Origin: Butyrivibrio sp. | Lineage (GTDB): Bacteria; Bacillota; Clostridia; Lachnospirales; Lachnospiraceae | DNA length: 64,000 nt | Assembly (NCBI GenBank): GCA_024694565.1 | Contig: JAILJR010000118.1 | Location: 27,491 to 91,490, forward strand | Direction: 5' to 3' | In this document: positions 1-64,000 of the stretch, in pieces | How the letters are laid out: every line of letters starts with the position of its first letter | Position numbering within the stretch: the first letter of the stretch is position 1 | Translations under genes and position numbers: made by a program | Notes under the pieces: generated by a model | What the model was told of the DNA's origin: nothing | The model's database searches: none | What the model saw: only the letters and a program-made list of their open reading frames with translations

Positions 1-546
1 AATGAGGATGCGGTAGTATCAGACAGCTACAACGGAGCCTATTGTATTACCAACTATCTCTTTGACATGGGACACAGGGATATTGCATTTGTGGGAACAG
101 TCATGGCGTCAGGCACTATCACAGACAGATATTTCGGGTACAGGAAGGCACTTTTGGAGCATGGACTTGAGTACAGGGAGGATTGGATCATACCTGACAG
201 GGACAAGGACACAGGTGTAATTGATGCATCGAAATATTTCGTTCTGCCGCAGGAGATGCCAACTGCATTTGTATGCAATTGTGATATTACTGCAAGTATA
301 CTTATAAAGAAGCTGACCGAGAAGGGCTACAAGGTACCTGAAGATATATCTGTAGTAGGTTATGACAACTGTCTCTATCCCGGTCTTTGCGATATCAAGA
401 TAACAACCTTTGGAGTTGACAGCTATGAGATGGGCAGAAATGCAGTATTAAATCTGCTTCGCAAGATTGGAAAAGAGAGATATCGTCAGGGAGTAATGAT
501 CCTTGAGGGGCATCTCATAGAAGGTGAAAGCGTAAAAAGAAGATAG
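1..546 (+). CDS. LacI/GalR-family transcriptional regulator, C-terminal sensor part (truncated by window start)
   Basis: Frame 1 is open from base 1; periplasmic-binding-like motif MGHRDIAFVGT...VPEDISVVGYDN...TTFGVDSYEMGRNAVLNLL is typical of LacI-family regulators. Confidence 0.85.
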   Translation, partial: NEDAVVSDSYNGAYCITNYLFDMGHRDIAFVGTVMASGTITDRYFGYRKALLEHGLEYREDWIIPDRDKDTGVIDASKYFVLPQEMPTAFVCNCDITASILIKKLTEKGYKVPEDISVVGYDNCLYPGLCDIKITTFGVDSYEMGRNAVLNLLRKIGKERYRQGVMILEGHLIEGESVKRR

Positions 547-568
547 TGAAAGCAAAAAAGTGACGGCT

Positions 569-1321
569 TTACTGACCGCCGCTTTTTTGATGCTGCTCGT
601 ATTCTTTACGGTATGCTTCAGTTTTCTTTATGGCATTGCGATAGGAAAAGGGTACAGGAAAGACCATATCGTTGTCCATAATGACTTTTCTGAATTTTGT
701 TTCTTTTATGTGATCTATATTGATAAAGGAATTGTCGTTTACAGGACACATCTGCGGAAAGCAGTTACACTCGGCGTAGAAATTCACGATGTTTTCCAAT
801 AAGATGATAGTCCTTCCGTCTGAAAGAAAGACCTCCAGTTCTGCCTTTATCTGTTTTGCGCAAATAATGTCATCGCCCTTGGCATAGATGGTTTCGGCTT
901 TGCCGCGAAGCTCAATAGTGTGTTCTACAGTCTTATTCAGTTCCTTTATCCGGTCTACAACCTCAGTCAGCTCTGAAACCTTGAGAGGCTTGTTGAGGAA
1001 GAGGACATTGTCAGCACTCATTCCTGCCTCAATAAACTGTGCTTTGTAATCAACCTTGGACGAGCACATGATGATTGGCTTGAGGATGCGCTGATCCAAA
1101 AGATTTTGAAGAACTTCAATGCCGGTCATATTGCTGTCAACCATATCGATAAAAAGACCGTGATACATCTGAGGATTTTGCAAAAAAGCCTCTGCGTTGC
1201 CATAGGAATCAATGAAAATACGTTCACCTGTCTCCTTGAAGATGCGGTCAGACTGCCTTCCAAGGAGTCTCTCTGTCTGCTTTCTGTCGGCTATGTTATC
1301 ATCACAAACTGCCAGGTTCAT
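569..1321 (-). CDS. Response regulator with LytTR-like DNA-binding domain
   Basis: N-terminal receiver (MNLAVCDDN...GLFIDMVDSNMTG...CSSK) and LytTR-like C-terminus (FINIDHIKETKFRKVIMDN). Confidence 0.75.
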   Translation of the reverse strand: MNLAVCDDNIADRKQTERLLGRQSDRIFKETGERIFIDSYGNAEAFLQNPQMYHGLFIDMVDSNMTGIEVLQNLLDQRILKPIIMCSSKVDYKAQFIEAGMSADNVLFLNKPLKVSELTEVVDRIKELNKTVEHTIELRGKAETIYAKGDDIICAKQIKAELEVFLSDGRTIILLENIVNFYAECNCFPQMCPVNDNSFINIDHIKETKFRKVIMDNDMVFPVPFSYRNAIKKTEAYRKEYEQHQKSGGQ

Positions 1322-1353
1322 CTAATCCCTCCTCTAATTAACAAAAGCTTCAC

Positions 1354-1647
1354 TTACATAAAGCTGAATTGAATTGGTCCGAAGTAGAGAAATGCAAATG
1401 TCAGTAAATGTATAAAAAGTATTATAGGCAATCCGAAAAGAAAATACCAATGCTTTGTCTTGTGTCTGAAAATAAACATTCCGAGAGTGCAGCCGAGACT
1501 TCCGCCGACTATGGCGACAGCAAAAAGGGTTGCCTCGGGGATGCGAAGATAGTGCTTTATGGCCCTTCTCTTGTCATCACCCATTAAGGCAAACCCCAGT
1601 ATGTTGATTATTACCAAATAAATCTCAATGTAATTGATGGAATTCAT
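1354..1647 (-). CDS. DUF1294 family small membrane protein
   Basis: 97 aa hydrophobic protein; MGDDKRRAIKHYLRIPEATLFAVAIVGGSLGCTLGMFIFRHKTKHWYF matches DUF1294 style. Confidence 0.75.
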   Translation of the reverse strand: MNSINYIEIYLVIINILGFALMGDDKRRAIKHYLRIPEATLFAVAIVGGSLGCTLGMFIFRHKTKHWYFLFGLPIILFIHLLTFAFLYFGPIQFSFM

Positions 1648-1650
1648 CCG

Positions 1651-2874
1651 TTATTTGTTGTTTTTCACTTCCTGCATCTTCATGGCACGAACCTTGCATG
1701 AGAGACCAAACAGGTTTATGAAGCCCTCAGCATCATGGTGGTCATAAAGATCACCGGTCTTGAAGGATGCGATGCTCTCATTGTAGAGAGAGTAGGGAGA
1801 CTTTGTGCCTGCCTTGATGATGTTACCCTTGTAGAGCTTGAATGTAACTTCACCCGTGACATATTTCTGAGTTGACTCAATGAAGGCCTGCTCAGCTTCG
1901 CGCAGAGGAGTGAACCACTTCCCTTCATATACTAGATCGGCAAACTTGTTGCCCATATCCTTTTTCATTGTATAGGTATCGCGGTCTAAAATCAACTCTT
2001 CGAGCTGCTGGTGAGCTTCATAGAGGATAGTTCCTCCGGGTGTCTCATAAACTCCGCGGGACTTCATTCCAACGACACGGTTTTCAACAATATCAACGAT
2101 TCCGATTCCGTTTTCGCCGCCCAGCTTGTTGAGGGTGCGGATGATATCTGAAACCTTCATTTCCTTGCCGTTAACTGACTTCGGAACACCGCCTTCAAAA
2201 GTCATTGTAACAGTAGTAGGTGTATCGGGAGCATCCTCAGGAGTCTTTCCAAGAACAAGGAGGTGCTTGTAATTAGGTTCAAGTGAAGGATCTTCGAGCT
2301 CAAGTCCCTCATGGGATATGTGCCAAAGGTTCCTGTCGCGGCTGTAGCTGGAGTCTGCGGAGAATGGAAGATTGATTCCGTGTGCTCTGCAGTATTCGAT
2401 CTCGGATTCGCGGGAATCCATTGTCCACTTATCATTTCTCCATGCAGCGATGATCCTGATATCAGGTGCGAGAGCCTTGATGCCAAGCTCAAATCTGATC
2501 TGGTCGTTGCCCTTTCCTGTAGCTCCGTGACAGATGGCTACAGCGTCTTCTTTACGTGCTATCTCAACAAGCTTCTTGGCAATTAACGGGCGGGCCATTG
2601 ATGTACCGAGAAGGTACTTGTTTTCGTATACAGCATGAGCCATTACACATGGAACGATATATTCATCGCAGAATTCATCCACAACATCGAGCACATAGAG
2701 CTTGCTGGCGCCACAGCTCTTTGCTCTGTCTTCGAGACCGTCAAGCTCTTCCTCCTGGCCACAGTCGATACATACGCAGATAACCTCGTAGTCAAAATTC
2801 TCCTTGAGCCATGGAATGATCGCAGTAGTATCAAGTCCACCGGAGTATGCAAGTATAACTTTTTCTTTTGCCAT
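1651..2874 (-). CDS. argG: Argininosuccinate synthase
   Basis: KVILAYSGGLDTTAIIPWLKE...CHGATGKGNDQIRFE signature motifs, full length 407 aa. Confidence 0.97.
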   Translation of the reverse strand: MAKEKVILAYSGGLDTTAIIPWLKENFDYEVICVCIDCGQEEELDGLEDRAKSCGASKLYVLDVVDEFCDEYIVPCVMAHAVYENKYLLGTSMARPLIAKKLVEIARKEDAVAICHGATGKGNDQIRFELGIKALAPDIRIIAAWRNDKWTMDSRESEIEYCRAHGINLPFSADSSYSRDRNLWHISHEGLELEDPSLEPNYKHLLVLGKTPEDAPDTPTTVTMTFEGGVPKSVNGKEMKVSDIIRTLNKLGGENGIGIVDIVENRVVGMKSRGVYETPGGTILYEAHQQLEELILDRDTYTMKKDMGNKFADLVYEGKWFTPLREAEQAFIESTQKYVTGEVTFKLYKGNIIKAGTKSPYSLYNESIASFKTGDLYDHHDAEGFINLFGLSCKVRAMKMQEVKNNK

Positions 2875-2983
2875 AATAAGTTTCCCTCATCTTTCGTTTA
2901 TTCTGTTATTACTCAAGGGAATTACGCTTCCCTCACTCATAAATGTAAATATAACTCCATTGGATGATAATTGCAAGTAGTCT

Positions 2984-3031
2984 TTGCATAAATATTTACA
3001 AAAACAGCAAATATTGCATAAATATTTATAC
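2984..3031. promoter_or_regulatory. Tandem ARG-box-like operator (two TTGCATAAATATTTA(C/T)A(C) sites, 30 bp apart) between divergent argG and argC
   Basis: TTGCATAAATATTTACA at 2984-3000 and TTGCATAAATATTTATAC at 3014-3031, resembling ArgR/AhrC operator consensus, in the argG/argC divergent intergenic region. Confidence 0.75.
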
Positions 3032-3117
3032 TGCTATTGCATTATTTTAATTACGGTCGTATACTTAAAAAAGTTATTTTGTGAAAGTTCCCCATATTTT
3101 AAGAAAGGTCGATTATT

Positions 3118-4170
3118 ATGATAAAGGTTGGTATTATTGGTGCTACCGGCTATGCGGGTGCTGAAATAGTCAGATTATTACAGGGGCATCCCAATGCAGA
3201 GGTTGTGTGGTATGGGTCAAGGAGTTATATAGATAAGAAGTATTCGGATATCTATGGCAATTTCTTCAAGGTTGTTGATGATAAGTGTTTGGATGACAAT
3301 ATGGACGAGCTTGCGGATGCTGCAGATGTGATTTTCACAGCAACACCTCAGGGCTTGTGCGCATCTCTTGTTAATGAAGCTGTACTCAGCAAGGTTAAGA
3401 TTATTGATCTTTCCGCAGATTTCAGGCTGAAGGATGTCTCCGTCTATGAGAAATGGTACGGCATAGAGCACAAGGCACCTCAGTATCTTGAGGAAGCAGT
3501 CTACGGCCTTTGCGAGATCAACAGGGATAAGATAAAGAGCGCAAGGATAGTTGCAAATCCCGGGTGCTATACAACCTGTTCAATTCTTACAGCATACCCT
3601 CTTATTAAAGAAGGACTTATTGATCCTGACACTTTGATAATAGATGCACTTTCCGGTGTTTCCGGTGCAGGAAGGGGAGCCAAGGTTGCAAATCTTTACT
3701 GCGAGGTCAATGAAAGTGCCAAGCCCTACGGAGTTGCTACCCACAGGCATACACCTGAGATAGAGGAGCAGCTGTCATATGCAGCAGGAAAAGACATACT
3801 TCTTAACTTTACTCCGCACCTGGTTCCAATGAACAGAGGAATCCTCTCGACAGAGTATGCGACGCTTATCAGGAAAAACGGTTCTCTTCCTTCATCAGAT
3901 GACATAAGGAAGGCCTATGAGAAGTATTTCGGAAAAGAGAAATTCATAAGACTTCTTCCTGATGGTGTATATCCTGAGACCAGATGGGTTGAGGGAAGCA
4001 ATTTCGTTGATATAGGTTTCAAGGTTGACGAACGTACAGGCCGTGTCATCATGATGGGCACAATTGACAACCTTGTAAAGGGAGCAGCCGGACAGGCAGT
4101 CCAGAACATGAATATTCTCTTCGGCCTCGATGAAGCTGAGGGACTTACGATATTGCCGAGCTTTCCGTAA
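3118..4170 (+). CDS. argC: N-acetyl-gamma-glutamyl-phosphate reductase
   Basis: MIKVGIIGATGYAGAEIVRLL...NPGCYTT motif. Confidence 0.97.
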   Translation: MIKVGIIGATGYAGAEIVRLLQGHPNAEVVWYGSRSYIDKKYSDIYGNFFKVVDDKCLDDNMDELADAADVIFTATPQGLCASLVNEAVLSKVKIIDLSADFRLKDVSVYEKWYGIEHKAPQYLEEAVYGLCEINRDKIKSARIVANPGCYTTCSILTAYPLIKEGLIDPDTLIIDALSGVSGAGRGAKVANLYCEVNESAKPYGVATHRHTPEIEEQLSYAAGKDILLNFTPHLVPMNRGILSTEYATLIRKNGSLPSSDDIRKAYEKYFGKEKFIRLLPDGVYPETRWVEGSNFVDIGFKVDERTGRVIMMGTIDNLVKGAAGQAVQNMNILFGLDEAEGLTILPSFP

Positions 4171-4217
4171 GGGACAGGCCTTTAGGATTTAGTATTTTGT
4201 TAGCGGGGATTAGTATA

Positions 4218-4661
4218 ATGATACGTGCAATGACGGTTGATGATTATGATGATGTATACTCTCTATGGATGTCTATAAAGGGATTTGGCATTCGTACAAT
4301 GGATGATTCCAGAGAGGGGATTGTCAGATTTATTGAGAGAAACCCGGGACTTAGTCCTGTCTGTGTCAAAGATGGCAAAATAGTCGGAGCTATTCTCTGC
4401 GGACATGATGGAAGAAGAGCATGCTTTTATCATGTCTGTGTAAGTCAGGAATACCGGATGCATGGAATAGGCAGAAAGATGGTTGAATTCTGTATAGAAA
4501 GACTCAAAGAGGAAGGAATCAACAAGGTATGCCTCAATGCATTTGTCACCAATCAGATAGGGAACAAATTCTGGCAGAAAATGGGCTGGACACTGCGTGA
4601 TGACATGAATTACTATGATTTCACACTTAATTCTGATAATCTGACTGTATTTAATAAATAA
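4218..4661 (+). CDS. GNAT family N-acetyltransferase
   Basis: MIRAMTVDDYDDVYSLW...CVSQEYRMHGIGRKMVEFCIERLKEEG, GNAT acetyl-CoA-binding motif; start chosen at ATG 4218 (ORF opens at 4197). Confidence 0.85.
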   Translation: MIRAMTVDDYDDVYSLWMSIKGFGIRTMDDSREGIVRFIERNPGLSPVCVKDGKIVGAILCGHDGRRACFYHVCVSQEYRMHGIGRKMVEFCIERLKEEGINKVCLNAFVTNQIGNKFWQKMGWTLRDDMNYYDFTLNSDNLTVFNK

Positions 4662-4676
4662 ATATTTGTATCCGAT

Positions 4677-4880
4677 GAGTTTCACGACAAAAGCTCGCAA
4701 GGCCGGCTCCGGCTGTGCATATTGCACAAGCGGCTGAGAGGCCCTGTGAGCTCGTCGGTACTTAGCGAGGTATTTTCGAGCTTAGTACCGCTACGAAGCG
4801 AAAGGAGCGAAAGCGTGCCCGAAGTGATTGTACAATATGTACAGCCGGAGCCGGACTGGCGGGCTTTTGTCGGGCAACTC
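4677..4880 (+). repeat. 204-bp interspersed hairpin element, copy A
   Basis: Terminal inverted arms (~53 bp: GAGTTTCACGACAAAAGCTCGCAAGGCCGGCTCCGGCTGTGCATATTGCACAA / TTGTACAATATGTACAGCCGGAGCCGGACTGGCGGGCTTTTGTCGGGCAACTC) with an inner hairpin; near-identical to 56730-56933. Confidence 0.93.
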
Positions 4881-4931
4881 TTCCGATTCCAATAAGTAAG
4901 AAATAAACCGGCGTTTAAAGAGGAGAAAATT

Positions 4932-6155
4932 ATGAATATAATAGATGGTGGTGTAACTGCTGCAAAGGGCTTTCAGGCTGCAAGCTGCGAAGCTGGGATA
5001 AAATACAGGGACAGGACGGACATGGCATTTGTATTTTCCAAGGATCCATGTGTCTGCGCCGGGACCTTTACCTCCAATGTTGTCAAAGCGGCCTGTGTGC
5101 AGTGGGACCAAAGAATAGTTTCATCAGGCGAGCCGATGCATGCAGTTGTTATTAATTCCGGCATTGCAAACGCCTGTACAGGAAAAGAGGGCTTTGATGC
5201 CTGCAGGGCAACCGCAAAGGCAGTAGAGGAAGCGTTGAAGGTTCCGTACAGCTCTGTTGCTGTAGCATCCACAGGTGTCATTGGAATGCAGCTACCTGTT
5301 GAAAAGCTGGTAGCAGGTGTGAAAAAGATGAGTCAGAGCCTTGATGCGGGTATGGAAGCAGGTACTGCCGCATCTAAGGCCATAATGACTACCGACACTG
5401 TAAATAAAGAGGTAGCTGTGACCTTTGATATTGGCGGACATACTGTGACTCTTGGCGGAATGAGCAAGGGATCCGGGATGATTCACCCCAACATGTGCAC
5501 TATGCTTGCCTTTTTGACAACTGATCTCGATATTGAGAAGAGTCTTTTGCAAAAGGCAGTTTCAGAGGTGGTCAGGGATTCCTTCAATATGATAACTGTT
5601 GATGGTGATACCTCCACAAACGATACGCTTCTTATCATGGCCAACAAAAATGCCCAGAACCCTCCGATCAAAGAGGAGAATAGTGATTTCGAGGTCTTCA
5701 AGGAAGCACTTGCCTATGTATGCACCTATCTGGCAAAGAAAATGGCAGCTGACGGTGAGGGTGCAAGTAAACTCTTCGAGGCAAAGGTGGTCAATGCAAA
5801 GACAAAGGATGATGCCAGAACACTCTCAAGGGCAATCGTGGGCTCAAATCTCTCAAAGGCCGCAATCTTTGGCTGTGATGCCAACTTTGGAAGGTTTTTG
5901 TGTGCAATGGGATATTCCGGAGCACAATTCGACCAGGAGGACGTAGAACTCTTTTTCGAGAGTGAAAATGGCAGGCTTAAGGTATTTGACAAGGGCACGC
6001 CGATCGTCTTCGATGAGGATGAAGCACTTAGGATAATGAAAGCAGATGCAGTGACTGTTTTTGTAGATATGCACGAGGGCAGTGAAGAGGCTACTGCCTG
6101 GGGATGCGATCTGACATATGATTATGTGAAGATCAATGCTGATTACAGATCATAA
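4932..6155 (+). CDS. argJ: Bifunctional ornithine acetyltransferase / N-acetylglutamate synthase
   Basis: GGVTAAKGFQAA...KGSGMIHPNMCTMLAFLTTD cleavage-site region. Confidence 0.97.
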   Translation: MNIIDGGVTAAKGFQAASCEAGIKYRDRTDMAFVFSKDPCVCAGTFTSNVVKAACVQWDQRIVSSGEPMHAVVINSGIANACTGKEGFDACRATAKAVEEALKVPYSSVAVASTGVIGMQLPVEKLVAGVKKMSQSLDAGMEAGTAASKAIMTTDTVNKEVAVTFDIGGHTVTLGGMSKGSGMIHPNMCTMLAFLTTDLDIEKSLLQKAVSEVVRDSFNMITVDGDTSTNDTLLIMANKNAQNPPIKEENSDFEVFKEALAYVCTYLAKKMAADGEGASKLFEAKVVNAKTKDDARTLSRAIVGSNLSKAAIFGCDANFGRFLCAMGYSGAQFDQEDVELFFESENGRLKVFDKGTPIVFDEDEALRIMKADAVTVFVDMHEGSEEATAWGCDLTYDYVKINADYRS

Positions 6156-6219
6156 ACATAATGAACAGATATTTGTTTATCGTGAACTTTATTATTCAGA
6201 ATAATTGGAGGAACAGGTA

Positions 6220-7110
6220 ATGGACAAGGACATGCAGGAAGTACTTAAAAAAGCAGAGGTGCTGGTCGAGGCGCTTCCCTATATTCAGCGTTTTAACAGA
6301 AAGATCATCGTTGTAAAATACGGCGGCAGTGCTATGAGTAATCCGGAGCTTCAAAGAAGCGTGATCACTGATGTCACTCTTTTAAAGCTCGTCGGCTTCA
6401 AGCCTATAATAGTTCACGGCGGTGGCAAGGCTATAAGCTCCTGGGTGTCCAAGGTTGGAAAAGAGGCAGAGTTCGTAAACGGACTTCGCGTGACTGATGC
6501 AGAAACCATGGAAATTGCGGAAATGGTTCTTTCAAGAGTAAACAAGCAGCTTGTTACAATGGTGGAGGAGCTTGGCGTCAAGGCTATTGGTATAAGCGGC
6601 AAGGATTCGGGACTTTTGCATGTTACCAGGAAGTTATCTGACGGAAAGGATATTGGATACGTCGGAGAGGTTGATAAAGTAGCACCCAAGATTCTCTATG
6701 ACCTTCTGGATAATGATTATCTTCCTATTGTTGCACCGGTGGGGCTTGATGATAATTTCGATACCTATAACATCAATGCCGATGATGCTGCATGCGCTGT
6801 CGCCAAGGCGGTAGGAGCAGACAAGCTTGCATTTCTTACAGACATCGAAGGTGTTTACAAGGATATAAAGGATCCAAACAGCTTTATCTCAAGACTCACC
6901 TGTTCCGAGGCAGATGCACTGATTGCCGGCGGTAACATAGGCGGCGGAATGCTTCCAAAGCTGGGTAACTGTACAGATGCTGTCAGAGGAGGCGTTAACA
7001 GAGTCCATATCCTCGACGGAAGGATACCGCACTGCCTCCTTCTTGAGATATTCACAAACAGAGGTATCGGAACAATGTTCATGAGGGATGACGACGAACT
7101 TGCTGAATAA
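6220..7110 (+). CDS. argB: Acetylglutamate kinase
   Basis: [10 protein letters not shown]...[10 protein letters not shown]...[15 protein letters not shown] at 6220 preferred over TTG at 6205. Confidence 0.97.
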
Positions 7111-7159
7111 GGGCTTTAGCAGTTTGACAATATAATTTCAGATAAAGGAGCATAAGAGT

Positions 7160-8359
7160 ATGAGCGAGAAAATGAAGGAATATATTGAGGAGGCTGAGAA
7201 AGCTCTTTTACATACCTATAACAGATATCAGATCGTGCTTGACAAGGGCGACGGAGTTTATCTGTATGACATTGACGGCAAGAAATACCTTGATTTTGTT
7301 TCGGGAATTGCTGTATTTGCTCTGGGCTACAACAACAAGAGCTACAATGATGCACTGAAGGGTCAGATAGACAAGCTTCTGCATACTTCTAATTATTATT
7401 ACAATGTACCTGCCATAGAGGCTGCCAAAAAGCTGAAAGAGGTATCCGGGATGGACAGGGTCTTCTTTACAAACAGCGGAGCAGAGGCAATTGAAGGAGC
7501 CATTAAGGCAGCAAGGAAGTATGCATTTTTGAAGGATGGAAAAAATGATCACGAGATAATCGCCATGAATCATTCTTTCCATGGAAGGACCTTCGGAGCG
7601 CTTTCAGTAACAGGAAATCCACATTACAGAGAAGCCTTTGAACCTATGATAGGCAATATCAGATTTGCCGATCTCAATGACTTTGACAGTGTCCTTTCCT
7701 GTGTGAATGAAAAGACCTGTGCAATACTTCTGGAGACTGTTCAGGGAGAGGGAGGAATCTTCCCTGCATCGAGGCAGTTCCTTGAGAGCATCAGGAAGCT
7801 GTGCGACGAGAGAGATATACTTCTCATTCTGGACGAGATACAGTGCGGAATGGGACGAACCGGATATATGTACGCCTGGCAGAGATACAATGTGAAGCCT
7901 GATATAATGACTACCGCTAAGGCTCTCGGCTGTGGAGTTCCTGTCGGAGCTTTCCTTCTTAATGAAAAGACAGCTCAGAATTCACTTGTAGCCGGAGACC
8001 ATGGAACTACTTACGGAGGCAATCCCTTTGCCTGTGCAGCTATCAACAAAGTCCTTGATTTATTTAAGCAGGACAATATAATAGAGAATGTGAACGAGGT
8101 GGCTCCATATCTTGAAAAGCGTCTGGATGAGCTCAAGGATAAGTATGATTTCATAATTGACAGGCGCGGACTGGGTCTGTTGCAGGGACTTGTTTTTGAC
8201 AGACCTGTGGGTGACATAATAAATTCAGCACTGGAAAAGGGGCTTATTCTCATAAATGCGGGGGCACAGATCATAAGATTTGTTCCACCCCTTGTCATAA
8301 CAAAGGAGAATGTGGATGATATGATCCTGATACTCGATACGGTGCTTTCAGCCGTTTGA
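7160..8359 (+). CDS. argD: Acetylornithine aminotransferase (class III PLP-dependent)
   Basis: YLYDIDGKKYLDFVSGIAVFALGYNN...FFTNSGAEAIEGAIKAAR...LILDEIQCGMGRTG...HGTTYGGNPFACAA. Confidence 0.95.
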   Translation: MSEKMKEYIEEAEKALLHTYNRYQIVLDKGDGVYLYDIDGKKYLDFVSGIAVFALGYNNKSYNDALKGQIDKLLHTSNYYYNVPAIEAAKKLKEVSGMDRVFFTNSGAEAIEGAIKAARKYAFLKDGKNDHEIIAMNHSFHGRTFGALSVTGNPHYREAFEPMIGNIRFADLNDFDSVLSCVNEKTCAILLETVQGEGGIFPASRQFLESIRKLCDERDILLILDEIQCGMGRTGYMYAWQRYNVKPDIMTTAKALGCGVPVGAFLLNEKTAQNSLVAGDHGTTYGGNPFACAAINKVLDLFKQDNIIENVNEVAPYLEKRLDELKDKYDFIIDRRGLGLLQGLVFDRPVGDIINSALEKGLILINAGAQIIRFVPPLVITKENVDDMILILDTVLSAV

Positions 8360-8384
8360 TTTATGATCATATCGCGGAGTCTTT

Positions 8385-9884
8385 ATGAATTTTAAAACAA
8401 GAATATTATCTATAATATTTGTTGCATGTGCTCTTGCGGGCACTCTTGTATACGCCCGCTCAGAGCACAGTATTTTTGAAGATTATTCTATTTTTACGAG
8501 AAACAAGACAACAGTAAGGCTTTGGTACACGGATGATGCCCTGACCCCATACCTTCAGAGCAGGGCAGTAGCCTATTCCGAGGAAAGCGACAATGTACGT
8601 GTGGAGCCTGTCCTTGTTTCAGGTCTTGAGTATCTTGAGGCGCTTGGTCGTGCATCAATAGATGATGAAAACCTGCCCGATCTTTTTGTTATCACCAATG
8701 ATTCTCTGGAAAAGGCATATCTTGCAGGGCTTGCGATGGAGATCAGAGACGAGAGTGACTTCGTCTCTTCCGGTACATTTCCCGCGGCGGCTATCAACTC
8801 TGTCACCTACAAGGGGAAGAAGATTGGCTATCCCTTCTATTTTGAGACCAGCTCTCTTATATACAACAAGACCTACCTTGAAAACATGGCAGTCGAGAGC
8901 ATGCAGTCCGAGATAGATCTTCAGGAGGGGGAGGCGGCTCAGGCAGAGATAGACAAAAAGCTGGATGAGGGTGAAACAGGGTCACTTGAAAATTCTGGAG
9001 CCGAGGATGTCAATGCCAATATCACGCAGGGAATGATCGATGATGCCGTGGCATCAAGCCTTCCGCTGAATATTTCCGATATACTTCAGTTTGCTGAGAG
9101 CTACAATGCTCCGGAGCAGGTTGAGGCCGTATTTGAATGGGATGTTACAGATATTTTCTATAATTATTTCTTTGTAGGGAATTATATGGATGTTGGAGGC
9201 CCTGCAGGAGATGATCTGAGCAAGATAAACATTTACAATAGGGATACGATAAGCTGCATGAAGATATATCAGCAGCTGAATCAGTTCTTTGCCATTGATC
9301 CGGAGTCGATAGACTATGACACTATAGTCCAGGACTTTATTGATGGTAAGATAGTATTTACTGTAGCTACAACCGATATCATTGAGAAGATTCAGAACGC
9401 TAGAGATAATGGTGAGTGCGGGTTTGAGTTTGCGGTAGCTGACATGCCCGGACTTACCAGCGAGTTTGGCTCAAGGACCATGTCTGTGACAAACTGCATC
9501 GTGGTAAACGGTTTTTCTGAACATACCGATAAGGCCAATGATGTCGCAAGGTTTTTCTGCAAGGACAACTCGGGAGATATCTATAAGCTTAGTCATAAGC
9601 TTGGTGCACATTATGGCGTTTCCTATGATGATCCCAATCTTGTAACCTTTGTATCTGTATATGCTGATTCAGTTCCAATGCCAAAGACTATCGAGACCAG
9701 CAACCTCTGGATGGAGCTTGAGATCGCTTTTACCAAGATCTGGAACGGAGAGGATTGTAACAGGACGCTCAAGCAGGTCTCAGAGAACATAATGACTCAG
9801 ATAACAGGTGAGCCTTATACTGAAGAAGAGATTTCGGATCCCAATGAAGACATAACTGCGAATCTGAGTGAAGATAATGACTAA
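8385..9884 (+). CDS. Extracellular solute-binding protein of ABC-transporter type (orphan)
   Basis: Signal-like N-terminus, TTVRLWYTDDALTPYLQSRAVAYSEES...YPFYFETSSLIYNKTYLENM, MalE-like fold pattern; no permease/ATPase genes adjacent. Confidence 0.7.
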   Translation: MNFKTRILSIIFVACALAGTLVYARSEHSIFEDYSIFTRNKTTVRLWYTDDALTPYLQSRAVAYSEESDNVRVEPVLVSGLEYLEALGRASIDDENLPDLFVITNDSLEKAYLAGLAMEIRDESDFVSSGTFPAAAINSVTYKGKKIGYPFYFETSSLIYNKTYLENMAVESMQSEIDLQEGEAAQAEIDKKLDEGETGSLENSGAEDVNANITQGMIDDAVASSLPLNISDILQFAESYNAPEQVEAVFEWDVTDIFYNYFFVGNYMDVGGPAGDDLSKINIYNRDTISCMKIYQQLNQFFAIDPESIDYDTIVQDFIDGKIVFTVATTDIIEKIQNARDNGECGFEFAVADMPGLTSEFGSRTMSVTNCIVVNGFSEHTDKANDVARFFCKDNSGDIYKLSHKLGAHYGVSYDDPNLVTFVSVYADSVPMPKTIETSNLWMELEIAFTKIWNGEDCNRTLKQVSENIMTQITGEPYTEEEISDPNEDITANLSEDND

Positions 9885-9961
9885 AATTACTTGAATTATT
9901 ACGTTTTTTTTAATAAACTATAATGGCATGGTGGGGTCCTCTTGTTAAATCAGGAGGAAAT

Positions 9962-10645
9962 ATGCAAAAAAAGTTAATAAGTGTAACAGCTGTGTTAATT
10001 CTGACTTTACTTCTTTCTGGATGTGATTCCAGAAGCAGCAGTGTGGTTCTGAGAGAGGTTGAGGATCAGCCTTTGGAAGAGCTTAGTTCGGAAGATGAGA
10101 GTTCGCAGACATCAGACACGGTATCAAACAAGACTCCACAGGAGACCGAAGAGGATGCAATTGTCGCCTCAGACAGTGGACCAAAGGTAATCGCAGTCTA
10201 TGTATGCGGTGCTGTGAACAGTCCCGGAGTTTACGAGCTTGATGAAGGAAGCAGGATATGTGATGCTCTCTATGCTGCGGATGGATTCAGTGATGAAGCC
10301 GATCAGAATTATGTCAATCTGGCAGCTCCTGCTGCAGATGGAATGAAGCTCTATATTCCTACAGAGAGTGAGCTTCAAAAGGGTGAAACAGCTTCGGCAA
10401 TAGATTCCTTTGACAGCGCCCTTGGAGAAACTTCAGGTGGTACTTCTGAAAATGCCCTGATAAATATCAACACCGCTACAAAGGATGAACTGAAGTCTCT
10501 GCCGGGAATAGGCGACGGGATTGCAGGGAAAATTGTGAAATACAGGGAGGAAAAGGGAACCTTTAAGTCGTGTGAGGACATTATGAAGGTGTCCGGGATC
10601 AAGGAAAAGCTCTTTTCTAAGATTAAGGATTATATAACAGTATAA
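9962..10645 (+). CDS. ComEA-like lipoprotein with SLBB and helix-hairpin-helix DNA-binding domain
   Basis: Lipobox LLSGC; IAVYVCGAVNSPGVYEL...DALYAADGF (SLBB) and ININTATKDELKSLPGIGDGIAGKIVKYREEKGTFKSCEDIMKVSGI (HhH). Start at 9962 preferred. Confidence 0.88.
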   Translation: MQKKLISVTAVLILTLLLSGCDSRSSSVVLREVEDQPLEELSSEDESSQTSDTVSNKTPQETEEDAIVASDSGPKVIAVYVCGAVNSPGVYELDEGSRICDALYAADGFSDEADQNYVNLAAPAADGMKLYIPTESELQKGETASAIDSFDSALGETSGGTSENALININTATKDELKSLPGIGDGIAGKIVKYREEKGTFKSCEDIMKVSGIKEKLFSKIKDYITV

Positions 10646-10662
10646 ACAGGAATGGTGAAATA

Positions 10663-11346
10663 ATGAGTAAAAAAGCTCTTGTTGTAGATGATGAGAAAGC
10701 TATAGTAAAGGGAATCAAGTTCAGCCTCGAGCAGGATGATATTGTAGTTGACTGTGCCTATGATGGACAGGAGGCTCTGGATATGGCCAGAGCAGGTGAG
10801 TATGATATCATACTTCTTGATGTTATGCTTCCAAAGCTTACAGGCTTTGAGGTGTGCCAGCAGATAAGAGAGTTTTCAAATGTTCCCATCATCATGCTTA
10901 CAGCCAAGGGTGACGATCTTGACAAGATACTTGGCCTTGAATACGGTGCGGATGACTATATCACCAAGCCCTTCAATATACTTGAAGTTAAGGCCAGAAT
11001 AAAGGCAATAATCAGAAGAGCCGGACGAAGCAATACAGGTGTAGAGAAGGTCATGACCTTCGGGAATCTTAAACTGAACGAGGAATACAGGAGAGTATAT
11101 ATCAAGGATCAGGAGATCAATGTTACCAGCAGGGAATATGAGCTCCTTGAGCTCCTTGCGTCCACTCCCGGCAAGACATACACCAGAGATGAGCTTTTGG
11201 AGGCAATCTGGGGAAGTGATTATCCGGGTGATGCCAGGACTGTAGATGTACACATCAGAAGGCTTCGTGAGAAGCTTGAACCAAACCCAAGCGAGCCCAG
11301 ATATGTCAGAACTAAATGGGGCGCCGGCTATTATTTCCAGGCGTAA
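10663..11346 (+). CDS. OmpR/PhoB-family response regulator
   Basis: ALVVDDEKAIVKGI...DIILLDVMLPKLTGFEV...GADDYITKPF plus winged-helix DNA-binding domain (DVHIRRLREKLEPNPSEPRYVRTKWGAGYYF). Confidence 0.95.
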   Translation: MSKKALVVDDEKAIVKGIKFSLEQDDIVVDCAYDGQEALDMARAGEYDIILLDVMLPKLTGFEVCQQIREFSNVPIIMLTAKGDDLDKILGLEYGADDYITKPFNILEVKARIKAIIRRAGRSNTGVEKVMTFGNLKLNEEYRRVYIKDQEINVTSREYELLELLASTPGKTYTRDELLEAIWGSDYPGDARTVDVHIRRLREKLEPNPSEPRYVRTKWGAGYYFQA

Positions 11347-11348
11347 TT

Positions 11349-12875
11349 ATGGAAAAGACGAGTGGTTTTGCTGCCTTTTTGGGGCAGCTTAAGATTAGTT
11401 ATATATTTAAGAGTCTGCGTGTGCGATTTTTTTTCATAGTATTCATAACAGGGCTGTTTTCATGCCTTGTTATGCATTTTGTAATTCTTGACAGCTATGA
11501 AGATCGTGCCGTCAATGTCAAGTCGACAGAGGTTCAGACGCAGCTTCGCATCATTGCGAATCACCTCATAGTCTCAAACTATCTTACTGATACTTCTTCA
11601 GAGGTCATTAACGCTGAATTGGATATGCTTGCAAACCTGTACGATGGTCGTGTGATAGTCATAAATGACAGTCTCAAGGTTGTAATGGATACATATCACA
11701 TAAGTCAGGGAAAGACCATTATTTCTGAAGAGGTTGTGGACTGTCTGAAGAGGGGCTCCAAGGGCAGTGTTTCAAAATATGACAGGGCAAATGGATATAT
11801 CGAAATTGTAACTCCCATCATTGAGACAGAGGTTATCGAGGAAGAGGACGTCTCGGTTTCCGGAAGGAGCGGAGAGTTAGTGCGAGGCGTTCTTCTCACA
11901 AGTGCTTCTACCGATACCATAAATACTACTCTGACTATTCTCAGCAGAAGAGCGGCTACGCTGGAGATCATCATTATCCTTGTCATCCTTGTCTTTGCAG
12001 CTATTGTATCTATTTTTCTGCTCAGACCCTTTGACAGGATTACTGCAGCAATAAATGATGTGAAAGCTGGATTTACCGATGAGCCGATAGTCGGACCTAA
12101 CTATCATGAGACAGATCAGATTATCAATGCATTCAACGCTCTTTTAAAGAGGATGAAGGTGCTTGATGATTCCCGGCAGGAGTTTGTTTCCAATGTCTCT
12201 CATGAGCTCAAGACTCCTATTACTTCTATGAAGGTTCTTGCAGATTCACTTCTTTCAATGGACGAAGTTCCGAATGAGGTGTACAGGGAGTTTATGAGCG
12301 ATATCGGCGCAGAGATTGACAGGGAGGACAAGATAATAAATGACCTGCTCTCGCTTGTCAGAATGGATAAGAAGGCATCAGGCCTCAATATCACATCAGT
12401 AGATGTGGTCAATCTTACAGAGATTGTATGTAAAAGGCTGCGGCCCATAGCGCGCCAGAGAAATATTGAGATAACTCTTGAGAGCAACAGGCCAATAACT
12501 GCAGAGATTGACGAGGTTAAGATATCACTTGTGATAATGAATCTTGTCGAGAATGCCATCAAGTACAACAGGGAAGATGGCTGGGTCAAGGTTGAGCTTG
12601 ATGCGGATCATCAGTTCTTTTATGTCAAGGTCAGTGACTCCGGGTACGGCATACCGGAGGATTCCTACGATCATGTCTTTGAGAGATTTTACAGGGTCGA
12701 CAAGTCAAGGTCCAGGGAGATTGGAGGAACGGGGCTTGGTCTTGCAATAGCAAAGAGCGCGGTTCTCATGCACAGGGGCACAATAGATGTGACAAGCGTT
12801 GTTGATCAGGGAACTACGTTTACAGTGAAGATACCGCTTTCGTCCGCAGCAGCTCAGGGAGCCATGACAACGTAA
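11349..12875 (+). CDS. Sensor histidine kinase (HAMP, HisKA, HATPase_c)
   Basis: FVSNVSHELKTPITSMKVLADSLL H-box, NLVENAIKYN N-box, GTGLGLAIAK G-box. Confidence 0.95.
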   Translation: MEKTSGFAAFLGQLKISYIFKSLRVRFFFIVFITGLFSCLVMHFVILDSYEDRAVNVKSTEVQTQLRIIANHLIVSNYLTDTSSEVINAELDMLANLYDGRVIVINDSLKVVMDTYHISQGKTIISEEVVDCLKRGSKGSVSKYDRANGYIEIVTPIIETEVIEEEDVSVSGRSGELVRGVLLTSASTDTINTTLTILSRRAATLEIIIILVILVFAAIVSIFLLRPFDRITAAINDVKAGFTDEPIVGPNYHETDQIINAFNALLKRMKVLDDSRQEFVSNVSHELKTPITSMKVLADSLLSMDEVPNEVYREFMSDIGAEIDREDKIINDLLSLVRMDKKASGLNITSVDVVNLTEIVCKRLRPIARQRNIEITLESNRPITAEIDEVKISLVIMNLVENAIKYNREDGWVKVELDADHQFFYVKVSDSGYGIPEDSYDHVFERFYRVDKSRSREIGGTGLGLAIAKSAVLMHRGTIDVTSVVDQGTTFTVKIPLSSAAAQGAMTT

Positions 12876-12890
12876 GCTTATGGGAAATAT

Positions 12891-13826
12891 ATGAAGAAGA
12901 CAGCATATTCCATAAAAAACAGAATATTGGCTTTTCTTGTGTCATTTGTACTTTTTGCCATCACAGGCTGTGGTTCATCTACAGCATCCGGTGGTGATGG
13001 CTTTAAAATCTACTATGTGAATAACAATGAGACGGGGATCGTGGCTGTGGATTATGAAATAATAAGTAATCCTTCAAATGTCCATGCTGTTATAGATGAG
13101 CTTATCGGACAACTTGAGACGATGCCGGAAAGGCATCAGTATGAGGCGCCTCTTACAGGAAATGCTCATCTTTTGGGGTTTGATATAAGCGATAAACTTC
13201 TTACTCTCAATTTCGATATTCATTACACGGATATAACGGGAACCATCGAGATTCTTGACAGGGCTGCTATAGTCAGGACCTTTACACAGTTGAATGACAT
13301 TGAATATGTAAGCTTCCTGGTCGAGGGTAATCCGCTTACTGACCGTGACGGAAACATAGTAGGAAATATGTCTTCCGACACTTTTATTTTCAATGTCGGA
13401 AACGAGATAAATACATACGAGAAGGTTGAGCTCAAGCTGTATTTTGCCGATGCTGAGGGGAAAAAACTGGTTCCGGTGTTCCGTTCAGTTGTATACAACA
13501 GTAATATTTCAATGGAGAAGCTTGCGGTAGAGCAGATAATAAGCGGTCCGAATACCAATATCTGTTTTCCGACCATCTCTAAGGACACGAGGATAAACAG
13601 CATGAGTGTACGTGATGGTGTCTGCTATATCGACTTTGATCAGGCTTTCTTAAATGATCCATACAACGTTACCGCTGAGGTGGCAATCTATTCAATAGTC
13701 AACACTATTGCAGAGCTTTCAGAGGTAAACAAGGTTGTTTTTTCAGTTAACGGCGCGCAGGCATTTACATTCAAAGACACCCAGATGTCAGGGGCCTATG
13801 AAAGGAATCTTGATATTATCGAGTAA
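12891..13826 (+). CDS. GerMN-domain lipoprotein
   Basis: Lipobox (AITGCG); two GerMN-like repeats with ...VCYIDFDQAFLND...AIYSIVNTIAELSEVNKVVFSVNG. Confidence 0.8.
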   Translation: MKKTAYSIKNRILAFLVSFVLFAITGCGSSTASGGDGFKIYYVNNNETGIVAVDYEIISNPSNVHAVIDELIGQLETMPERHQYEAPLTGNAHLLGFDISDKLLTLNFDIHYTDITGTIEILDRAAIVRTFTQLNDIEYVSFLVEGNPLTDRDGNIVGNMSSDTFIFNVGNEINTYEKVELKLYFADAEGKKLVPVFRSVVYNSNISMEKLAVEQIISGPNTNICFPTISKDTRINSMSVRDGVCYIDFDQAFLNDPYNVTAEVAIYSIVNTIAELSEVNKVVFSVNGAQAFTFKDTQMSGAYERNLDIIE

Positions 13827-13868
13827 AGCGCTGCCCATGAACTAATTTTTTTCAGGAGATATATTATT

Positions 13869-16472
13869 ATGAAACGGCCGTTATGCCATCTGGCAATTCT
13901 TTTGACGGCGGTTGTCTATCTTTATCTGGAGTTTTTTTCATCAGGATTCTTCTATGATGTACCGGCTGATAAAAATGGAGCTTATGTAACTTTAACAGGA
14001 AAGGTCTGGTCCAAAACCTTTAAACCGGGCTTTGACGGTAAGCTCTTTCCGGTCATTGACATTATTCCAACAAAAAAGTCAAAAAGCTCATTCGAGCTTG
14101 TAGAATGCTTCTTTGAAGCGGAGGAAGCTGAACTTCCGTCAATAGGCGAATATGTAGAAGTAAGCGGGAAGCTGAAGGTGTTTGAACCTCCGACAAATCC
14201 CGGTGAATTTGACAGCCGTCTCTATTATTCAACTTTAAAAATTTCATACAGAATAACCGGTGCAAGGATGAGCGCAAGGGGAGGGAAAAAGAATGCATAC
14301 AGGGAGACTCTCTTTGAGATAAGGATGCAGCTTGAGCGTGCGCTTGACAGTGTTCTTGACAAAGGGGATTCCTCTGTCATGAAAGCCATGCTTCTTGGAG
14401 ATAAGGCCTATATGGAGGATGAGATCAAGGACATGTACAGAAGCAGCGGCATAATGCATATTCTTGCTGTATCAGGTCTTCATATATCAATTATAGGTAT
14501 GGGCCTGTACAGAATGATCAGGAAACTGACAGGAAAGATGTCGGACGTCATGGAACGATATTTTCCGGTCAGAAGCAGTGGTACAACTAAGGTGAGTTAC
14601 ACATTACTGACCCTGTTTGACAGAGTCCTTCCGGTAGCGGTATCTGTAGTATTTATGTATTCCTATGGAGTTATGTGCCGGATGGGGACGTCATCCTTCA
14701 GGGCAATAATGATGTTTGCGCTAAGGCTCTTTGCTCCTGTTTTTGGCAGAACCTATGATATTCTGTCGGCACTTTCGCTTTCGGAGATCCTTCTGGTATT
14801 GGACCAGCCACTTTATCTGTACAACAGCGGATTTCTCTTTTCCTTTGGGGCTGTTGTTGGGATTGCGGTTATATACCCATGTTTAAAATCTGCGGTGGGA
14901 GTAGGAAAAAGCAGCAGGATGAAGTTTGCCGACGACAGGATACCGATAACGGCTGCGTTTCTGAATAAACTCCTTGATGGAGTGCTGAGTGGCCTTTCAA
15001 TAGCCATTGCAACACTTCCGGTCTATGCTGCATTTATTTACGCATATCCTGTGCAGTCCATATTACTGAATCTGCTGGTGATTCCGGTTATGGGGATTTT
15101 AATGTTACTTGGTATTATTGCAATGCTGCTTGGTGCTGCGAGTATGTTATTATCAGAGCTGCTGTGGCCGGGAATTTTTTCTCATATTACGGAAAGTTCA
15201 GGGGGGTTACCTGAAATTCTTACGCTGCCCGCAACAGATGCTTTCTTTATTCCAGGAAGACTATCAGGATTTGCGGTGCATATTATCCTGGAGTTTTACA
15301 AATGGCTTTGCTCATTTGAAGGAATGACAAGGCATCTGACCTGGTACATGGGGCATTCATCCGGGTGGCAGATCGTGTTGTATACGATGCTTATCTGCGC
15401 TTTTGTTTTTATATCAGAACCGTCTGAACATAAGGAAGGCAGAAGAAAAGTAAAGTTACCCGGTCTGGATGCGCCTTGGCAAAAAGGAGTTTTAAGAGGG
15501 ATTATTCCTGCAGCTGCAATACTTGTTCTGACCTTCCATGTAAATCCGGACCTCGAAATAGATATGATAGACGTAGGTCAGGGAGATGCCATAGTGGTCA
15601 GATGCGGGCCCAAAAGCATGCTCATCGATGGCGGAAGTACCACCAGGAAAAAAGTCGGCAGGTATCAGATAATACCTTTTCTTAAGTATAACGGCATAGG
15701 TGAACTGGAAACTGTTGTTATAACTCATGAGGATGAGGACCATATCAGTGGAATATTTGAAGTGCTTGACGATATGGAAAAGGGTGGAATAACGGTCAGA
15801 TCCATGCTCCTCCCGGAAATTGACAATAAGTCGAAGGGTGATAATTACAAACAGCTTGAGAAAAGGTCGAAAGAGCTTGGAATCCCCATATCATACATAA
15901 ATTCGGGAGAGCGGTTCAGCCTTGGAGATGCAGATTTCTTTTGCATGAATCCCCGCAAGGGTATGTATACTGAAGGCGCAAATGAGTATTCGACAGTTCT
16001 TTATATGGAGTATGTGAACAATACTCCGGGGTTATGGAACAGTCCAAAAAGAGAAGAGCCGGGGAGTGGTACACGCAGAACCTTTACAGCACTGTTTACC
16101 GGTGATGTGGAGGGGCAGGGGCAGACTTACCTGGTTGAAGAACTAAGAAGGCTGCGGCATACCGCTAATGATACCTCAGATATTTTGAAGGATGAGAGCG
16201 GAATTGACCTGCTAAAGGTAGCACATCATGGCTCAAGGTATACAACTGACGAGGAATTCCTAAGGCTTCTGCACCCTGCAGCTGCTGTGATCAGCTGCGG
16301 AAGAGATAACACCTACGGACATCCCCATGAGGAGGTTCTGGAAAGGCTTAACAACATGGGAAGTGACATTTATCGGACAGATATGGATGGATGTATAAGG
16401 ATATGCTTTAATGGTAAAAATGCTCAATTTTATCATTTTTTTATTAGTAAGTATATTCAATTTGGTTCATAA
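13869..16472 (+). CDS. comEC: ComEC/Rec2-family competence protein (DNA channel + MBL-fold domain)
   Basis: IMHILAVSGLHISIIGMGLYRM competence domain motif; C-terminal MBL: IDMIDVGQGDAIVVRCGPKSMLIDGG...ITHEDEDHISG...VAHHGSRYTT. Confidence 0.93.
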   Translation: MKRPLCHLAILLTAVVYLYLEFFSSGFFYDVPADKNGAYVTLTGKVWSKTFKPGFDGKLFPVIDIIPTKKSKSSFELVECFFEAEEAELPSIGEYVEVSGKLKVFEPPTNPGEFDSRLYYSTLKISYRITGARMSARGGKKNAYRETLFEIRMQLERALDSVLDKGDSSVMKAMLLGDKAYMEDEIKDMYRSSGIMHILAVSGLHISIIGMGLYRMIRKLTGKMSDVMERYFPVRSSGTTKVSYTLLTLFDRVLPVAVSVVFMYSYGVMCRMGTSSFRAIMMFALRLFAPVFGRTYDILSALSLSEILLVLDQPLYLYNSGFLFSFGAVVGIAVIYPCLKSAVGVGKSSRMKFADDRIPITAAFLNKLLDGVLSGLSIAIATLPVYAAFIYAYPVQSILLNLLVIPVMGILMLLGIIAMLLGAASMLLSELLWPGIFSHITESSGGLPEILTLPATDAFFIPGRLSGFAVHIILEFYKWLCSFEGMTRHLTWYMGHSSGWQIVLYTMLICAFVFISEPSEHKEGRRKVKLPGLDAPWQKGVLRGIIPAAAILVLTFHVNPDLEIDMIDVGQGDAIVVRCGPKSMLIDGGSTTRKKVGRYQIIPFLKYNGIGELETVVITHEDEDHISGIFEVLDDMEKGGITVRSMLLPEIDNKSKGDNYKQLEKRSKELGIPISYINSGERFSLGDADFFCMNPRKGMYTEGANEYSTVLYMEYVNNTPGLWNSPKREEPGSGTRRTFTALFTGDVEGQGQTYLVEELRRLRHTANDTSDILKDESGIDLLKVAHHGSRYTTDEEFLRLLHPAAAVISCGRDNTYGHPHEEVLERLNNMGSDIYRTDMDGCIRICFNGKNAQFYHFFISKYIQFGS

Positions 16473-16758
16473 TAGAGTTGTTATAGCGATTCAGAGGAGA
16501 GCATTAGTGCAATACTTATCTGCAGAAATCAGGTGTCCTTGGGACAATATTTGGTCTCATTCCGGGCATGTGTGTAATCTTTGTAATCACCCGGAACCTG
16601 CTGGATATTGACACAGATGATTACATCGAGTATGGTTCGGTCACTGACAGGGGCAATCTTGAAAATGAAAAACGGGGAAATGAGATGAGCTTATGTACAA
16701 GCATAAGGCAGAGCTTAAGAGATCGTAGAAAAAACAGTAAATTAAATAACTTATTATA

Positions 16759-18252
16759 ATGGAGAACAAAATGAACATATGTCTTTTAAATGATTCTTTT
16801 CCACCGGTTATTGATGGTGTTGTGAATGTAGTTATGAATTATGCAGATATCCTGACCAGGGAGCTTGAATCCAAGGTGGTTGTTGCCACGCCAAAATATC
16901 CCGATGCTTCGTATGATGCCTATCCGTACAGTGTTATTGCATATCCGAGCTTTGATACTACAGATTTCATCAAGGGCTACAGGACAGGAAATCCTCTTTC
17001 TGTCAGGGAAATTGCACAGATAGTGGACCAAAAGCCCCAGATTATACATACCCACTGCCCGGCAGCATCTACTATCATGGCAAGGATTCTAAGAAGCCAG
17101 ACAAGCGCTCCTATTGTCTTTACCTACCACACCAAATTTGATGTGGACATAGCAAGAGCAGTTGGAGAGGGCTTTCTCAAGAAAGAGACAATCAAGGCCA
17201 TGGTCAGCAACATAGAGGGCTGTGATGATGTCTGGGTTGTGTCCGAGGGTGCCGGAGAGAACTTAAGATCCCTTGGCTACGAGGGAGAACTAAGGGTGAT
17301 GCCAAACGGCGTTGATTTCCCAAAGGGAAGAGCCACGCAGAAAATGGTAAAAGATGTGACGCAGGGCGTAGATGTGCCTGAAGGAATACCGGTATTTCTT
17401 TTTGTTGGAAGGATAATACAGTATAAAGGTCTGCCTATGATAATAGATGCCTTGAATGAATTATCAGGTGAAGGCAAAGAGTACCGGATGGTATTTGTCG
17501 GCGGAGGTCCTGACGAGGAGCTTTTGCAGCAAAAGATAAAGAACTATGGGATTGCTCTTGATGTCTATGACGAGAAGGGCGAGGTCACGCACTTTGAATC
17601 ATCAGGAAAAAAGAGTGGAAAGATGATCTTTACGGGACCGGTGCATGACAGGGAAAAGCTTAGGGCCTGGAATACAAGAGCTGATCTGTTTCTTTTCCCA
17701 TCCACCTATGACACCAACGGAATTGTGGTGAGGGAGGCAGCTGCCTGTGGACTTGGAAGTGTTCTGATCAAGGGCTCCTGTGCCGCGGAGGGCATAACAG
17801 ATGGCAGAAACGGATATCTCATAGATGAAAACAGCAGTGCTCTTGCCGGACTGCTTAGAACTGTATGCATGGATCTTGATGGAATGCATCAGGTTGGACA
17901 GCATGCTATGGATGAAATTTACATCTCCTGGTCCAACAGTGTAAGACTTGCTTTTGACAGATACAAGGAATTACTTGAACTTAAAGCTGATGGGCAGCTT
18001 GTTCGCAGAAAGCACCAGAGCTTTGAAAGCCTTATGAGAAATGCAGAGATTGCTCTTGATGGGACACAGCGGGCATTTTTTGAGATGCCAAAACAGTTCC
18101 AGATGGAGATGAAGGATAACCTTGAAGAGCTCAGAAAGGGGCTCTCCGAAAACATAAGCCAGTTCGGAGACATAGTTTCTTCTAACTTTGATAAACTTAA
18201 TGACGGCTTTACGGAAATCAGGGACAAGATAAATGAAAAATTCGAAAACTGA
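16759..18252 (+). CDS. Glycosyltransferase family 4 (diacylglycerol glucosyltransferase-like)
   Basis: MNICLLNDSFPPVIDGVVNVVMNYADIL...RVMPNGVDF...FVGRIIQYKGLPMIIDAL...DLFLFPSTYDTNGIVVREAAACG. Confidence 0.88.
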   Translation: MENKMNICLLNDSFPPVIDGVVNVVMNYADILTRELESKVVVATPKYPDASYDAYPYSVIAYPSFDTTDFIKGYRTGNPLSVREIAQIVDQKPQIIHTHCPAASTIMARILRSQTSAPIVFTYHTKFDVDIARAVGEGFLKKETIKAMVSNIEGCDDVWVVSEGAGENLRSLGYEGELRVMPNGVDFPKGRATQKMVKDVTQGVDVPEGIPVFLFVGRIIQYKGLPMIIDALNELSGEGKEYRMVFVGGGPDEELLQQKIKNYGIALDVYDEKGEVTHFESSGKKSGKMIFTGPVHDREKLRAWNTRADLFLFPSTYDTNGIVVREAAACGLGSVLIKGSCAAEGITDGRNGYLIDENSSALAGLLRTVCMDLDGMHQVGQHAMDEIYISWSNSVRLAFDRYKELLELKADGQLVRRKHQSFESLMRNAEIALDGTQRAFFEMPKQFQMEMKDNLEELRKGLSENISQFGDIVSSNFDKLNDGFTEIRDKINEKFEN

Positions 18253-19972
18253 TAAAAGTGACTGGTATAAGAAGATGAGCTTCTACCAGATATGGGTAAG
18301 GAGCTTTGCAGATGGAAACGGCGATGGAATAGGTGATCTGTACGGAGTCGAACAAAAGCTTGAATATATAAGATCACTGGGAGTTGACGGAATATGGTTT
18401 TCGCCAATTTATCCATCACCTAATGCTGACTTTGGCTATGATATATCGGATTATCGGAATATCCATCCCGACTTTGGAGACCTGGAACAGTTTAAGAAGG
18501 TTCTTAACAGAGCCCATGAGCTTGGACTTAAGGTCATAATGGATCTTGTGGTGAACCACACCTCAGATGAACACCCCTGGTTTATTGAGAGCAGGAAGGG
18601 GAGGGATAATCCATATAGTGATTTTTATATCTGGCGTGATAAACCAAATAACTGGGACAGTCTCTTTGAGGGCAAGGCATGGGAGTATGACGAAAGCAGA
18701 GGACAATACTATCTTCATATCTTTGCAAAAAAACAGCCTGATCTCAACATGGACAACCCAAAGGTCAGGGAAGAAGTCAAAGGCATAATGCGATTTTGGC
18801 TTGATATGGGGGTAGATGGCTTCAGAGAGGACGTAATCAACTTTATCTCCAAGAAGGAGGGGCTGCCCAATGGGATTCCTTTTCTTCCCGCAGTTAATGG
18901 AATGCCCTATTACAAGGACGGACCGCATATTCATGAATATCTTGGAGAGTTTCGAAAGGTCTGTGATGAGTATGACTGCTTTCAGCTGGGCGAGGGGCCG
19001 ATGACTACAGTAAAGTCAGCCATGAAGTATCTGACGGGACCCACAAAATCTCTGGATATGATGTTTTCCTTTGACCACATGATGGCAGACTGCCTCTACA
19101 CTGAGTATATACACAGACCGTTTTCTCTTATCAAGCTGAAGAAGGCCTTCACGAAGTGGCAAAATGCACTTAACGGAAAGGCCTGGAATGCTCTTTATCT
19201 TGAGAACCATGATCATCCCCGGATCATAAGCAGATACGGAAGTCACCATTTCTGGAGAGAGAGCGGGACGATGCTGGCTGCAAGCTATATATTCCAGCAG
19301 GGAACCCCCTTTATATATCAGGGGCAGGAGATTGGCATGACCAACATTAAGCTCATGTCTATCGATCAGTATGTGGATGTGTCCTCTATAACAAACTACA
19401 ATACCTATCACCTGAAGGAAGACCCTGAGAGACGCCTTCACCGCATTCATCTGTCGAGCCGTGACTCCGCCAGAACTCCAATGCAGTGGAACAGCTCTGA
19501 AAATGCCGGATTTTCAGAAGTTAAACCATGGTTTTATGTTAATCCCAATTACAGGAGGATAAATGTTGAAAAGCAGGAGAAGGATGAGAACAGTATCCTG
19601 AACTTTTACAGAAAGTGTCTTGCCCTCAGAAAGAGCACAGATACCCTTATTTACGGAGACTATACCGAACATTTCCCCAAGAATCCTGACATTTATACCT
19701 ATGAGCGCAGTCTTGGGGATGATAGTTATCTCATAATCTGTTCTTTCTCAAGGCTTCCGGTTAAACCCAAAAAGCCCAAAAAATTCTCGGGTAAGCACGG
19801 AGAACTGGTGTTGTGCAATTATCCTAAAAAAATGAACGCACGATCCGGTGACGACAGCGCCGGAAGAAGAGTCATTGATAAAGTGCAGGGAGAATTGGAC
19901 GAGATAGAGTTAAAACATGGCTTTTTCCGGCCTTACGAGGTCAGGGTATACAGATATCGGCTGACCCGATAA
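18233..19972 (+). CDS. GH13 alpha-glucosidase / oligo-1,6-glucosidase-like
   Basis: FYQIWVRSFADGNGDGIGDLYG...VDGIWFSPIYPSPNADFGYDISDY...VMDLVVNHTSDEHPWF...DGFREDVINF; overlaps preceding CDS by 20 bp. Confidence 0.93.
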   Translation: MKNSKTDKSDWYKKMSFYQIWVRSFADGNGDGIGDLYGVEQKLEYIRSLGVDGIWFSPIYPSPNADFGYDISDYRNIHPDFGDLEQFKKVLNRAHELGLKVIMDLVVNHTSDEHPWFIESRKGRDNPYSDFYIWRDKPNNWDSLFEGKAWEYDESRGQYYLHIFAKKQPDLNMDNPKVREEVKGIMRFWLDMGVDGFREDVINFISKKEGLPNGIPFLPAVNGMPYYKDGPHIHEYLGEFRKVCDEYDCFQLGEGPMTTVKSAMKYLTGPTKSLDMMFSFDHMMADCLYTEYIHRPFSLIKLKKAFTKWQNALNGKAWNALYLENHDHPRIISRYGSHHFWRESGTMLAASYIFQQGTPFIYQGQEIGMTNIKLMSIDQYVDVSSITNYNTYHLKEDPERRLHRIHLSSRDSARTPMQWNSSENAGFSEVKPWFYVNPNYRRINVEKQEKDENSILNFYRKCLALRKSTDTLIYGDYTEHFPKNPDIYTYERSLGDDSYLIICSFSRLPVKPKKPKKFSGKHGELVLCNYPKKMNARSGDDSAGRRVIDKVQGELDEIELKHGFFRPYEVRVYRYRLTR

Positions 19973-20060
19973 TAGAATAATACGGTACATTCAGTGGTCA
20001 GCAGGAACGGGATTGTCCGGAGCAAATGAATGTCTGTCCGCAGAATTTTACTGAAAAATA

Positions 20061-20106
20061 AAAAAGAATGGATGTTGATTGTTTGTGATCATCATCCATT
20101 CTTTTT
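20061..20106. terminator. Bidirectional terminator hairpin between convergent GH13 and nrdD genes
   Basis: AAAAAGAATGGATG...CATCCATTCTTTTT perfect inverted repeat. Confidence 0.85.
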
Positions 20107-20161
20107 GTTGATAATAATTATGAGAACACTTTACAGCATGTGTGTAATCAGCAGGTTTAGA

Positions 20162-22567
20162 TTATGACACGGCACGATCCTTGATCCAGGTCTTGATGTC
20201 GGAGACTCCGAGAACCTTCACGAAGCGATCACCTGAGGCGATCACGAGGGTAGGAGCCTGCATTATTCCGAATTTTTCTACGAGATCGGGATTTTCATTT
20301 GCATCCAGTGTTTTATAGTTTACGCCGGCCTTGTCAAGTAAGGAGCCTGCAATCTTGCAGTTCGGACAGGTTGTTGTCTTGAACAGCATTACTGTTCCTC
20401 CGTCAACATTGACTGCAGCTTCCTTCGAATCATTATTTGATTTCCTGACAGCAGCCTCGGCAAAATTAATGCTCTTTGGTCCCTCGTGCGTAAGATTGGA
20501 AATTCCTACGTTGTAAACCTTTCTGTCCTTGTACTCCTGAGCCTTGCCGTCATTCCAGTTGGCAACAGGGCGGTAGTAGCCGGTTATGCGGCTGTATACC
20601 TCTGTCTTTGCTCCGCAGCATGGACAGACTGTCTGTTCTCCGGTGAGATATCCGTGCTCTTTACATACTGAGTAGGTCGGTGACATTGTGTAGTAAGGAA
20701 GCTTATAATTTTCTGCAATCTTCCTTACCAGACTTGCAGCTGCCTTCCAGTCGGGAAGCTTTTCACCGAGGAATGCATGGAAAACGGTTCCGGAGGTATA
20801 CAGAGTCTGAAGCTCATCCTGAATGTCCAGAGCAGAGTAGATGTCCTCTGTGTAGCCTACCGGAAGGTGAGATGAGTTTGTATAATACGGAGTTCCGTTC
20901 ATGTTGGCTGTAATGATATCGGGGTAGAGCTCCTTGTCATGCTTTGCAAAGCGATAAGTTGTGGACTCTGCAGGTGTTGCCTCGAGGTTGTAGAGGTCAC
21001 CGTATTTCTCCTGGTAGTCTGACAGACGTTCTCTCATATGATTGAGAACAGCCTTTGAGAACTCTACTGTCTTTTCATTTGTCATGTCGGCACCGATCCA
21101 GTTTGCATTCAGCCCGACTTCATTCATGCCGATAAGGCCGATTGTAGAGAAGTGGTTGGCAAAGGTTCCGAGGTATCTCTTGGTATAAGGGTAAAGACCC
21201 TGATCAAGGAGCTTGGTGATGACCTGTCTCTTGGTATTGAGACTTCTTGCAGCCACATCCATGAGGTGGTCAAGTCTCTTGTAGAAGTCCTCCTCGTCCT
21301 TGGCAAGGTAGGCAATCCTTGGCATATTGATTGTGACTACTCCGATAGAGCCTGTTGACTCGCCGGAACCAAAGAATCCACCGGATTTCTTGCGCAGCTC
21401 CCTGAGGTCAAGGCGAAGTCTGCAGCACATTGAGCGGACATCACTGGGTTCCATGTCGGAATTGATGTAATTTGAGAAGTAAGGTGTGCCGTACTTGGCT
21501 GTCATCTCGAAGAGCAGCTTATTGTTCTCAGTCTCGCTCCAGTCAAAATCACGTGTGATAGAGTATGTGGGGATAGGATACTGGAAGCCTCTTCCGTTGG
21601 CATCGCCCTCGATCATAATCTCGATGAATGCCTTGTTGACCATATCCATTTCCTTCTGACAGTCACCGTATGTGAAATCGAGCTCCTTGCCGCCTACCAG
21701 ACAGTTCTGGTTCTTAAGGTCATTGGGAACGGTCCAGTCAAGAGTGATATTTGAGAAAGGAGCCTGTGTTCCCCAGCGGCTGGGTGTATTTACACCGTAA
21801 ACAAAGGACTGGATACACTGCTTTACCTCATGTTGAGAGAGGTTGTCCACCTTCACAAATGGTGCAAGGTATGTATCAAAGGATGAGAATGCCTGGGCAC
21901 CTGCCCACTCATTCTGCATGATTCCGAGGAAGTTGACCATCTGGTTGCACAGTGTGGACAGATGGCATGCAGGCGAAGATGTGATCTTGCCGGGAACGCC
22001 GCCAAGACCCTCCTGGATCAGCTGCTTGAGGCTCCAGCCTGCACAGTATCCTGTCAGCATTGCAAGATCATGGATATGTATTGCTGCGGTCCTGTGTGCA
22101 TTTGCAACCTCTTCATCATATACTTCTGAAAGCCAGTAATTGGCTGTGATAGCGCCTGAGTTGGACAGAATAAGACCGCCGACAGAATAAGTGACGGTAG
22201 AGTTCTCCTTGACACGCCAGTCGTTGATCTTGAGATAATCATCAACTATATCCTTGTAATTGAGAAGGGCAGAATTGACATTGCGAACCTTCTCGCGCTG
22301 TTTACGATAGAGAATATATGCTTTTGAGACATCAGAATAGCCGGCCTCTGAGAGTACCTTCTCGACGCTGTCCTGAATCTCCTCAACGGTTATTTTGCCA
22401 TCCTTGACCTTTTTCTCAAAATCTGAGGCGACCCTCAGAGAAATAAGATCAATAACGCTTGAGTGATAATCCTTCTCAAGGGCCACAAAGGCCTTTGTTA
22501 TTGCTGCGGAAATCTTGGAAATGTTAAAATCTGCTATGGCTCCATCCCTTTTCACAACCTGATACAT
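20162..22567 (-). CDS. nrdD: Anaerobic ribonucleoside-triphosphate reductase with C-terminal thioredoxin/glutaredoxin-like domain
   Basis: N-terminal ATP-cone (MYQVVKRDGAIADFNISKISAAI), large NrdD core, Cys-rich zinc site, glycyl-radical-like C-terminal segment; then CPNC-containing thioredoxin-like tail (TVMLFKTTTCPNCKIAGSLLDKAGVNYKTLDANENPDLVEKFGIMQAPTLVI). Confidence 0.93.
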   Translation of the reverse strand: MYQVVKRDGAIADFNISKISAAITKAFVALEKDYHSSVIDLISLRVASDFEKKVKDGKITVEEIQDSVEKVLSEAGYSDVSKAYILYRKQREKVRNVNSALLNYKDIVDDYLKINDWRVKENSTVTYSVGGLILSNSGAITANYWLSEVYDEEVANAHRTAAIHIHDLAMLTGYCAGWSLKQLIQEGLGGVPGKITSSPACHLSTLCNQMVNFLGIMQNEWAGAQAFSSFDTYLAPFVKVDNLSQHEVKQCIQSFVYGVNTPSRWGTQAPFSNITLDWTVPNDLKNQNCLVGGKELDFTYGDCQKEMDMVNKAFIEIMIEGDANGRGFQYPIPTYSITRDFDWSETENNKLLFEMTAKYGTPYFSNYINSDMEPSDVRSMCCRLRLDLRELRKKSGGFFGSGESTGSIGVVTINMPRIAYLAKDEEDFYKRLDHLMDVAARSLNTKRQVITKLLDQGLYPYTKRYLGTFANHFSTIGLIGMNEVGLNANWIGADMTNEKTVEFSKAVLNHMRERLSDYQEKYGDLYNLEATPAESTTYRFAKHDKELYPDIITANMNGTPYYTNSSHLPVGYTEDIYSALDIQDELQTLYTSGTVFHAFLGEKLPDWKAAASLVRKIAENYKLPYYTMSPTYSVCKEHGYLTGEQTVCPCCGAKTEVYSRITGYYRPVANWNDGKAQEYKDRKVYNVGISNLTHEGPKSINFAEAAVRKSNNDSKEAAVNVDGGTVMLFKTTTCPNCKIAGSLLDKAGVNYKTLDANENPDLVEKFGIMQAPTLVIASGDRFVKVLGVSDIKTWIKDRAVS

Positions 22568-22700
22568 ATGTATCCCCCTTTAAGAAAAATTTTATAAAAA
22601 TGCTGTCCCTATCAGCCCAATACATATTCTTTTTAGATAAAACAAGTGCCAATCCGCCTTGGCACTTTTGTTAATAAGAAGATAACATAAATAAAAGATG

Positions 22701-22748
22701 GTGTCAATATATTGATGAACGAAATATAGTAAACACAATATATAGTAG
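22701..22748. promoter_or_regulatory. Paired NrdR-box-like operator upstream of nrdD
   Basis: TCAATATATTGA (within 22701-22716) and ACACAATATATAGTAG (22733-22748); centres 31 bp apart, close to NrdR consensus ACACWATATATWGTGT. Confidence 0.65.
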
Positions 22749-22805
22749 TGAGCGGCGGCAAAGAAAGTATGCCGGTAAAAAAGTGTAAAAAAAGAATAAA
22801 CAGCC

Positions 22806-23495
22806 CTAAATACCGCGGATTGATGAGTTTGGAACGTATGTTTTTACTATATCAAGATATTGTAGCAGCTCATTATTTGAAGGGGCATGAAGGCTCTTAT
22901 CTGGTACTGTATCTCTCTCAACATATTGTTGCAGATAATATGCTTTTGCCCCCCTCAATAATATACCAATGTACTCAAAATCGTTTAATTCATGAAACTC
23001 TTTTACGACAGTGGTCCGAAATTCATAATCAGGAGCCTTTTCTCTTATGATGGAGATACTTCTTTCAATCAGGGATGTATCAACCGCCACCTCTCCGCAG
23101 GTCAAAGAATATTTTTCGGGACTGTTCTTGATATCCATCGCCACGTAGTCAATAAGACCGTCATTCAGGAGCCTGTCAAGCTCATCGGGATGATACCCGT
23201 TTGTATCGAGCTTGATAAGAAAGTTAAGGTCCCTGATCCTTTCGATAAAGCCTCTGATATCACGACGCAGCAGAGGCTCTCCGCCTGTTATTGCCACGCC
23301 GTCCAGAAGTCCCTTTCTCTTATTCAGGAATCTGAAAAACTCTTCTTCATCCACGACAGGCTCCATACTGCCATTAACAAGCTCAAAATTATGGCAGTAG
23401 GGGCACCTGAAATCACAACCGCCCAAAAATACGGTGCAGGCAATATGCCCCGGATAGTCAAGTAGTGTCATTTTCTGAAGTCCATGTATCTGCAT
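22806..23495 (-). CDS. nrdG: Anaerobic ribonucleotide reductase-activating protein, radical SAM
   Basis: Radical SAM CxxxCxxC motif GGCDFRCPYCHN, GVAITGGEPLLRRD; adjacent to nrdD. Confidence 0.85.
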   Translation of the reverse strand: MQIHGLQKMTLLDYPGHIACTVFLGGCDFRCPYCHNFELVNGSMEPVVDEEEFFRFLNKRKGLLDGVAITGGEPLLRRDIRGFIERIRDLNFLIKLDTNGYHPDELDRLLNDGLIDYVAMDIKNSPEKYSLTCGEVAVDTSLIERSISIIREKAPDYEFRTTVVKEFHELNDFEYIGILLRGAKAYYLQQYVERDTVPDKSLHAPSNNELLQYLDIVKTYVPNSSIRGI

Positions 23496-23687
23496 GATAT
23501 ACTCCTTTTTTACAATTAAGCTGCCGTCCGGAGCAGGCAGGGCAAGAGCGGATGTATGGCTGAGCAGGAGAGCCTGTCACCGCGTCTGCCCGGTCTGCTG
23601 CGGCTGGAAACTTGAATGCAACCTTCTTGTATCAACATTTTCTTTTAATACAATATATGGTAACATAAATAATGAGGTTTTAAACAT

Positions 23688-24710
23688 ATGGCTGGTAAAA
23701 CATCGGATTTCCCGGTTAAACAACGTCAACTTAATGAAGATGTGCAGACAGGTGATTATAAGCCCTGTTATCTGATATATGGTGAAGAGGCGTACCTGCG
23801 CCTCCAGAACAGGGACAAGCTCCTTAAGGGGCTTGGAATTACCGGAAACAGCATGAATTTCAACCGATATGGCAAGGATTCACAGCCTGCACAGATAATT
23901 GATATGGCTGAGACCATGCCCTTTCTTGCAGACAAGAGAGTCATTCTCATAGAGGACAGCGGATTTTTCAAGAGCGGCTGTCCCGAGCTTGCAGGTTATC
24001 TCAAGAATCCATCAGAGACTACACTGTTTCTCTTTGTGGAGTCGGAGGTGGACAAGCGAAAGGACATTTATAAGGCCGCATCAAAGCTTGGATTTGAGAT
24101 GGAATGCACCGTTCAGGATGAAGAGATGCTGAAGAGGTGGCTTAGGTCCAAATTTCAGGCTGAGGGTAAGAGCATTTCGCCAGGGGCTCAGTCCGTGCTT
24201 CTTGACAGGGTTGGAACTGATATGTCAAATCTTTCGACTGAGATTGAGAAGCTGGTGTGCTACTGCATTGACAGGGGTGAGATTAAAGAAGGGGACATCG
24301 AGGCAGTCTGTGCCAATTATCTTACGAGCAGTATATTTGCCATGACTGATGCAATCTCAGGACAGGAAAAGAAAAAGGCAATGGAGGTCTACTACGATCT
24401 GATAGCCCTCAAGGAGCCTCCCGCAAGGATTCTTTCTCTCATCACAAGGCAGTTCAACCTCATGATCAGGATCAAGGAGATGACTGACAACAAAAGAGAC
24501 AGAAGGAGCATCGCGCAGTCACTTAAGCTTGCGGATTTTGTTGTGGGCAAATACCAGAACTGGGCGAGAAGCTACACCTATGAACAGCTCAGACAGGCAC
24601 TTGAAATTTGTGCTTCCTGCGATGAAGCTGTCAAAAGCGGAAGACTTTCAGATGTCATCAGCGTGGAGATGGTGATAATAGGATGTACTTCATTCAGGCG
24701 TGCAGTGTAA
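23688..24710 (+). CDS. holA: DNA polymerase III subunit delta
   Basis: CYLIYGEEAYLRLQNRDKL...ANYLTSSIFAMTDAISGQEKKKAMEVYYDLIALKEPPARILSLITRQFNLMIRIKEM is a HolA pattern. Confidence 0.9.
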   Translation: MAGKTSDFPVKQRQLNEDVQTGDYKPCYLIYGEEAYLRLQNRDKLLKGLGITGNSMNFNRYGKDSQPAQIIDMAETMPFLADKRVILIEDSGFFKSGCPELAGYLKNPSETTLFLFVESEVDKRKDIYKAASKLGFEMECTVQDEEMLKRWLRSKFQAEGKSISPGAQSVLLDRVGTDMSNLSTEIEKLVCYCIDRGEIKEGDIEAVCANYLTSSIFAMTDAISGQEKKKAMEVYYDLIALKEPPARILSLITRQFNLMIRIKEMTDNKRDRRSIAQSLKLADFVVGKYQNWARSYTYEQLRQALEICASCDEAVKSGRLSDVISVEMVIIGCTSFRRAV

Positions 24711-24776
24711 AAAGTTTGAAAAAATGTTTATTTTGCCTTATAATAAAAAGATGTATGTCCGAAGGGAGATTTATAT

Positions 24777-25460
24777 ATGGCTGACAGACCAAGACCACAG
24801 GAACTTTATAGACATTTTAAGGGGAATTTATATCAGATCGTCACTATCGCGATCAACTCCGAGACCAAGGAGGAGATGGTAGTGTATCAGGCATTATACG
24901 GGGATTACAGGACTTATGTGCGGCCCCTTGACATGTTCATGTCTGAGGTCAACAGGAAGAAGTACCCTGATGCTGTTCAGAGATACCGCTTTGAAAAGGT
25001 AAAAAGGAGCTCGCTCCCGGGGGCAAGGCCGATGCCTTTACCTGAAGGCAGGCAACAGGAAAGCATGAACCGCCCGGAGCCTGTAGAGAATGACAGAGTT
25101 GTAAGACCTGCAAGGGTATCACATCCCGGAGCAGGTATAAGGAACAGCGGCCCCGTCAGGCTTAAATTTGATAAAAAGCCTTATGAGACTACCGGAGTTA
25201 TGGGCAAAAGCATTGCCGATGAGGCAAGGGACCTCAACCTTGATCCGCTCGTGATACAGTTTATGGATGCGGATCTTGCTTCGGAAAAGAGCGATATCCT
25301 TGTTAAGCTAAAACCCATAATTACCAATGAAATGATAGACATAATGGCTCTTTCAGTCGGGGTGGTTGTCAATGAGGGAGATGTATATGACAGATACAAT
25401 GATCTTCGTACCTGTCTTGCCACGATGGAAAAGTTTGAGAGTTCAAGATTAAGGAGTTGA
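24777..25460 (+). CDS. DUF1653-domain protein with C-terminal extension
   Basis: RPQELYRHFKGNLYQIVTIAINSETKEEMVVYQALYGDYRTYVRPLDMFMSEVNRKKYPDAVQRYRFE matches DUF1653 pattern. Confidence 0.8.
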   Translation: MADRPRPQELYRHFKGNLYQIVTIAINSETKEEMVVYQALYGDYRTYVRPLDMFMSEVNRKKYPDAVQRYRFEKVKRSSLPGARPMPLPEGRQQESMNRPEPVENDRVVRPARVSHPGAGIRNSGPVRLKFDKKPYETTGVMGKSIADEARDLNLDPLVIQFMDADLASEKSDILVKLKPIITNEMIDIMALSVGVVVNEGDVYDRYNDLRTCLATMEKFESSRLRS

Positions 25461-25463
25461 CCC

Positions 25464-26489
25464 ATGAAATTACTATCTATCGCTGTACCATGTTATAATT
25501 CCCAGGACTATATGGAGAAGTGTATCGATTCATTGCTTGTTGGCGGTGAAGAGGTGGAAATACTCATAATTGATGATGGCTCCAAGGATAGAACAGCAGA
25601 GATAGCTGACAATTATGAGAAAAAGTATCCCGCTATATGCAGGGCAATACATAAGCCGAACGGAGGTCACGGCTCCGCGGTTAATACAGGAATAGAAAAT
25701 GCGGCAGGTCTTTTCTTCAAGGTAGTTGACTCTGATGACTGGGTAAAAGAGATTGCTTATCGAAAGATACTAAGCACATTGTCTGAGCTTGCAGGCGGTG
25801 AGAAGCAGCTGGATCTTCTGATAAGCAACTTTGTGTACAACAAGGTGGGAGAGAAGCGCCACAAGGTCATGAGATATAACACGATGTTCCCGATTGAACA
25901 GCTCTTTACGTGGAAGGATGTAAAGAGAACCCCCAAGGGTCATTATCTTCTTATGCACTCGGCCATCTACAGGACAAAGCTTCTTCGCCAATGCGGATTA
26001 AAGCTACCGGAACACACCTTTTACGTCGATAATATCTATGTATTTAACCCGCTTCCCTTTGTTAAAAACATGTATTACCTGGATGTGAACTTTTACTATT
26101 ACTATATTGGCCGTGATGACCAGTCGGTAAATCAGAAGATAATGTTATCCAGGATAGACCAGCAGATCAAGGTTAACAAGCTGATGATCGACTACTATGT
26201 TGAGAATTATGGAATGATCCGCTCACAGCGAGAGCGCCACAAGTATATGTTCAACTATCTTGAGATCATTACCGCAATTTCTTCTGTGCTGCTGATTACT
26301 GAAGATACAGAGGAGAATCTGGCTAAGAGAAAAGAACTGCTTCAATATGTTAAGGATAAGAATTACCTGTTATATATCAAAATCCGCTACAGCATAGAAG
26401 GAACCTACATCTACCTTCCCGGCAAGGGTGGCAGGAAGATAACTTTGGCGGGTTATAAATTACTTCAGAAAATTTTTCACTTTAATTAA
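25464..26489 (+). CDS. Glycosyltransferase family 2
   Basis: LSIAVPCYNSQDYMEKCIDSLL...ILIIDDGSKDRTAEIAD...PNGGHGSAVNTGIENAAGLFFKVVDSDDWV. Confidence 0.92.
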   Translation: MKLLSIAVPCYNSQDYMEKCIDSLLVGGEEVEILIIDDGSKDRTAEIADNYEKKYPAICRAIHKPNGGHGSAVNTGIENAAGLFFKVVDSDDWVKEIAYRKILSTLSELAGGEKQLDLLISNFVYNKVGEKRHKVMRYNTMFPIEQLFTWKDVKRTPKGHYLLMHSAIYRTKLLRQCGLKLPEHTFYVDNIYVFNPLPFVKNMYYLDVNFYYYYIGRDDQSVNQKIMLSRIDQQIKVNKLMIDYYVENYGMIRSQRERHKYMFNYLEIITAISSVLLITEDTEENLAKRKELLQYVKDKNYLLYIKIRYSIEGTYIYLPGKGGRKITLAGYKLLQKIFHFN

Positions 26490-26553
26490 TTTGAAAATGT
26501 GATATAGTAGTTATCTGATATTGCTATTTTGCTTAATTTATCTGAGGAGAATT

Positions 26554-27264
26554 ATGAAGAATAAATACGAAGAATGGACCGGGAGGGCCTGGAACAGAGA
26601 TCTTGGCAGAGATCTGTTAAAGCTTGCGATGCCAGTTATTCTGTATGCACCTTTTTACATGATATGGTTCATCCTGATCGAGCACCACAATTTTGCTCAT
26701 TATGAGATAATTCATTCAGCTGTGGATGATATGATTCCCTTCAATGAGCTGTTCGTTATTCCATATTATATGTGGTTTTTGTACGTATCAGCAACGCTTA
26801 TGTTTTTTTTGCTGTCATTTGATGTTGAGGACTATTACAAGAATTTTATCTTCCTGGCTGCGGGTATGACGATTTTCCTGATCATATCCACGATGTTCCC
26901 CAACATGCACAACCTGAGACCGGCTGTGATGCCAAGAGATAATGTTTTTACAGATCTGGTGAGGGTTATCTATAGTCATGATACGCCGTCAAATCTCTGG
27001 CCGAGCATTCATGTGTACAACTCTGTAGGTACCATGATAGCAGTACACCACAGCAAGAGATTCTCTGTAAAAGGGAAGATTATCAGTGATATAATCGGAA
27101 TATCGATCATACTTTCGACGCTGTTTATCAAGCAGCACTCTGTGTTTGATGTGATAACGGCTTTAATAATGGCACTTATATTCTATTATTTATTTTACCG
27201 CACGAATCTGCTGATGAACTTCTGCACCAGGCAGCAGCGCAGAGTGGCAGTGAGGTACAATTAA
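26554..27264 (+). CDS. PAP2-family phosphatase membrane protein
   Basis: Multi-TM; NLWPSIHVYNSVGTMIAVHH...STLFIKQHSVFDVI PAP2-like SxH and H...D motifs. Confidence 0.8.
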   Translation: MKNKYEEWTGRAWNRDLGRDLLKLAMPVILYAPFYMIWFILIEHHNFAHYEIIHSAVDDMIPFNELFVIPYYMWFLYVSATLMFFLLSFDVEDYYKNFIFLAAGMTIFLIISTMFPNMHNLRPAVMPRDNVFTDLVRVIYSHDTPSNLWPSIHVYNSVGTMIAVHHSKRFSVKGKIISDIIGISIILSTLFIKQHSVFDVITALIMALIFYYLFYRTNLLMNFCTRQQRRVAVRYN

Positions 27265-27265
27265 T

Positions 27266-27297
27266 AAAAACAAGTCACTTTGTGACTTGTTTTTTTA
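27266..27297. terminator. Rho-independent terminator after PAP2 gene
   Basis: AAAAACAAGTCACTTTGTGACTTGTTTTTTT. Confidence 0.88.
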
Positions 27298-27323
27298 TTA
27301 CATTGACTGAGATAAGCATATTT

Positions 27324-28295
27324 TTAGTTCATGAGACGGAGCTTTTGCCTGAGGCACTCAAGGGTTATGTCATCAGATTTTACGGAGACTTCGCCGTCGG
27401 TGTGTACCCACATGGGGATGGAGGTCTTTATATTGACTTTGGCTGTAGTGTGGTGGCCTATGCCCTTGATCCAGTAAAAATTACCAAAGAAGGAGAAGGG
27501 GAGGGCAAATATCATTCGAAGGGAGGGCATGTCGCCGGCATAGACAAGATCAAATTTACCATCCATAAGATCGGCATTTGGAGCAAATTTGAATCCGCCG
27601 CCCTCATAATGGTGTATCATGGCTGTTACCAGAATGAATTTATCCAAATGAATGCTTTCACCATTGTCCGGGGTGATTATGCAAGGAACCTTTGGAGCCC
27701 CTAATAGCTGCTTTATTGCAATAGAGCCATATGTCAGCTTTCCAAGGCCGATTTTGTTAAAAAAGTTTTTGGCCCCGGAAGAGAGGGCCTCTTCACATAC
27801 TGCAGCATCAAAACCAATCCCTGCACTTACATCAAATATCCTTGAAGGAGTCTCGTTGTCATCGTGAAGACGCGACATGGGAGCAGTCATGGAGTTAAAT
27901 GTAAGTCGCCCAAGATCAATTGATCTGACCATTTCACCTCTTAGTATCAATTCGATAAGATCATCAGTCTTTTTAGGATAAGAAAGATCCCTTGCAAAAT
28001 CATTGGAAGACCCGATTGGAATATATCCGATCAGGACCTTTTCAAAATCAGCGATACCGTTAAGAACCTCATTCAAGGTGCCGTCACCGCCGATTACAAC
28101 GATCTTCAAGGACAATTCCTTCATGAATTCTTCGCGGGCTGTAAGCTTTTTTGCAAGTCTTGTTGCGTCACCCGGTCCCTTTGTGGCAGCAGCCTTATAT
28201 TCCAATTTCTTTTCAATAAACTTTTGCTCCAGTTTCTTCCAGATATCCTTACCCTTCCCGGACCTTGCCGCCGGATTCACAATACAGTAGTACAT
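27324..28295 (-). CDS. Diacylglycerol/lipid kinase family protein (YegS/DgkB-like)
   Basis: YCIVNPAARSGKGKDIWKKLE...VVIGGDGTLNEVLNGI...IPIGSSNDFARDL. Confidence 0.92.
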   Translation of the reverse strand: MYYCIVNPAARSGKGKDIWKKLEQKFIEKKLEYKAAATKGPGDATRLAKKLTAREEFMKELSLKIVVIGGDGTLNEVLNGIADFEKVLIGYIPIGSSNDFARDLSYPKKTDDLIELILRGEMVRSIDLGRLTFNSMTAPMSRLHDDNETPSRIFDVSAGIGFDAAVCEEALSSGAKNFFNKIGLGKLTYGSIAIKQLLGAPKVPCIITPDNGESIHLDKFILVTAMIHHYEGGGFKFAPNADLMDGKFDLVYAGDMPSLRMIFALPFSFFGNFYWIKGIGHHTTAKVNIKTSIPMWVHTDGEVSVKSDDITLECLRQKLRLMN

Positions 28296-28329
28296 ATTAT
28301 CCTCCAGATTAAAGCAAATTATTGTTGCA

Positions 28330-28366
28330 ATTCAGTGGTCAGCCGGGTCAGGACAGCCCGCTGAAT
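28330..28366. repeat. Short ATTCAGTGGTCAGC-family repeat
   Basis: ATTCAGTGGTCAGCCGGGTCAGGACAGCCCGCTGAAT; related to 19989, 42024 and (reverse) 48766. Confidence 0.6.
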
Positions 28367-28490
28367 TATTTACATCCATATTATCACGAAGCAGTTTTTT
28401 TTGACACTGAAAGAATAATATGATACTATAACCGAAATGTTGCTTTAGCACATTAAATCGTAAGTGCAGAGCCAGGAGGAGGATTCGAAA

Positions 28491-29729
28491 ATGTATTCAT
28501 TGGAAGAAGTCAGGAAGGTTGATCCACAGATTGCGTCCCTGATAGAGGAAGAGGTTGCCCGTCAGAATGCTCATATTGAGCTGATTGCGTCAGAGAACTG
28601 GACCAGCAAGGCTGTAATGTCAGCTATGGGTAGTCCTTTGACTAACAAGTACGCAGAGGGCCTTCCGGGGAAAAGATATTACGGTGGCTGTCATGTAGTT
28701 GACAAGGTAGAGAACATAGCCATAGAGAGAGCCAAGGAGCTTTTTCACTGTGATTATGCGAATGTTCAGCCACATTCAGGAGCACAGGCTAATCTGGCTG
28801 TACAGTTTGCCCTTTTGAAGCCGGGTGATACCTTTATGGGTATGGATTTAAGCCAGGGCGGACATCTTACACACGGCAGCACAGCCAATATTTCCGGGAC
28901 TTACTACAACATTATTCCGTACGGCGTTGATGATAATGGTATCATCGATTATGATAACATGCTAAAGCTTGCAATCGAGCATAAGCCGAAGCTGATAATT
29001 GCAGGTGCTTCTGCATATTGCAGAACTATAGATTTCAAGAAATTCAGAGAAGCTGCCGATGCATGCGGGGCAGTGCTCATGGTGGATATGGCACATATCG
29101 CCGGGCTTGTGGCTGCCGGTGTTCATCCCAGCCCATTCCCATATGCGGATGTTGTTACCACAACAACTCATAAGACACTTCGCGGTCCTCGTGGCGGAAT
29201 CATTCTCTGGAATCAGGAGGCTCAGGACAAATACAAATTTAACAAGGCAGTTTTCCCGGGAATACAGGGAGGACCTCTTGAGCATGTTGTTGCTGCCAAG
29301 GCGATCTGCTTCAAGGAAGCTCTTTCTCCTGAGTTCAGGGAATATGCCCAAAATGTTGTTGCCAATGCCAAGGCACTCTGCAGCGGCCTGATGAACAGGG
29401 GTATTAAGATTGTATCAGGTGGTACAGACAATCATCTTATGCTGATTGATCTGACTAACTTCGGCCTGACAGGAAAAGAGGTTGAAGCATGGCTTGACGA
29501 TGCTCACATCACTGCCAACAAGAATACTATTCCGAATGAGCAGCAGTCACCATTCGTTACAAGCGGAATCCGTCTGGGCACACCTGCTGTTACTACAAGA
29601 GGAATGAATGAAGAGGATATGGACAGGATCGCAGAGGCAATCTCCATTGTAATTAAGAACAAGGGAGAAAAGAACGATGAGGCCAGGGCAATCATCAGAT
29701 CTCTTACTGATAAGTATCCGCTGGATTAA
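28491..29729 (+). CDS. glyA: Serine hydroxymethyltransferase
   Basis: [40 protein letters not shown]...[17 protein letters not shown]; start ATG 28491 preferred. Confidence 0.97.
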
Positions 29730-29758
29730 ATCTGAAATATAAAAAACAGACAATACAT

Positions 29759-29804
29759 AAAGAATGGATGTTTTGCTTAAGGATGTAAACATCCATTCTT
29801 TTTT
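29759..29804. terminator. Terminator after glyA
   Basis: AAAGAATGGATGTT...AACATCCATTCTTTTTTC; same AGAATGGATG stem as 20061-20106. Confidence 0.88.
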
Positions 29805-29921
29805 CTTATTGGAAAAGAGATAGAATTGTTAGAAAAGAATATAAAAAAATAGACAATTAACAGAAAATAGAACATTATCATAACTAAATTCAAAATACTA
29901 TCAAATTATTTAAAAAATGTG

Positions 29922-29950
29922 TTGACAAATTGAAAGTGAATGCATATAAT
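29922..29950 (+). promoter_or_regulatory. Consensus sigma-A promoter driving the ORF-free region
   Basis: TTGACA (29922-29927), exactly 17 bp spacer, TATAAT (29945-29950). Confidence 0.9.
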
Positions 29951-29956
29951 AAAAAC

Positions 29957-30655
29957 ATAAACAAGAGATACTTATAAGATATCTAAAAAATACTTCTCGC
30001 CACGGTAAATAGAACAAACATAGCCGGGGAGAAAGAAAGGCAGGTACACTCCAAAGGGACATTTAGTTAAAATATAAAGGGAAAGGATGGTACAGACCAC
30101 CAGACTAAGAAGTTAAAGTATTATAAAGGTTACAGAAGTTAAATATTCAAACATGTTTATGTAACGAGTAAACAAGTAGTGATCGTACAGAAAGGCGAGT
30201 CGATCAGAAATTCAAGATGGAATCGATACAACAGAGAGTTATCAATTATGAAAAGTATCGTTCCGGAATCTTATAGATAATCGTCAAGTGAAGAGAGTAT
30301 CCGGAGTATCGATTGAAGAATAAAGTAGAATCGTGAAAGAAGGTTAAGACGATTATCGTTTAGAGCAGATCGGAAGTATAAGAAGTATAAAGAGTTCCGA
30401 TTGAGAAAGTAAAGGTTATAGATATACAATTAAACAATATAAAATATTATAAATAACAGCACTTCAAGTACATGATTGGTGGTTATGGCATCCGTAGAAG
30501 TGATTGCAGCCACAGCATATGAATGCGATAGTTAATGGAAAGATGAGGCTGAGAAGTGGAGGAAGGTCCGTTGGACGTAATAACAATAGAATCAGATGAG
30601 TACTCGGCATGAGGGCAGAAGCAGGTAATATGGATGAAGCTTCTGCCCTATTGTA
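29957..30655 (+). ncRNA. Candidate large structured noncoding RNA (~700 nt), class unassigned; ROOL-like possible
   Basis: No ORF of 60 aa or more in the ORF track; strong promoter upstream; many perfect helices including 30276-30285/30348-30357 (GATAATCGTC/GACGATTATC), 30369-30375/30395-30401, 30224-30229/30255-30260, 30181-30185/30201-30205; ends with an 11-bp perfect stem 30612-30622/30639-30649. Confidence 0.78.
30612..30655 (+). terminator. Terminal hairpin of the candidate ncRNA
   Basis: AGGGCAGAAGC...GCTTCTGCCCT followed by ATTGTATTGT. Confidence 0.75.
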
Positions 30656-30714
30656 TTGTACTTTTTATGTGATAGAATAGGAGAGTGACAAAAGTTTTTG
30701 ATTGATGGGGAAAT

Positions 30715-32010
30715 ATGAGTAAGTTAGACGAACAGGATTTTGATGAAAGAAGGCTGGAACGCAGAAAGAGAAGAAAGCGAAACCAGTTTATTGCGTATAT
30801 AGTTTTTATAATAATTATTGTATTGCTTGTCGGGGCAATAGGGACTTCAATCCACTTTATACATGGGGCAATCGTCAGCAGGAGGCGGGCGATAGATGCT
30901 GCTGAGAAGCTTACGAAGGGAGTAGAGGAGCAGCCTGAAAATATTGTGATCGAGACTCCGGAAAACAGCACGGATGTTGAGGAATACACTCAGGAAGAGG
31001 CAATGACTGATATCGTGGAGAAGGTCATCGGCGATATGACTATTGAGGACAAGGTCGCAGGACTGTTTATTATCAATCCGGAGCAGATTACCGGTGTAGA
31101 GACAGCTGTGAAGGCTGGATCGGGAACACAGGAGGCGCTTTCTAAATATGCAGTTGGCGGAATAGTTTATTCTCCCAAAAATATCAAGTCGGCGGATCAG
31201 ATCAAGGAGATGCTTGTCTCGACAGCGTCCATGAGCAAGTTTCCTCTGTTCACAATTCTTTCTGACAAGGCTCTTTATAATGATCAGGTCATAGAAACTC
31301 TGGGGCTTTCATTGCAGGAAGAGATAACCGATGAGGATACAGCTCACAGTGCAGGTGCAACTATCGGTTCAACGCTGTTCAAATACGGCTTCAACATGGC
31401 TATGTTTCCGGCAAATGATATAAGTGAGAACGGAAAATTTGGTTCTGATGCCGAGTCTGTAAAGCTGCGTGCAACTGCTTTTGCCACAGGACTTCAGCAA
31501 TCCGGAGTATCAGCCTGTGGTTACGCCTTTCCTGTTATGGGAAGTAGTGACGGGGATGTGAACGTTAGCGATAAGACAAGAGATGACCTGGTTGTAGGCG
31601 AATTTGAGGTCTTCAAGAATGCAATAGATTCTAAGGCTATGAATGCTATACGGATGTCAGAATTATCACTTCCGCAGCTGTCAGGTGATGACACTCCGTC
31701 GACACTTTCAGGAACCGTTATTGGTGAGGAGCTAAAGGGTACACTGGGTTATGAAGGAATAGTTATCACTGCACCGCTTGGAGACATTGCGATTTCCGAA
31801 AAATACTCATCAGCAGAAGCAGCAGTTGCTGCCATAATGGCAGGAGCGGATATGATTTATCTGCCCGGTGATTTTACAGAGGCCTATGAGGGAATCCTTC
31901 AGAATATATCGGAAGGCAGGATTACTGAAGAAAGAATCAATGAGTCTATTAGAAAAATAATGGGAATAAAGTATTCTGATCAGGTGAGCCAGATTTCAAC
32001 GTCAAATTAA
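30715..32010 (+). CDS. Membrane-anchored GH3 N-terminal-domain-like protein, apparently catalytically degenerate
   Basis: N-terminal TM; MTIEDKVAGLFIINPEQITG...KYAVGGIVYSPKNIKSADQIKEML...AAIMAGADMIYLPGDF resembles GH3 NagZ-like proteins. Confidence 0.75.
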   Translation: MSKLDEQDFDERRLERRKRRKRNQFIAYIVFIIIIVLLVGAIGTSIHFIHGAIVSRRRAIDAAEKLTKGVEEQPENIVIETPENSTDVEEYTQEEAMTDIVEKVIGDMTIEDKVAGLFIINPEQITGVETAVKAGSGTQEALSKYAVGGIVYSPKNIKSADQIKEMLVSTASMSKFPLFTILSDKALYNDQVIETLGLSLQEEITDEDTAHSAGATIGSTLFKYGFNMAMFPANDISENGKFGSDAESVKLRATAFATGLQQSGVSACGYAFPVMGSSDGDVNVSDKTRDDLVVGEFEVFKNAIDSKAMNAIRMSELSLPQLSGDDTPSTLSGTVIGEELKGTLGYEGIVITAPLGDIAISEKYSSAEAAVAAIMAGADMIYLPGDFTEAYEGILQNISEGRITEERINESIRKIMGIKYSDQVSQISTSN

Positions 32011-32019
32011 ACATCAAAC

Positions 32020-32048
32020 AAAAAAAGGAGCTGTTGGCTCCTTTTTTT
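32020..32048. terminator. Bidirectional terminator between convergent genes
   Basis: AAAAAAAGGAGC-TGTTG-GCTCCTTTTTTT. Confidence 0.88.
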
Positions 32049-32931
32049 AGTCTCTTGGTCGCATATAGAAGTTCCCTGTTATTTCCTCTGTTCGTATGGA
32101 ATTGATGAAGGCATTTTTGTCAATCTCCCTGATCTTTGGGATTATCTTTCGGGTATCTGAGGCACTGACGATGGAATAAACAATCTTTTTATTGTGATGG
32201 CCAAAAGAGCCCTCTCCATCGATGAGGGTTGCTCCGTGACCACAGGTTGCATAGATCATTGAGCAGACTCTGTCCGGCATGTCGGTAATGATAAAGAGAG
32301 TTCGCTGCTGGTATGTCGTGTAGAGTGTATGCAGCATCTGGGTGGATACATATTGGAATATCATGGAGTACAGTGCCTTGTCCCAACCGAAAATGAATCC
32401 AGCAATACAGAGAATGATTATGTTTCCGCCAAGAATGTAGGGGAAAGCATCAATTCCTTTCTTCTGTGAGAGATAGATGGATATGAAATCAGTACCACCG
32501 CTGGTTGCATCTACCTTCAGGCACATGGTGATGGCGATCGCATTCAGAATGCCTCCGAAGACGGCTGCAAGAAGCGGATCGTGAGTCAGGTGATAGTTTG
32601 GCAGAAGGTCAACGAAAAAGCTGTTTGCAAGAACCATGATAAGTGAAAAGATGGTAAACTTCTTTCCGATGTATTTAAAGCCTATATAGACTGGAAATGC
32701 ATTAAGGATCACGTTGATGGGAGTGTAAGGCACGGCAATTCCGAGATATTTGGTGCAGAGTCTCTGAATTATGATGGCAAGTCCTGTAGCTCCGCCGGGG
32801 TACAAGCCTACGGCATTGACAAAGGAATTGATGTTCATTGCCATCAAAAAGGCTGCAAGAAGTACGACAACAAGGCGTATAGCGTCCCATTTGAGCATCT
32901 CCTTGAAGGAGGTTTTCTTTTTTTTCACCAT
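32047..32931 (-). CDS. YitT family membrane protein (with DUF2179 domain)
   Basis: AFLMAMNINSFVNAVGLYPGGATGLAIIIQRL...ATSGGTDFISIYLSQKKG...HGATLIDGEGSFGHHNKKIVYSIVSASDTRKI. Confidence 0.9.
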   Translation of the reverse strand: MVKKKKTSFKEMLKWDAIRLVVVLLAAFLMAMNINSFVNAVGLYPGGATGLAIIIQRLCTKYLGIAVPYTPINVILNAFPVYIGFKYIGKKFTIFSLIMVLANSFFVDLLPNYHLTHDPLLAAVFGGILNAIAITMCLKVDATSGGTDFISIYLSQKKGIDAFPYILGGNIIILCIAGFIFGWDKALYSMIFQYVSTQMLHTLYTTYQQRTLFIITDMPDRVCSMIYATCGHGATLIDGEGSFGHHNKKIVYSIVSASDTRKIIPKIREIDKNAFINSIRTEEITGNFYMRPRD

Positions 32932-32960
32932 TTATTGATGTATCTCCTTTATGTATTCCA

Positions 32961-33006
32961 TGAGTCGTCCGGCAAAAGCTCGCCCGAGCTTTTGCCGGGC
33001 GACTCA
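32961..33006. repeat. 46-bp perfect-hairpin deletion derivative of the 204-bp element
   Basis: TGAGTCGTCCGGCAAAAGCTCG-CC-CGAGCTTTTGCCGGGCGACTCA; sequence corresponds to the outer arms of the 204-bp element joined directly. Confidence 0.85.
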
Positions 33007-33181
33007 TTCCATGCAAGTGTCAACGCGTTTTTTATATTTTCTCACTTTTGCTTTTGAATGTGAACCGGTCCCCGGCATTTTGTAAAACGAATTGTGACTT
33101 TTGACCTCAACATCATACTATCTATAAAAAAATCATCTGTCAGCATGCTTTGATCCGGCTGACAGATGGGGCGAAAAGTTT

Positions 33182-33994
33182 TCAGGAGTCCATAGAGCCG
33201 GGTTTGATGCTGTATATTTTGGGCGAAATCCTGAGCCTTAAGTATATTTCTGCATACTGGGAAGCCGAAAGCTCCTCAACATAGTTTAGCTGGAAGTTTT
33301 TTTTGATTCCGTTTTTGATGAGGATATCTGCAGCCTTGTTGTAGGCAATTGCAGCTTCGGCCTCTGTGTTGTACTTGCCGACTACGTAATTGCTCCTCAG
33401 ATGAATAACTGCCTTGTACTTTATGAAGCCTTTTTCTGCAAACTGCATCACACCCCTGTATCTGTTAAGGATAATGACGTTTTCATAGCGAAGATCGTTG
33501 CGGTCGTCGTTGGCAAAGCGGTAGTCTCTTCCCTCGACTGCGTAGCTCTTTATTCCGTAGCGCTGAAGAATGGAAAGCTGGCTTCCGTAATCGGCTACAA
33601 AGAGATGGTTGCCACGTATCATTATCTTATGAGAGGAGTAGTAGAACAGATCATCGATATCAAATTTGAGAATGTGGGTGGGGGACAGGTAGTATAAAAA
33701 GTATTTTTTTTCAAGATAAATCGGGTTGGAAATATACATCCCCTTGTCACGGAAGTTTATGAGAGAAATTCCCTTTTCAAAAGGAAGTGACATGGTATCG
33801 CAAAGGGAAGAAATGACAAATTCAGGGCTTTTTAGTATCATCAAAGCTTCCTCATAGGCTTTGGCTGCAGCGTCCATCTCATTAAAGCTTCCAAGGGAAA
33901 TATGCCTTCCTCTGTAGGTGACTGACGCCCTATAGGAGGGAGTTCCATCCTTCAATGCAGTTATATATACTCCTGTTGTGTTTTTTTTGCCCAT
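33182..33994 (-). CDS. AP2-domain protein (two AP2-like domains flanking a degenerate HNH-like segment)
   Basis: N-terminal TGVYITALKDGTPSYRASVTYRGRHISLGSFNEMDAAAKAYEEA and C-terminal KGFIKYKAVIHLRSNYVVGKYNTEAEAAIAYNKAADIL both fit AP2; middle DYRFANDDRNDLRYENVIILNRYRGV resembles the HNH 'N.R.NL..V...N' tail. Confidence 0.7.
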   Translation of the reverse strand: MGKKNTTGVYITALKDGTPSYRASVTYRGRHISLGSFNEMDAAAKAYEEALMILKSPEFVISSLCDTMSLPFEKGISLINFRDKGMYISNPIYLEKKYFLYYLSPTHILKFDIDDLFYYSSHKIMIRGNHLFVADYGSQLSILQRYGIKSYAVEGRDYRFANDDRNDLRYENVIILNRYRGVMQFAEKGFIKYKAVIHLRSNYVVGKYNTEAEAAIAYNKAADILIKNGIKKNFQLNYVEELSASQYAEIYLRLRISPKIYSIKPGSMDS

Positions 33995-34095
33995 TTTCCC
34001 ACCAAAAAGATGCATTTTTATGATATTATTTTATATGATATGTTTGCTATAAGTCAAAGCCGTTAACATGGCTAATTTTATTTGGAGGAGCAGCA

Positions 34096-35586
34096 ATGCA
34101 GGAAGTTTTGTATTCGAGCACAAGGGGAGACATTGGCAGGATACCTGCCTCTTTGGCAATACTTAGGGGACTTGCCCCCGATGGAGGACTATATGTCCCG
34201 GAGTTTATACCACAGCTTCAAAAATCACTCAGAGAGATTTCTTCTCTTTCCTATCAGGATACAGCATTTGAAGTTATGAAGCTTTTCTTTACTGATTTTT
34301 CGGAGGAAGAGCTGCGGTACTGTATAGAACACGCTTATGATTCGAAATTTGATACTCAGGAGATAGCGCCGATGTCTGAGGCAGGAGGCGCTTATTTCCT
34401 TGAGCTCTATCATGGAGCTACAATTGCCTTTAAGGATATGGCGCTGTCAATACTGCCATATCTTATGACCACGTCCGCTAAAAAGAACAATGTAAAAAAT
34501 GAGATAGTTATTCTCACAGCTACCAGCGGAGATACAGGAAAGGCAGCACTTGCCGGCTTTGCAGATGTGCCCGGCACAAGGATTATTGTCTTTTATCCCA
34601 AGCATGGCGTCAGCCCCATTCAGGAGCGCCAGATGGTGACACAGAAGGGTGACAACACATGCGTTATCGGGATTGAAGGCAATTTTGATGATGCCCAGAA
34701 TGGTGTAAAGAAGATATTTACAGATCCTGAACTCAGGAAGTATATGGATTCAAAGGGCTTCCAGTTCTCATCAGCAAATTCGATCAATATCGGAAGGCTG
34801 GTTCCGCAGATTGTTTATTATGTTTATTCATATGCGAAGCTTCTTAAGGAGAACAGAATATCGGATGGCGATACCATAAATGTTGTTGTCCCTACCGGCA
34901 ACTTCGGAAATATTCTCGCTGCATATTATGCAAAGAACATGGGGGTTCCCATTGCCAGGCTGATCTGTGCATCAAATTCAAACAAGGTACTCTTTGATTT
35001 CTTCAGGACAGGAGAGTACGACAGGAACAGAGAGTTTGTTCTGACGAGCTCGCCTTCGATGGATATACTTATTTCTTCAAATCTGGAGAGGCTTATCTAT
35101 CACATTGCAGGTGATGATGCCAGGGCTAATGCGGCCTTCATGGATAAACTCACAAAGGAAGGAAGCTATGGAATAACTGAAGAGATGAAGAGCAGGCTTT
35201 CAGACTTCTATGGTGGCTATGCAACGGAGGAGGAGACTGCAGATACCATCAAAAAGCTGTTTGAGGATACGGATTATCTTATAGATACTCATACTGCAGT
35301 TGCAGCAGCTGTTTACAACAAGTACAAAAAGGAAACCGGGGACAGCACAGTTACAATCATTGCTTCAACCGCAAGTCCGTATAAATTTACAAGAAGTGTC
35401 ATGAATGCCCTTGGCAAGGGGGATGAGGGCAAGGATGACTTTGAGCTTGCAGATGAACTGTCAAAGCTTTCCAGCGTAGATATACCGGATGCCGTCAAGT
35501 CAATAAGATCGGCACAGATCAGACATGACAAGGTTATTGACAGGAAGGACATGGAGGGTGCAGTCAGGGAGTTTCTGAATATTTAA
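34096..35586 (+). CDS. thrC: Threonine synthase
   Basis: LYSSTRGDIGRIPASLAILRGLAPDGGLYVPE...LELYHGATIAFKDMALSILPYLM...LTATSGDTGKAALAGF. Confidence 0.95.
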   Translation: MQEVLYSSTRGDIGRIPASLAILRGLAPDGGLYVPEFIPQLQKSLREISSLSYQDTAFEVMKLFFTDFSEEELRYCIEHAYDSKFDTQEIAPMSEAGGAYFLELYHGATIAFKDMALSILPYLMTTSAKKNNVKNEIVILTATSGDTGKAALAGFADVPGTRIIVFYPKHGVSPIQERQMVTQKGDNTCVIGIEGNFDDAQNGVKKIFTDPELRKYMDSKGFQFSSANSINIGRLVPQIVYYVYSYAKLLKENRISDGDTINVVVPTGNFGNILAAYYAKNMGVPIARLICASNSNKVLFDFFRTGEYDRNREFVLTSSPSMDILISSNLERLIYHIAGDDARANAAFMDKLTKEGSYGITEEMKSRLSDFYGGYATEEETADTIKKLFEDTDYLIDTHTAVAAAVYNKYKKETGDSTVTIIASTASPYKFTRSVMNALGKGDEGKDDFELADELSKLSSVDIPDAVKSIRSAQIRHDKVIDRKDMEGAVREFLNI

Positions 35587-35606
35587 GTGTATAAACGGAG
35601 GTGCGT

Positions 35607-36983
35607 ATGGATTTAGGCAAGGGATTTTATTACTCAGACAACACACCGGAGATCGTAGAGCTTTCGAAGCTTTCAAAAGAAGCTGACATTATAGAGAACG
35701 ATCTTTTTATCAAGTATGATGTTAAGAGGGGGCTTAGAGACCTTAATGGAAAGGGTGTCCTTACTGGTCTCACAAGGATTTCTGAGATCATTGCCAAAAA
35801 GGTTGTTGACGGGAAGGAAGAGCCGGCTGACGGAGAGCTTTATTTTAGGGGGTATGACGTACATCAGCTTATTGATGCTGCTGTCAGGAAGAACAGATTT
35901 TCTTTTGAGGAGTGCACATATCTGCTCCTTTTTGACAAGCTTCCTACGGGGAAAGAGCTCTTTGAATTTGAAAAACTGTTGGGATATTACAAGTGTCTTC
36001 CGCCAACCTTTGTAAGAGATGTCATTATGAAGGCTCCGAGCCGTGACATGATGAACACACTGGCAAGGAGCGTGCTTACCCTTTATTCTTATGATGATCT
36101 GGCAGATGATGTGTCTTTGGCTAACGTACTAAGGCAGTCGCTTCAGCTCATCAGTATGTTTCCGCTTCTTTCAATCTACGGATATCATGCATACAATCAT
36201 TATCATGAGGGCAATTCACTTATCATTCATCCGCCGAAGGAGGAGCTTGGGGCAGCTGAAACCATTCTTTACCTTCTGCGTCCTGACAGCAAGTACACAG
36301 AGCTGGAGGCAAAGCTTCTTGATATCTGCCTTGTACTTCATATGGAGCACGGTGGTGGTAATAATTCATCCTTCACGACACATGTTGTAAGTTCAAGCAT
36401 GACTGACACCTATTCTGTCATAGCCGCAGCTATCGGGTCTTTGAAGGGACCGAGACACGGCGGTGCCAACATCAAGGTTGTCCATATGTTTGATGATATA
36501 GAAGCTCACGTAAAGGATTGGGAAGATGAAGCCGAGGTTAAGGCATACCTTGACAAAATACTCAATAAGCAGGCCTTTGACAAATCCGGACTCATCTATG
36601 GAATCGGTCATGCCATCTATTCCAAGTCTGACCCCAGAGCTGTTATTTTAAAGAGCTTTGTTGAAAAGCTTGCAGTTGAGAAGGGAAGAGAAAAAGAGCT
36701 TGCTCTCTACAAGCTGGTTGAAAAGCTTGCACCTCAGATCATCAGCGGTGAACGCACAATGTATAAGGGTGTAAGTGCAAATGTAGACTTCTATTCAGGC
36801 TTTGTATACAGAATGCTTGATCTTCCCGAGGAACTGTATCCCACAATCTTTGCGATGGCAAGGATAGTCGGATGGAGTGCTCACAGAATGGAGGAACTGG
36901 CCAATAACGGCAAGATAATACGTCCGGCATATATGGCGATTGAGCCTCGCAAAGAGTATATTGAAATGGATAAGAGGGATTAA
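35607..36983 (+). CDS. Citrate synthase (citrate/2-methylcitrate synthase family)
   Basis: GELYFRGYDVHQLID...LHMEHGGGNNSSFTTHVVSSSMTDTYSVIAAAIGSLKGPRHGGANIKV...GIGHAIYSKSDPRA. Confidence 0.93.
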   Translation: MDLGKGFYYSDNTPEIVELSKLSKEADIIENDLFIKYDVKRGLRDLNGKGVLTGLTRISEIIAKKVVDGKEEPADGELYFRGYDVHQLIDAAVRKNRFSFEECTYLLLFDKLPTGKELFEFEKLLGYYKCLPPTFVRDVIMKAPSRDMMNTLARSVLTLYSYDDLADDVSLANVLRQSLQLISMFPLLSIYGYHAYNHYHEGNSLIIHPPKEELGAAETILYLLRPDSKYTELEAKLLDICLVLHMEHGGGNNSSFTTHVVSSSMTDTYSVIAAAIGSLKGPRHGGANIKVVHMFDDIEAHVKDWEDEAEVKAYLDKILNKQAFDKSGLIYGIGHAIYSKSDPRAVILKSFVEKLAVEKGREKELALYKLVEKLAPQIISGERTMYKGVSANVDFYSGFVYRMLDLPEELYPTIFAMARIVGWSAHRMEELANNGKIIRPAYMAIEPRKEYIEMDKRD

Positions 36984-37071
36984 AAGAGTTAGTTGCCAGA
37001 CATGCACTAATATCGCTTGTTCTGGTAACTAAATCTTTTAAGTTATAACAAGAATTAAGGAGGCAGATAAA

Positions 37072-37365
37072 ATGTCCGGAAATGAAAGAATCAATGCAGC
37101 AATTGATAATCTTATAGTAGCTTTGAATGAGCTGAAGGGTGCTCTTTCAGAAAATGAAAAGGAGCCTGTGCCTCAGGTCATTATTTCTGATGCGCCGCCC
37201 ATGTCTATCAATGAGGATGAACTGAATAAAAAGCTTGCAGAAGCCATCAGGCTTAAGGAACATCTTCCGGCTTCTGAGGGACTCAGGTTTTGTCATATGT
37301 GCGGGGCGGAGCTGATACCAGGAGACAGATTCTGCATAAACTGCGGAACTCCTGTTGAGGGTTGA
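37072..37365 (+). CDS. Small zinc-ribbon protein
   Basis: C-terminal FCHMCGAELIPGDRFCINCGTPVEG zinc-ribbon; N-terminal helical region. Confidence 0.8.
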   Translation: MSGNERINAAIDNLIVALNELKGALSENEKEPVPQVIISDAPPMSINEDELNKKLAEAIRLKEHLPASEGLRFCHMCGAELIPGDRFCINCGTPVEG

Positions 37366-37443
37366 CTTTTTTGAAAAATGCAGATCATCCTGAGGGATTC
37401 ATTGTATGAGCAATCTCTTGGGAGCGGGGAAAGAGGAGATAGT

Positions 37444-38268
37444 ATGAATAATAAAAATAGCAGAAGTATTGCGGTATCCGATCAGGCCAATGTTCAGAAA
37501 ACGACTGATCCCAGCCTGTATGTACGATATCTTCCCGTGATCATACTGGTTCTGGTTGCACTTACCGCAACTGTATGTGCCGGGATATTTATGGGGCATG
37601 AGACACTGATGACTGTAGCTATGGCAGCAACTACAATACCGGCGCTATTGCTGCTTATCTATATTTACAAAAGTGATGTCATAGAATCTGAACCGGCCGG
37701 GCTTTTGTACCTTCTTTTTATATCGGGAATTTTGGCAACAGTTCCGGTCATATTGATAAAGCTTCTTCTGGGATCCTCACTTTCGCCGGTTGTTATGGTA
37801 GCAATCCTTTCACTGGTTGAGGAATTATCCATATACCTTGTGCTTTATTTTGAGACGTGGGATCATCTTGCATTTAACTATCGTTTTGACGGAGTTGTAT
37901 ATGGCGCTACTGTGGCAATCGGTTACGAGGTTTCGCTTGCAGTGCTTTACCTGAGCGGAGGGCTTGAAAAGATAGCTCTGTCAAGGTCTGTAATACCTGT
38001 ACACTGTGCACTTGGAATTTATATGGGATTTTTCTATGGCCAGGCCAAGGCAAGAATGCTCGAAGGAGACAAGTCGGGGGCAGCTCTTATGCAGGTCTTC
38101 AGTTTACTGCTTCCTATAGTGCTTAACTTTGTATATGAACTGTTTATGTCAAATTCTTCAAATCAGGCCATTATGATCTTTTTTATAGCATTCCTTGTGC
38201 TGCTCAATGTTGCGGCAGTCATATGTGTCAGAAAGTTTTCCAGGGCTGACCGAAGATTAGGGAGGTAA
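37444..38268 (+). CDS. PrsW-like membrane protease paralog
   Basis: Multi-TM; LVEELSIYLVLYFETWDHLAFNYRFDGVVYGATVAIGYEV...VIPVHCALGIYMGFFYGQAKA. Confidence 0.8.
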   Translation: MNNKNSRSIAVSDQANVQKTTDPSLYVRYLPVIILVLVALTATVCAGIFMGHETLMTVAMAATTIPALLLLIYIYKSDVIESEPAGLLYLLFISGILATVPVILIKLLLGSSLSPVVMVAILSLVEELSIYLVLYFETWDHLAFNYRFDGVVYGATVAIGYEVSLAVLYLSGGLEKIALSRSVIPVHCALGIYMGFFYGQAKARMLEGDKSGAALMQVFSLLLPIVLNFVYELFMSNSSNQAIMIFFIAFLVLLNVAAVICVRKFSRADRRLGR

Positions 38269-38273
38269 GAGTT

Positions 38274-38822
38274 ATGTCAAATGATAATCTGAAAATAAAT
38301 AAAAGCGAGCTTCCAAAGGGAATGGAAATTGACTCACAAGGGCGTATATGCTGGACCTATGAGCAGGATATCATAAAGCATCCAATGACTCTTTACATTC
38401 TTGAGGAGATGATAATTGCGGGTGTCATAGCGCTTACACTGATAGCGCTGATAGGAGGGGGGCCAAAGTGGGCTCTGGACATCTTTATTGTATACACCGG
38501 AATATTCTCCGCCATCGGTGCTGCCGGTTGGTTTATCTGGAGCAGGATCAAAAAGAACAAATACACAATGACTTTTGCCATGGATGAAAATAGTGTTGTA
38601 CGAACCTCTCCATATGGTGTAACCGGATACAGGGACGGAAATTTATATGTAACAAGATACAGCGACGTCAAAAGAATCCGTTCGGTTCCTGAGCATGATA
38701 TGGTAGGTACAATGGGGCCATGGACCTTTCACCAGATTTATGCATCTCCCGAGCAGTTTGATTTTGTCTGGAAATATATGTCGGAGCGCTGCAAAGGTGC
38801 AAAGGTAGAGGTTAAGAAGTGA
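38274..38822 (+). CDS. Hypothetical membrane protein
   Basis: 182 aa, RBS GGGAGG upstream, two TM segments; no family recognised. Confidence 0.7.
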   Translation: MSNDNLKINKSELPKGMEIDSQGRICWTYEQDIIKHPMTLYILEEMIIAGVIALTLIALIGGGPKWALDIFIVYTGIFSAIGAAGWFIWSRIKKNKYTMTFAMDENSVVRTSPYGVTGYRDGNLYVTRYSDVKRIRSVPEHDMVGTMGPWTFHQIYASPEQFDFVWKYMSERCKGAKVEVKK

Positions 38823-38894
38823 GTTTTTGTCGGATAAACAATTGTCCTAAGATTAACAGTAATTTCATCGACTTGGGACTGTGGAGGAGAAAAT

Positions 38895-39047
38895 ATGGCA
38901 GAATGGATACCAATAATAGTAATTTGTATAGTATTTGGATTTTTAATAAGGACGCTTGGCAGAGCCATAATGAACATTGGGATTAGTATTGCAGTGATCA
39001 TTCTTGTGATAGTCATACTAAACGGACTTATGGTTATAGAGTGGTAG
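38895..39047 (+). CDS. 50-aa hydrophobic small membrane protein (below ORF-track cutoff)
   Basis: ATG at 38895 after GGAGGAG; translation MAEWIPIIVICIVFGFLIRTLGRAIMNIGISIAVIILVIVILNGLMVIEW*. Confidence 0.7.
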   Translation: MAEWIPIIVICIVFGFLIRTLGRAIMNIGISIAVIILVIVILNGLMVIEW

Positions 39048-39149
39048 AGGAGCCGGGTATCGTTAACGCATTTTCTTTGGATGGTTACGGTATCAAAATC
39101 CTGAAGGAATAAGTCAGATATAAACTGACGTTTATGGAGGAGAAAGAAA

Positions 39150-40316
39150 ATGTTTTGTTCAAATTGTGGGGCTGAAGTAGGTGACAGCGCAAAATTCTGT
39201 GGAATCTGCGGAGCGCCTCAGATACAGGCGCGGTCCTATGCTCAGCAGCAGCCGTTATCGGAGGGGCGCCCGCAACAAGGCTATGGACAGCAACCGCATC
39301 AGGTAAATGCGCAGCAGCAACAGCAGCTGAATGGACAGATGCCGAATCAGATAAATGCACAGCAGCAACAGCAGATGTATGGACAGATGCCGCAGCAGCC
39401 ATACATGAATCAGCCTAAGCAGAAATCCCGCACTGATTATATCCAGATGCAGCTTCAGGCAAGATATGAGCAGCAACAGGCATATGCACAGAATAAGAAT
39501 ACTGTGAAAAAGCAGCCGTTTATAGTCAGGGCGCTTCCATATATATTGATAGTAGTACTTACACTTGGCTTTTCCATAGCGGCATTGTTTACCGAAAGCG
39601 ACAGAATGGACCTGGCGCTTGCTATTTCCTGTGTTCCCGGAATAGTTTTGCTTTTCCTTATCTACAGAATGGACAGAATCGAACCTGAACCTCTTCCTCT
39701 TATGCTGAAGCTCTTTCTAGGAGGAGGCTTTCTGGCAACATTGTCAGCAATTATTATAGAGTTTGCTGTCGGAGGCGTGATCGAATCCATATTTGAACCG
39801 AATACGATCGTCTACTGTTTTCTTGAAGCCTTCGTTGTGGCTGCACTGACTGAAGAATTATGTAAGTACGCAGTACTTAAGCTTCTTTCATGGAAGAGTC
39901 CTTCTTTCAATTTCCGTTTCGACGGGGTGGTTTACAGTACCGCTGTAGCGATTGGATTTGAGGTCATCGAAAATGTCCTTTATCTTGCAGAAAGTGCAGT
40001 TGGTACAGCACTGGCAAGAGCAGCCTTTCCCGGACACTGCGTATTTGGAATATATATGGGATATTACTATGGGCAGGCTAAAACCCTTGAGCTTGATGGC
40101 GATATTAAGGGGTCGAAGCAAATGAGGAAAAAGGGAATCATAACAGCAATACTGATTCATGGCAGCTATGACTTTATCTGCTTTTTGAGTTCAGCTGTGG
40201 ACGACGACCTTCTGCAGCTTGTGCTTGTTCTGGTACTTACTATTGTTATGGTAATTCTGAATATTACTGCATATAAGAATATCAATAAGTTCGCAAGTGA
40301 AGATTCACATGTTTAA
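39150..40316 (+). CDS. Zinc-ribbon, Gln-rich linker and PrsW-family intramembrane metalloprotease
   Basis: FCSNCGAEVGDSAKFCGICGAPQ; Q-rich linker; EAFVVAALTEELCKYAVLKLLSWKSPSFNFRFDGVVYSTAVAIGFEVIENVLYL...FPGHCVFGIYMGYYYGQAKTLE (PrsW motifs). Confidence 0.88.
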   Translation: MFCSNCGAEVGDSAKFCGICGAPQIQARSYAQQQPLSEGRPQQGYGQQPHQVNAQQQQQLNGQMPNQINAQQQQQMYGQMPQQPYMNQPKQKSRTDYIQMQLQARYEQQQAYAQNKNTVKKQPFIVRALPYILIVVLTLGFSIAALFTESDRMDLALAISCVPGIVLLFLIYRMDRIEPEPLPLMLKLFLGGGFLATLSAIIIEFAVGGVIESIFEPNTIVYCFLEAFVVAALTEELCKYAVLKLLSWKSPSFNFRFDGVVYSTAVAIGFEVIENVLYLAESAVGTALARAAFPGHCVFGIYMGYYYGQAKTLELDGDIKGSKQMRKKGIITAILIHGSYDFICFLSSAVDDDLLQLVLVLVLTIVMVILNITAYKNINKFASEDSHV

Positions 40317-40340
40317 ATGAATCCAAAGGAGGGACAATAA

Positions 40341-41168
40341 ATGTTTTGTGTAAACTGTGGAAATAGACTTCCTGAAAACAGCAGATTTTGTAATATGTGC
40401 GGAACAGATCTTTCAAACAGGATAGCTCCTCCTGCTCCGGGAGCTGCAACTCCGGGCGGTTATTCAATGCAGCAGGGCGGCAATCAACATCCTGCAGGTT
40501 ATCAGTCCGGCAATGTGGCAGCTATGCCCTTAGGCTCTTCGGATTCTCGTTTTGGTCAACCGGCTGGCTTTGGACAGCAGGGTGGTGGCCTGCAAGGTGG
40601 CTTTGCTCAACAGGGCGTCAGTCAGCAGCAAGGCTTTGGTCAGAGTCAGGCTTTTCCTCAGCAGCAGTTTTATCCTCAGCAGCAGATTTACCCACAGCAG
40701 GGATTTGATAATTCCGGGACTGTAACGCCTGCCGTAGGATTTGTTCCTCCGGCAGAGCAGAGTTCCCCTCAGGGATTTGCGCCGGCGAATCCTGATGAGG
40801 TGATAATGGACGCAGGCAAGGTTACGTTTTATACCAGTGAGAAGGCCATGGTTGTAGGCGGTTCGGGAAAGCTTAGGATATTTCCTGACCGTATTGAATA
40901 CCAGGTTATCTCAGGCTCACAGGCAGGCTTTGCATTTGGTCCTCTGATAGGCGGAGCTATGATGATGAAAAAGAAGGGAAAGGTCGAGGAATTTTATTTT
41001 GACCGGATAAAAGATGTGCGCATAGCCAAACACATGGGAATGATGAGTAAGGTTGTACTTGAGTTTAAAGATGGTAAGACCTGTGCATTCATGCCGATGG
41101 AGAAGGGCTCGAAGACCAATTCCCAGTCCCGGAAGATTCATGATACGATCAAAAAGCTTATAGGATAA
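40341..41168 (+). CDS. Zinc-ribbon, Q/G-rich linker and PH-like C-terminal domain protein
   Basis: FCVNCGNRLPENSRFCNMCGTDL; linker QQGGGLQGGFAQQGVSQQQGFGQSQ; C-terminal KLRIFPDRIEYQVI...FYFDRIKDVRIAKHMGMMSKVVLEFKDGKTCAF. Confidence 0.78.
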   Translation: MFCVNCGNRLPENSRFCNMCGTDLSNRIAPPAPGAATPGGYSMQQGGNQHPAGYQSGNVAAMPLGSSDSRFGQPAGFGQQGGGLQGGFAQQGVSQQQGFGQSQAFPQQQFYPQQQIYPQQGFDNSGTVTPAVGFVPPAEQSSPQGFAPANPDEVIMDAGKVTFYTSEKAMVVGGSGKLRIFPDRIEYQVISGSQAGFAFGPLIGGAMMMKKKGKVEEFYFDRIKDVRIAKHMGMMSKVVLEFKDGKTCAFMPMEKGSKTNSQSRKIHDTIKKLIG

Positions 41169-41221
41169 AGTTAAGCTATGCCGGCAGATCCTGTCACCCG
41201 GCAAAGAGATATAAATAATAA

Positions 41222-41269
41222 AAGGCGAAAATCGTTTGGCGAGCTTATGTCGCCGGTGATTTTCGCCTT
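41222..41269. terminator. Bidirectional terminator between convergent genes
   Basis: AAGGCGAAAATC...GATTTTCGCCTT. Confidence 0.85.
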
Positions 41270-41276
41270 ATATTTA

Positions 41277-41936
41277 TTATAGTCCGTATTTTGCAGCGAT
41301 TAGAGGGGCTACCTTTGAGGAGCCTATTCGGCTGCAGCCTGCATTTGCATAGCTGAGTGCATCCTCGATGGTGCGGATGCCTCCGGCTGCCTTGATCTTT
41401 ACATCAGGTCCTATGTGCTTTTTGAAGAGCTCGATGTCCTCCAGGGTGGCACCGGCGCTTCCAAAGCCTGTTGAGGTCTTGATGTAGTCGGCTTTTACAT
41501 CTGTTACGATCTTGCAGAGCTCGATTTTTTCTTCTTCTGTAAGATAGCAGGTCTCGATTATGACCTTTAAAAGCTTGTCACCGCAGGCAGCTCTTATCAT
41601 CTCAAGCTCTTTTTTGACTTCATCATATCTGTGATTTTTGACATCACTGACATTTACAACTGTATCAATCTCAGAAGCACCATCCTTTATGGCTTCCTGT
41701 GCTTCTACAACCTTTGACTGTGCACAGCTGTATCCGAGAGGAAAACCGATAACAGTGCAGAGCGTTAATGAATCGCCGTACTTGTCGTGAACTCTTTTTA
41801 AGTAGGTTGGGGGAATACATACTGTGGCTGTGCCGTATTTTACGGCCTCGTCACAAAGTGAAACAATACCTTCCCATGTGGCATCTGCCTGAAGCAGGGT
41901 GTGATCGATAAGTCCAAGAATTTCTTTTTCTTCCAT
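41277..41936 (-). CDS. deoC: Deoxyribose-phosphate aldolase
   Basis: IDHTLLQADATWEGIVSLCDEA...TVIGFPLGYS...EIDTVVNVSDVK...DYIKTSTGFGSAGATLEDI...KAAGGIRT. Confidence 0.96.
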   Translation of the reverse strand: MEEKEILGLIDHTLLQADATWEGIVSLCDEAVKYGTATVCIPPTYLKRVHDKYGDSLTLCTVIGFPLGYSCAQSKVVEAQEAIKDGASEIDTVVNVSDVKNHRYDEVKKELEMIRAACGDKLLKVIIETCYLTEEEKIELCKIVTDVKADYIKTSTGFGSAGATLEDIELFKKHIGPDVKIKAAGGIRTIEDALSYANAGCSRIGSSKVAPLIAAKYGL

Positions 41937-42023
41937 AATCTGTATCTCCTTTTTCATGATAAATACAGTATAGCACATTAAACATTGAGGGATTTGTCGA
42001 AAATTTGATTTATCGGGAAAACA

Positions 42024-42092
42024 ATTCAGTTGCCAGCCGGCTGATCAGATTTACACTTGCGGCGGTCTGCTCCGGCTGGCTGGCAACTGAAT
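42024..42092. repeat. Long palindrome related to the ATTCAGTGGTCAGC repeat family
   Basis: ATTCAGTTGCCAGCCGGCTGATCAGA...TCTGCTCCGGCTGGCTGGCAACTGAAT inverted arms. Confidence 0.75.
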
Positions 42093-42253
42093 CGTAACTG
42101 AATGTATTGCTGAGCCTGAGAGCATTGAAAAACGTTGTAGGAAAGAAAGAAAATTATTATACTAAAGTTAAGTGCTTTTTTAGTTTGGTTGGAAGTCAGG
42201 AAAACAGGAAAAGTGATTGTAGGATTTACGGACAGATGGATGGTGGCTGATTA

Positions 42254-43471
42254 ATGAAGAGATTTGGAGTTGGCTTTAAGTATTGTGCATTTGTGGTGTG
42301 TGTTGGCGCAGCAGCAAGCGGCTGTGGGGATGCCAAAGTGACAACAGTAGCAAAGCTGGGTGACGAAGACAGCGCTTTGAAGGATGGGCTTGATGCTGTA
42401 ATAGGTAGTGTTGATGAGAAGCTTGAGGATTTTAAAGAGCATTCAAGCCATAGTCTTCCCACAGGACCAAATATTTCAGGAAATGAGGTCGGGCCTGATT
42501 TTTCAGGGTATATTATGACACCTGACTATTCAGCTGTGGAGGGAAATGAAGAATCAGCCTGGCAGTATGGAAGCCTTTATGGTGGGAGAGGTGACCACGA
42601 GCCGGAGTACAGCTATGATGGACTGACCGTCACTATAGATGGAAATGAAATCAGCTTTTCGGATGTTGCTCCAGCGGTCAATGCGATCACTGATGTTATG
42701 CGCGTCGGAGACTGGCTGATATTTGTCGGTCATGTCAATCCTGAAATGAATATATATGAGTTTTACAATGTAAACAAAGCGCCGGCACCGGAGTTTGATT
42801 ACGAGATAGCGGGCACGAGTCTTTGCTGGCAGGAGGATGACCTTTCTACCGCCGTATACTGCTGCAATAACACGGTATATGATTTCTGGGGAAATGAAAT
42901 AGCAACGCCGGACAATGGAAAGATAACAGGTCTGTCCATTAGGGACAGCACAACGATAGAAATCAGATATATCGGCACTGATTCTTCAGGAAGCGAAGCT
43001 GAAGCTGAGATGTTCATTAACTATGAGCCCTGCGACAGGGAAGTGCTTTTATACTATGAATTTCTGCTCGGAGGCAGAGGACAGTGGTTTGAGCTGCTTG
43101 ACAAGGCGCCTGAGGATGCTCTTTTGCTGGTTATAGTCAATCCTCCCGAAATGGTGAAAAAGAGGATGATCGTTCAGTTTGGCTTTGAAGAAAATGCCGA
43201 TGATGCACTTGCGGTTATTGCCCTTAGGGATTACCAGCAGATTCACATCGAAAAATCCGACTATGACGAGACGCAAAATCAGATGAATGCCATAGGTATG
43301 AGCGGTATGGGAATGGGTGAAGCCTTATTATATAAAATGAACATACCCGAAAATGAAGCGGCTTATACACTATTTGTCAAGGCAGGAACGGATGGAAAGG
43401 CAAAGTGGGACATCAAAAGGCTTTCAGGTGAAAAAAATAAGATGAGTAAATTTATTATAGCAGGTGAATAA
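42254..43471 (+). CDS. Hypothetical lipoprotein
   Basis: Signal with lipobox-like AASGCG at N-terminus; no family recognised. Confidence 0.65.
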   Translation: MKRFGVGFKYCAFVVCVGAAASGCGDAKVTTVAKLGDEDSALKDGLDAVIGSVDEKLEDFKEHSSHSLPTGPNISGNEVGPDFSGYIMTPDYSAVEGNEESAWQYGSLYGGRGDHEPEYSYDGLTVTIDGNEISFSDVAPAVNAITDVMRVGDWLIFVGHVNPEMNIYEFYNVNKAPAPEFDYEIAGTSLCWQEDDLSTAVYCCNNTVYDFWGNEIATPDNGKITGLSIRDSTTIEIRYIGTDSSGSEAEAEMFINYEPCDREVLLYYEFLLGGRGQWFELLDKAPEDALLLVIVNPPEMVKKRMIVQFGFEENADDALAVIALRDYQQIHIEKSDYDETQNQMNAIGMSGMGMGEALLYKMNIPENEAAYTLFVKAGTDGKAKWDIKRLSGEKNKMSKFIIAGE

Positions 43472-43660
43472 AGAGTTTGAATTTGTCGATAATAAATTTA
43501 TAATAGAAATAGGATACTGGATTTTAGGAAATTCGACAGATTTTTGAATGCGTATCATAAAGCATTCAGAAAGTCACAAAATACCGAATTTTCTCATAAA
43601 TTCTGCATCCGAACGGAGTAAGTCAGATATAAACCTGTGTTTATTAAGGAGCGGTGACAT

Positions 43661-44014
43661 ATGAAGAGAATACTGATTGTTGACGATTCAAGACTTTCCC
43701 GAAAGATGCTTAGAAACTTATTTGAAGGCAGCGGCTTTGAAGTTATCGGAGAGGCTGTCAATGGTAAAGAAGGCTATGACCAGTTTGTAAAGTATTCTCC
43801 GGACGTGGTTACTATGGATATAACTATGCCTGAGATGAATGGCATGGATTCAATGAAGCTTATGCTAGAGCATAATCCTGATGCAAAGGTCATAATTATT
43901 TCTGCTGCCGGACAGCTTGATAAGGTGGATGAGGCCAGTTGCGCAGGAGCAACAGCATTCATCACCAAGCCATACTCCAATCAGGACATAATCGACGCAA
44001 TTAATAACTGCTGA
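43661..44014 (+). CDS. CheY-like single-domain response regulator
   Basis: MKRILIVDDSRLSRKMLRNL...PDVVTMDITMPEMNGMDS...AFITKPYSNQDI. Confidence 0.93.
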   Translation: MKRILIVDDSRLSRKMLRNLFEGSGFEVIGEAVNGKEGYDQFVKYSPDVVTMDITMPEMNGMDSMKLMLEHNPDAKVIIISAAGQLDKVDEASCAGATAFITKPYSNQDIIDAINNC

Positions 44015-44028
44015 CGCAAGCCAGTTCA

Positions 44029-44052
44029 GCCCCGGTCATTTGCGCCGGGGCA
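44029..44052 (+). terminator. Terminator after cheY-like gene
   Basis: GCCCCGGTCATTTGCGCCGGGGC followed by ATTATTTTTG. Confidence 0.8.
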
Positions 44053-44114
44053 TTATTTTTGACTTGCCGGATGCTTTATGGAAAATCATGACTAATGAAA
44101 AGAGGATATGAGAA

Positions 44115-45938
44115 ATGGAATATGAAAACACCTTGATAAAGGAAAGACTATCCAATTTAAGAGCTGCAATGGAAAAGCAGGGTATAGATTACTATTTGAT
44201 ACCGTCCTCAGATTTCCATAATTCCGAATACTCTGCGGACTTCTTCAAGGTGAGAGAGTATTTCTGCGGCTTTGACGGCTCTAATGGCACGCTTCTTGTG
44301 AGCAGCAGGGAAGCAGGAATGTGGACGGACGGAAGATATTTTATCCAGGCTGACAATCAGATGAAAGGTACAGGTGTAACTCTCTTTAAGATGCAGGAGC
44401 CAGGGGTTCCCACTATACAGGAGTATCTTCTGGAAAACATGAAGGAGGGAGAAACACTTGGCTTTGACGGACGGGTTGTATCCACCAGCTTTGGGGAAGA
44501 GCTGGAAAAAGAGCTCTCCAAAAACAGGGTTAATTTCAGGATAGATAAGGACCTGGCGGAAGACATCTGGACAGACAGGCCTTCCCTTCCATGCCATGAT
44601 ATATATGTCCTTTCAGATGAGCTCTGCGGACAATCCTTTGAGGAAAAGCTTTGTGCTGTGCGGCAGAAAATGAAAGAGTATGGCACCTGTCTGTACATAC
44701 TCAGTAAGCTCGACGACATTATGTGGCTTACAAATCTTCGCGGAGATGATGTGGAGTGTAATCCTGTAGCACTTGCATATGCTGTTATTTCAGAGGACTC
44801 CTTTATCCTTTTTGTCCAGAAAGAAGAAGTGACAGAAGACGTGCGTAATTACTGCCAGAAAAAGGGTATAACCTTAAGAGAGTATGACGAGCTTGTAGCT
44901 TTCATAGAGGGCTTTGAAATAGCCGGAGATATCCTCTGCGACAAGAGAAATACAAACTATCTGACCTACAAAGCACTATCTGAAAAAGCTGACAGTGCAG
45001 GTGTGAAGCTAAGCAACCGCAAGGATCCCACCGAGAGTCTGAAGGCTGTTAAGAATGAAACTGAGCTAAGGAACATCAGGGAAGTTTATATCCGTGACAG
45101 TGCCAGACTTACAGAATTTATATACTGGGTAAAGAGTAATGTCGGGAAGATTCCTATGACAGAGTACTCTGCCGCAATGAAGCTTGATTCAATGAGAGCG
45201 GAGCTTCCCGGATTTATTGAGCTGTCCTTTCCAACCATAAGTGCCTATAATGCCAATGCAGCCATGGCTCATTATGAAGCAACTAAGGACAACTGTGCAG
45301 AAGTAAAGAATGAGGGACTGCTTCTGGTGGATTCAGGTGGGACATACCTTGGAGGCACAACAGATGTGACCAGGACTATAGTGGTTGGAAAGCTTTCGGA
45401 TGAGATAAAAAGGCACTATACACTGACTGTTGTAGGCATGCTCAGGCTCTCAAAAGCGAACTTCCTTGAGGGCTGCACAGGCAGGAATCTTGACATTCTT
45501 GCCAGGGGGCCGCTATGGAATATCGGAATTGATTACAAGCATGGAACAGGGCATGGCATCGGTTATATTTTAAATGTCCATGAGGGACCGCAGAATATAA
45601 GGTGGAGATTTACCCCCGGACAGAGCGAGGCAGCTCTCGTTCCCGGAATGATCGTATCAGATGAGCCGGGCGTATATATTGAAGGCAGTCACGGAATCAG
45701 GATTGAGAATATTCTCGAGGTGCAAAAGGGAGAAGAAGGAGAGTATGGACAGTTTCTTCATTTTGCCCACCTCACCTGGGTGCCTATTGATCTTGAGGCC
45801 ATTGATCCGGGCTATATGGATCAGTCAGACATCAAGGCTCTCAATGATTACCATCGTGATGTCTATGAAAAAATTAGTCCTTACATCACCGACAAGGATG
45901 TGCTTGAATGGCTGAAAAAGGCCACAACACAATTGTAA
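44115..45938 (+). CDS. Xaa-Pro aminopeptidase (M24, aminopeptidase P family)
   Basis: RLSNLRAAMEKQGIDYYLIPSSDFHNSEY...LLVDSGGTYLGGTTDVTRTI...YKHGTGHGIGYILNVHEGPQ...VSDEPGVYIEGSHGIRIENI. Confidence 0.95.
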   Translation: MEYENTLIKERLSNLRAAMEKQGIDYYLIPSSDFHNSEYSADFFKVREYFCGFDGSNGTLLVSSREAGMWTDGRYFIQADNQMKGTGVTLFKMQEPGVPTIQEYLLENMKEGETLGFDGRVVSTSFGEELEKELSKNRVNFRIDKDLAEDIWTDRPSLPCHDIYVLSDELCGQSFEEKLCAVRQKMKEYGTCLYILSKLDDIMWLTNLRGDDVECNPVALAYAVISEDSFILFVQKEEVTEDVRNYCQKKGITLREYDELVAFIEGFEIAGDILCDKRNTNYLTYKALSEKADSAGVKLSNRKDPTESLKAVKNETELRNIREVYIRDSARLTEFIYWVKSNVGKIPMTEYSAAMKLDSMRAELPGFIELSFPTISAYNANAAMAHYEATKDNCAEVKNEGLLLVDSGGTYLGGTTDVTRTIVVGKLSDEIKRHYTLTVVGMLRLSKANFLEGCTGRNLDILARGPLWNIGIDYKHGTGHGIGYILNVHEGPQNIRWRFTPGQSEAALVPGMIVSDEPGVYIEGSHGIRIENILEVQKGEEGEYGQFLHFAHLTWVPIDLEAIDPGYMDQSDIKALNDYHRDVYEKISPYITDKDVLEWLKKATTQL

Positions 45939-46000
45939 AAAGTGTGTTAAAACAGCTTTCAAATGCTTGAAAAAAGGCGTTTTTTGACTATAATAGTAAT

Positions 46001-46195
46001 TAAGAACCAGACGTCAGGTTATCCTGGAATGCTCGACACCTCCTGTGTAATTTGAACCTACATTACTTTAAACGGGACTCCTACATTGCCTATAGGATTG
46101 TCACGCCTCCGGCCCTGCGTATACGCAGACAAGCTTTGGGAGAGGAAGGCAGGAATTTAGGTTGCGGTAACCCACCTGGCGTTAGCTAGGAGTCA
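46001..46195 (+). ncRNA. ssrS: 6S RNA (SsrS) candidate
   Basis: Promoter TTGAAA-16-TATAAT (45967-45994); ORF-free; rod-like closing pair ACGTCAGGTT/AACCCACCTGGCGT and ACTTTAAACGGGACTCCTACATTGCC central region reminiscent of clostridial 6S RNA. Confidence 0.75.
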
Positions 46196-46238
46196 AATAA
46201 CAGGAAACGGCATTTTGGGATTCATTTCAGGAAATTAA

Positions 46239-46265
46239 AGCAGTCATCACGATGGCTGCTTTTTC
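46239..46265 (+). terminator. Terminator downstream of 6S-like RNA
   Basis: AAGCAGtcatcacgatgGCTGCTTTTTCC. Confidence 0.7.
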
Positions 46266-46293
46266 CATTTGAGTATTGTAAGGGGATTTTTTA

Positions 46294-47211
46294 ATGAAGT
46301 TGATTATCAGGCTTATCGCCCTGGGCAGGGAGTTTTCCGTAAGAATGCAGCAGAAGCATATACCTGATTTTTCTGCCAGCTGCACCTATTTTCTCGTAAT
46401 ATCCATTATCCCCCTCCTTATTCTTATAACATCGCTTTTGCCGTATACTGCCATTTCTGAGGCAGATCTTTATAATGCCGTCATGGAGATTGCCCCGGAT
46501 TTTTCCGGCGAAATCGTAAGAAATCTCATTGATGAAGCTTACATGCAGTCTGTTGCTGTCTTCTCAATTTCTGCGCTGACAACCATATGGGCCGGAGCCC
46601 AGGGAATGCTTGCAATGATAAGGGGGCTTAACAGTATCTATGATGTTGAGGAGAAAAGAAATTATTTTCATTTGCGGATAATAGCATCCTTTTATACTGT
46701 GACAATGATCATTATGATCATGATAATGCTTCTTATAATGGTTTTTGAAAAACAGCTGCGGGCTTTAACACTTGATTATGTTCCTGAACTGGCATTCTTT
46801 TTTTCGGTTTCATCGTACTTTAAGTTTTTGCTTGTCATTCTGCTGGCCACGCTGTCCTTTGCGCTCATATACACCTTTATTCCCAGCGCAAAGATGGTAT
46901 TTGTTTACCAGCTGCCGGGTGCAGTGTTTTCGGCTGTTGTCTGGTACATTTTTTCATGGCTGTTTTCAATATACGTCAACTATCCGGGAACCTTTACAGC
47001 CTATGGCAGTATTGCGACTCCGCTGGTATTGATGATATGGATGTATTTCTGCGTCTATATTTTCATGATAGGAGCGCTGATAAACCAGTTTTTCCATCCG
47101 GCAGTGAAGCTTCTCTATGACGACCATCACAGGAAGACAGTTCATAAAAATGTGAAGAAAAAGAGTACTCAAAGGCTAAGAAAGCCAAGAAAATATAATG
47201 AATTTGGGTGA
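46294..47211 (+). CDS. YihY/BrkB family membrane protein
   Basis: FSASCTYFLVISIIPLLILITSLLPY...WAGAQGMLAMIRGLNSIYDVEEKRNYFHLR...FTAYGSIATPLVLMIWMYFCVYIFMIGALIN. Confidence 0.92.
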   Translation: MKLIIRLIALGREFSVRMQQKHIPDFSASCTYFLVISIIPLLILITSLLPYTAISEADLYNAVMEIAPDFSGEIVRNLIDEAYMQSVAVFSISALTTIWAGAQGMLAMIRGLNSIYDVEEKRNYFHLRIIASFYTVTMIIMIMIMLLIMVFEKQLRALTLDYVPELAFFFSVSSYFKFLLVILLATLSFALIYTFIPSAKMVFVYQLPGAVFSAVVWYIFSWLFSIYVNYPGTFTAYGSIATPLVLMIWMYFCVYIFMIGALINQFFHPAVKLLYDDHHRKTVHKNVKKKSTQRLRKPRKYNEFG

Positions 47212-47293
47212 TTTAAGGTATTGTTATTTGTGGCGTCTCAATTATACATAGAATAAATGAGGCGCAGCATAGCCCAGGGGGGAGTGTTTCAAA

Positions 47294-48436
47294 ATGAACA
47301 GATTTGAAGAGTGGATGAAAAAGAGGTGGGTGAGCTACGCATTTGCTACATGCTCTGCTGTTGTTCTTTACATGCTGCTTAGTAATCTTGCAAGCATAAC
47401 AGCAGGCCTGGGCTATTTTTTTGCTTTCCTTCGTCCTGTTATCACCGGGGCAATAATTGCCTATGTGTTCAACCCGCTATGTAACTTTTTCTACAGCAAG
47501 TATTTTAAGCAAATAAAGAAAGAGAGCACAAGATGGGGTGTGTCAGTTGTCTGTGCAATTGTAATAATTCTTCTTGCAGTTGTTCTTTTGTGCGTTGCAC
47601 TCATTCCACAGCTGGCTGACAGCATATCAACGCTGGTTTCCAATATGGGCACATATCTTCAGACCCTCCAGAATCTGCTGAAGAGCTTTGCCAATTCCTC
47701 GACAAGCAGATTCTTTGGGATAGATATCGCAGCAATTGCCAGCTTCGGCGACAGTATACTTGAAAAGATCGGCTCTTATTTTACTGAAAACATGTCGTTG
47801 GTTGTCGGCAAGTCTGCAGTTTTTGGCAGGGGGCTGGTAGATGCACTCATGGCACTGATCCTGGCAATATATTTCCTCATGGACAAGCAGAGGATAGTCA
47901 GGGCCTCTTCGCGTTTTCTGTCACTTGTGATGAAGAAAGAAAGCTTTGAAAAGACTACTTCGTTTTTATCAAGATGCAACGATATCATTATCAGGTATAT
48001 CAGTGTTGACATAATAGACGGGCTGATAGTCGGTATCGTTAATTTTCTGTTCATGGAAGCAATGGGAATGAACTATGCGGCACTTATTTCGGTCATCGTA
48101 GGTGTGACAAACCTGGCACCTACATTTGGTCCTATCGTGGGTGCTGTGATAGGAGGCTTTATCCTTGTTCTCATCAATCCGTGGCATGCGCTCTGGTTCC
48201 TTATATTCACCATCATTCTGCAGACCATTGACGGATATGTTTTAAAGCCCAAGCTCTTTGGAGGAAGCCTCGGTGTATCTTCACTCATGATAATAATTTC
48301 CATTATCCTCGGAGGAAGACTAATGGGTGTAATGGGTATTCTGTTAGCAATTCCTTTTGCTGCAATCCTTGATTTTACATGGAGAGATTTTGTAATAAAA
48401 AGGCTTGAGGAAAGACAAGCTAAGAGGTACAATTAA
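47294..48436 (+). CDS. AI-2E family transporter (PerM-like)
   Basis: IIAYVFNPLCNFF...NLAPTFGPIVGAVIGGFILVLINPWHALWFLIFTIILQTIDGYVLKPKLFGGSLGVSSLMIIISIILGGRLMGVMG. Confidence 0.93.
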   Translation: MNRFEEWMKKRWVSYAFATCSAVVLYMLLSNLASITAGLGYFFAFLRPVITGAIIAYVFNPLCNFFYSKYFKQIKKESTRWGVSVVCAIVIILLAVVLLCVALIPQLADSISTLVSNMGTYLQTLQNLLKSFANSSTSRFFGIDIAAIASFGDSILEKIGSYFTENMSLVVGKSAVFGRGLVDALMALILAIYFLMDKQRIVRASSRFLSLVMKKESFEKTTSFLSRCNDIIIRYISVDIIDGLIVGIVNFLFMEAMGMNYAALISVIVGVTNLAPTFGPIVGAVIGGFILVLINPWHALWFLIFTIILQTIDGYVLKPKLFGGSLGVSSLMIIISIILGGRLMGVMGILLAIPFAAILDFTWRDFVIKRLEERQAKRYN

Positions 48437-48469
48437 TGACACTAAATAAACTTGTAGAAAGGGGTCACC

Positions 48470-48685
48470 ATGGAAGTAATTTTTGGTTTTCTTGCAACCG
48501 CAGTAGAAATTGTTAAGGATTTTCTCAATAAGGCGCTGGCATTTTGGAGGTCCCTTGACGAAGATAAGAAGAGACTCTGTATTTATTGCGCAGCAGCATT
48601 GATATGCATTTCCAGCATCGCATCATTTTTCTATTCACTTGGCAGGAAAAAGGGCGAAGAGGCCGCCGCTAAAGAGGAATTCTGA
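48470..48685 (+). CDS. Small hypothetical membrane protein
   Basis: 71 aa with RBS (AAAGGGG) and one TM segment. Confidence 0.6.
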   Translation: MEVIFGFLATAVEIVKDFLNKALAFWRSLDEDKKRLCIYCAAALICISSIASFFYSLGRKKGEEAAAKEEF

Positions 48686-48765
48686 AAAACGTCATATCTG
48701 ACAGGAATGAGAGCTTCAATTTTGGAGCTCTCTATTTATATGGATAAAATTAAACATGTGTGACC

Positions 48766-48812
48766 CGGGCAGACTTGCATTTGCGATAGACTGTCCTGGC
48801 TTACCACTGAAT
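48766..48812. repeat. ATTCAGTGGTCAGC-family repeat (reverse orientation)
   Basis: Reverse complement begins ATTCAGTGGTAAGCCAGGACAG, related to 28330-28366. Confidence 0.55.
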
Positions 48813-48942
48813 TTCTACTGAATTTCTACGAATTTTTGTCAATTTCATACAATACGGACTCGGTAATTATGGACTTTGTACAAAAATAAAAGTATAATAT
48901 TGAGTATTGTAATGAATTTTTTTTGAAAGGGGAATTTTTTTA

Positions 48943-50202
48943 ATGGTACACAAGGCAAAACGTAACGTAATTGTTGGACAATCGGGAGGACCTACAGCAG
49001 CTATCAACTCATCGCTTGCAGGCGTTTACAGGACAGCTATCGACCGTGGATACAAGAAGGTATACGGAATGATCCATGGCGTTCAGGGTCTTATGGAGGG
49101 CAGATATGTAGATCTTTCTGATCATATCCAGTCAGGTCTTGACATAGAGCTTCTGAAGAGAACCCCATCTGCTTATCTTGGATCCTGCAGATTCAAGCTC
49201 CCTGAGATTTTCGAGAATAAGGAAGTTTATGAGAAGATTTTCGAGATTCTTGACAAGCTTGAGATCGATTGCTTTATTTACATCGGCGGCAATGACTCAA
49301 TGGATACTATTAAGAAGCTTTCTGACTATGCCATCATTTCAGGATCACAGATCAGATTTGTTGGATGTCCCAAGACAATCGACAACGATCTTGCTCTTAC
49401 AGACCATACACCCGGTTACGGCTCAGCAGCCAAGTATATCGGAACATCAGTAAAAGAGATCATAAGAGACAGCTGGTCACTTGAGACAAGCCATGGACAG
49501 GTAATTATCGTTGAGGTAATGGGAAGAAATGCAGGATGGCTCACAGGTGCCACAGCTCTTGCCAAGGGCGAGGATTGTGACGGACCTGATGCTATTTATC
49601 TCCCTGAGCTTGCATTTGACCTGGATGCATTTTTAAAGAAGATCAAGGCACTGCTCAAGACAAAGGCATCGATCGTAGTAGCTGTATCCGAGGGTATCAG
49701 GACCAAGGACGGCAAGTATATAAGTGAGCTTGGCAGCACAATCGAGTATGTAGATGCATTCGGACACAAGCAGCTTACAGGAACAGCAAGATATCTTTGC
49801 GATGTTGTTGCTAAGGAGTGCGGCTGCAAGACCCGTCCTATCGAGCTCTCAACTCTTCAGAGAGCAGCAAGCCACTGTGCTTCACGTGTAGATATCCTTG
49901 AGGCTTATGAGGTTGGCGGTGCAGCAATGAAGGCTGCTGATGAAGGTGATTCAGGAAAGATGGTTGTAATCACAAGACTTTCAGATGATCCTTATCAGGC
50001 AGGAACAGAGGTTAAGGATGTTCACAAGATTGCCAACGACGAGCGTACTGTACCAAGAGAGTGGATCAACAAGGATGGTACATATGTTACAAATGAGTTT
50101 ATCACTTATGTAAGACCACTTATTCAGGGCGATGTAGGACCTATCATGGTTGATGGTATTCCAAGACATCTCTACAGACCCGGATTCCAGGATATTCTTT
50201 AA
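48943..50202 (+). CDS. 6-phosphofructokinase, probably PPi-dependent type
   Basis: NVIVGQSGGPTAAINSSLAGV...IYIGGNDSMDTIKKL...GCPKTIDNDLALTDHTPGYGSAAKY. Confidence 0.92.
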   Translation: MVHKAKRNVIVGQSGGPTAAINSSLAGVYRTAIDRGYKKVYGMIHGVQGLMEGRYVDLSDHIQSGLDIELLKRTPSAYLGSCRFKLPEIFENKEVYEKIFEILDKLEIDCFIYIGGNDSMDTIKKLSDYAIISGSQIRFVGCPKTIDNDLALTDHTPGYGSAAKYIGTSVKEIIRDSWSLETSHGQVIIVEVMGRNAGWLTGATALAKGEDCDGPDAIYLPELAFDLDAFLKKIKALLKTKASIVVAVSEGIRTKDGKYISELGSTIEYVDAFGHKQLTGTARYLCDVVAKECGCKTRPIELSTLQRAASHCASRVDILEAYEVGGAAMKAADEGDSGKMVVITRLSDDPYQAGTEVKDVHKIANDERTVPREWINKDGTYVTNEFITYVRPLIQGDVGPIMVDGIPRHLYRPGFQDIL

Positions 50203-50233
50203 ATAGCGGCTTAATTGAATTGCGGAGTTTTTT

Positions 50234-51613
50234 ATGCTGAGAGAGAACAAAGGCACAATAGTAGTAAACAAAGAACTTGAAATTATTTCAACAGATCAGG
50301 GCTATCGCGATTATGTTAATGAGAGCGATTCCAAGACTGTTTTTGCCAATATTCATCCCGATGACCAGCACCTTTTATATGAGATGGTAGAGGCTCTTGA
50401 TACAAATTCCACTACAGTGGTGTGCTTTAGAATCTGTGACCGCAATGGCAAATACAGATGGGTCAATGCAGAGTGTGAGCTGTCCGGCAGTGATTATATC
50501 ACTATAGCATTCCAGGATATTTCAAACATTGATGGAAGAGCCAGGGCGGCAGAGCAGGATTCTCTCACCGGGCTCTACAACAAAATGGCCATTACAGAGT
50601 ATGTCAGGAAAGAGTGTGAGCACAACAAGGCCAGGAATATTAATCTTGTAATTATTGATATTGACAATTTCAAGCAGCTAAATGACACTATGGGTCACGC
50701 TTACGGAGACAAGATTCTCAGAGAGGTTGCCGGGATTGTCATAGAGGTTCTTGGCAACGATGGAAGAGCCGGCAGAGTTGGCGGAGACGAGATCATGCTG
50801 GTCATTGAGAATATGGCCGAGAAGACAGATCTGAGGATATACCTCAAGAGTATAAGAGAGAGAGTAGAGTCCTCGCATATTGATCAGAATGGATTCCCGC
50901 TGGTAACAGTTTCCATGGGCATAGGAACATTTCCTACATATGTTGACAATTTTGAGGGTCTGTATTCTCTTGCGGAGAGAATGCTCCAGAGGGCCAAGTC
51001 AAGAGGCAAAAACAGATATGTAATCTACAATCCTGATATTCACGGTGCGATTATAGCCGGTGAGCTTGATGAATCCCTTATGGAGTTGTCCGGCGACAAG
51101 TCCCTTGACAAGAAAAAGCTGGTACTGGACAGCCTTGACGGGCTGTTCTGTACCATGAATGAAGCCATTACCTCGCTTATAAAAAAGATCAGTGTTACTT
51201 ATTGCTTTGAACAGGTATATGTCTTTTATAAGGATCTCGGAAAGAGCTTTTACGGTTATAAAAGAACCGGAGAAAGCTCTGAAACAAGTACCGGAAAGGT
51301 TCTTAGGATTGTTGACAATGTATCGGAATTTATATATGTGACTGAGCCCGGTTTTGAGAGCAGGTTTGATGCATATGGAGTTCTGATAGTGGATAATCCC
51401 GATGAACAGCTTAAGGAAAGCAGGGGCGCAAGAAGATTCTTTACCGAGAATGGCATAACCTGGGCTTTTCTGTACAAGATGCAGTCAGTTCCATACGATG
51501 GTTTTATCGTTTTTTACTACACGAGCGATAATCATCCTAAGCTTACAGATCAGGACATAAATAATCTCACATACCTTTGCAGAATGATGGAAATAGCAAT
51601 AAAAATTCGATAA
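50234..51613 (+). CDS. Diguanylate cyclase (PAS-like, GGDEF, C-terminal GAF-like region)
   Basis: AEQDSLTGLYNKMAITEYV...AGRVGGDEIMLVI; ~200 aa extension after GGDEF. Confidence 0.9.
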   Translation: MLRENKGTIVVNKELEIISTDQGYRDYVNESDSKTVFANIHPDDQHLLYEMVEALDTNSTTVVCFRICDRNGKYRWVNAECELSGSDYITIAFQDISNIDGRARAAEQDSLTGLYNKMAITEYVRKECEHNKARNINLVIIDIDNFKQLNDTMGHAYGDKILREVAGIVIEVLGNDGRAGRVGGDEIMLVIENMAEKTDLRIYLKSIRERVESSHIDQNGFPLVTVSMGIGTFPTYVDNFEGLYSLAERMLQRAKSRGKNRYVIYNPDIHGAIIAGELDESLMELSGDKSLDKKKLVLDSLDGLFCTMNEAITSLIKKISVTYCFEQVYVFYKDLGKSFYGYKRTGESSETSTGKVLRIVDNVSEFIYVTEPGFESRFDAYGVLIVDNPDEQLKESRGARRFFTENGITWAFLYKMQSVPYDGFIVFYYTSDNHPKLTDQDINNLTYLCRMMEIAIKIR

Positions 51614-51710
51614 TACCGCGATTTTTCGGCATTTTTCGGTTGTTATGTACATGAAATAGTAGTAGAATAGGCTTTGTACAAAAAAATTTGTTTTTCGGAG
51701 GGAGAACCAA

Positions 51711-51989
51711 ATGAATAAGACAGAACTAATTGATGCAATCGCTAAGGAAGCTGGTCTTTCCAAGAAAGATGCGACTGCAGCACTGAATGCTTTTACAGAC
51801 ACTGTCACAAAGGAGCTTAAGAAGAAGGGTAAGGTTCAGCTTGTTGGCTTTGGTACTTTTGAGACCACAAAGAGAGCAGCCAGAACAGGCAAGAATCCTC
51901 AGACAGGTGAGGAGATCAAGATTGCTGCTTCTGTAGCACCTAAGTTCAAGGCTGGTAAGGCACTCAAGGATCTTGTAAACAAGAAATAA
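51711..51989 (+). CDS. hup: HU family DNA-binding protein
   Basis: [71 protein letters not shown]. Confidence 0.97.
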
Positions 51990-52001
51990 TAATTACCATA
52001 C

Positions 52002-52031
52002 AAAAGGCTGTGCTTTTGGGCACAGCCTTTT
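52002..52031. terminator. Terminator after HU gene
   Basis: AAAAGGCTGTGCTTTTGGGCACAGCCTTTT. Confidence 0.9.
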
Positions 52032-52153
52032 TTGGGAAGAATAATATCATTGAAATATTCATAGAATTTTTATAAGATGTTAATTAAAGGTATATAATGA
52101 TTTTTGAATTCAACTTTTTTTGCGTGTCATTACAACTGTGGGGATGGTTACAA

Positions 52154-53815
52154 ATGACGTTTGATAAGAGCTTTGAGAACTTTGTTCAGATTCTGTCTGA
52201 AGAGGAAGTGACTCCTGAGATTGCGCCAAGTGCTCTGGCGGATATCTCCAAAGAGTTTACCCTTCGTTCTATCGTGAGCACGGTTTATTATAAGAAGAAT
52301 TCTGATAAAGCGGGGGAACCGAGTACGGTTATTCCGCTTTTTGGTCCGGTTCCGGCAAATGAACACCCTCATTACAGATTCAGGAGCAAATTGTCCGGAG
52401 AGAAGAATGTTGTCTATGACATCTATCTCTTTGGTGAAAATAGATGGACTGACGAGGAATACAAAAATTTTTCCCTGATCCTTGATATTCTCTCTTTTCA
52501 TATGGAGAGATTTGTCATGATAAATACTGTGAAGCAGAGTGCTATGACCCAGTATCTGACGGGGCTTCCAAATTCAGGAGGTTATATTGCCTTTGTTTCA
52601 TCAAAGTTCCAGAGCGGAGAGATCATGAAATATGATGCGTTCTTTTTCAATCTCAAGAGCTTTGGACTTATAAGCAGAAGGTTTGGCGTCTCAGAGGGCG
52701 ATGAGATCATGAAGCGTTATGCAGCCAAACTCAAACAGTTCTGTGACGAGGATGAGATTGTGGCTCATTTTGGCGGCGACAATTACACGGCACTTATCAA
52801 GAAGGAGAGAACAAAGAAGTTTTTGCGGTATATAGCAGAGGTTCCTGTATACGGTGAGAAAAACGGAAGACGCGATGAGATCGGTATTTCCTCTGTATGC
52901 GGCGTATATGCAATAGATGAATCCATGAAGACGCCTACTCAGGCTATTTCAAGAGCGGCCATGGCTCTTGGCTACGCCAAAAATGTGGCGAATAAGCCAT
53001 ATGTCTTTGTAAACAAGGCCATGAGCACCAGGATATACAGACAGAAGCAGATTGAAGACAGATATGAGGAGGCTCTTGCAAACGATGAATTCAGGATATA
53101 TCTTCAGCCCAAGGTTGATACAGTCACAGGAAGGATAGTGGGAGCTGAGTCACTAGCGAGGTGGTTTTGCAACGGCATTGTACTGTACCCCACAGAATTT
53201 GTTCCGATTCTGGAACAGGAGGGAATGGTCGCTTCACTGGATCTGTATGTCCTCAAAAAGACCTGCGAGTTTATAAAGGAGTGGATTGACAAAGGGATTT
53301 CCCCGGTACAGGTTTCTGTCAATTTTTCAAGGAGAGATCTGACATATAAGGATCTTGCCGGTGAGATTACGAGGATTATAGATGGCTGCGGCATTGACCG
53401 AAGTTTTATTGAGATAGAAGTCACTGAAACAGCAAGTGAGGATGAGCGGATAATGATGACCAATTTCCTGTCAAAGCTCAAGGACGCCAATGTGTCAACA
53501 GCAATTGATGATTTTGGAACAGGTTATTCATCGCTCTCAACACTAAGGGATTTTCCTGTTTCAGTTATTAAAATAGACAGATCCTTCATCAACAACGAGG
53601 AGCTTAGCAGGAGCGATGAGATAGTACTTAAGAGTATTGTTACCATGGCAGGCGAGCTTGGTATAAATGTTGTAACCGAAGGAGTCGAGAGGCCTGATCA
53701 GACAGAGCTTCTCAAAAGTGTGGGCTGCAGAGTCGTACAGGGCTTTTTATATGACAATCCAATGCCCAAGGCTGACTTTGAAAAACGTCTGATAAAGGGT
53801 GTCTATGATGAATAA
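52154..53815 (+). CDS. c-di-GMP phosphodiesterase-type protein: degenerate GGDEF plus EAL domain
   Basis: AHFGGDNYTALI (degenerate GGDEF) then IYLQPKVDTVTGRIVGAESLARW...AIDDFGTGYSSLSTLRDFPVSVIKIDRSFI. Confidence 0.92.
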   Translation: MTFDKSFENFVQILSEEEVTPEIAPSALADISKEFTLRSIVSTVYYKKNSDKAGEPSTVIPLFGPVPANEHPHYRFRSKLSGEKNVVYDIYLFGENRWTDEEYKNFSLILDILSFHMERFVMINTVKQSAMTQYLTGLPNSGGYIAFVSSKFQSGEIMKYDAFFFNLKSFGLISRRFGVSEGDEIMKRYAAKLKQFCDEDEIVAHFGGDNYTALIKKERTKKFLRYIAEVPVYGEKNGRRDEIGISSVCGVYAIDESMKTPTQAISRAAMALGYAKNVANKPYVFVNKAMSTRIYRQKQIEDRYEEALANDEFRIYLQPKVDTVTGRIVGAESLARWFCNGIVLYPTEFVPILEQEGMVASLDLYVLKKTCEFIKEWIDKGISPVQVSVNFSRRDLTYKDLAGEITRIIDGCGIDRSFIEIEVTETASEDERIMMTNFLSKLKDANVSTAIDDFGTGYSSLSTLRDFPVSVIKIDRSFINNEELSRSDEIVLKSIVTMAGELGINVVTEGVERPDQTELLKSVGCRVVQGFLYDNPMPKADFEKRLIKGVYDE

Positions 53816-53851
53816 AAAATAACGCTGGCAATACTGTCAGCGTTATTTTTT
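53814..53851. terminator. Bidirectional terminator
   Basis: AAAAAATAACGCTGGCAATACTGTCAGCGTTATTTTTT. Confidence 0.88.
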
Positions 53852-53854
53852 AGC

Positions 53855-54739
53855 TTAATCTATTCGCTTTTTTCCCCAAAAGAAGAGTGCAACAGTTCCC
53901 GGTCCGGTGTGACTTCCTATGGTCGTTCCGATGGACACTATCTCTACCTTGCCCTTGAGATTGTGAAACTTCGATTCAATAAGGTCTCTTACCGCGCCGG
54001 CCTTGTCATAGCAGTCTGAGCAGGAAATATAACAGTCACCTGAATAATCAAGTCCGCCTTCTGCCAGCTCCTCCATTTTTGCAACCTGAGCCTTCATGAC
54101 AGCACTAAAGCCCCGAATCTTGGAACGGACTATCAGCTTGCCCTGATAATCTACGTTCATAAGTGGACAAATATTAAGAACATTTCCGATTGCACCTGCA
54201 GCTTTTGAAACACGACCGCCTCTCACAAGATATTTGAGATCAGTAACAAAAAACCAGTGCTGACACTCCAGCCTGTGTGCGATTACCCACTCGTAAAGCT
54301 CATCGATACTCATTCCGCCGTCGCGAAGGTCAGCCAGCCTGTTCATAAGAAGTCCGTATCCGGCAGATGCCGCAAGAGAATCTACCACATACAGCTTCCT
54401 GTCCGGATATTTATCTCTGAGCTGGTCTCTGGCAATAGTAGCCGAGTTAAGTGTTCCGGAAATACCCGAGCTGAGAGTCAGATGAAGAACATCCTTACCC
54501 TGTTTGAGAAAGCTTTCAAAATAATCAACATACTCACCGACGCTGACCTGGGAAGTCCTGGTCACAGCTCCCTTCGCCATATCAGAGTAAAAATCCTTAA
54601 ACGGATAAGAAATCCCCAGATCATCAGGATAGTCCTTGCCATCAACATTGAAGTGAAAGCATATATAACTTATATCTCTCTTCTTAAAATGTTCCGCCGT
54701 AAGATCAGCGGTGGAACAACAGCTAATAATATAATCCAT
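53855..54739 (-). CDS. DegV family fatty-acid-binding-like protein
   Basis: YIISCCSTADLTAEHFKKRDI...TSQVSVGEYVDYFESFLKQGKDVLHLTLSSGISGTLNSATIARDQL. Confidence 0.92.
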   Translation of the reverse strand: MDYIISCCSTADLTAEHFKKRDISYICFHFNVDGKDYPDDLGISYPFKDFYSDMAKGAVTRTSQVSVGEYVDYFESFLKQGKDVLHLTLSSGISGTLNSATIARDQLRDKYPDRKLYVVDSLAASAGYGLLMNRLADLRDGGMSIDELYEWVIAHRLECQHWFFVTDLKYLVRGGRVSKAAGAIGNVLNICPLMNVDYQGKLIVRSKIRGFSAVMKAQVAKMEELAEGGLDYSGDCYISCSDCYDKAGAVRDLIESKFHNLKGKVEIVSIGTTIGSHTGPGTVALFFWGKKRID

Positions 54740-54912
54740 TTATAATTCCTCCAACATTTTTGTCTTTATCAATTAATTCTACTTATAATAACACTATTTT
54801 TATCTAATGGGCAACATACAATATTTTGTGTGACATTGCAGCCATTTTTTATTATAATATCTTAGTAATTATGCGCAAAAAAGAAAATCTGTTTTTGCTG
54901 AACGGAGATACT

Positions 54913-56667
54913 ATGAAAGACTACAGTTATCTTAAGATTCAAATAGCTGATGACAGCCATTTGCTTGTATCAGCTGATTCGAAGGCATATGGAATCATCA
55001 AAAGTGATGAGTATACATCCTTTGAAAACTATGTTGTTCCCGAGTACAGAGAGAATTTTCTGAAAAAGCTTGAGGAGGCCGACGACACCTGGTTTCCTGC
55101 AAGACTTATGTCAGATACCAATAATGTATTGTATTATATTCGAGCCGCCAGAAGCAAAGACAACAGCCTGATCACGATGATACTGGTCAGCATTGATGAG
55201 CTTCTTGAAAGTCACAATAAACTGTTCAGGACAGTTGCGACCTACAAGGCCCAGCTTGAGCTGTTTGATGATGTTTTCTTTGAGTACGATCCAGCTGAAG
55301 GCACTGTTAATGTGTATAATGCCGATCTGGCTCATTTTGATGCGGGTGTCTATTCGATAGAGGAGTTTGAAAGGCTTCTATGCCAGAATATCAGCGAAAG
55401 GAAGCAGGCACCGATAAAGACCTTTATAGGACAGATGAAGGCCAAGACAGGAAGGTTCAATGCCCGTGTAGAAGCCAATCTTGCAAGCGGTGATACTTCT
55501 GTCCGTGCCACTATCCTTGAGGGGGCATACATTTATTATTATGAAGGCAGTGAAGGTGTAATAGGTCATATTCATCTTGATAACAGCAGAGGAAGACACG
55601 TGGCTTCAAGCATTAAGCGTGATTCTCTTACCGGACTTGTTGACAAGGCTGATATAATGAGGATTGCACAGGAGAGAATAAATGAGAGGAGAATTGACAA
55701 CACTACTCTTGCAATAATTGATATAGATTTTTTCAAGCTGGTCAATGATACCTATGGACATCAGGTTGGCGATGAAGTCATTAAAAAAGTGGCAGATATT
55801 ATTTCTACTGAGGTCGGGAGCAAGGGAATTGCAGGAAGATTTGGAGGGGATGAGTTCCTCGTTATCCTGTACAATACCAGGGAAGAAGATGATATAAGGC
55901 GCCACTTAAGGAGTATAAAGAACATAGTCAGCGCATCCTTTGCGGACAGAGTGGTGAATGAGAATATGTCAATATCTGTATCCATTGGAGCTGCAACCTT
56001 CTCTAAGGATGCAGACAACTTTGAAGATCTTTTCACTCTTGCTGATCACTGCCTATATATAGCAAAGGAAAAGGGCAGGAACAGATACATTATCTATTGT
56101 CCTGAAAAGCATGGTCCATTCGAGGAGATAATGGATAAATCCATGTCTAAAATGCTGTTAAATGACAGAGGGAATCTTTCCTACGGGGATATTTTGCTGA
56201 AGATGTATGATGTAACCTTCCACGGAAGCGGGATGTCTCCAAAGGAGCTAATGGATGAATTTGTGGTCAGCTTTGGGTTGCAGCATATGGGACTGTTTGT
56301 GGGAAAACCCATCAGCTTCAGGTATTCGACAGGACCGAACAGGCTAAGGGATCACAGCTCATATGATCTGCTTGTCGGCATACTGAATTCTGATACCAAG
56401 CAAAGGATATTTGCCGGCGGAGACTTTATTGTGCTAAACAGAGTGGATACACTTCCGCCTCAGGCGGGCAGTATCAAAGAATTTTTGAAGGATGCAGGTA
56501 TTTTTTCATATATAATGATCCGCTTTCATGATGCTGATGAACAGGAATGTATACTGACGATTACGAGCATTGGCAAATACACTCAATGGAATCAGCTTCA
56601 CTTTAAGTACTACAGAGCTTTCGTGGATATTCTGGCGAAGTATTCACTTGGCAGCGCAGAGTGGTAA
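54913..56667 (+). CDS. Diguanylate cyclase (GGDEF) with C-terminal extension
   Basis: KRDSLTGLVDKADIM...IAGRFGGDEFLVILY canonical GGDEF; start at 54913 preferred. Confidence 0.9.
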   Translation: MKDYSYLKIQIADDSHLLVSADSKAYGIIKSDEYTSFENYVVPEYRENFLKKLEEADDTWFPARLMSDTNNVLYYIRAARSKDNSLITMILVSIDELLESHNKLFRTVATYKAQLELFDDVFFEYDPAEGTVNVYNADLAHFDAGVYSIEEFERLLCQNISERKQAPIKTFIGQMKAKTGRFNARVEANLASGDTSVRATILEGAYIYYYEGSEGVIGHIHLDNSRGRHVASSIKRDSLTGLVDKADIMRIAQERINERRIDNTTLAIIDIDFFKLVNDTYGHQVGDEVIKKVADIISTEVGSKGIAGRFGGDEFLVILYNTREEDDIRRHLRSIKNIVSASFADRVVNENMSISVSIGAATFSKDADNFEDLFTLADHCLYIAKEKGRNRYIIYCPEKHGPFEEIMDKSMSKMLLNDRGNLSYGDILLKMYDVTFHGSGMSPKELMDEFVVSFGLQHMGLFVGKPISFRYSTGPNRLRDHSSYDLLVGILNSDTKQRIFAGGDFIVLNRVDTLPPQAGSIKEFLKDAGIFSYIMIRFHDADEQECILTITSIGKYTQWNQLHFKYYRAFVDILAKYSLGSAEW

Positions 56668-56729
56668 TTTTTTTATTATCTGCAAAGATATTGAGGCTCT
56701 AAGCAGTACCTTAACATCTTATATATTAT

Positions 56730-56933
56730 GAGTTGTCCGACAAAAGCTCGCAAGGCCGACTCCGGCTGTGCATATTGCACAAGCATCTGAGAGGCCCTGT
56801 GAGCTCGTCGGTACTTAGCGTGGTATTTTCGAGCTTAGTACCGCTACGAAGCGAAAGGAGCGAAAGCGTGCCCGAAGTGATTGTACAATATGCACAGCCG
56901 GGGTCGGACTGGTGAGCTTTTGTCGGGCAACTC
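56730..56933 (+). repeat. 204-bp interspersed hairpin element, copy B
   Basis: Same length and >90% identical by eye to 4677-4880; inverted arms GAGTTGTCCGACAAAAGCTCGC.../...GAGCTTTTGTCGGGCAACTC. Confidence 0.95.
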
Positions 56934-57046
56934 ATATTATTTTTGAGCGGTATACTGTATGCACACATATTTGCGGCATTTACAGTATTCGCATACGACC
57001 GGAAAAAGTCAGATATAAACTGGCATATATAGAGGAGGAGTAAAAG

Positions 57047-58069
57047 ATGATAAACGAACAGCTTCAGAAGATCAGAGAAGAGGCTCTCAGACAGATTTCT
57101 GAGTCAGAGGGTCTTGAGCGGCTCAATGATATCAGAGTCAGTTTTCTGGGGAAAAAGGGTGAGCTGACAAGCATTCTCAAGAGTATGAAGGATGTTTCTC
57201 CGCAGGATCGTCCTAAGGTTGGTCAGATGGTCAACGAGACAAGGCAGGCAATCGAGCAGGTGCTTGATCAGACAAAGAAACAACTTGAATCGGCAGCTCG
57301 AGACGCAAAGCTGAGGGCTGAAGTGATCGATGTAACACTTCCGGCCAAAAAGAACAAGGTTGGTCATAATCACCCCAACACAATTGCCCTTGAAGAGGTA
57401 GAGAGGATATTTACCGGAATGGGCTATGAAGTTGTTGAGGGACCCGAGGTAGAAAAAGACTATTACAACTTTGAGGCTCTTAATATACCTGCTGATCACC
57501 CTGCAAAGGATGAGCAGGATACATTTTACATTAATGGAGATCTCCTTTTAAGGACACAGACTTCATCTACACAGGTTCATGAAATGGAAAAGGGAAGGAT
57601 TCCGATCAAAATGATCGCACCCGGAAGAGTTTTCCGTGCAGATGAGGTAGATGCAACTCATTCGCCTTCCTTCCATCAGGTTGAGGGACTGGTTATCGAT
57701 AAGGACATTACTTTTGCTGATCTTAAGGGAACTCTTGCCGAGTTTGCCAGACAGCTATTTGGTCCTGAGACAAAGACTAAGTTCAGACCTCATCACTTCC
57801 CGTTCACAGAGCCGTCTGCCGAGATGGATGTCAGCTGCTTCAAGTGCGGTGGCAAGGGCTGCAGATTCTGCAAGGGTGAGGGATGGATTGAGATTCTTGG
57901 ATGCGGAATGGTACATCCCCACGTTCTGGAAATGAGTGGAATAGACCCCAACGAGTACACAGGCTTCGCATTTGGCGTTGGCCTTGAGAGAATTGCGCTT
58001 CTCAAGTACGAGATTGACGATATGAGACTTTTATATGAGAACGACGTTCGTTTTTTGAATCAGTTCTGA
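57047..58069 (+). CDS. pheS: Phenylalanine-tRNA ligase alpha subunit
   Basis: LNDIRVSFLGKKGELTSILKSMKD...FHQVEGLVIDKDITFADLKG...WIEILGCGMVHPHVLEMSGIDPNEYTGFAFGVGLERIALLKY. Confidence 0.97.
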   Translation: MINEQLQKIREEALRQISESEGLERLNDIRVSFLGKKGELTSILKSMKDVSPQDRPKVGQMVNETRQAIEQVLDQTKKQLESAARDAKLRAEVIDVTLPAKKNKVGHNHPNTIALEEVERIFTGMGYEVVEGPEVEKDYYNFEALNIPADHPAKDEQDTFYINGDLLLRTQTSSTQVHEMEKGRIPIKMIAPGRVFRADEVDATHSPSFHQVEGLVIDKDITFADLKGTLAEFARQLFGPETKTKFRPHHFPFTEPSAEMDVSCFKCGGKGCRFCKGEGWIEILGCGMVHPHVLEMSGIDPNEYTGFAFGVGLERIALLKYEIDDMRLLYENDVRFLNQF

Positions 58070-58169
58070 TTTAAGGGGGCTTGGTACCGCTTTTGAGTCA
58101 GTGCGGTATCTTCATTCGAACGGAGTTGTTTAAATATAAAACAGTTTTTTAGAGGAGAACAGACTAAAA

Positions 58170-60593
58170 ATGAATTCATCAAAATCATGGATTAAAGCAT
58201 ATGTACCTGAATTATCATGCACCGATCAGGAGTTTTTCGATGCAATGACACTTTCCGGAACCAAGACAGAAGGCTATACACAGCTTGACAAAAATCTGGA
58301 CAGGATTGTTGTTGGGCAGATAAAAGAAATTGCGCCTCATCCCGATGCGGATAAGCTTGTTATATGTCAGGTTGATATCGGCACTGAGACAATACAGATT
58401 GTAACAGGTGCAAACAACATGAAAGAGGGGGATAAGGTTCCTGTAGTTCTTGATGGCGGCAAAGTTGCCGGCGGACATGACGGAGGACCGCTTCCGGAGG
58501 ATGGTATCAAAATTAAGGCGGGTAAGCTCCGCGGAGTACCATCTGCAGGAATGATGTGCTCAATTGAAGAGCTGGGTTCGACAAAAGATTATTATCCGGA
58601 TGCTCCGGAGGAGGGATTATATATACTCCCTGCTGATACAGAGGTTGGAGCAGATGCAGTTGAAGTACTTGGGCTTCATGATACGGTATTTGAATTTGAG
58701 GTTACATCAAACCGTGTTGACTGCTACAGCATTCTAGGCATTGCCAGAGAAGCATCAGCTACCTTCAGACTTCCCTTTGAAGCACCAAAGGTTGTTGTAA
58801 AGGAAGAAGCAGATGGAAATGCTGCTGATATGATAGAGGTGGAAATAAAGGACACAGACCTCTGTTCCAATTACTGTGCAAGAGTTGCAAAGGATATTAA
58901 AATAGCACCTTCGCCTGAGTGGATGCAGAGAAGGCTTTCAAGTGTCGGAATAAGACCAATAAACAACCTGGTTGACATCACAAATTATGTCATGATGGAA
59001 TACGGTCAGCCAATGCACGCCTATGACATGTCCACTATCGCAGGAAACAGGATTGTTGTTAAAAGAGCTTCTGACGGTGACACCTTTATAACACTTGACG
59101 GACAGGAGAGAAAGCTGGACAGCGAGGTTCTCATGATCTGTGACGGTGAGAAGGAGGTTGGTATCGCCGGAATAATGGGAGGTGAGAACTCAATGATCAC
59201 TGACAGCGTTGATACGGTTCTCTTCGAGGCAGCAACCTTCAACGGTCCCAATATCAGAAAGTCTGCAAAGAGAGTGGGACTCAGAACAGATGCATCCGGT
59301 CTTTTTGAGAAGGGCCTTGATCCTGCGAATGCTCTGGATGCCATAAACCGCGCATGCCAGCTTGTTGAAGAGCTCGGATGCGGCAAGGTTGTACCGGGCG
59401 TTGTACAGGTTGGCCTTCCGATAAAAACTCTCAAGAGATTCAGCCTTGAAGCAGACAGGATAAACAAGCTCCTCGGAACAGATATCTCTAAGGATGAGAT
59501 GGTAGAGATACTGAAAAGAGAGGAAGTCGGATATGATGAAAAAGCCGATGAGGTCATCATTCCTTCCTTCAGGCAGGATCTTAACCAGATGTGTGACATT
59601 GCGGAGGAGGTCGCAAGATTCTCGGGATATGACAAGATTCCTACAACTCTCCCCAAGAACAGTGCTACAACAGGTGGTATTTCCTTCAAGATGAGAGTTG
59701 AAAAGAAGGCAAGGGAGATAGCACAGTTCTGTGGATTCTCCCAGGGTTATACATATTCTTTCGAGAGCCCGAAGGTGTTTGACAAGCTCCTGCTTCCACA
59801 GGATGCGCCTGAGAGAGCAGCAATAAAGATATCAAATCCTCTCGGAGAAGATTTCTCAATAATGAGGACAATCTCCTTAAACGGAATGCTTACGAGTCTT
59901 GCAACCAACTATAACAGGAGGAACAAGGATGTTCGTCTCTATGAGATGGGCAATATATACATTCCAAAGAGCCTGCCGCTTGTTGAGCTTCCTGACGAGA
60001 GAATGCAGTTTACTCTCGGTTTCTATGGCGAAGGAGACTTCTTTACAATGAAGGGAGCTGTAGAGGAATTTCTTGACAGCGTCAACATGCTGGATAAGAT
60101 TTCTTACGACCCCAAAGCGGGAAAGACCTTCCTTCATCCGGGAAGACAGGCAGCAATTGTTTACGGTGATACCGTGATCGGTTATCTTGGTGAGGTTCAT
60201 CCTGCTGTCTGCGACAATTATGATATTGGAACAAGAGTATACATAGCAGTTCTGGATATGCCATATGTTGTTGAGAATGCATCCTTTGATACCATCTACA
60301 CAGGCATTGCAAAGTTCCCTGCAGTGACTAGAGATATATCAATGGTTGTACCAAAGGAAGTTCTTGCGGGTGATATCGAGAAGATGATCAGGCAGAGGGC
60401 AGGCAGGAAGCTGGAGAGCCTTGAGCTGTTCGACATCTACGAAGGAGCCCAGATCAAACCCGGCTTTAAGTCTATGGCATACTCACTCACCTTCAGGGAC
60501 AAAGAAAAGACAATGGAGGATGAGGAGATAAATGCAGCGATGAAGAAGATATTAAATGGGCTTCAGTCCATGAATATTGAGCTTCGTTCTTAA
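58170..60593 (+). CDS. pheT: Phenylalanine-tRNA ligase beta subunit
   Basis: HPDADKLVICQVDIGTETIQIVTGANNMKEGDKVPVVLDGG...PINNLVDITNYVMMEYGQPMHAYD. Confidence 0.97.
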   Translation: MNSSKSWIKAYVPELSCTDQEFFDAMTLSGTKTEGYTQLDKNLDRIVVGQIKEIAPHPDADKLVICQVDIGTETIQIVTGANNMKEGDKVPVVLDGGKVAGGHDGGPLPEDGIKIKAGKLRGVPSAGMMCSIEELGSTKDYYPDAPEEGLYILPADTEVGADAVEVLGLHDTVFEFEVTSNRVDCYSILGIAREASATFRLPFEAPKVVVKEEADGNAADMIEVEIKDTDLCSNYCARVAKDIKIAPSPEWMQRRLSSVGIRPINNLVDITNYVMMEYGQPMHAYDMSTIAGNRIVVKRASDGDTFITLDGQERKLDSEVLMICDGEKEVGIAGIMGGENSMITDSVDTVLFEAATFNGPNIRKSAKRVGLRTDASGLFEKGLDPANALDAINRACQLVEELGCGKVVPGVVQVGLPIKTLKRFSLEADRINKLLGTDISKDEMVEILKREEVGYDEKADEVIIPSFRQDLNQMCDIAEEVARFSGYDKIPTTLPKNSATTGGISFKMRVEKKAREIAQFCGFSQGYTYSFESPKVFDKLLLPQDAPERAAIKISNPLGEDFSIMRTISLNGMLTSLATNYNRRNKDVRLYEMGNIYIPKSLPLVELPDERMQFTLGFYGEGDFFTMKGAVEEFLDSVNMLDKISYDPKAGKTFLHPGRQAAIVYGDTVIGYLGEVHPAVCDNYDIGTRVYIAVLDMPYVVENASFDTIYTGIAKFPAVTRDISMVVPKEVLAGDIEKMIRQRAGRKLESLELFDIYEGAQIKPGFKSMAYSLTFRDKEKTMEDEEINAAMKKILNGLQSMNIELRS

Positions 60594-60630
60594 ATACCTG
60601 ATCATAAAAAAGAGTAGAAAGGAAAATTAA

Positions 60631-62127
60631 ATGTACAGAAAAAACGCATGGACTACATATAATGATGAACAGCTTAAAGAGGTAGAGGCGTTTGCTGAGG
60701 ATTACAAGGCCTTTCTTGACAATTCCAAGACTGAACGTGAGGCAATTGATACTATAGTCAATGAGATTGAAAACGCCGGTTACAGGGAACTTAATACCTT
60801 GATCGGAGGAGATAAAAAGCTTGGGAAAGGTGACAAGGTTTATTCTGTCTGGATGAACAAGTCCATTATCATCTTTAAGCTTGGTTCAGACCCTATCGAG
60901 GCAGGGCTCAACATTCTTGGAGCACACATTGATTCGCCAAGGCTTGATGTTAAGCAGAATCCGCTCTATGAGGACGGCGGCATTGCTTATCTTGACACCC
61001 ATTACTATGGGGGTGTCAAGAAGTATCAATATGTAACGCTGCCTCTTGCAATCCACGGAGTGGTTGTAAGGAAAGATGGAACGACCGTCCAGTTAAATGT
61101 CGGCGAGGATGAAGATGATCCTGTATTTTTCATATCGGATCTTTTGATCCACCTTGCCCAGGAGCAGCTTGCCAAGAAAGCTTCAAATGTTATTGAGGGT
61201 GAAGCTCTCGATCTTATCGTAGGAAACAGACCATTTGTAATTGAGAGTGATGAAAAAGAGAAGGCTGAGAAAAAATCAAAGCTCTCAGAAGGCGAAAAGT
61301 ACGCTATTGCTTCTGAAAAGGAAGAGAAGAAGGAAAGCGGAAAGGTTTCCGGAGCAGTTAAGCGCGGAATAATGGCTATCCTGAAGGATCTCTATGGAAT
61401 CGAGGAAGAGGACTTTATTTCAGCAGAGCTTGAGATCGTACCAGCAGGAAAAGCAAGGGATGCAGGCTTTGACAGATCAATGATACTCGGCTACGGCCAT
61501 GACGACAGAGTATGTGCTTATCCCTCTATGAGAGCAATTATCGAAGCCGGTGACCTAAAGAGAACTGCATGCTGCATCCTTGTAGATAAAGAGGAGATAG
61601 GGAGCGTCGGTGCAACCGGAATGCAGTCAAGATTTTTTGAAAATGCCGTAGCAGAGCTTATGAATCTGACCAACGAGGGCTTCAACGAGCTCTCTCTCAG
61701 AAGATGCCTTGCAAATTCCTGCATGCTTTCATCAGATGTAAGTGCTGCTTTTGACCCAACCTACGCAAGCAGCTTTGAGAAAAAGAATGCAGCCTTCTTA
61801 GGCGGCGGACTTGTGTTTAACAAATTTACGGGAAGCAGGGGAAAGAGCGGCTCTAATGATGCTAATGCAGAATATATAGCAGAGATCAGAAAGGCCTTTG
61901 ATGAGGACGGTATAGTATATCACACAGCAGAGCTGGGTAAGGTAGATGTAGGAGGAGGCGGAACAATCGCCTACATACTTGCTCTTTATGGAATGAATGT
62001 CATTGACAGCGGTGTTGCTGTTCTCAATATGCATGCACCATGGGAAGTAGTAAGCAAGGCTGACGTGTATGAAGCAAAGCGCGGGTATGTCTCATTCCTG
62101 CAGAAGATGGATTTTAGAAATGAATAA
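60631..62127 (+). CDS. M18 family aminopeptidase
   Basis: [33 protein letters not shown]...[17 protein letters not shown]...[19 protein letters not shown]. Confidence 0.94.
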
Positions 62128-63187
62128 TAGCGAGTTGGGGCTTAGCACATCAGATTATTATTTTGATCTGCCAAAGGAGCTTATAGCCCAGGATCCTCTT
62201 ATGAAGCGGGATGAATGCAGACTGCTTCTTGTGGATAAAAACACCGGAGAAACAAGACATCAGAGGTTTGACGATATAATTGATTACCTTGATCCGGGGG
62301 ACTGCCTTGTACTCAACAACACAAAGGTTATTCCCGCAAGACTTCTGGGTGAGAAGGAGGGAACAGGTGCGGCAGTTGAGATCCTGCTTCTGAAGAGAAA
62401 GGAAAGTGACGTCTGGGAGACTTTAGTAAAGCCCGGTAAGAAGCTTCGCAAGGGAGCAAGAGTATCCTTTGGAGGAGGAATACTTACAGCTGAGATAATA
62501 GATATTCTTGATGACGGCAACAGACTTGTAAGGTTTTTTTACGATGGTATATGGGAGGAGGTACTCGACAGGCTTGGTGAGATGCCTTTGCCTCCCTATA
62601 TAACACACAAGCTGCAGGACAAGGAAATGTATCAGACTGTTTACGCCAAATATGAGGGATCGGCAGCTGCACCAACCGCCGGACTTCATTTTACAAATGA
62701 GCTTCTTCAGAGGATAAAGGAGAAGGGCATTGAACTGGCATTTGTAACCCTTCATGTTGGTCTTGGAACCTTCAGGCCTGTCAAGGTCACAAATGTTAAA
62801 GAGCATCACATGCACTCTGAGTGGTATCAGGTCACAAAGGAGGCTGCCGATAAAATAAACAGTGCAAAGCAGAGCGGACACAGAATAATATGTGTCGGAA
62901 CTACCAGCTGCAGAACCATTGAGAGCGCCGCAGACGAGAACGGTATGCTTAAGGAGTGCAGCGATGACACATCAATATTCATTTACCCCGGTTACAGCTT
63001 TAAGGTGACAGACTGCCTTATCACCAACTTTCACCTTCCTGAATCCACGCTGGTCATGCTGGTATCGGCTCTTGCAGGAAGAGAACATGTGCTTGCCGCC
63101 TATGAGGAAGCCATCAAAGAGAGGTACAGATTTTTCTCCTTTGGTGATGCATGCTTTTTCTGTGACTTATCGAAATATAGTCAGTAA
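62120..63187 (+). CDS. queA: S-adenosylmethionine:tRNA ribosyltransferase-isomerase
   Basis: [36 protein letters not shown]...[18 protein letters not shown]...[11 protein letters not shown]...[12 protein letters not shown]-like segment; start at 62120 overlaps preceding stop. Confidence 0.96.
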
Positions 63188-63193
63188 TATGTT

Positions 63194-63305
63194 ATGAGCT
63201 TTTGTCGGGCAACATATGTTATGAGCTGCCCGGCAAAATCTCGCCAGTCCGGCCCCTGCTGTGCATATTGTAACATTGTGCAATAACTTCGGGCAGCTGA
63301 AGCTA
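63194..63305. repeat. Rearranged/decayed derivative of the 204-bp hairpin element
   Basis: GAGCTTTTGTCGGGCAACAT then GAGCTGCCCGGCAAAATCTCGCCAGTCCGGCCCCTGCTGTGCATATTGTAACATTGTGCAATAACTTCGGGCAGCTGAAGCT, matching outer arm and arm-to-core pieces. Confidence 0.75.
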
Positions 63306-63379
63306 TTATTATAGTGACAAATATAACGAACTAAAGTATTATGAAATTGGTAGTTTAAAGAAAATATGAAAACAGTAGA

Positions 63380-63480
63380 ACGTCCTTAGGGATCAAAGAC
63401 ATCAGGACTACTCAAATAAATGTAGCCCTTCTCATGTCGACTTACCGCAAGCGGTACCCATTAGGACCAAACTTGGGGGT
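63380..63480 (+). promoter_or_regulatory. Structured 5' leader of the PilZ gene (putative cis-regulatory RNA, class unassigned)
   Basis: GTCC-TTAG-GGATCAAAGAC, TACCGCAAGCGGTA hairpin, ACCC (63456-63459) able to pair with the GGGGGT SD (63475-63480). Confidence 0.4.
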
Positions 63481-63485
63481 ATGAT

Positions 63486-63827
63486 ATGGAAGATAAGAGA
63501 AAACACAAAAGACTGGAGCTCTCAGGAGAAATACTTCTTAAGCAGCTTGGAGGATCAGGTGACACCGAGTCGGCTCAGATTGATGTTACCGATTGCTCAA
63601 GAGATGGTATAGGTTTCTCTACAACTGCCCAGCTCACGATTGGAGACAATTATGAGGCTAATTTAAGAATTTGGACAAAAGAGGTTCTTCATGTATTCAT
63701 CCAGATAGTAAGGGCAGCCAAAAAAGAAGATACATTCCATTACGGCGGAATTTTCATAGGAATGCCTGAGGGCGACAAGGTGAGAATAGAAGTGTACGAG
63801 ACTGTAAAGGATCAGCTTCACGAGTGA
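63486..63827 (+). CDS. PilZ-domain protein
   Basis: MEDKRKHKRLELSGEILLKQL...IDVTDCSRDGIGFST...YGGIFIGMPEGDK; RxxxR and D/NxSxxG PilZ-type motifs (KRKHKRLE; DCSRDGIG). Confidence 0.85.
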   Translation: MEDKRKHKRLELSGEILLKQLGGSGDTESAQIDVTDCSRDGIGFSTTAQLTIGDNYEANLRIWTKEVLHVFIQIVRAAKKEDTFHYGGIFIGMPEGDKVRIEVYETVKDQLHE

Positions 63828-63833
63828 TTGAAT

Positions 63834-64000
63834 GAGTCGCCCGACAAAAGCTCACCAGTCCGGCCCCGACTGTGCATATTGTACAATCACTTCGGGCACG
63901 CTTTCGCTCCTTTCGCTTCGTAGCGGTACTAAGCTCGAAAATACCTCGCTAAGTACCGACGAGCTCATAGGGCCTCTCAGCTGCTTGTGCAATATGCACA
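63834..64000 (-). repeat. 204-bp interspersed hairpin element, copy C (reverse orientation, truncated by window end)
   Basis: Reverse complement reads ...CGGTACTTAGCGAGGTATTTTCGAGCTTAGTACCGCTACGAAGCGAAAGGAGCGAAAGCGTGCCCGAAGTGATTGTACAATATGCACAGTCGGGGCCGGACTGGTGAGCTTTTGTCGGGCGACTC. Confidence 0.95.

Follow-up and report, generated by a model that had tools for sequence, protein, structure and literature searches.

The stretch of DNA analysed here, 64,000 nt of a Butyrivibrio sp. contig (the window), carries a 204-bp repeat that can fold on itself and whose copies differ by seemingly compensatory base changes. Because changes of this kind are the standard evidence of functional RNA structure, the locus raises the question of whether the repeat is mobile DNA, a structured RNA or an element in which pairing is maintained in some other way. 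We consider it probable that it is a palindromic element of the MITE type whose two arms are copied from each other and whose core is kept for its shape. The initial annotation had reported two copies of exactly equal length and a third in reverse orientation starting at 63834. Copies A and B are indeed of equal length, 204 nt each, with 12 differences between them (94% identity), and copy C does lie on the minus strand, truncated by the end of the window and of its contig, C168. The features are:

4670-4676: left target-site duplication of copy A, ATCCGAT, agreeing with the right copy at 6 of 7 positions
4677-4880, plus strand: copy A, full 204-bp element, intergenic, flanked by a GNAT acetyltransferase gene and argJ
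4677-4729, plus strand: left outer arm of copy A, a terminal inverted repeat that begins GAGTYGCCCGACAAAAGCTC
4725-4824, plus strand: conserved core of copy A, matched by covariance model R1 at G000:C168:32215-32314 and comprising inner P1 and hairpins P2 and P3
4756-4790, plus strand: apical hairpin P2 of copy A, with a T-T mismatch, tandem G-A (CGAG/CGAG) and a GTATTTT loop
4807-4814, plus strand: mini hairpin P3 of copy A, GC-GAAA-GC, the loop being of the GNRA type family-wide
4828-4880, plus strand: right outer arm of copy A
4881-4887: right target-site duplication of copy A, TTCCGAT
32955-32961 and 33006-33012: exact 7-bp duplication ATTCCAT around the mini-form
32962-33005: 44-bp mini-form, two 20-bp ends back to back with no interior
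56723-56729: left target-site duplication of copy B, ATATTAT, exact
56730-56933, plus strand: copy B, full 204-bp element, intergenic between a GGDEF gene and pheS
56934-56940: right target-site duplication of copy B, ATATTAT, exact
63196-63303: decayed fragments (end and half-arm) of this element, bracketed by ATGTTAT repeats
63834-64000, minus strand: copy C, incomplete
4868-4933, 39085-39150, 43594-43659 and 56980-57045: copies of leader motif AAGTCAGATATAAACYGRCGTTTATRGAGGAG

The leader motif, about 60 bp long, is found directly 5' of four start codons, those of argJ and pheS among them. The reading frame from 39150 contains a 24-bp tandem repeat (39283-39426) that encodes a glutamine-rich stretch.

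The proposal that the repeat is MITE-like is borne out by its target-site duplications, its mini-form, its copy number and its random orientation. Direct repeats of 7-8 bp, AT-rich, flank the copies with GAGTYG ends: the 7-bp duplication is exact in 7 of 25 copies, to which three 8-bp cases are added, compared with 9 of 600 controls, a background that is above zero because the targets are AT-rich. The full elements are intergenic, and their orientation relative to genes is random (27 ++ to 23 -- in the family, 11 ++ to 8 -- in the window's genome), on which grounds a cis-acting sense RNA was rejected as the identity of the full element. Coding capacity is absent from the 204/206-bp element, and the core lies within a large ORF at just one of the tested family loci. 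The repeat is a MITE-type, non-autonomous DNA transposon. No autonomous partner with GAGTYG ends was found at six DDE_Tnp_1 hits or at four mid-contig orphan ends in the window's genome, a metagenome-assembled genome (MAG) of 3.47 Mb that is 82% complete, with 100 of its 183 ends listed. That genome contains at least 41 near-full matches to the element, a lower bound obtained with 40 of 224 candidates scored, and 183 matches to the end sequence GAGTYGCCCGACAAAAGCTC, compared with 1 in the control; several of its contigs begin or finish within a copy.

As with Correia/NEMIS, ERIC and MITEAba12, the bacterial MITEs, the element is short and gene-less, has terminal inverted repeats and target-site duplications, and occupies intergenic sites in many copies. 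It differs from them in that the interior rather than the ends is conserved family-wide, that the ends and the duplication length vary between genera and within genomes, and that the arms are mirrored within each copy.

Copy A, folded as RNA, reaches -115 kcal/mol on the plus strand (z -10.4) and -102 kcal/mol on the minus strand (z -10.2), with 0 of 200 shuffles as good. The arms of ~53 bp pair almost fully, as had been described, positions 1-53 and 152-204 of the element being 87% self-complementary in A and 89% in B. The arm change that drew attention to the locus is confirmed: where A has G-C at pair 30:175, B has A-T, and an A->G substitution at 173 creates a wobble. No other pair is fully compensated among the differences between A and B, 12 in all; the rest are wobbles, mismatches and changes at unpaired positions. 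Across 25 copies in the window's genome we counted 22 double Watson-Crick arm changes versus 12.5 expected by shuffling (0 of 1000 shuffles reach 22), along with 184 one-sided or mispaired cells, of which 73 are G-T, 52 A-C and 59 other; the common arm variants lean to G-T. Arm covariation in this genome is beyond chance, yet weak. Nor is there strong concerted evolution of the arms, the signal being weak: the two arms of a copy are 86.1% identical, compared with 88.1% for left arms of different copies. The slightly closer resemblance of left arms to other left arms than to their own right arms, and the mostly one-sided arm changes, are what an ordinary MITE would give, one whose copies resemble each other through recent copying of a single master and whose arms pair because the copies are young, with no homogenisation.

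That explanation fares poorly in a Robinsoniella MAG (G061), where 316 first-look candidates were found and all 40 of those scored were confirmed. Over 37 copies, arm-to-arm identity is 95.8% within a copy, whereas between copies it is 80.4% for left-left, 81.1% for right-right and 80.7% for left-right comparisons, so that an arm's side, left or right, leaves no trace in its sequence; the cores are 98.3% identical. Length changes, internal duplications and extensions past the tip appear in mirror image on the two arms (L329, L341, L332, L350, L352 and L327). One copy, L340, has an additional outer end on one arm only, and nested insertions could explain some of the arm extensions. Elements that differ by 20% from each other and by 4% internally, with mirrored indels, are not expected of young copies of one master, nor is the presence of one core in elements that differ in their ends and duplications or the prevalence, across genera, of two-sided Watson-Crick changes. 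We therefore regard the ordinary MITE as quite improbable.

Mirrored arms also bear on the claim that preserved pairing reflects selection on RNA or cruciform structure rather than passive decay, which does not follow for the arms. Over the arms of 81 elements G-T (107) and A-C (124) mispairs are about equally frequent, and strand-specific RNA pairing of the arms was rejected on this parity. Wobbles are thus not in excess, and the mirroring of arms within a copy, indels included, points to arm-to-arm copying; the compensatory change seems better explained by such copying than by selection on RNA. For the inner core the claim stands in part, in that conservation of the structure across the family makes constraint likely, while the near absence of G-U looks DNA-like. 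Template switching between inverted repeats is a known route to arm homogenisation (PMC8604942). The quasipalindrome mutagenesis treated there shares with our elements the homogenised arms of imperfect inverted repeats; its case is one of short inverted repeats in yeast genes, and ours is a mobile element family with loops of ~100 bp.

The core, ~100 bp long, is a three-way junction formed by the outer stem P1, the hairpin P2 with its T-T mismatch, and the GNRA-type mini hairpin P3. Double changes occur at 25 of 31 pairs in a first alignment and at 29 of 31 in a second, which was gathered by the model from whole genomes and fitted to the structure; the latter contains 495 double-change cells versus 141 when shuffled, a level seen in 0 of 500 shuffles. 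A mobile structured RNA, in which a transcript of the core functions in regulation, processing or protein binding and the arms are a vehicle only, would account for this covariation. It would also suit the strong folding z-score, the conservation of unpaired positions (the T-T mismatch in 67 of 69 cases), the excess of G-T over A-C cells in the arms of the window's genome noted above, and the P3 loop, where the GNRA purine at position 3 is present in 134 of 135 cases and fits RNA better than a DNA GNNA motif. The composition of the stems speaks otherwise. Of the standard pairs, G-U accounts for 2.2% in P1, 2.4% in the basal part of P2 and 0.4% in its apical part, compared with 15.8% in 6S RNA of the same family with a structure predicted by RNAalifold, and the ratio of one-sided to two-sided changes is 4:173 in apical P2 versus 111:119 in 6S RNA. 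Random orientation to genes and the lack of a family-wide G-T excess in the arms likewise count against an RNA, as does the result of Rfam searches: at the gathering score the whole window matched 6S only, leaving the core unmatched, and with E<=1 the core was again unmatched at 5 related loci, which gave only sub-threshold microRNA-like hits. A known RNA family was rejected as the identity of the core on these results, and a mobile structured RNA appears unlikely to us. The 6S gene of the window is at 46018-46225 (plus strand), and with another at G000:C25:4239-4438 the genome appears to have two.

Between copies in the window's genome the whole apical stem of P2 is exchanged on both sides (AGCGAG/CGAGCT versus AGGCACC/GGTGCCT) while the T-T mismatch and the GTATTTT loop stay unchanged, as expected if one strand of the stem is copied from the other. 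Where they lie in a C-GA-G context, tandem sheared G-A pairs are very stable in single-stranded DNA too, as are GCGAAAGC hairpins, so the core could fold as RNA or as DNA. The apparent invariance of a GTNNTTT loop and a CTTAGCGAGG hairpin was rejected as ascertainment bias introduced by the search pattern; in an unbiased core set the apical loops are longer and different.

In the usual MITE the ends are conserved and the interior is free, the pattern that recognition by a transposase alone would produce. The pattern of the core is the opposite. It is enclosed by unrelated ends, GAGTYG with a 7-8-bp duplication, GTAACAG with 8 bp and CACGGAAATC with 9 bp, and across genera the part that is kept is the inside (inner P1, P2 and P3), the tips varying both between and within genomes. 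In the window's genome alone, related cores are found within GAGTYGCCC tips, ATGATGTYGRGGTCAAAAGTC tips (L199) and GTTACAATTCAG tips (L179, L183 and L184); L199 shares its inner arms and core with copy A but differs over the outer ~25 bp, an end swap within one genome. The other ends are associated with duplications of their own. In the Robinsoniella MAG, elements of the GTAACAG family, with ends GTAACAGTTCAG, have an exact 8-bp duplication in 11 of 26 cases versus 0 of 650 swapped controls, and a second set with CACGGAAATC ends (the CACGG family) has an exact 9-bp duplication in 2 of 6 versus 0 of 30. The ends of IS66 begin with GTAA and its duplication is 8 bp; the Robinsoniella family, with GTAA tips and an 8-bp duplication, is as an IS66-derived MITE would be, whereas the GAGTYG family of the window is different. 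GAGTYG copies often have a short repeat, GACTTTTGACCTCAACATCAT, right next to them (33084-33122 in the window, and the left flanks of L005, L010, L012, L014, L017, L021 and L022); the sequence of this repeat resembles the L199-type tips, and it may represent one-ended remnants or a preferred target.

The further suggestion that the repeat is REP-like was not supported: the genus has Y1/RAYT genes, yet no hairpin was found beside them. A REP/REPIN-like element mobilised on single-stranded hairpins by a Y1 transposase (RAYT or IS200/605-type) would be in keeping with a DNA-like hairpin that has a conserved mismatch, with the related hairpins found, like BIMEs, both alone and as tandem doublets, and with Y1 genes (PF01797) in 32 of 41 genomes of the genus. 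The hairpin is present, however, at only 2 of 30 Y1 loci, and there away from the gene ends. The window's genome has a RAYT-like Y1 protein gene (252 aa, L235:1080-2085, G000:C41) between inverted AGTCACAGGGACGGTTCTTTTGACTTATTCCTT copies, apparently a separate REP-like system, and a RAYT/REP origin was rejected given this different inverted repeat and the lack of association in the genus. Y1 transposition leaves no target-site duplication, and duplications of 7-9 bp are present here. REPINs and REP-RAYT systems (PMC3116915, PMC2817692) resemble our element in being palindromic, intergenic mobile DNA with a predicted single-stranded fold and in forming single hairpins and doublets, here of a related motif in the same genomes; they differ from it in the 7-9-bp duplications, the length of ~200 bp, the long terminal repeats and the absence of any RAYT association found. 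For the full element this origin is largely refuted, and we consider it highly improbable.

Outside the MITEs, the P2 motif is also found solitary or in tandem doublets (GAGCAGAGC-hairpin-GCGAGCCATGGGTG-hairpin; L052, L054, L059, L174, L096 and L099), frequently 3' of stop codons and with a bias to the coding strand (29 ++ to 11 -- in the named-contig set). These hairpins may be a separate BIME-like family, apparently undescribed. In L181, L195 and L205 (about 1423-1600) a full element has its P2 hairpin split by a doublet immediately after CTT, with no obvious target duplication at these three insertions.

A pattern scan of named genomes found the hairpin in many Lachnospiraceae. A covariance model of the core, based on 41 diverse cores, matched 7 of the 245 Clostridia genomes searched, all of them Lachnospiraceae, and none of the 236 outside that family; among 150 Lachnospiraceae genomes, each drawn from a different genus, 79 matched. 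Plasmid and phage collections yielded no match to the element, and a literature search on such repeats in Lachnospiraceae returned nothing relevant and no description of this one. In several genera two cores are inverted about 300-400 bp apart (L302, L307, L369/L376, L382 and L408), as if they were composite elements.

Arm copying within a palindromic MITE-type element, the reading we favour, suggests the following model. Mobility, distribution, concerted arms and the lack of wobble pairs rest on direct observation; template switching, the capture of ends and the purpose of the core are inferred. Transposases encoded at other loci would move the gene-less element in trans. During replication or transposition, while the palindrome is single-stranded, the polymerase could switch template and copy one arm from the other, thereby mirroring substitutions, indels and newly acquired outer ends. 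Such copying would make changes look compensatory and might allow the core to exchange its ends and hence its transposase. The core may be kept since its T-shaped hairpin matters at the DNA level, as a binding site for a transposase or host protein, or alternatively since it tolerates and promotes arm copying; retention of the core is the least certain step. A broader version, a Lachnospiraceae-wide superfamily in which the T-shaped core gains new ends by arm copying at the hairpin stage and is served by several unrelated transposases, is a tentative proposal and rather doubtful; its gain of ends would be akin to the regeneration of parvovirus terminal repeats. Those of AAV have a long palindromic stem, two small hairpins inside and arms that are kept identical. 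By this analogy the architecture and matching arms are the same; our elements differ in being bacterial, dispersed and flanked by target-site duplications, and show no sign of hairpin-primed replication.

Lachnospiraceae of the gut and rumen carry the repeat in great abundance, and the repeat family appears to yield strong covariation, at 25-29 of 31 pairs, through a DNA mechanism. Missing G-U intermediates offer a simple discriminator between RNA and DNA structure, which bears on automated RNA discovery. For the element itself, switching ends suggests a route by which gene-less DNA may outlast any single transposase.

Follow-up and report, generated by a model that had tools for sequence, protein, structure and literature searches.

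Genomic setting and boundaries of the RNA unit

The window, a stretch of 64,000 nucleotides from a Butyrivibrio sp. genome, carries a transcription unit of ~705 nt (29957..30665, plus strand), the ends of which were placed from its promoter and terminator. The unit lies between glyA (28464..29729, plus strand), the upstream neighbour in Butyrivibrio, and the gene of a membrane-anchored GH3 (NagZ-like) glycosidase (30715..32010, plus strand), the usual downstream neighbour; the name of the former and the family name of the latter were assigned by reading. A sigma-A type promoter, TTGACA-17-TATAAT (29922..29950, plus strand), matches the consensus at 12 of 12 positions, exactly as the first-pass annotation had read it, and was the sole such site in a scan of the region. 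The 11-bp closing hairpin of the same annotation is a terminator-type stem (arms 30612-30622 and 30639-30649) followed by a U-rich tail, forming an intrinsic terminator at 30612..30669 on the plus strand. Folding of the unit's strand gave -148 kcal/mol compared with -128 in shuffles (z = -2.9) and was better than 20 of 20 dinucleotide shuffles. The ~700 bp had been described as free of ORFs, which holds insofar as the longest plus-strand ORF has 33 codons, but not for a 13-codon frame running from TTG 30571 to TGA 30612, the position of which is conserved in nearly all lineages examined. Just past the terminator, an extended -10 motif (TGATAGAAT, 30670..30678, plus strand) likely serves the downstream gene; such a motif was found in 23 of 38 lineages, compared with 25% in shuffles.

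Two further features of the window were observed in passing. A terminator-like hairpin (AAAGAATGGATG...CATCCATTCTTT) lies 3' of glyA (~29758-29800) and is repeated between the convergent genes at 18233-19972 (plus strand) and 20162-22567 (minus strand). On the minus strand, 33182-34015 encodes a 277-aa protein with repeats that resemble, by eye, a bacterial AP2-like domain.

Homologs and their distribution

A BLASTN search for homologous intergenic regions, as the annotation had proposed, returned homologs from 49 of 99 relatives, which with few exceptions belong to Butyrivibrio. The homology consists of two blocks, one 5' and one 3', and the middle of the window copy is absent or different. 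The window RNA measures ~700 nt rather than ~400 nt because of a lineage-specific insert of ~310 nt (30128..30440, plus strand), which is missing or unrelated in most homologs; these are usually ~400 nt long (mostly 390-470 nt, and 290-360 nt in other genera). Model R2 matched in 63 of 79 genus genomes (42 of the 47 good ones), and model R3 recovered most of the remaining well-assembled ones. Among 397 Lachnospiraceae genomes, R3 found the RNA in 23 genomes of 22 genera outside the genus at E <= 2e-6, with weak R1 matches in other genera (G375, G400, G394 and others) and L237/L238 left out of the accepted homologs. Furthermore, a degenerate DNA pattern searched in 85,462 species returned Butyrivibrio and about ten other Lachnospiraceae genomes, and the matches outside the genus were corroborated by the models and by the promoter and terminator. 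All 46 full genus copies first extracted have a TTGACA..TATAAT/TATACT promoter with 11-12 of 12 matches, as do 16 further copies. Outside the genus, promoters match at 10-12 of 12 positions where the region is complete, and one copy has none by the scan used.

In nearly all genus copies with complete flanks, glyA, the RNA and GH3 lie in this order on the same strand. Outside the genus, a GH3 homolog lies downstream in 15 of 23 copies, 2 more end at a contig edge, and GH3 is not adjacent in roughly one third of the copies. The upstream gene differs among these copies, being glyA, aspartokinase or others. Copies without GH3 have sufC-like, LytTR-like or other neighbours (named by eye), and in L117-L119 neither glyA nor GH3 stands alongside. 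One genome, L248 (G542), gives two matches ~750 nt apart, a tandem second RNA copy in which the micro-ORF is reduced to MG* and the terminator is not recognised; this copy is possibly a decaying duplicate.

Conserved fold and covariation

The helix P1 (CUUCUC/GAGAAAG, 29993..30035, plus strand) shows both-side changes among UA, AU, GC and CG at column pairs 11-45, 12-44 and 13-43 of alignment A2. In the 3' domain, the helix Pa (30457..30551, plus strand), identified by the swap test and by covariation, pairs CAGC..CUUC with 3' partners in 30542-30551. It encloses AGUA (30467-30470) opposite GAA (30538-30540), an arrangement that appears to resemble the bulged-G/loop-E module, and is followed in order by a CAU/AUG helix, hairpin Pb (GUGGUU/AGCCAC, 30479..30513, plus strand), which was identified by covariation, and hairpin Pc (GCAU-AUGA-AUGC, 30515..30526, plus strand). 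Across lineages Pa takes the forms GUUC/GAAC, GCUU/AAGC, GUAAUC/GAUUAC and CGUUUAC/GUAACG, Pb the forms GUGGUU/AACCAC, GUAGUG/CACUAC, GUAAUG/CAUUAC and GUAGCG/CGCUAC, and Pc in homologs the forms GUAC/GUAC, GUGCC/GGCAC and GCUU/AAGC. The palindromic GUAC is enriched in the RNA (78 observed, 24 expected).

Covariation among homologs, which the annotation had named as a check, is borne out for the conserved helices across deep lineages. When each lineage's own strands were compared with strands exchanged between lineages, the own pair was better for both Pa (p < 5e-5) and Pb (p = 0.005). In 18 deep-lineage rows, 90.6% of the cells are paired versus 28-42% with slid partners, both-side changes occur in 11 of 18 pairs, and 0 of 500 shuffles attain the observed paired percentage or covariation score, the structure having been derived partly from the same deep-lineage sequences. 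An all-pairs phylogeny-aware test within the genus alone, which has no power, gave one pair at E = 0.06 and none at <= 0.05. The complementary segments that had been listed for the interior all exist, but most of the inner stems (30129 to ~30401) fall inside the insert and are hence lineage-specific; of the listed stems, GTCC/GGAC (30566/30573) and the terminator alone show conservation. One listed pair, CACTTC/GAAGTG (30460-30465/30497-30502), conflicts with the conserved fold, where 30462-30465 faces 30542-30547.

A micro-ORF that ends on the terminator

The 13-codon frame is a micro-ORF (MDVITIESDEYSA, TTG..TGA, 30571..30612, plus strand) that was identified by a comparative frame test. A Shine-Dalgarno sequence GGAGG (30558..30562, plus strand), read from the 3' ends of homologs, precedes it, and the start codon sits in a conserved hairpin GUCC-GUU-GGAC (30566..30576, plus strand), which has the form GUCC-NUU-GGAC across the family. 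The first paired base of the terminator stem (30612) is the final base of the stop codon. The same layout recurs at the 3' ends of homologs: GGAGG, 7-9 nt, a start codon TTG, ATG or GTG, and a stop codon in frame that lies on the stem of the terminator. Among 32 lineages, which are related and hence give counts that are not fully independent, the first in-frame stop falls -3 to +7 nt from the stem start in 30, compared with 5 for each of the other frames, and the start codon is TTG in 25, ATG in 6 and GTG in 1. By way of background, 4 of the 24 genes compared in this window have a stem that starts no later than +1 after the stop, the median distance over the genes being 16; what makes the placement of the stop on the stem stand out is mainly that it persists while the length of the final ORF varies from 5 to 23 codons. 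These comparisons make it very probable that the micro-ORF is translated.

The peptide itself is another matter. Predicted products elsewhere include MDSEV, MDSIV, MDSVV, METDF, MDTSFK, MDEVMK, MGSEIITESL, MKPTL and MEYEE, among others; start and stop are conserved and the second residue is acidic in most copies. No synonymous excess is present in the micro-ORF frame (65 synonymous to 666 nonsynonymous changes, versus 152/551 and 354/452 in the other two frames), and conservation therefore does not concern the peptide. No regulatory codon run was seen in the micro-ORFs, and their peptide sequence is not conserved. The annotation had considered that homologs might instead carry a conserved protein-coding frame, and this proved half right: a conserved 3' frame exists, whose translation is deduced by comparison, but it spans only 2-23 codons over all micro-ORFs and has no conserved peptide, so we regard the locus as a structured RNA with a micro-ORF and not as a protein gene. 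A protein gene read through a frameshift was rejected, as no long conserved frame is present. An upstream start at the AUG of AUGGAA (30535) was rejected as well: it meets an immediate stop in most lineages, and the AUG/CAU helix with the AGUA/GAA module explains these bases better. Near the end of the micro-ORF, GUACUCGG (30600-30607) is nucleotide-invariant in the main Butyrivibrio clade, which may point to a motif of the RNA and not of the peptide.

Tandem minigenes and degenerate start sites

Six genus genomes with no or only a weak R2 match (L262-L267) carry two to four complete units of Shine-Dalgarno, start and stop. The units read GGAGGUACAGUCCA-AUG-GAU-CGU-UAG, GGAGGGCAGUCCG-AUG-GAC-ACG-UAA, -AUG-GAU-UAG and -AUG-GAA-UAG, their predicted 2-3-codon products being MD*, ME*, MDR*, MDT* and MGR*, and the last unit is a 14-16-codon ORF on the terminator. 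Two motifs near the 5' end of the window RNA appear to be relatives of this unit that lack the start codon. The motif m1 (GGUACACUCCAAAGGGA, 30043..30059, plus strand) is a degenerate SD-start unit with AAG at the place of the start codon, as read from alignment A2, the comparison with the intact units of L262-L267 and a frame count; m2 (GGUACAGACCACC, 30089..30101, plus strand) is an SD-like copy without a start codon that has the GUAC/GGA pair with m1. An in-frame stop occurs at codon 3 or 4 in 55 of 59 m1 copies, which are closely related; the first stop of the window's m1 is at codon 8. In L016 (G026), GUAC of m2 is changed to GUAA and the 3' GGAC to GUAC, and the two changes are possibly linked.

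Comparison with known RNA families

None of the 4227 models of Rfam 15, ROOL, GOLLD and OLE included, matches the unit (the window at gathering thresholds; 29700-30900 at E <= 5), and the homologous copies that were scanned likewise gave no Rfam family. The suggestion that this is a ROOL-type RNA did not hold: RF03087 was matched neither in the window, whatever the threshold used, nor in the whole genome at E <= 1, control genomes being likewise silent, and the setting is chromosomal, neither a prophage nor a tRNA island. ROOL and GOLLD are phage or prophage RNAs near tRNA islands that form cages (PMC12286853). With ROOL, GOLLD and OLE the present RNA shares a structured length of several hundred nucleotides and the lack of a large ORF; it differs from them in having no covariance-model match, in lying, in Butyrivibrio, between housekeeping genes, and in carrying a micro-ORF. 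A phage origin was rejected, as the 3' motif has 0 matches in viral contigs, though the pattern is strict. A diverged RNase P, tmRNA, SRP or 6S RNA was rejected too, the genome having all of these elsewhere (RNase P A-type, 308 bits; 6S, 46018-46225). The 6S RNA (plus strand, 66.7 bits) lies just 5' of the gene at 46294.

The literature searched, including two genome-wide RNA surveys whose text mentions neither Butyrivibrio nor Lachnospiraceae, glyA or hexosaminidase, holds no description of this RNA; a 2017 survey of 224 candidate RNAs was outside this scope, and an earlier description there is possible. The alternative offered by the first-pass annotation, an undescribed structured RNA class, stands as regards the RNA's own promoter and terminator, its covariation and its lack of an Rfam family, but not as regards a purely noncoding nature, given the 3' micro-ORF. 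Collectively, we are nearly certain from the comparative sequence data that this is a real structured RNA family of Lachnospiraceae.

The nearest known kind is the attenuator leader. A short ORF, judged by comparative evidence to be translated, stands before an intrinsic terminator as in leader-peptide attenuators, and the RNA shares with trpL-type attenuators its own promoter, a strong Shine-Dalgarno sequence and, usually, a downstream gene. Unlike in trpL-type attenuators, the reading frame stops on the terminator itself, shows neither a run of regulatory codons nor a conserved peptide, and comes after 250-700 nt of RNA that share a conserved fold; unlike in leader-peptide attenuators, the gene downstream varies (GH3 in 15 of the 23 copies from other genera) and is often preceded by a promoter of its own. 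Minigenes of the phage lambda bar type consist of a Shine-Dalgarno sequence, a start, 2-3 sense codons and a stop. The tandem units of L262-L267 have the same composition, but lie inside a structured chromosomal RNA, with hairpin-held starts and up to four repeats, and are conserved across genera. TwoAYGGAY and CsrB-type RNAs are likewise clostridial structured RNAs with GGA in loops; GGA is not enriched here, and the TwoAYGGAY RNA at L229 (1162-1327, plus strand, 107 bits) is a separate element on the opposite strand, ~550 nt past the promoter of the G480 homolog.

Possible modes of action

The features above suggest an RNA whose task is to capture or sense ribosomes, not to encode a protein. 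We tentatively favour, as a plausible reading, a structured regulatory RNA, transcribed as a unit of its own, that displays start sites to ribosomes and is gated by them. The frequency of initiation on the micro-ORF would depend on the fold upstream of it or on a factor that recognises the repeated GGUACnGUCC, and a ribosome reaching its stop codon would have to open the terminator stem. During transcription, the opened stem may let more transcription continue into the following gene, in most cases that of the GH3 glycosidase; after transcription, it may expose the 3' end of the RNA and change its stability. The selected property would be the act of translation, not the peptide.

Several other explanations were weighed. 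The strong constitutive promoter and the terminator form the usual attenuator layout, and GH3 lies directly downstream on the same strand in nearly all genus copies and in 15 of 23 others despite a differing upstream gene, which would fit a cis-acting, translation-coupled attenuator of GH3, where the fold responds to a metabolite or protein and translation of the micro-ORF decides terminator bypass. We consider this somewhat unlikely: copies of the RNA exist where GH3 is missing, 23 of 38 lineages have an extended -10 behind the terminator, and a five-codon ORF would need a ribosome to load within the time RNA polymerase takes for ~40 nt. Transcription-translation coupling in Clostridia is debated. 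The 3-4 tandem minigenes of 2-3 codons in L262-L267, and the SD-like degenerate m1 and m2 elsewhere, bring to mind a ribosome decoy whose minigenes trap ribosomes at initiation or cause peptidyl-tRNA drop-off, damping translation or sensing free ribosomes in trans. Its independence of the neighbouring gene and of a conserved peptide suits the data, but most lineages have a single intact unit and the rest of the elaborate fold is left unexplained, which makes a decoy unlikely.

The remaining explanations fare worse. In a purely noncoding scaffold or RNA-only assembly resembling ROOL, GOLLD or OLE, the micro-ORF would be a by-product of the GUCC-NUU-GGAC hairpin and the terminator; the structure, the excess of GUAC and the lack of an obvious protein partner nearby are consistent with it, but the frame test, the alternation of start codons, the tandem minigenes and the lack of an Rfam match render it quite improbable. 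That the RNA serves as the messenger for a functional micropeptide and is mostly a long structured 5' UTR is very improbable, since products of 2-23 residues with no conserved sequence and no synonymous excess speak against it, even though start, stop and the acidic second residue are conserved in most copies. A CsrB-like sponge for CsrA, a protein that the genus does have, is extremely improbable: GGA occurs 208 times against 192 expected, the presence of CsrA does not separate the genomes, and the scanned RNA copies match no Rfam CsrA-binding family.

Returning to the ribosome-gated RNA, control of readthrough into GH3 cannot be all that it does, because an own -10 is frequent downstream and roughly one in three copies from other genera lacks an adjacent GH3. 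For the same reasons, the extended -10 and the survival of the RNA without GH3, we retain a trans or ribosome-sensing role, which appears as likely as plain cis attenuation. Attenuator RNAs and their peptides can work in trans, as rnTrpL and peTrpL do (PMC7298713). A broader proposal, possible but held with more reserve, is a new bacterial RNA class made of arrays of hairpin-held starts with strong Shine-Dalgarno sequences and frames of 2-23 codons, the last locked to the terminator, in which ribosome availability or initiation would be read out as RNA fate or readthrough. The family spans a dominant bacterial family of the gut and rumen, has no Rfam entry, and combines in an unusual way an elaborate covarying fold, start sites with scant coding content and a terminator tied to a stop codon. 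If the ribosome gating is true, it would offer a natural sensor by which translation initiation in Clostridia can be tested directly.
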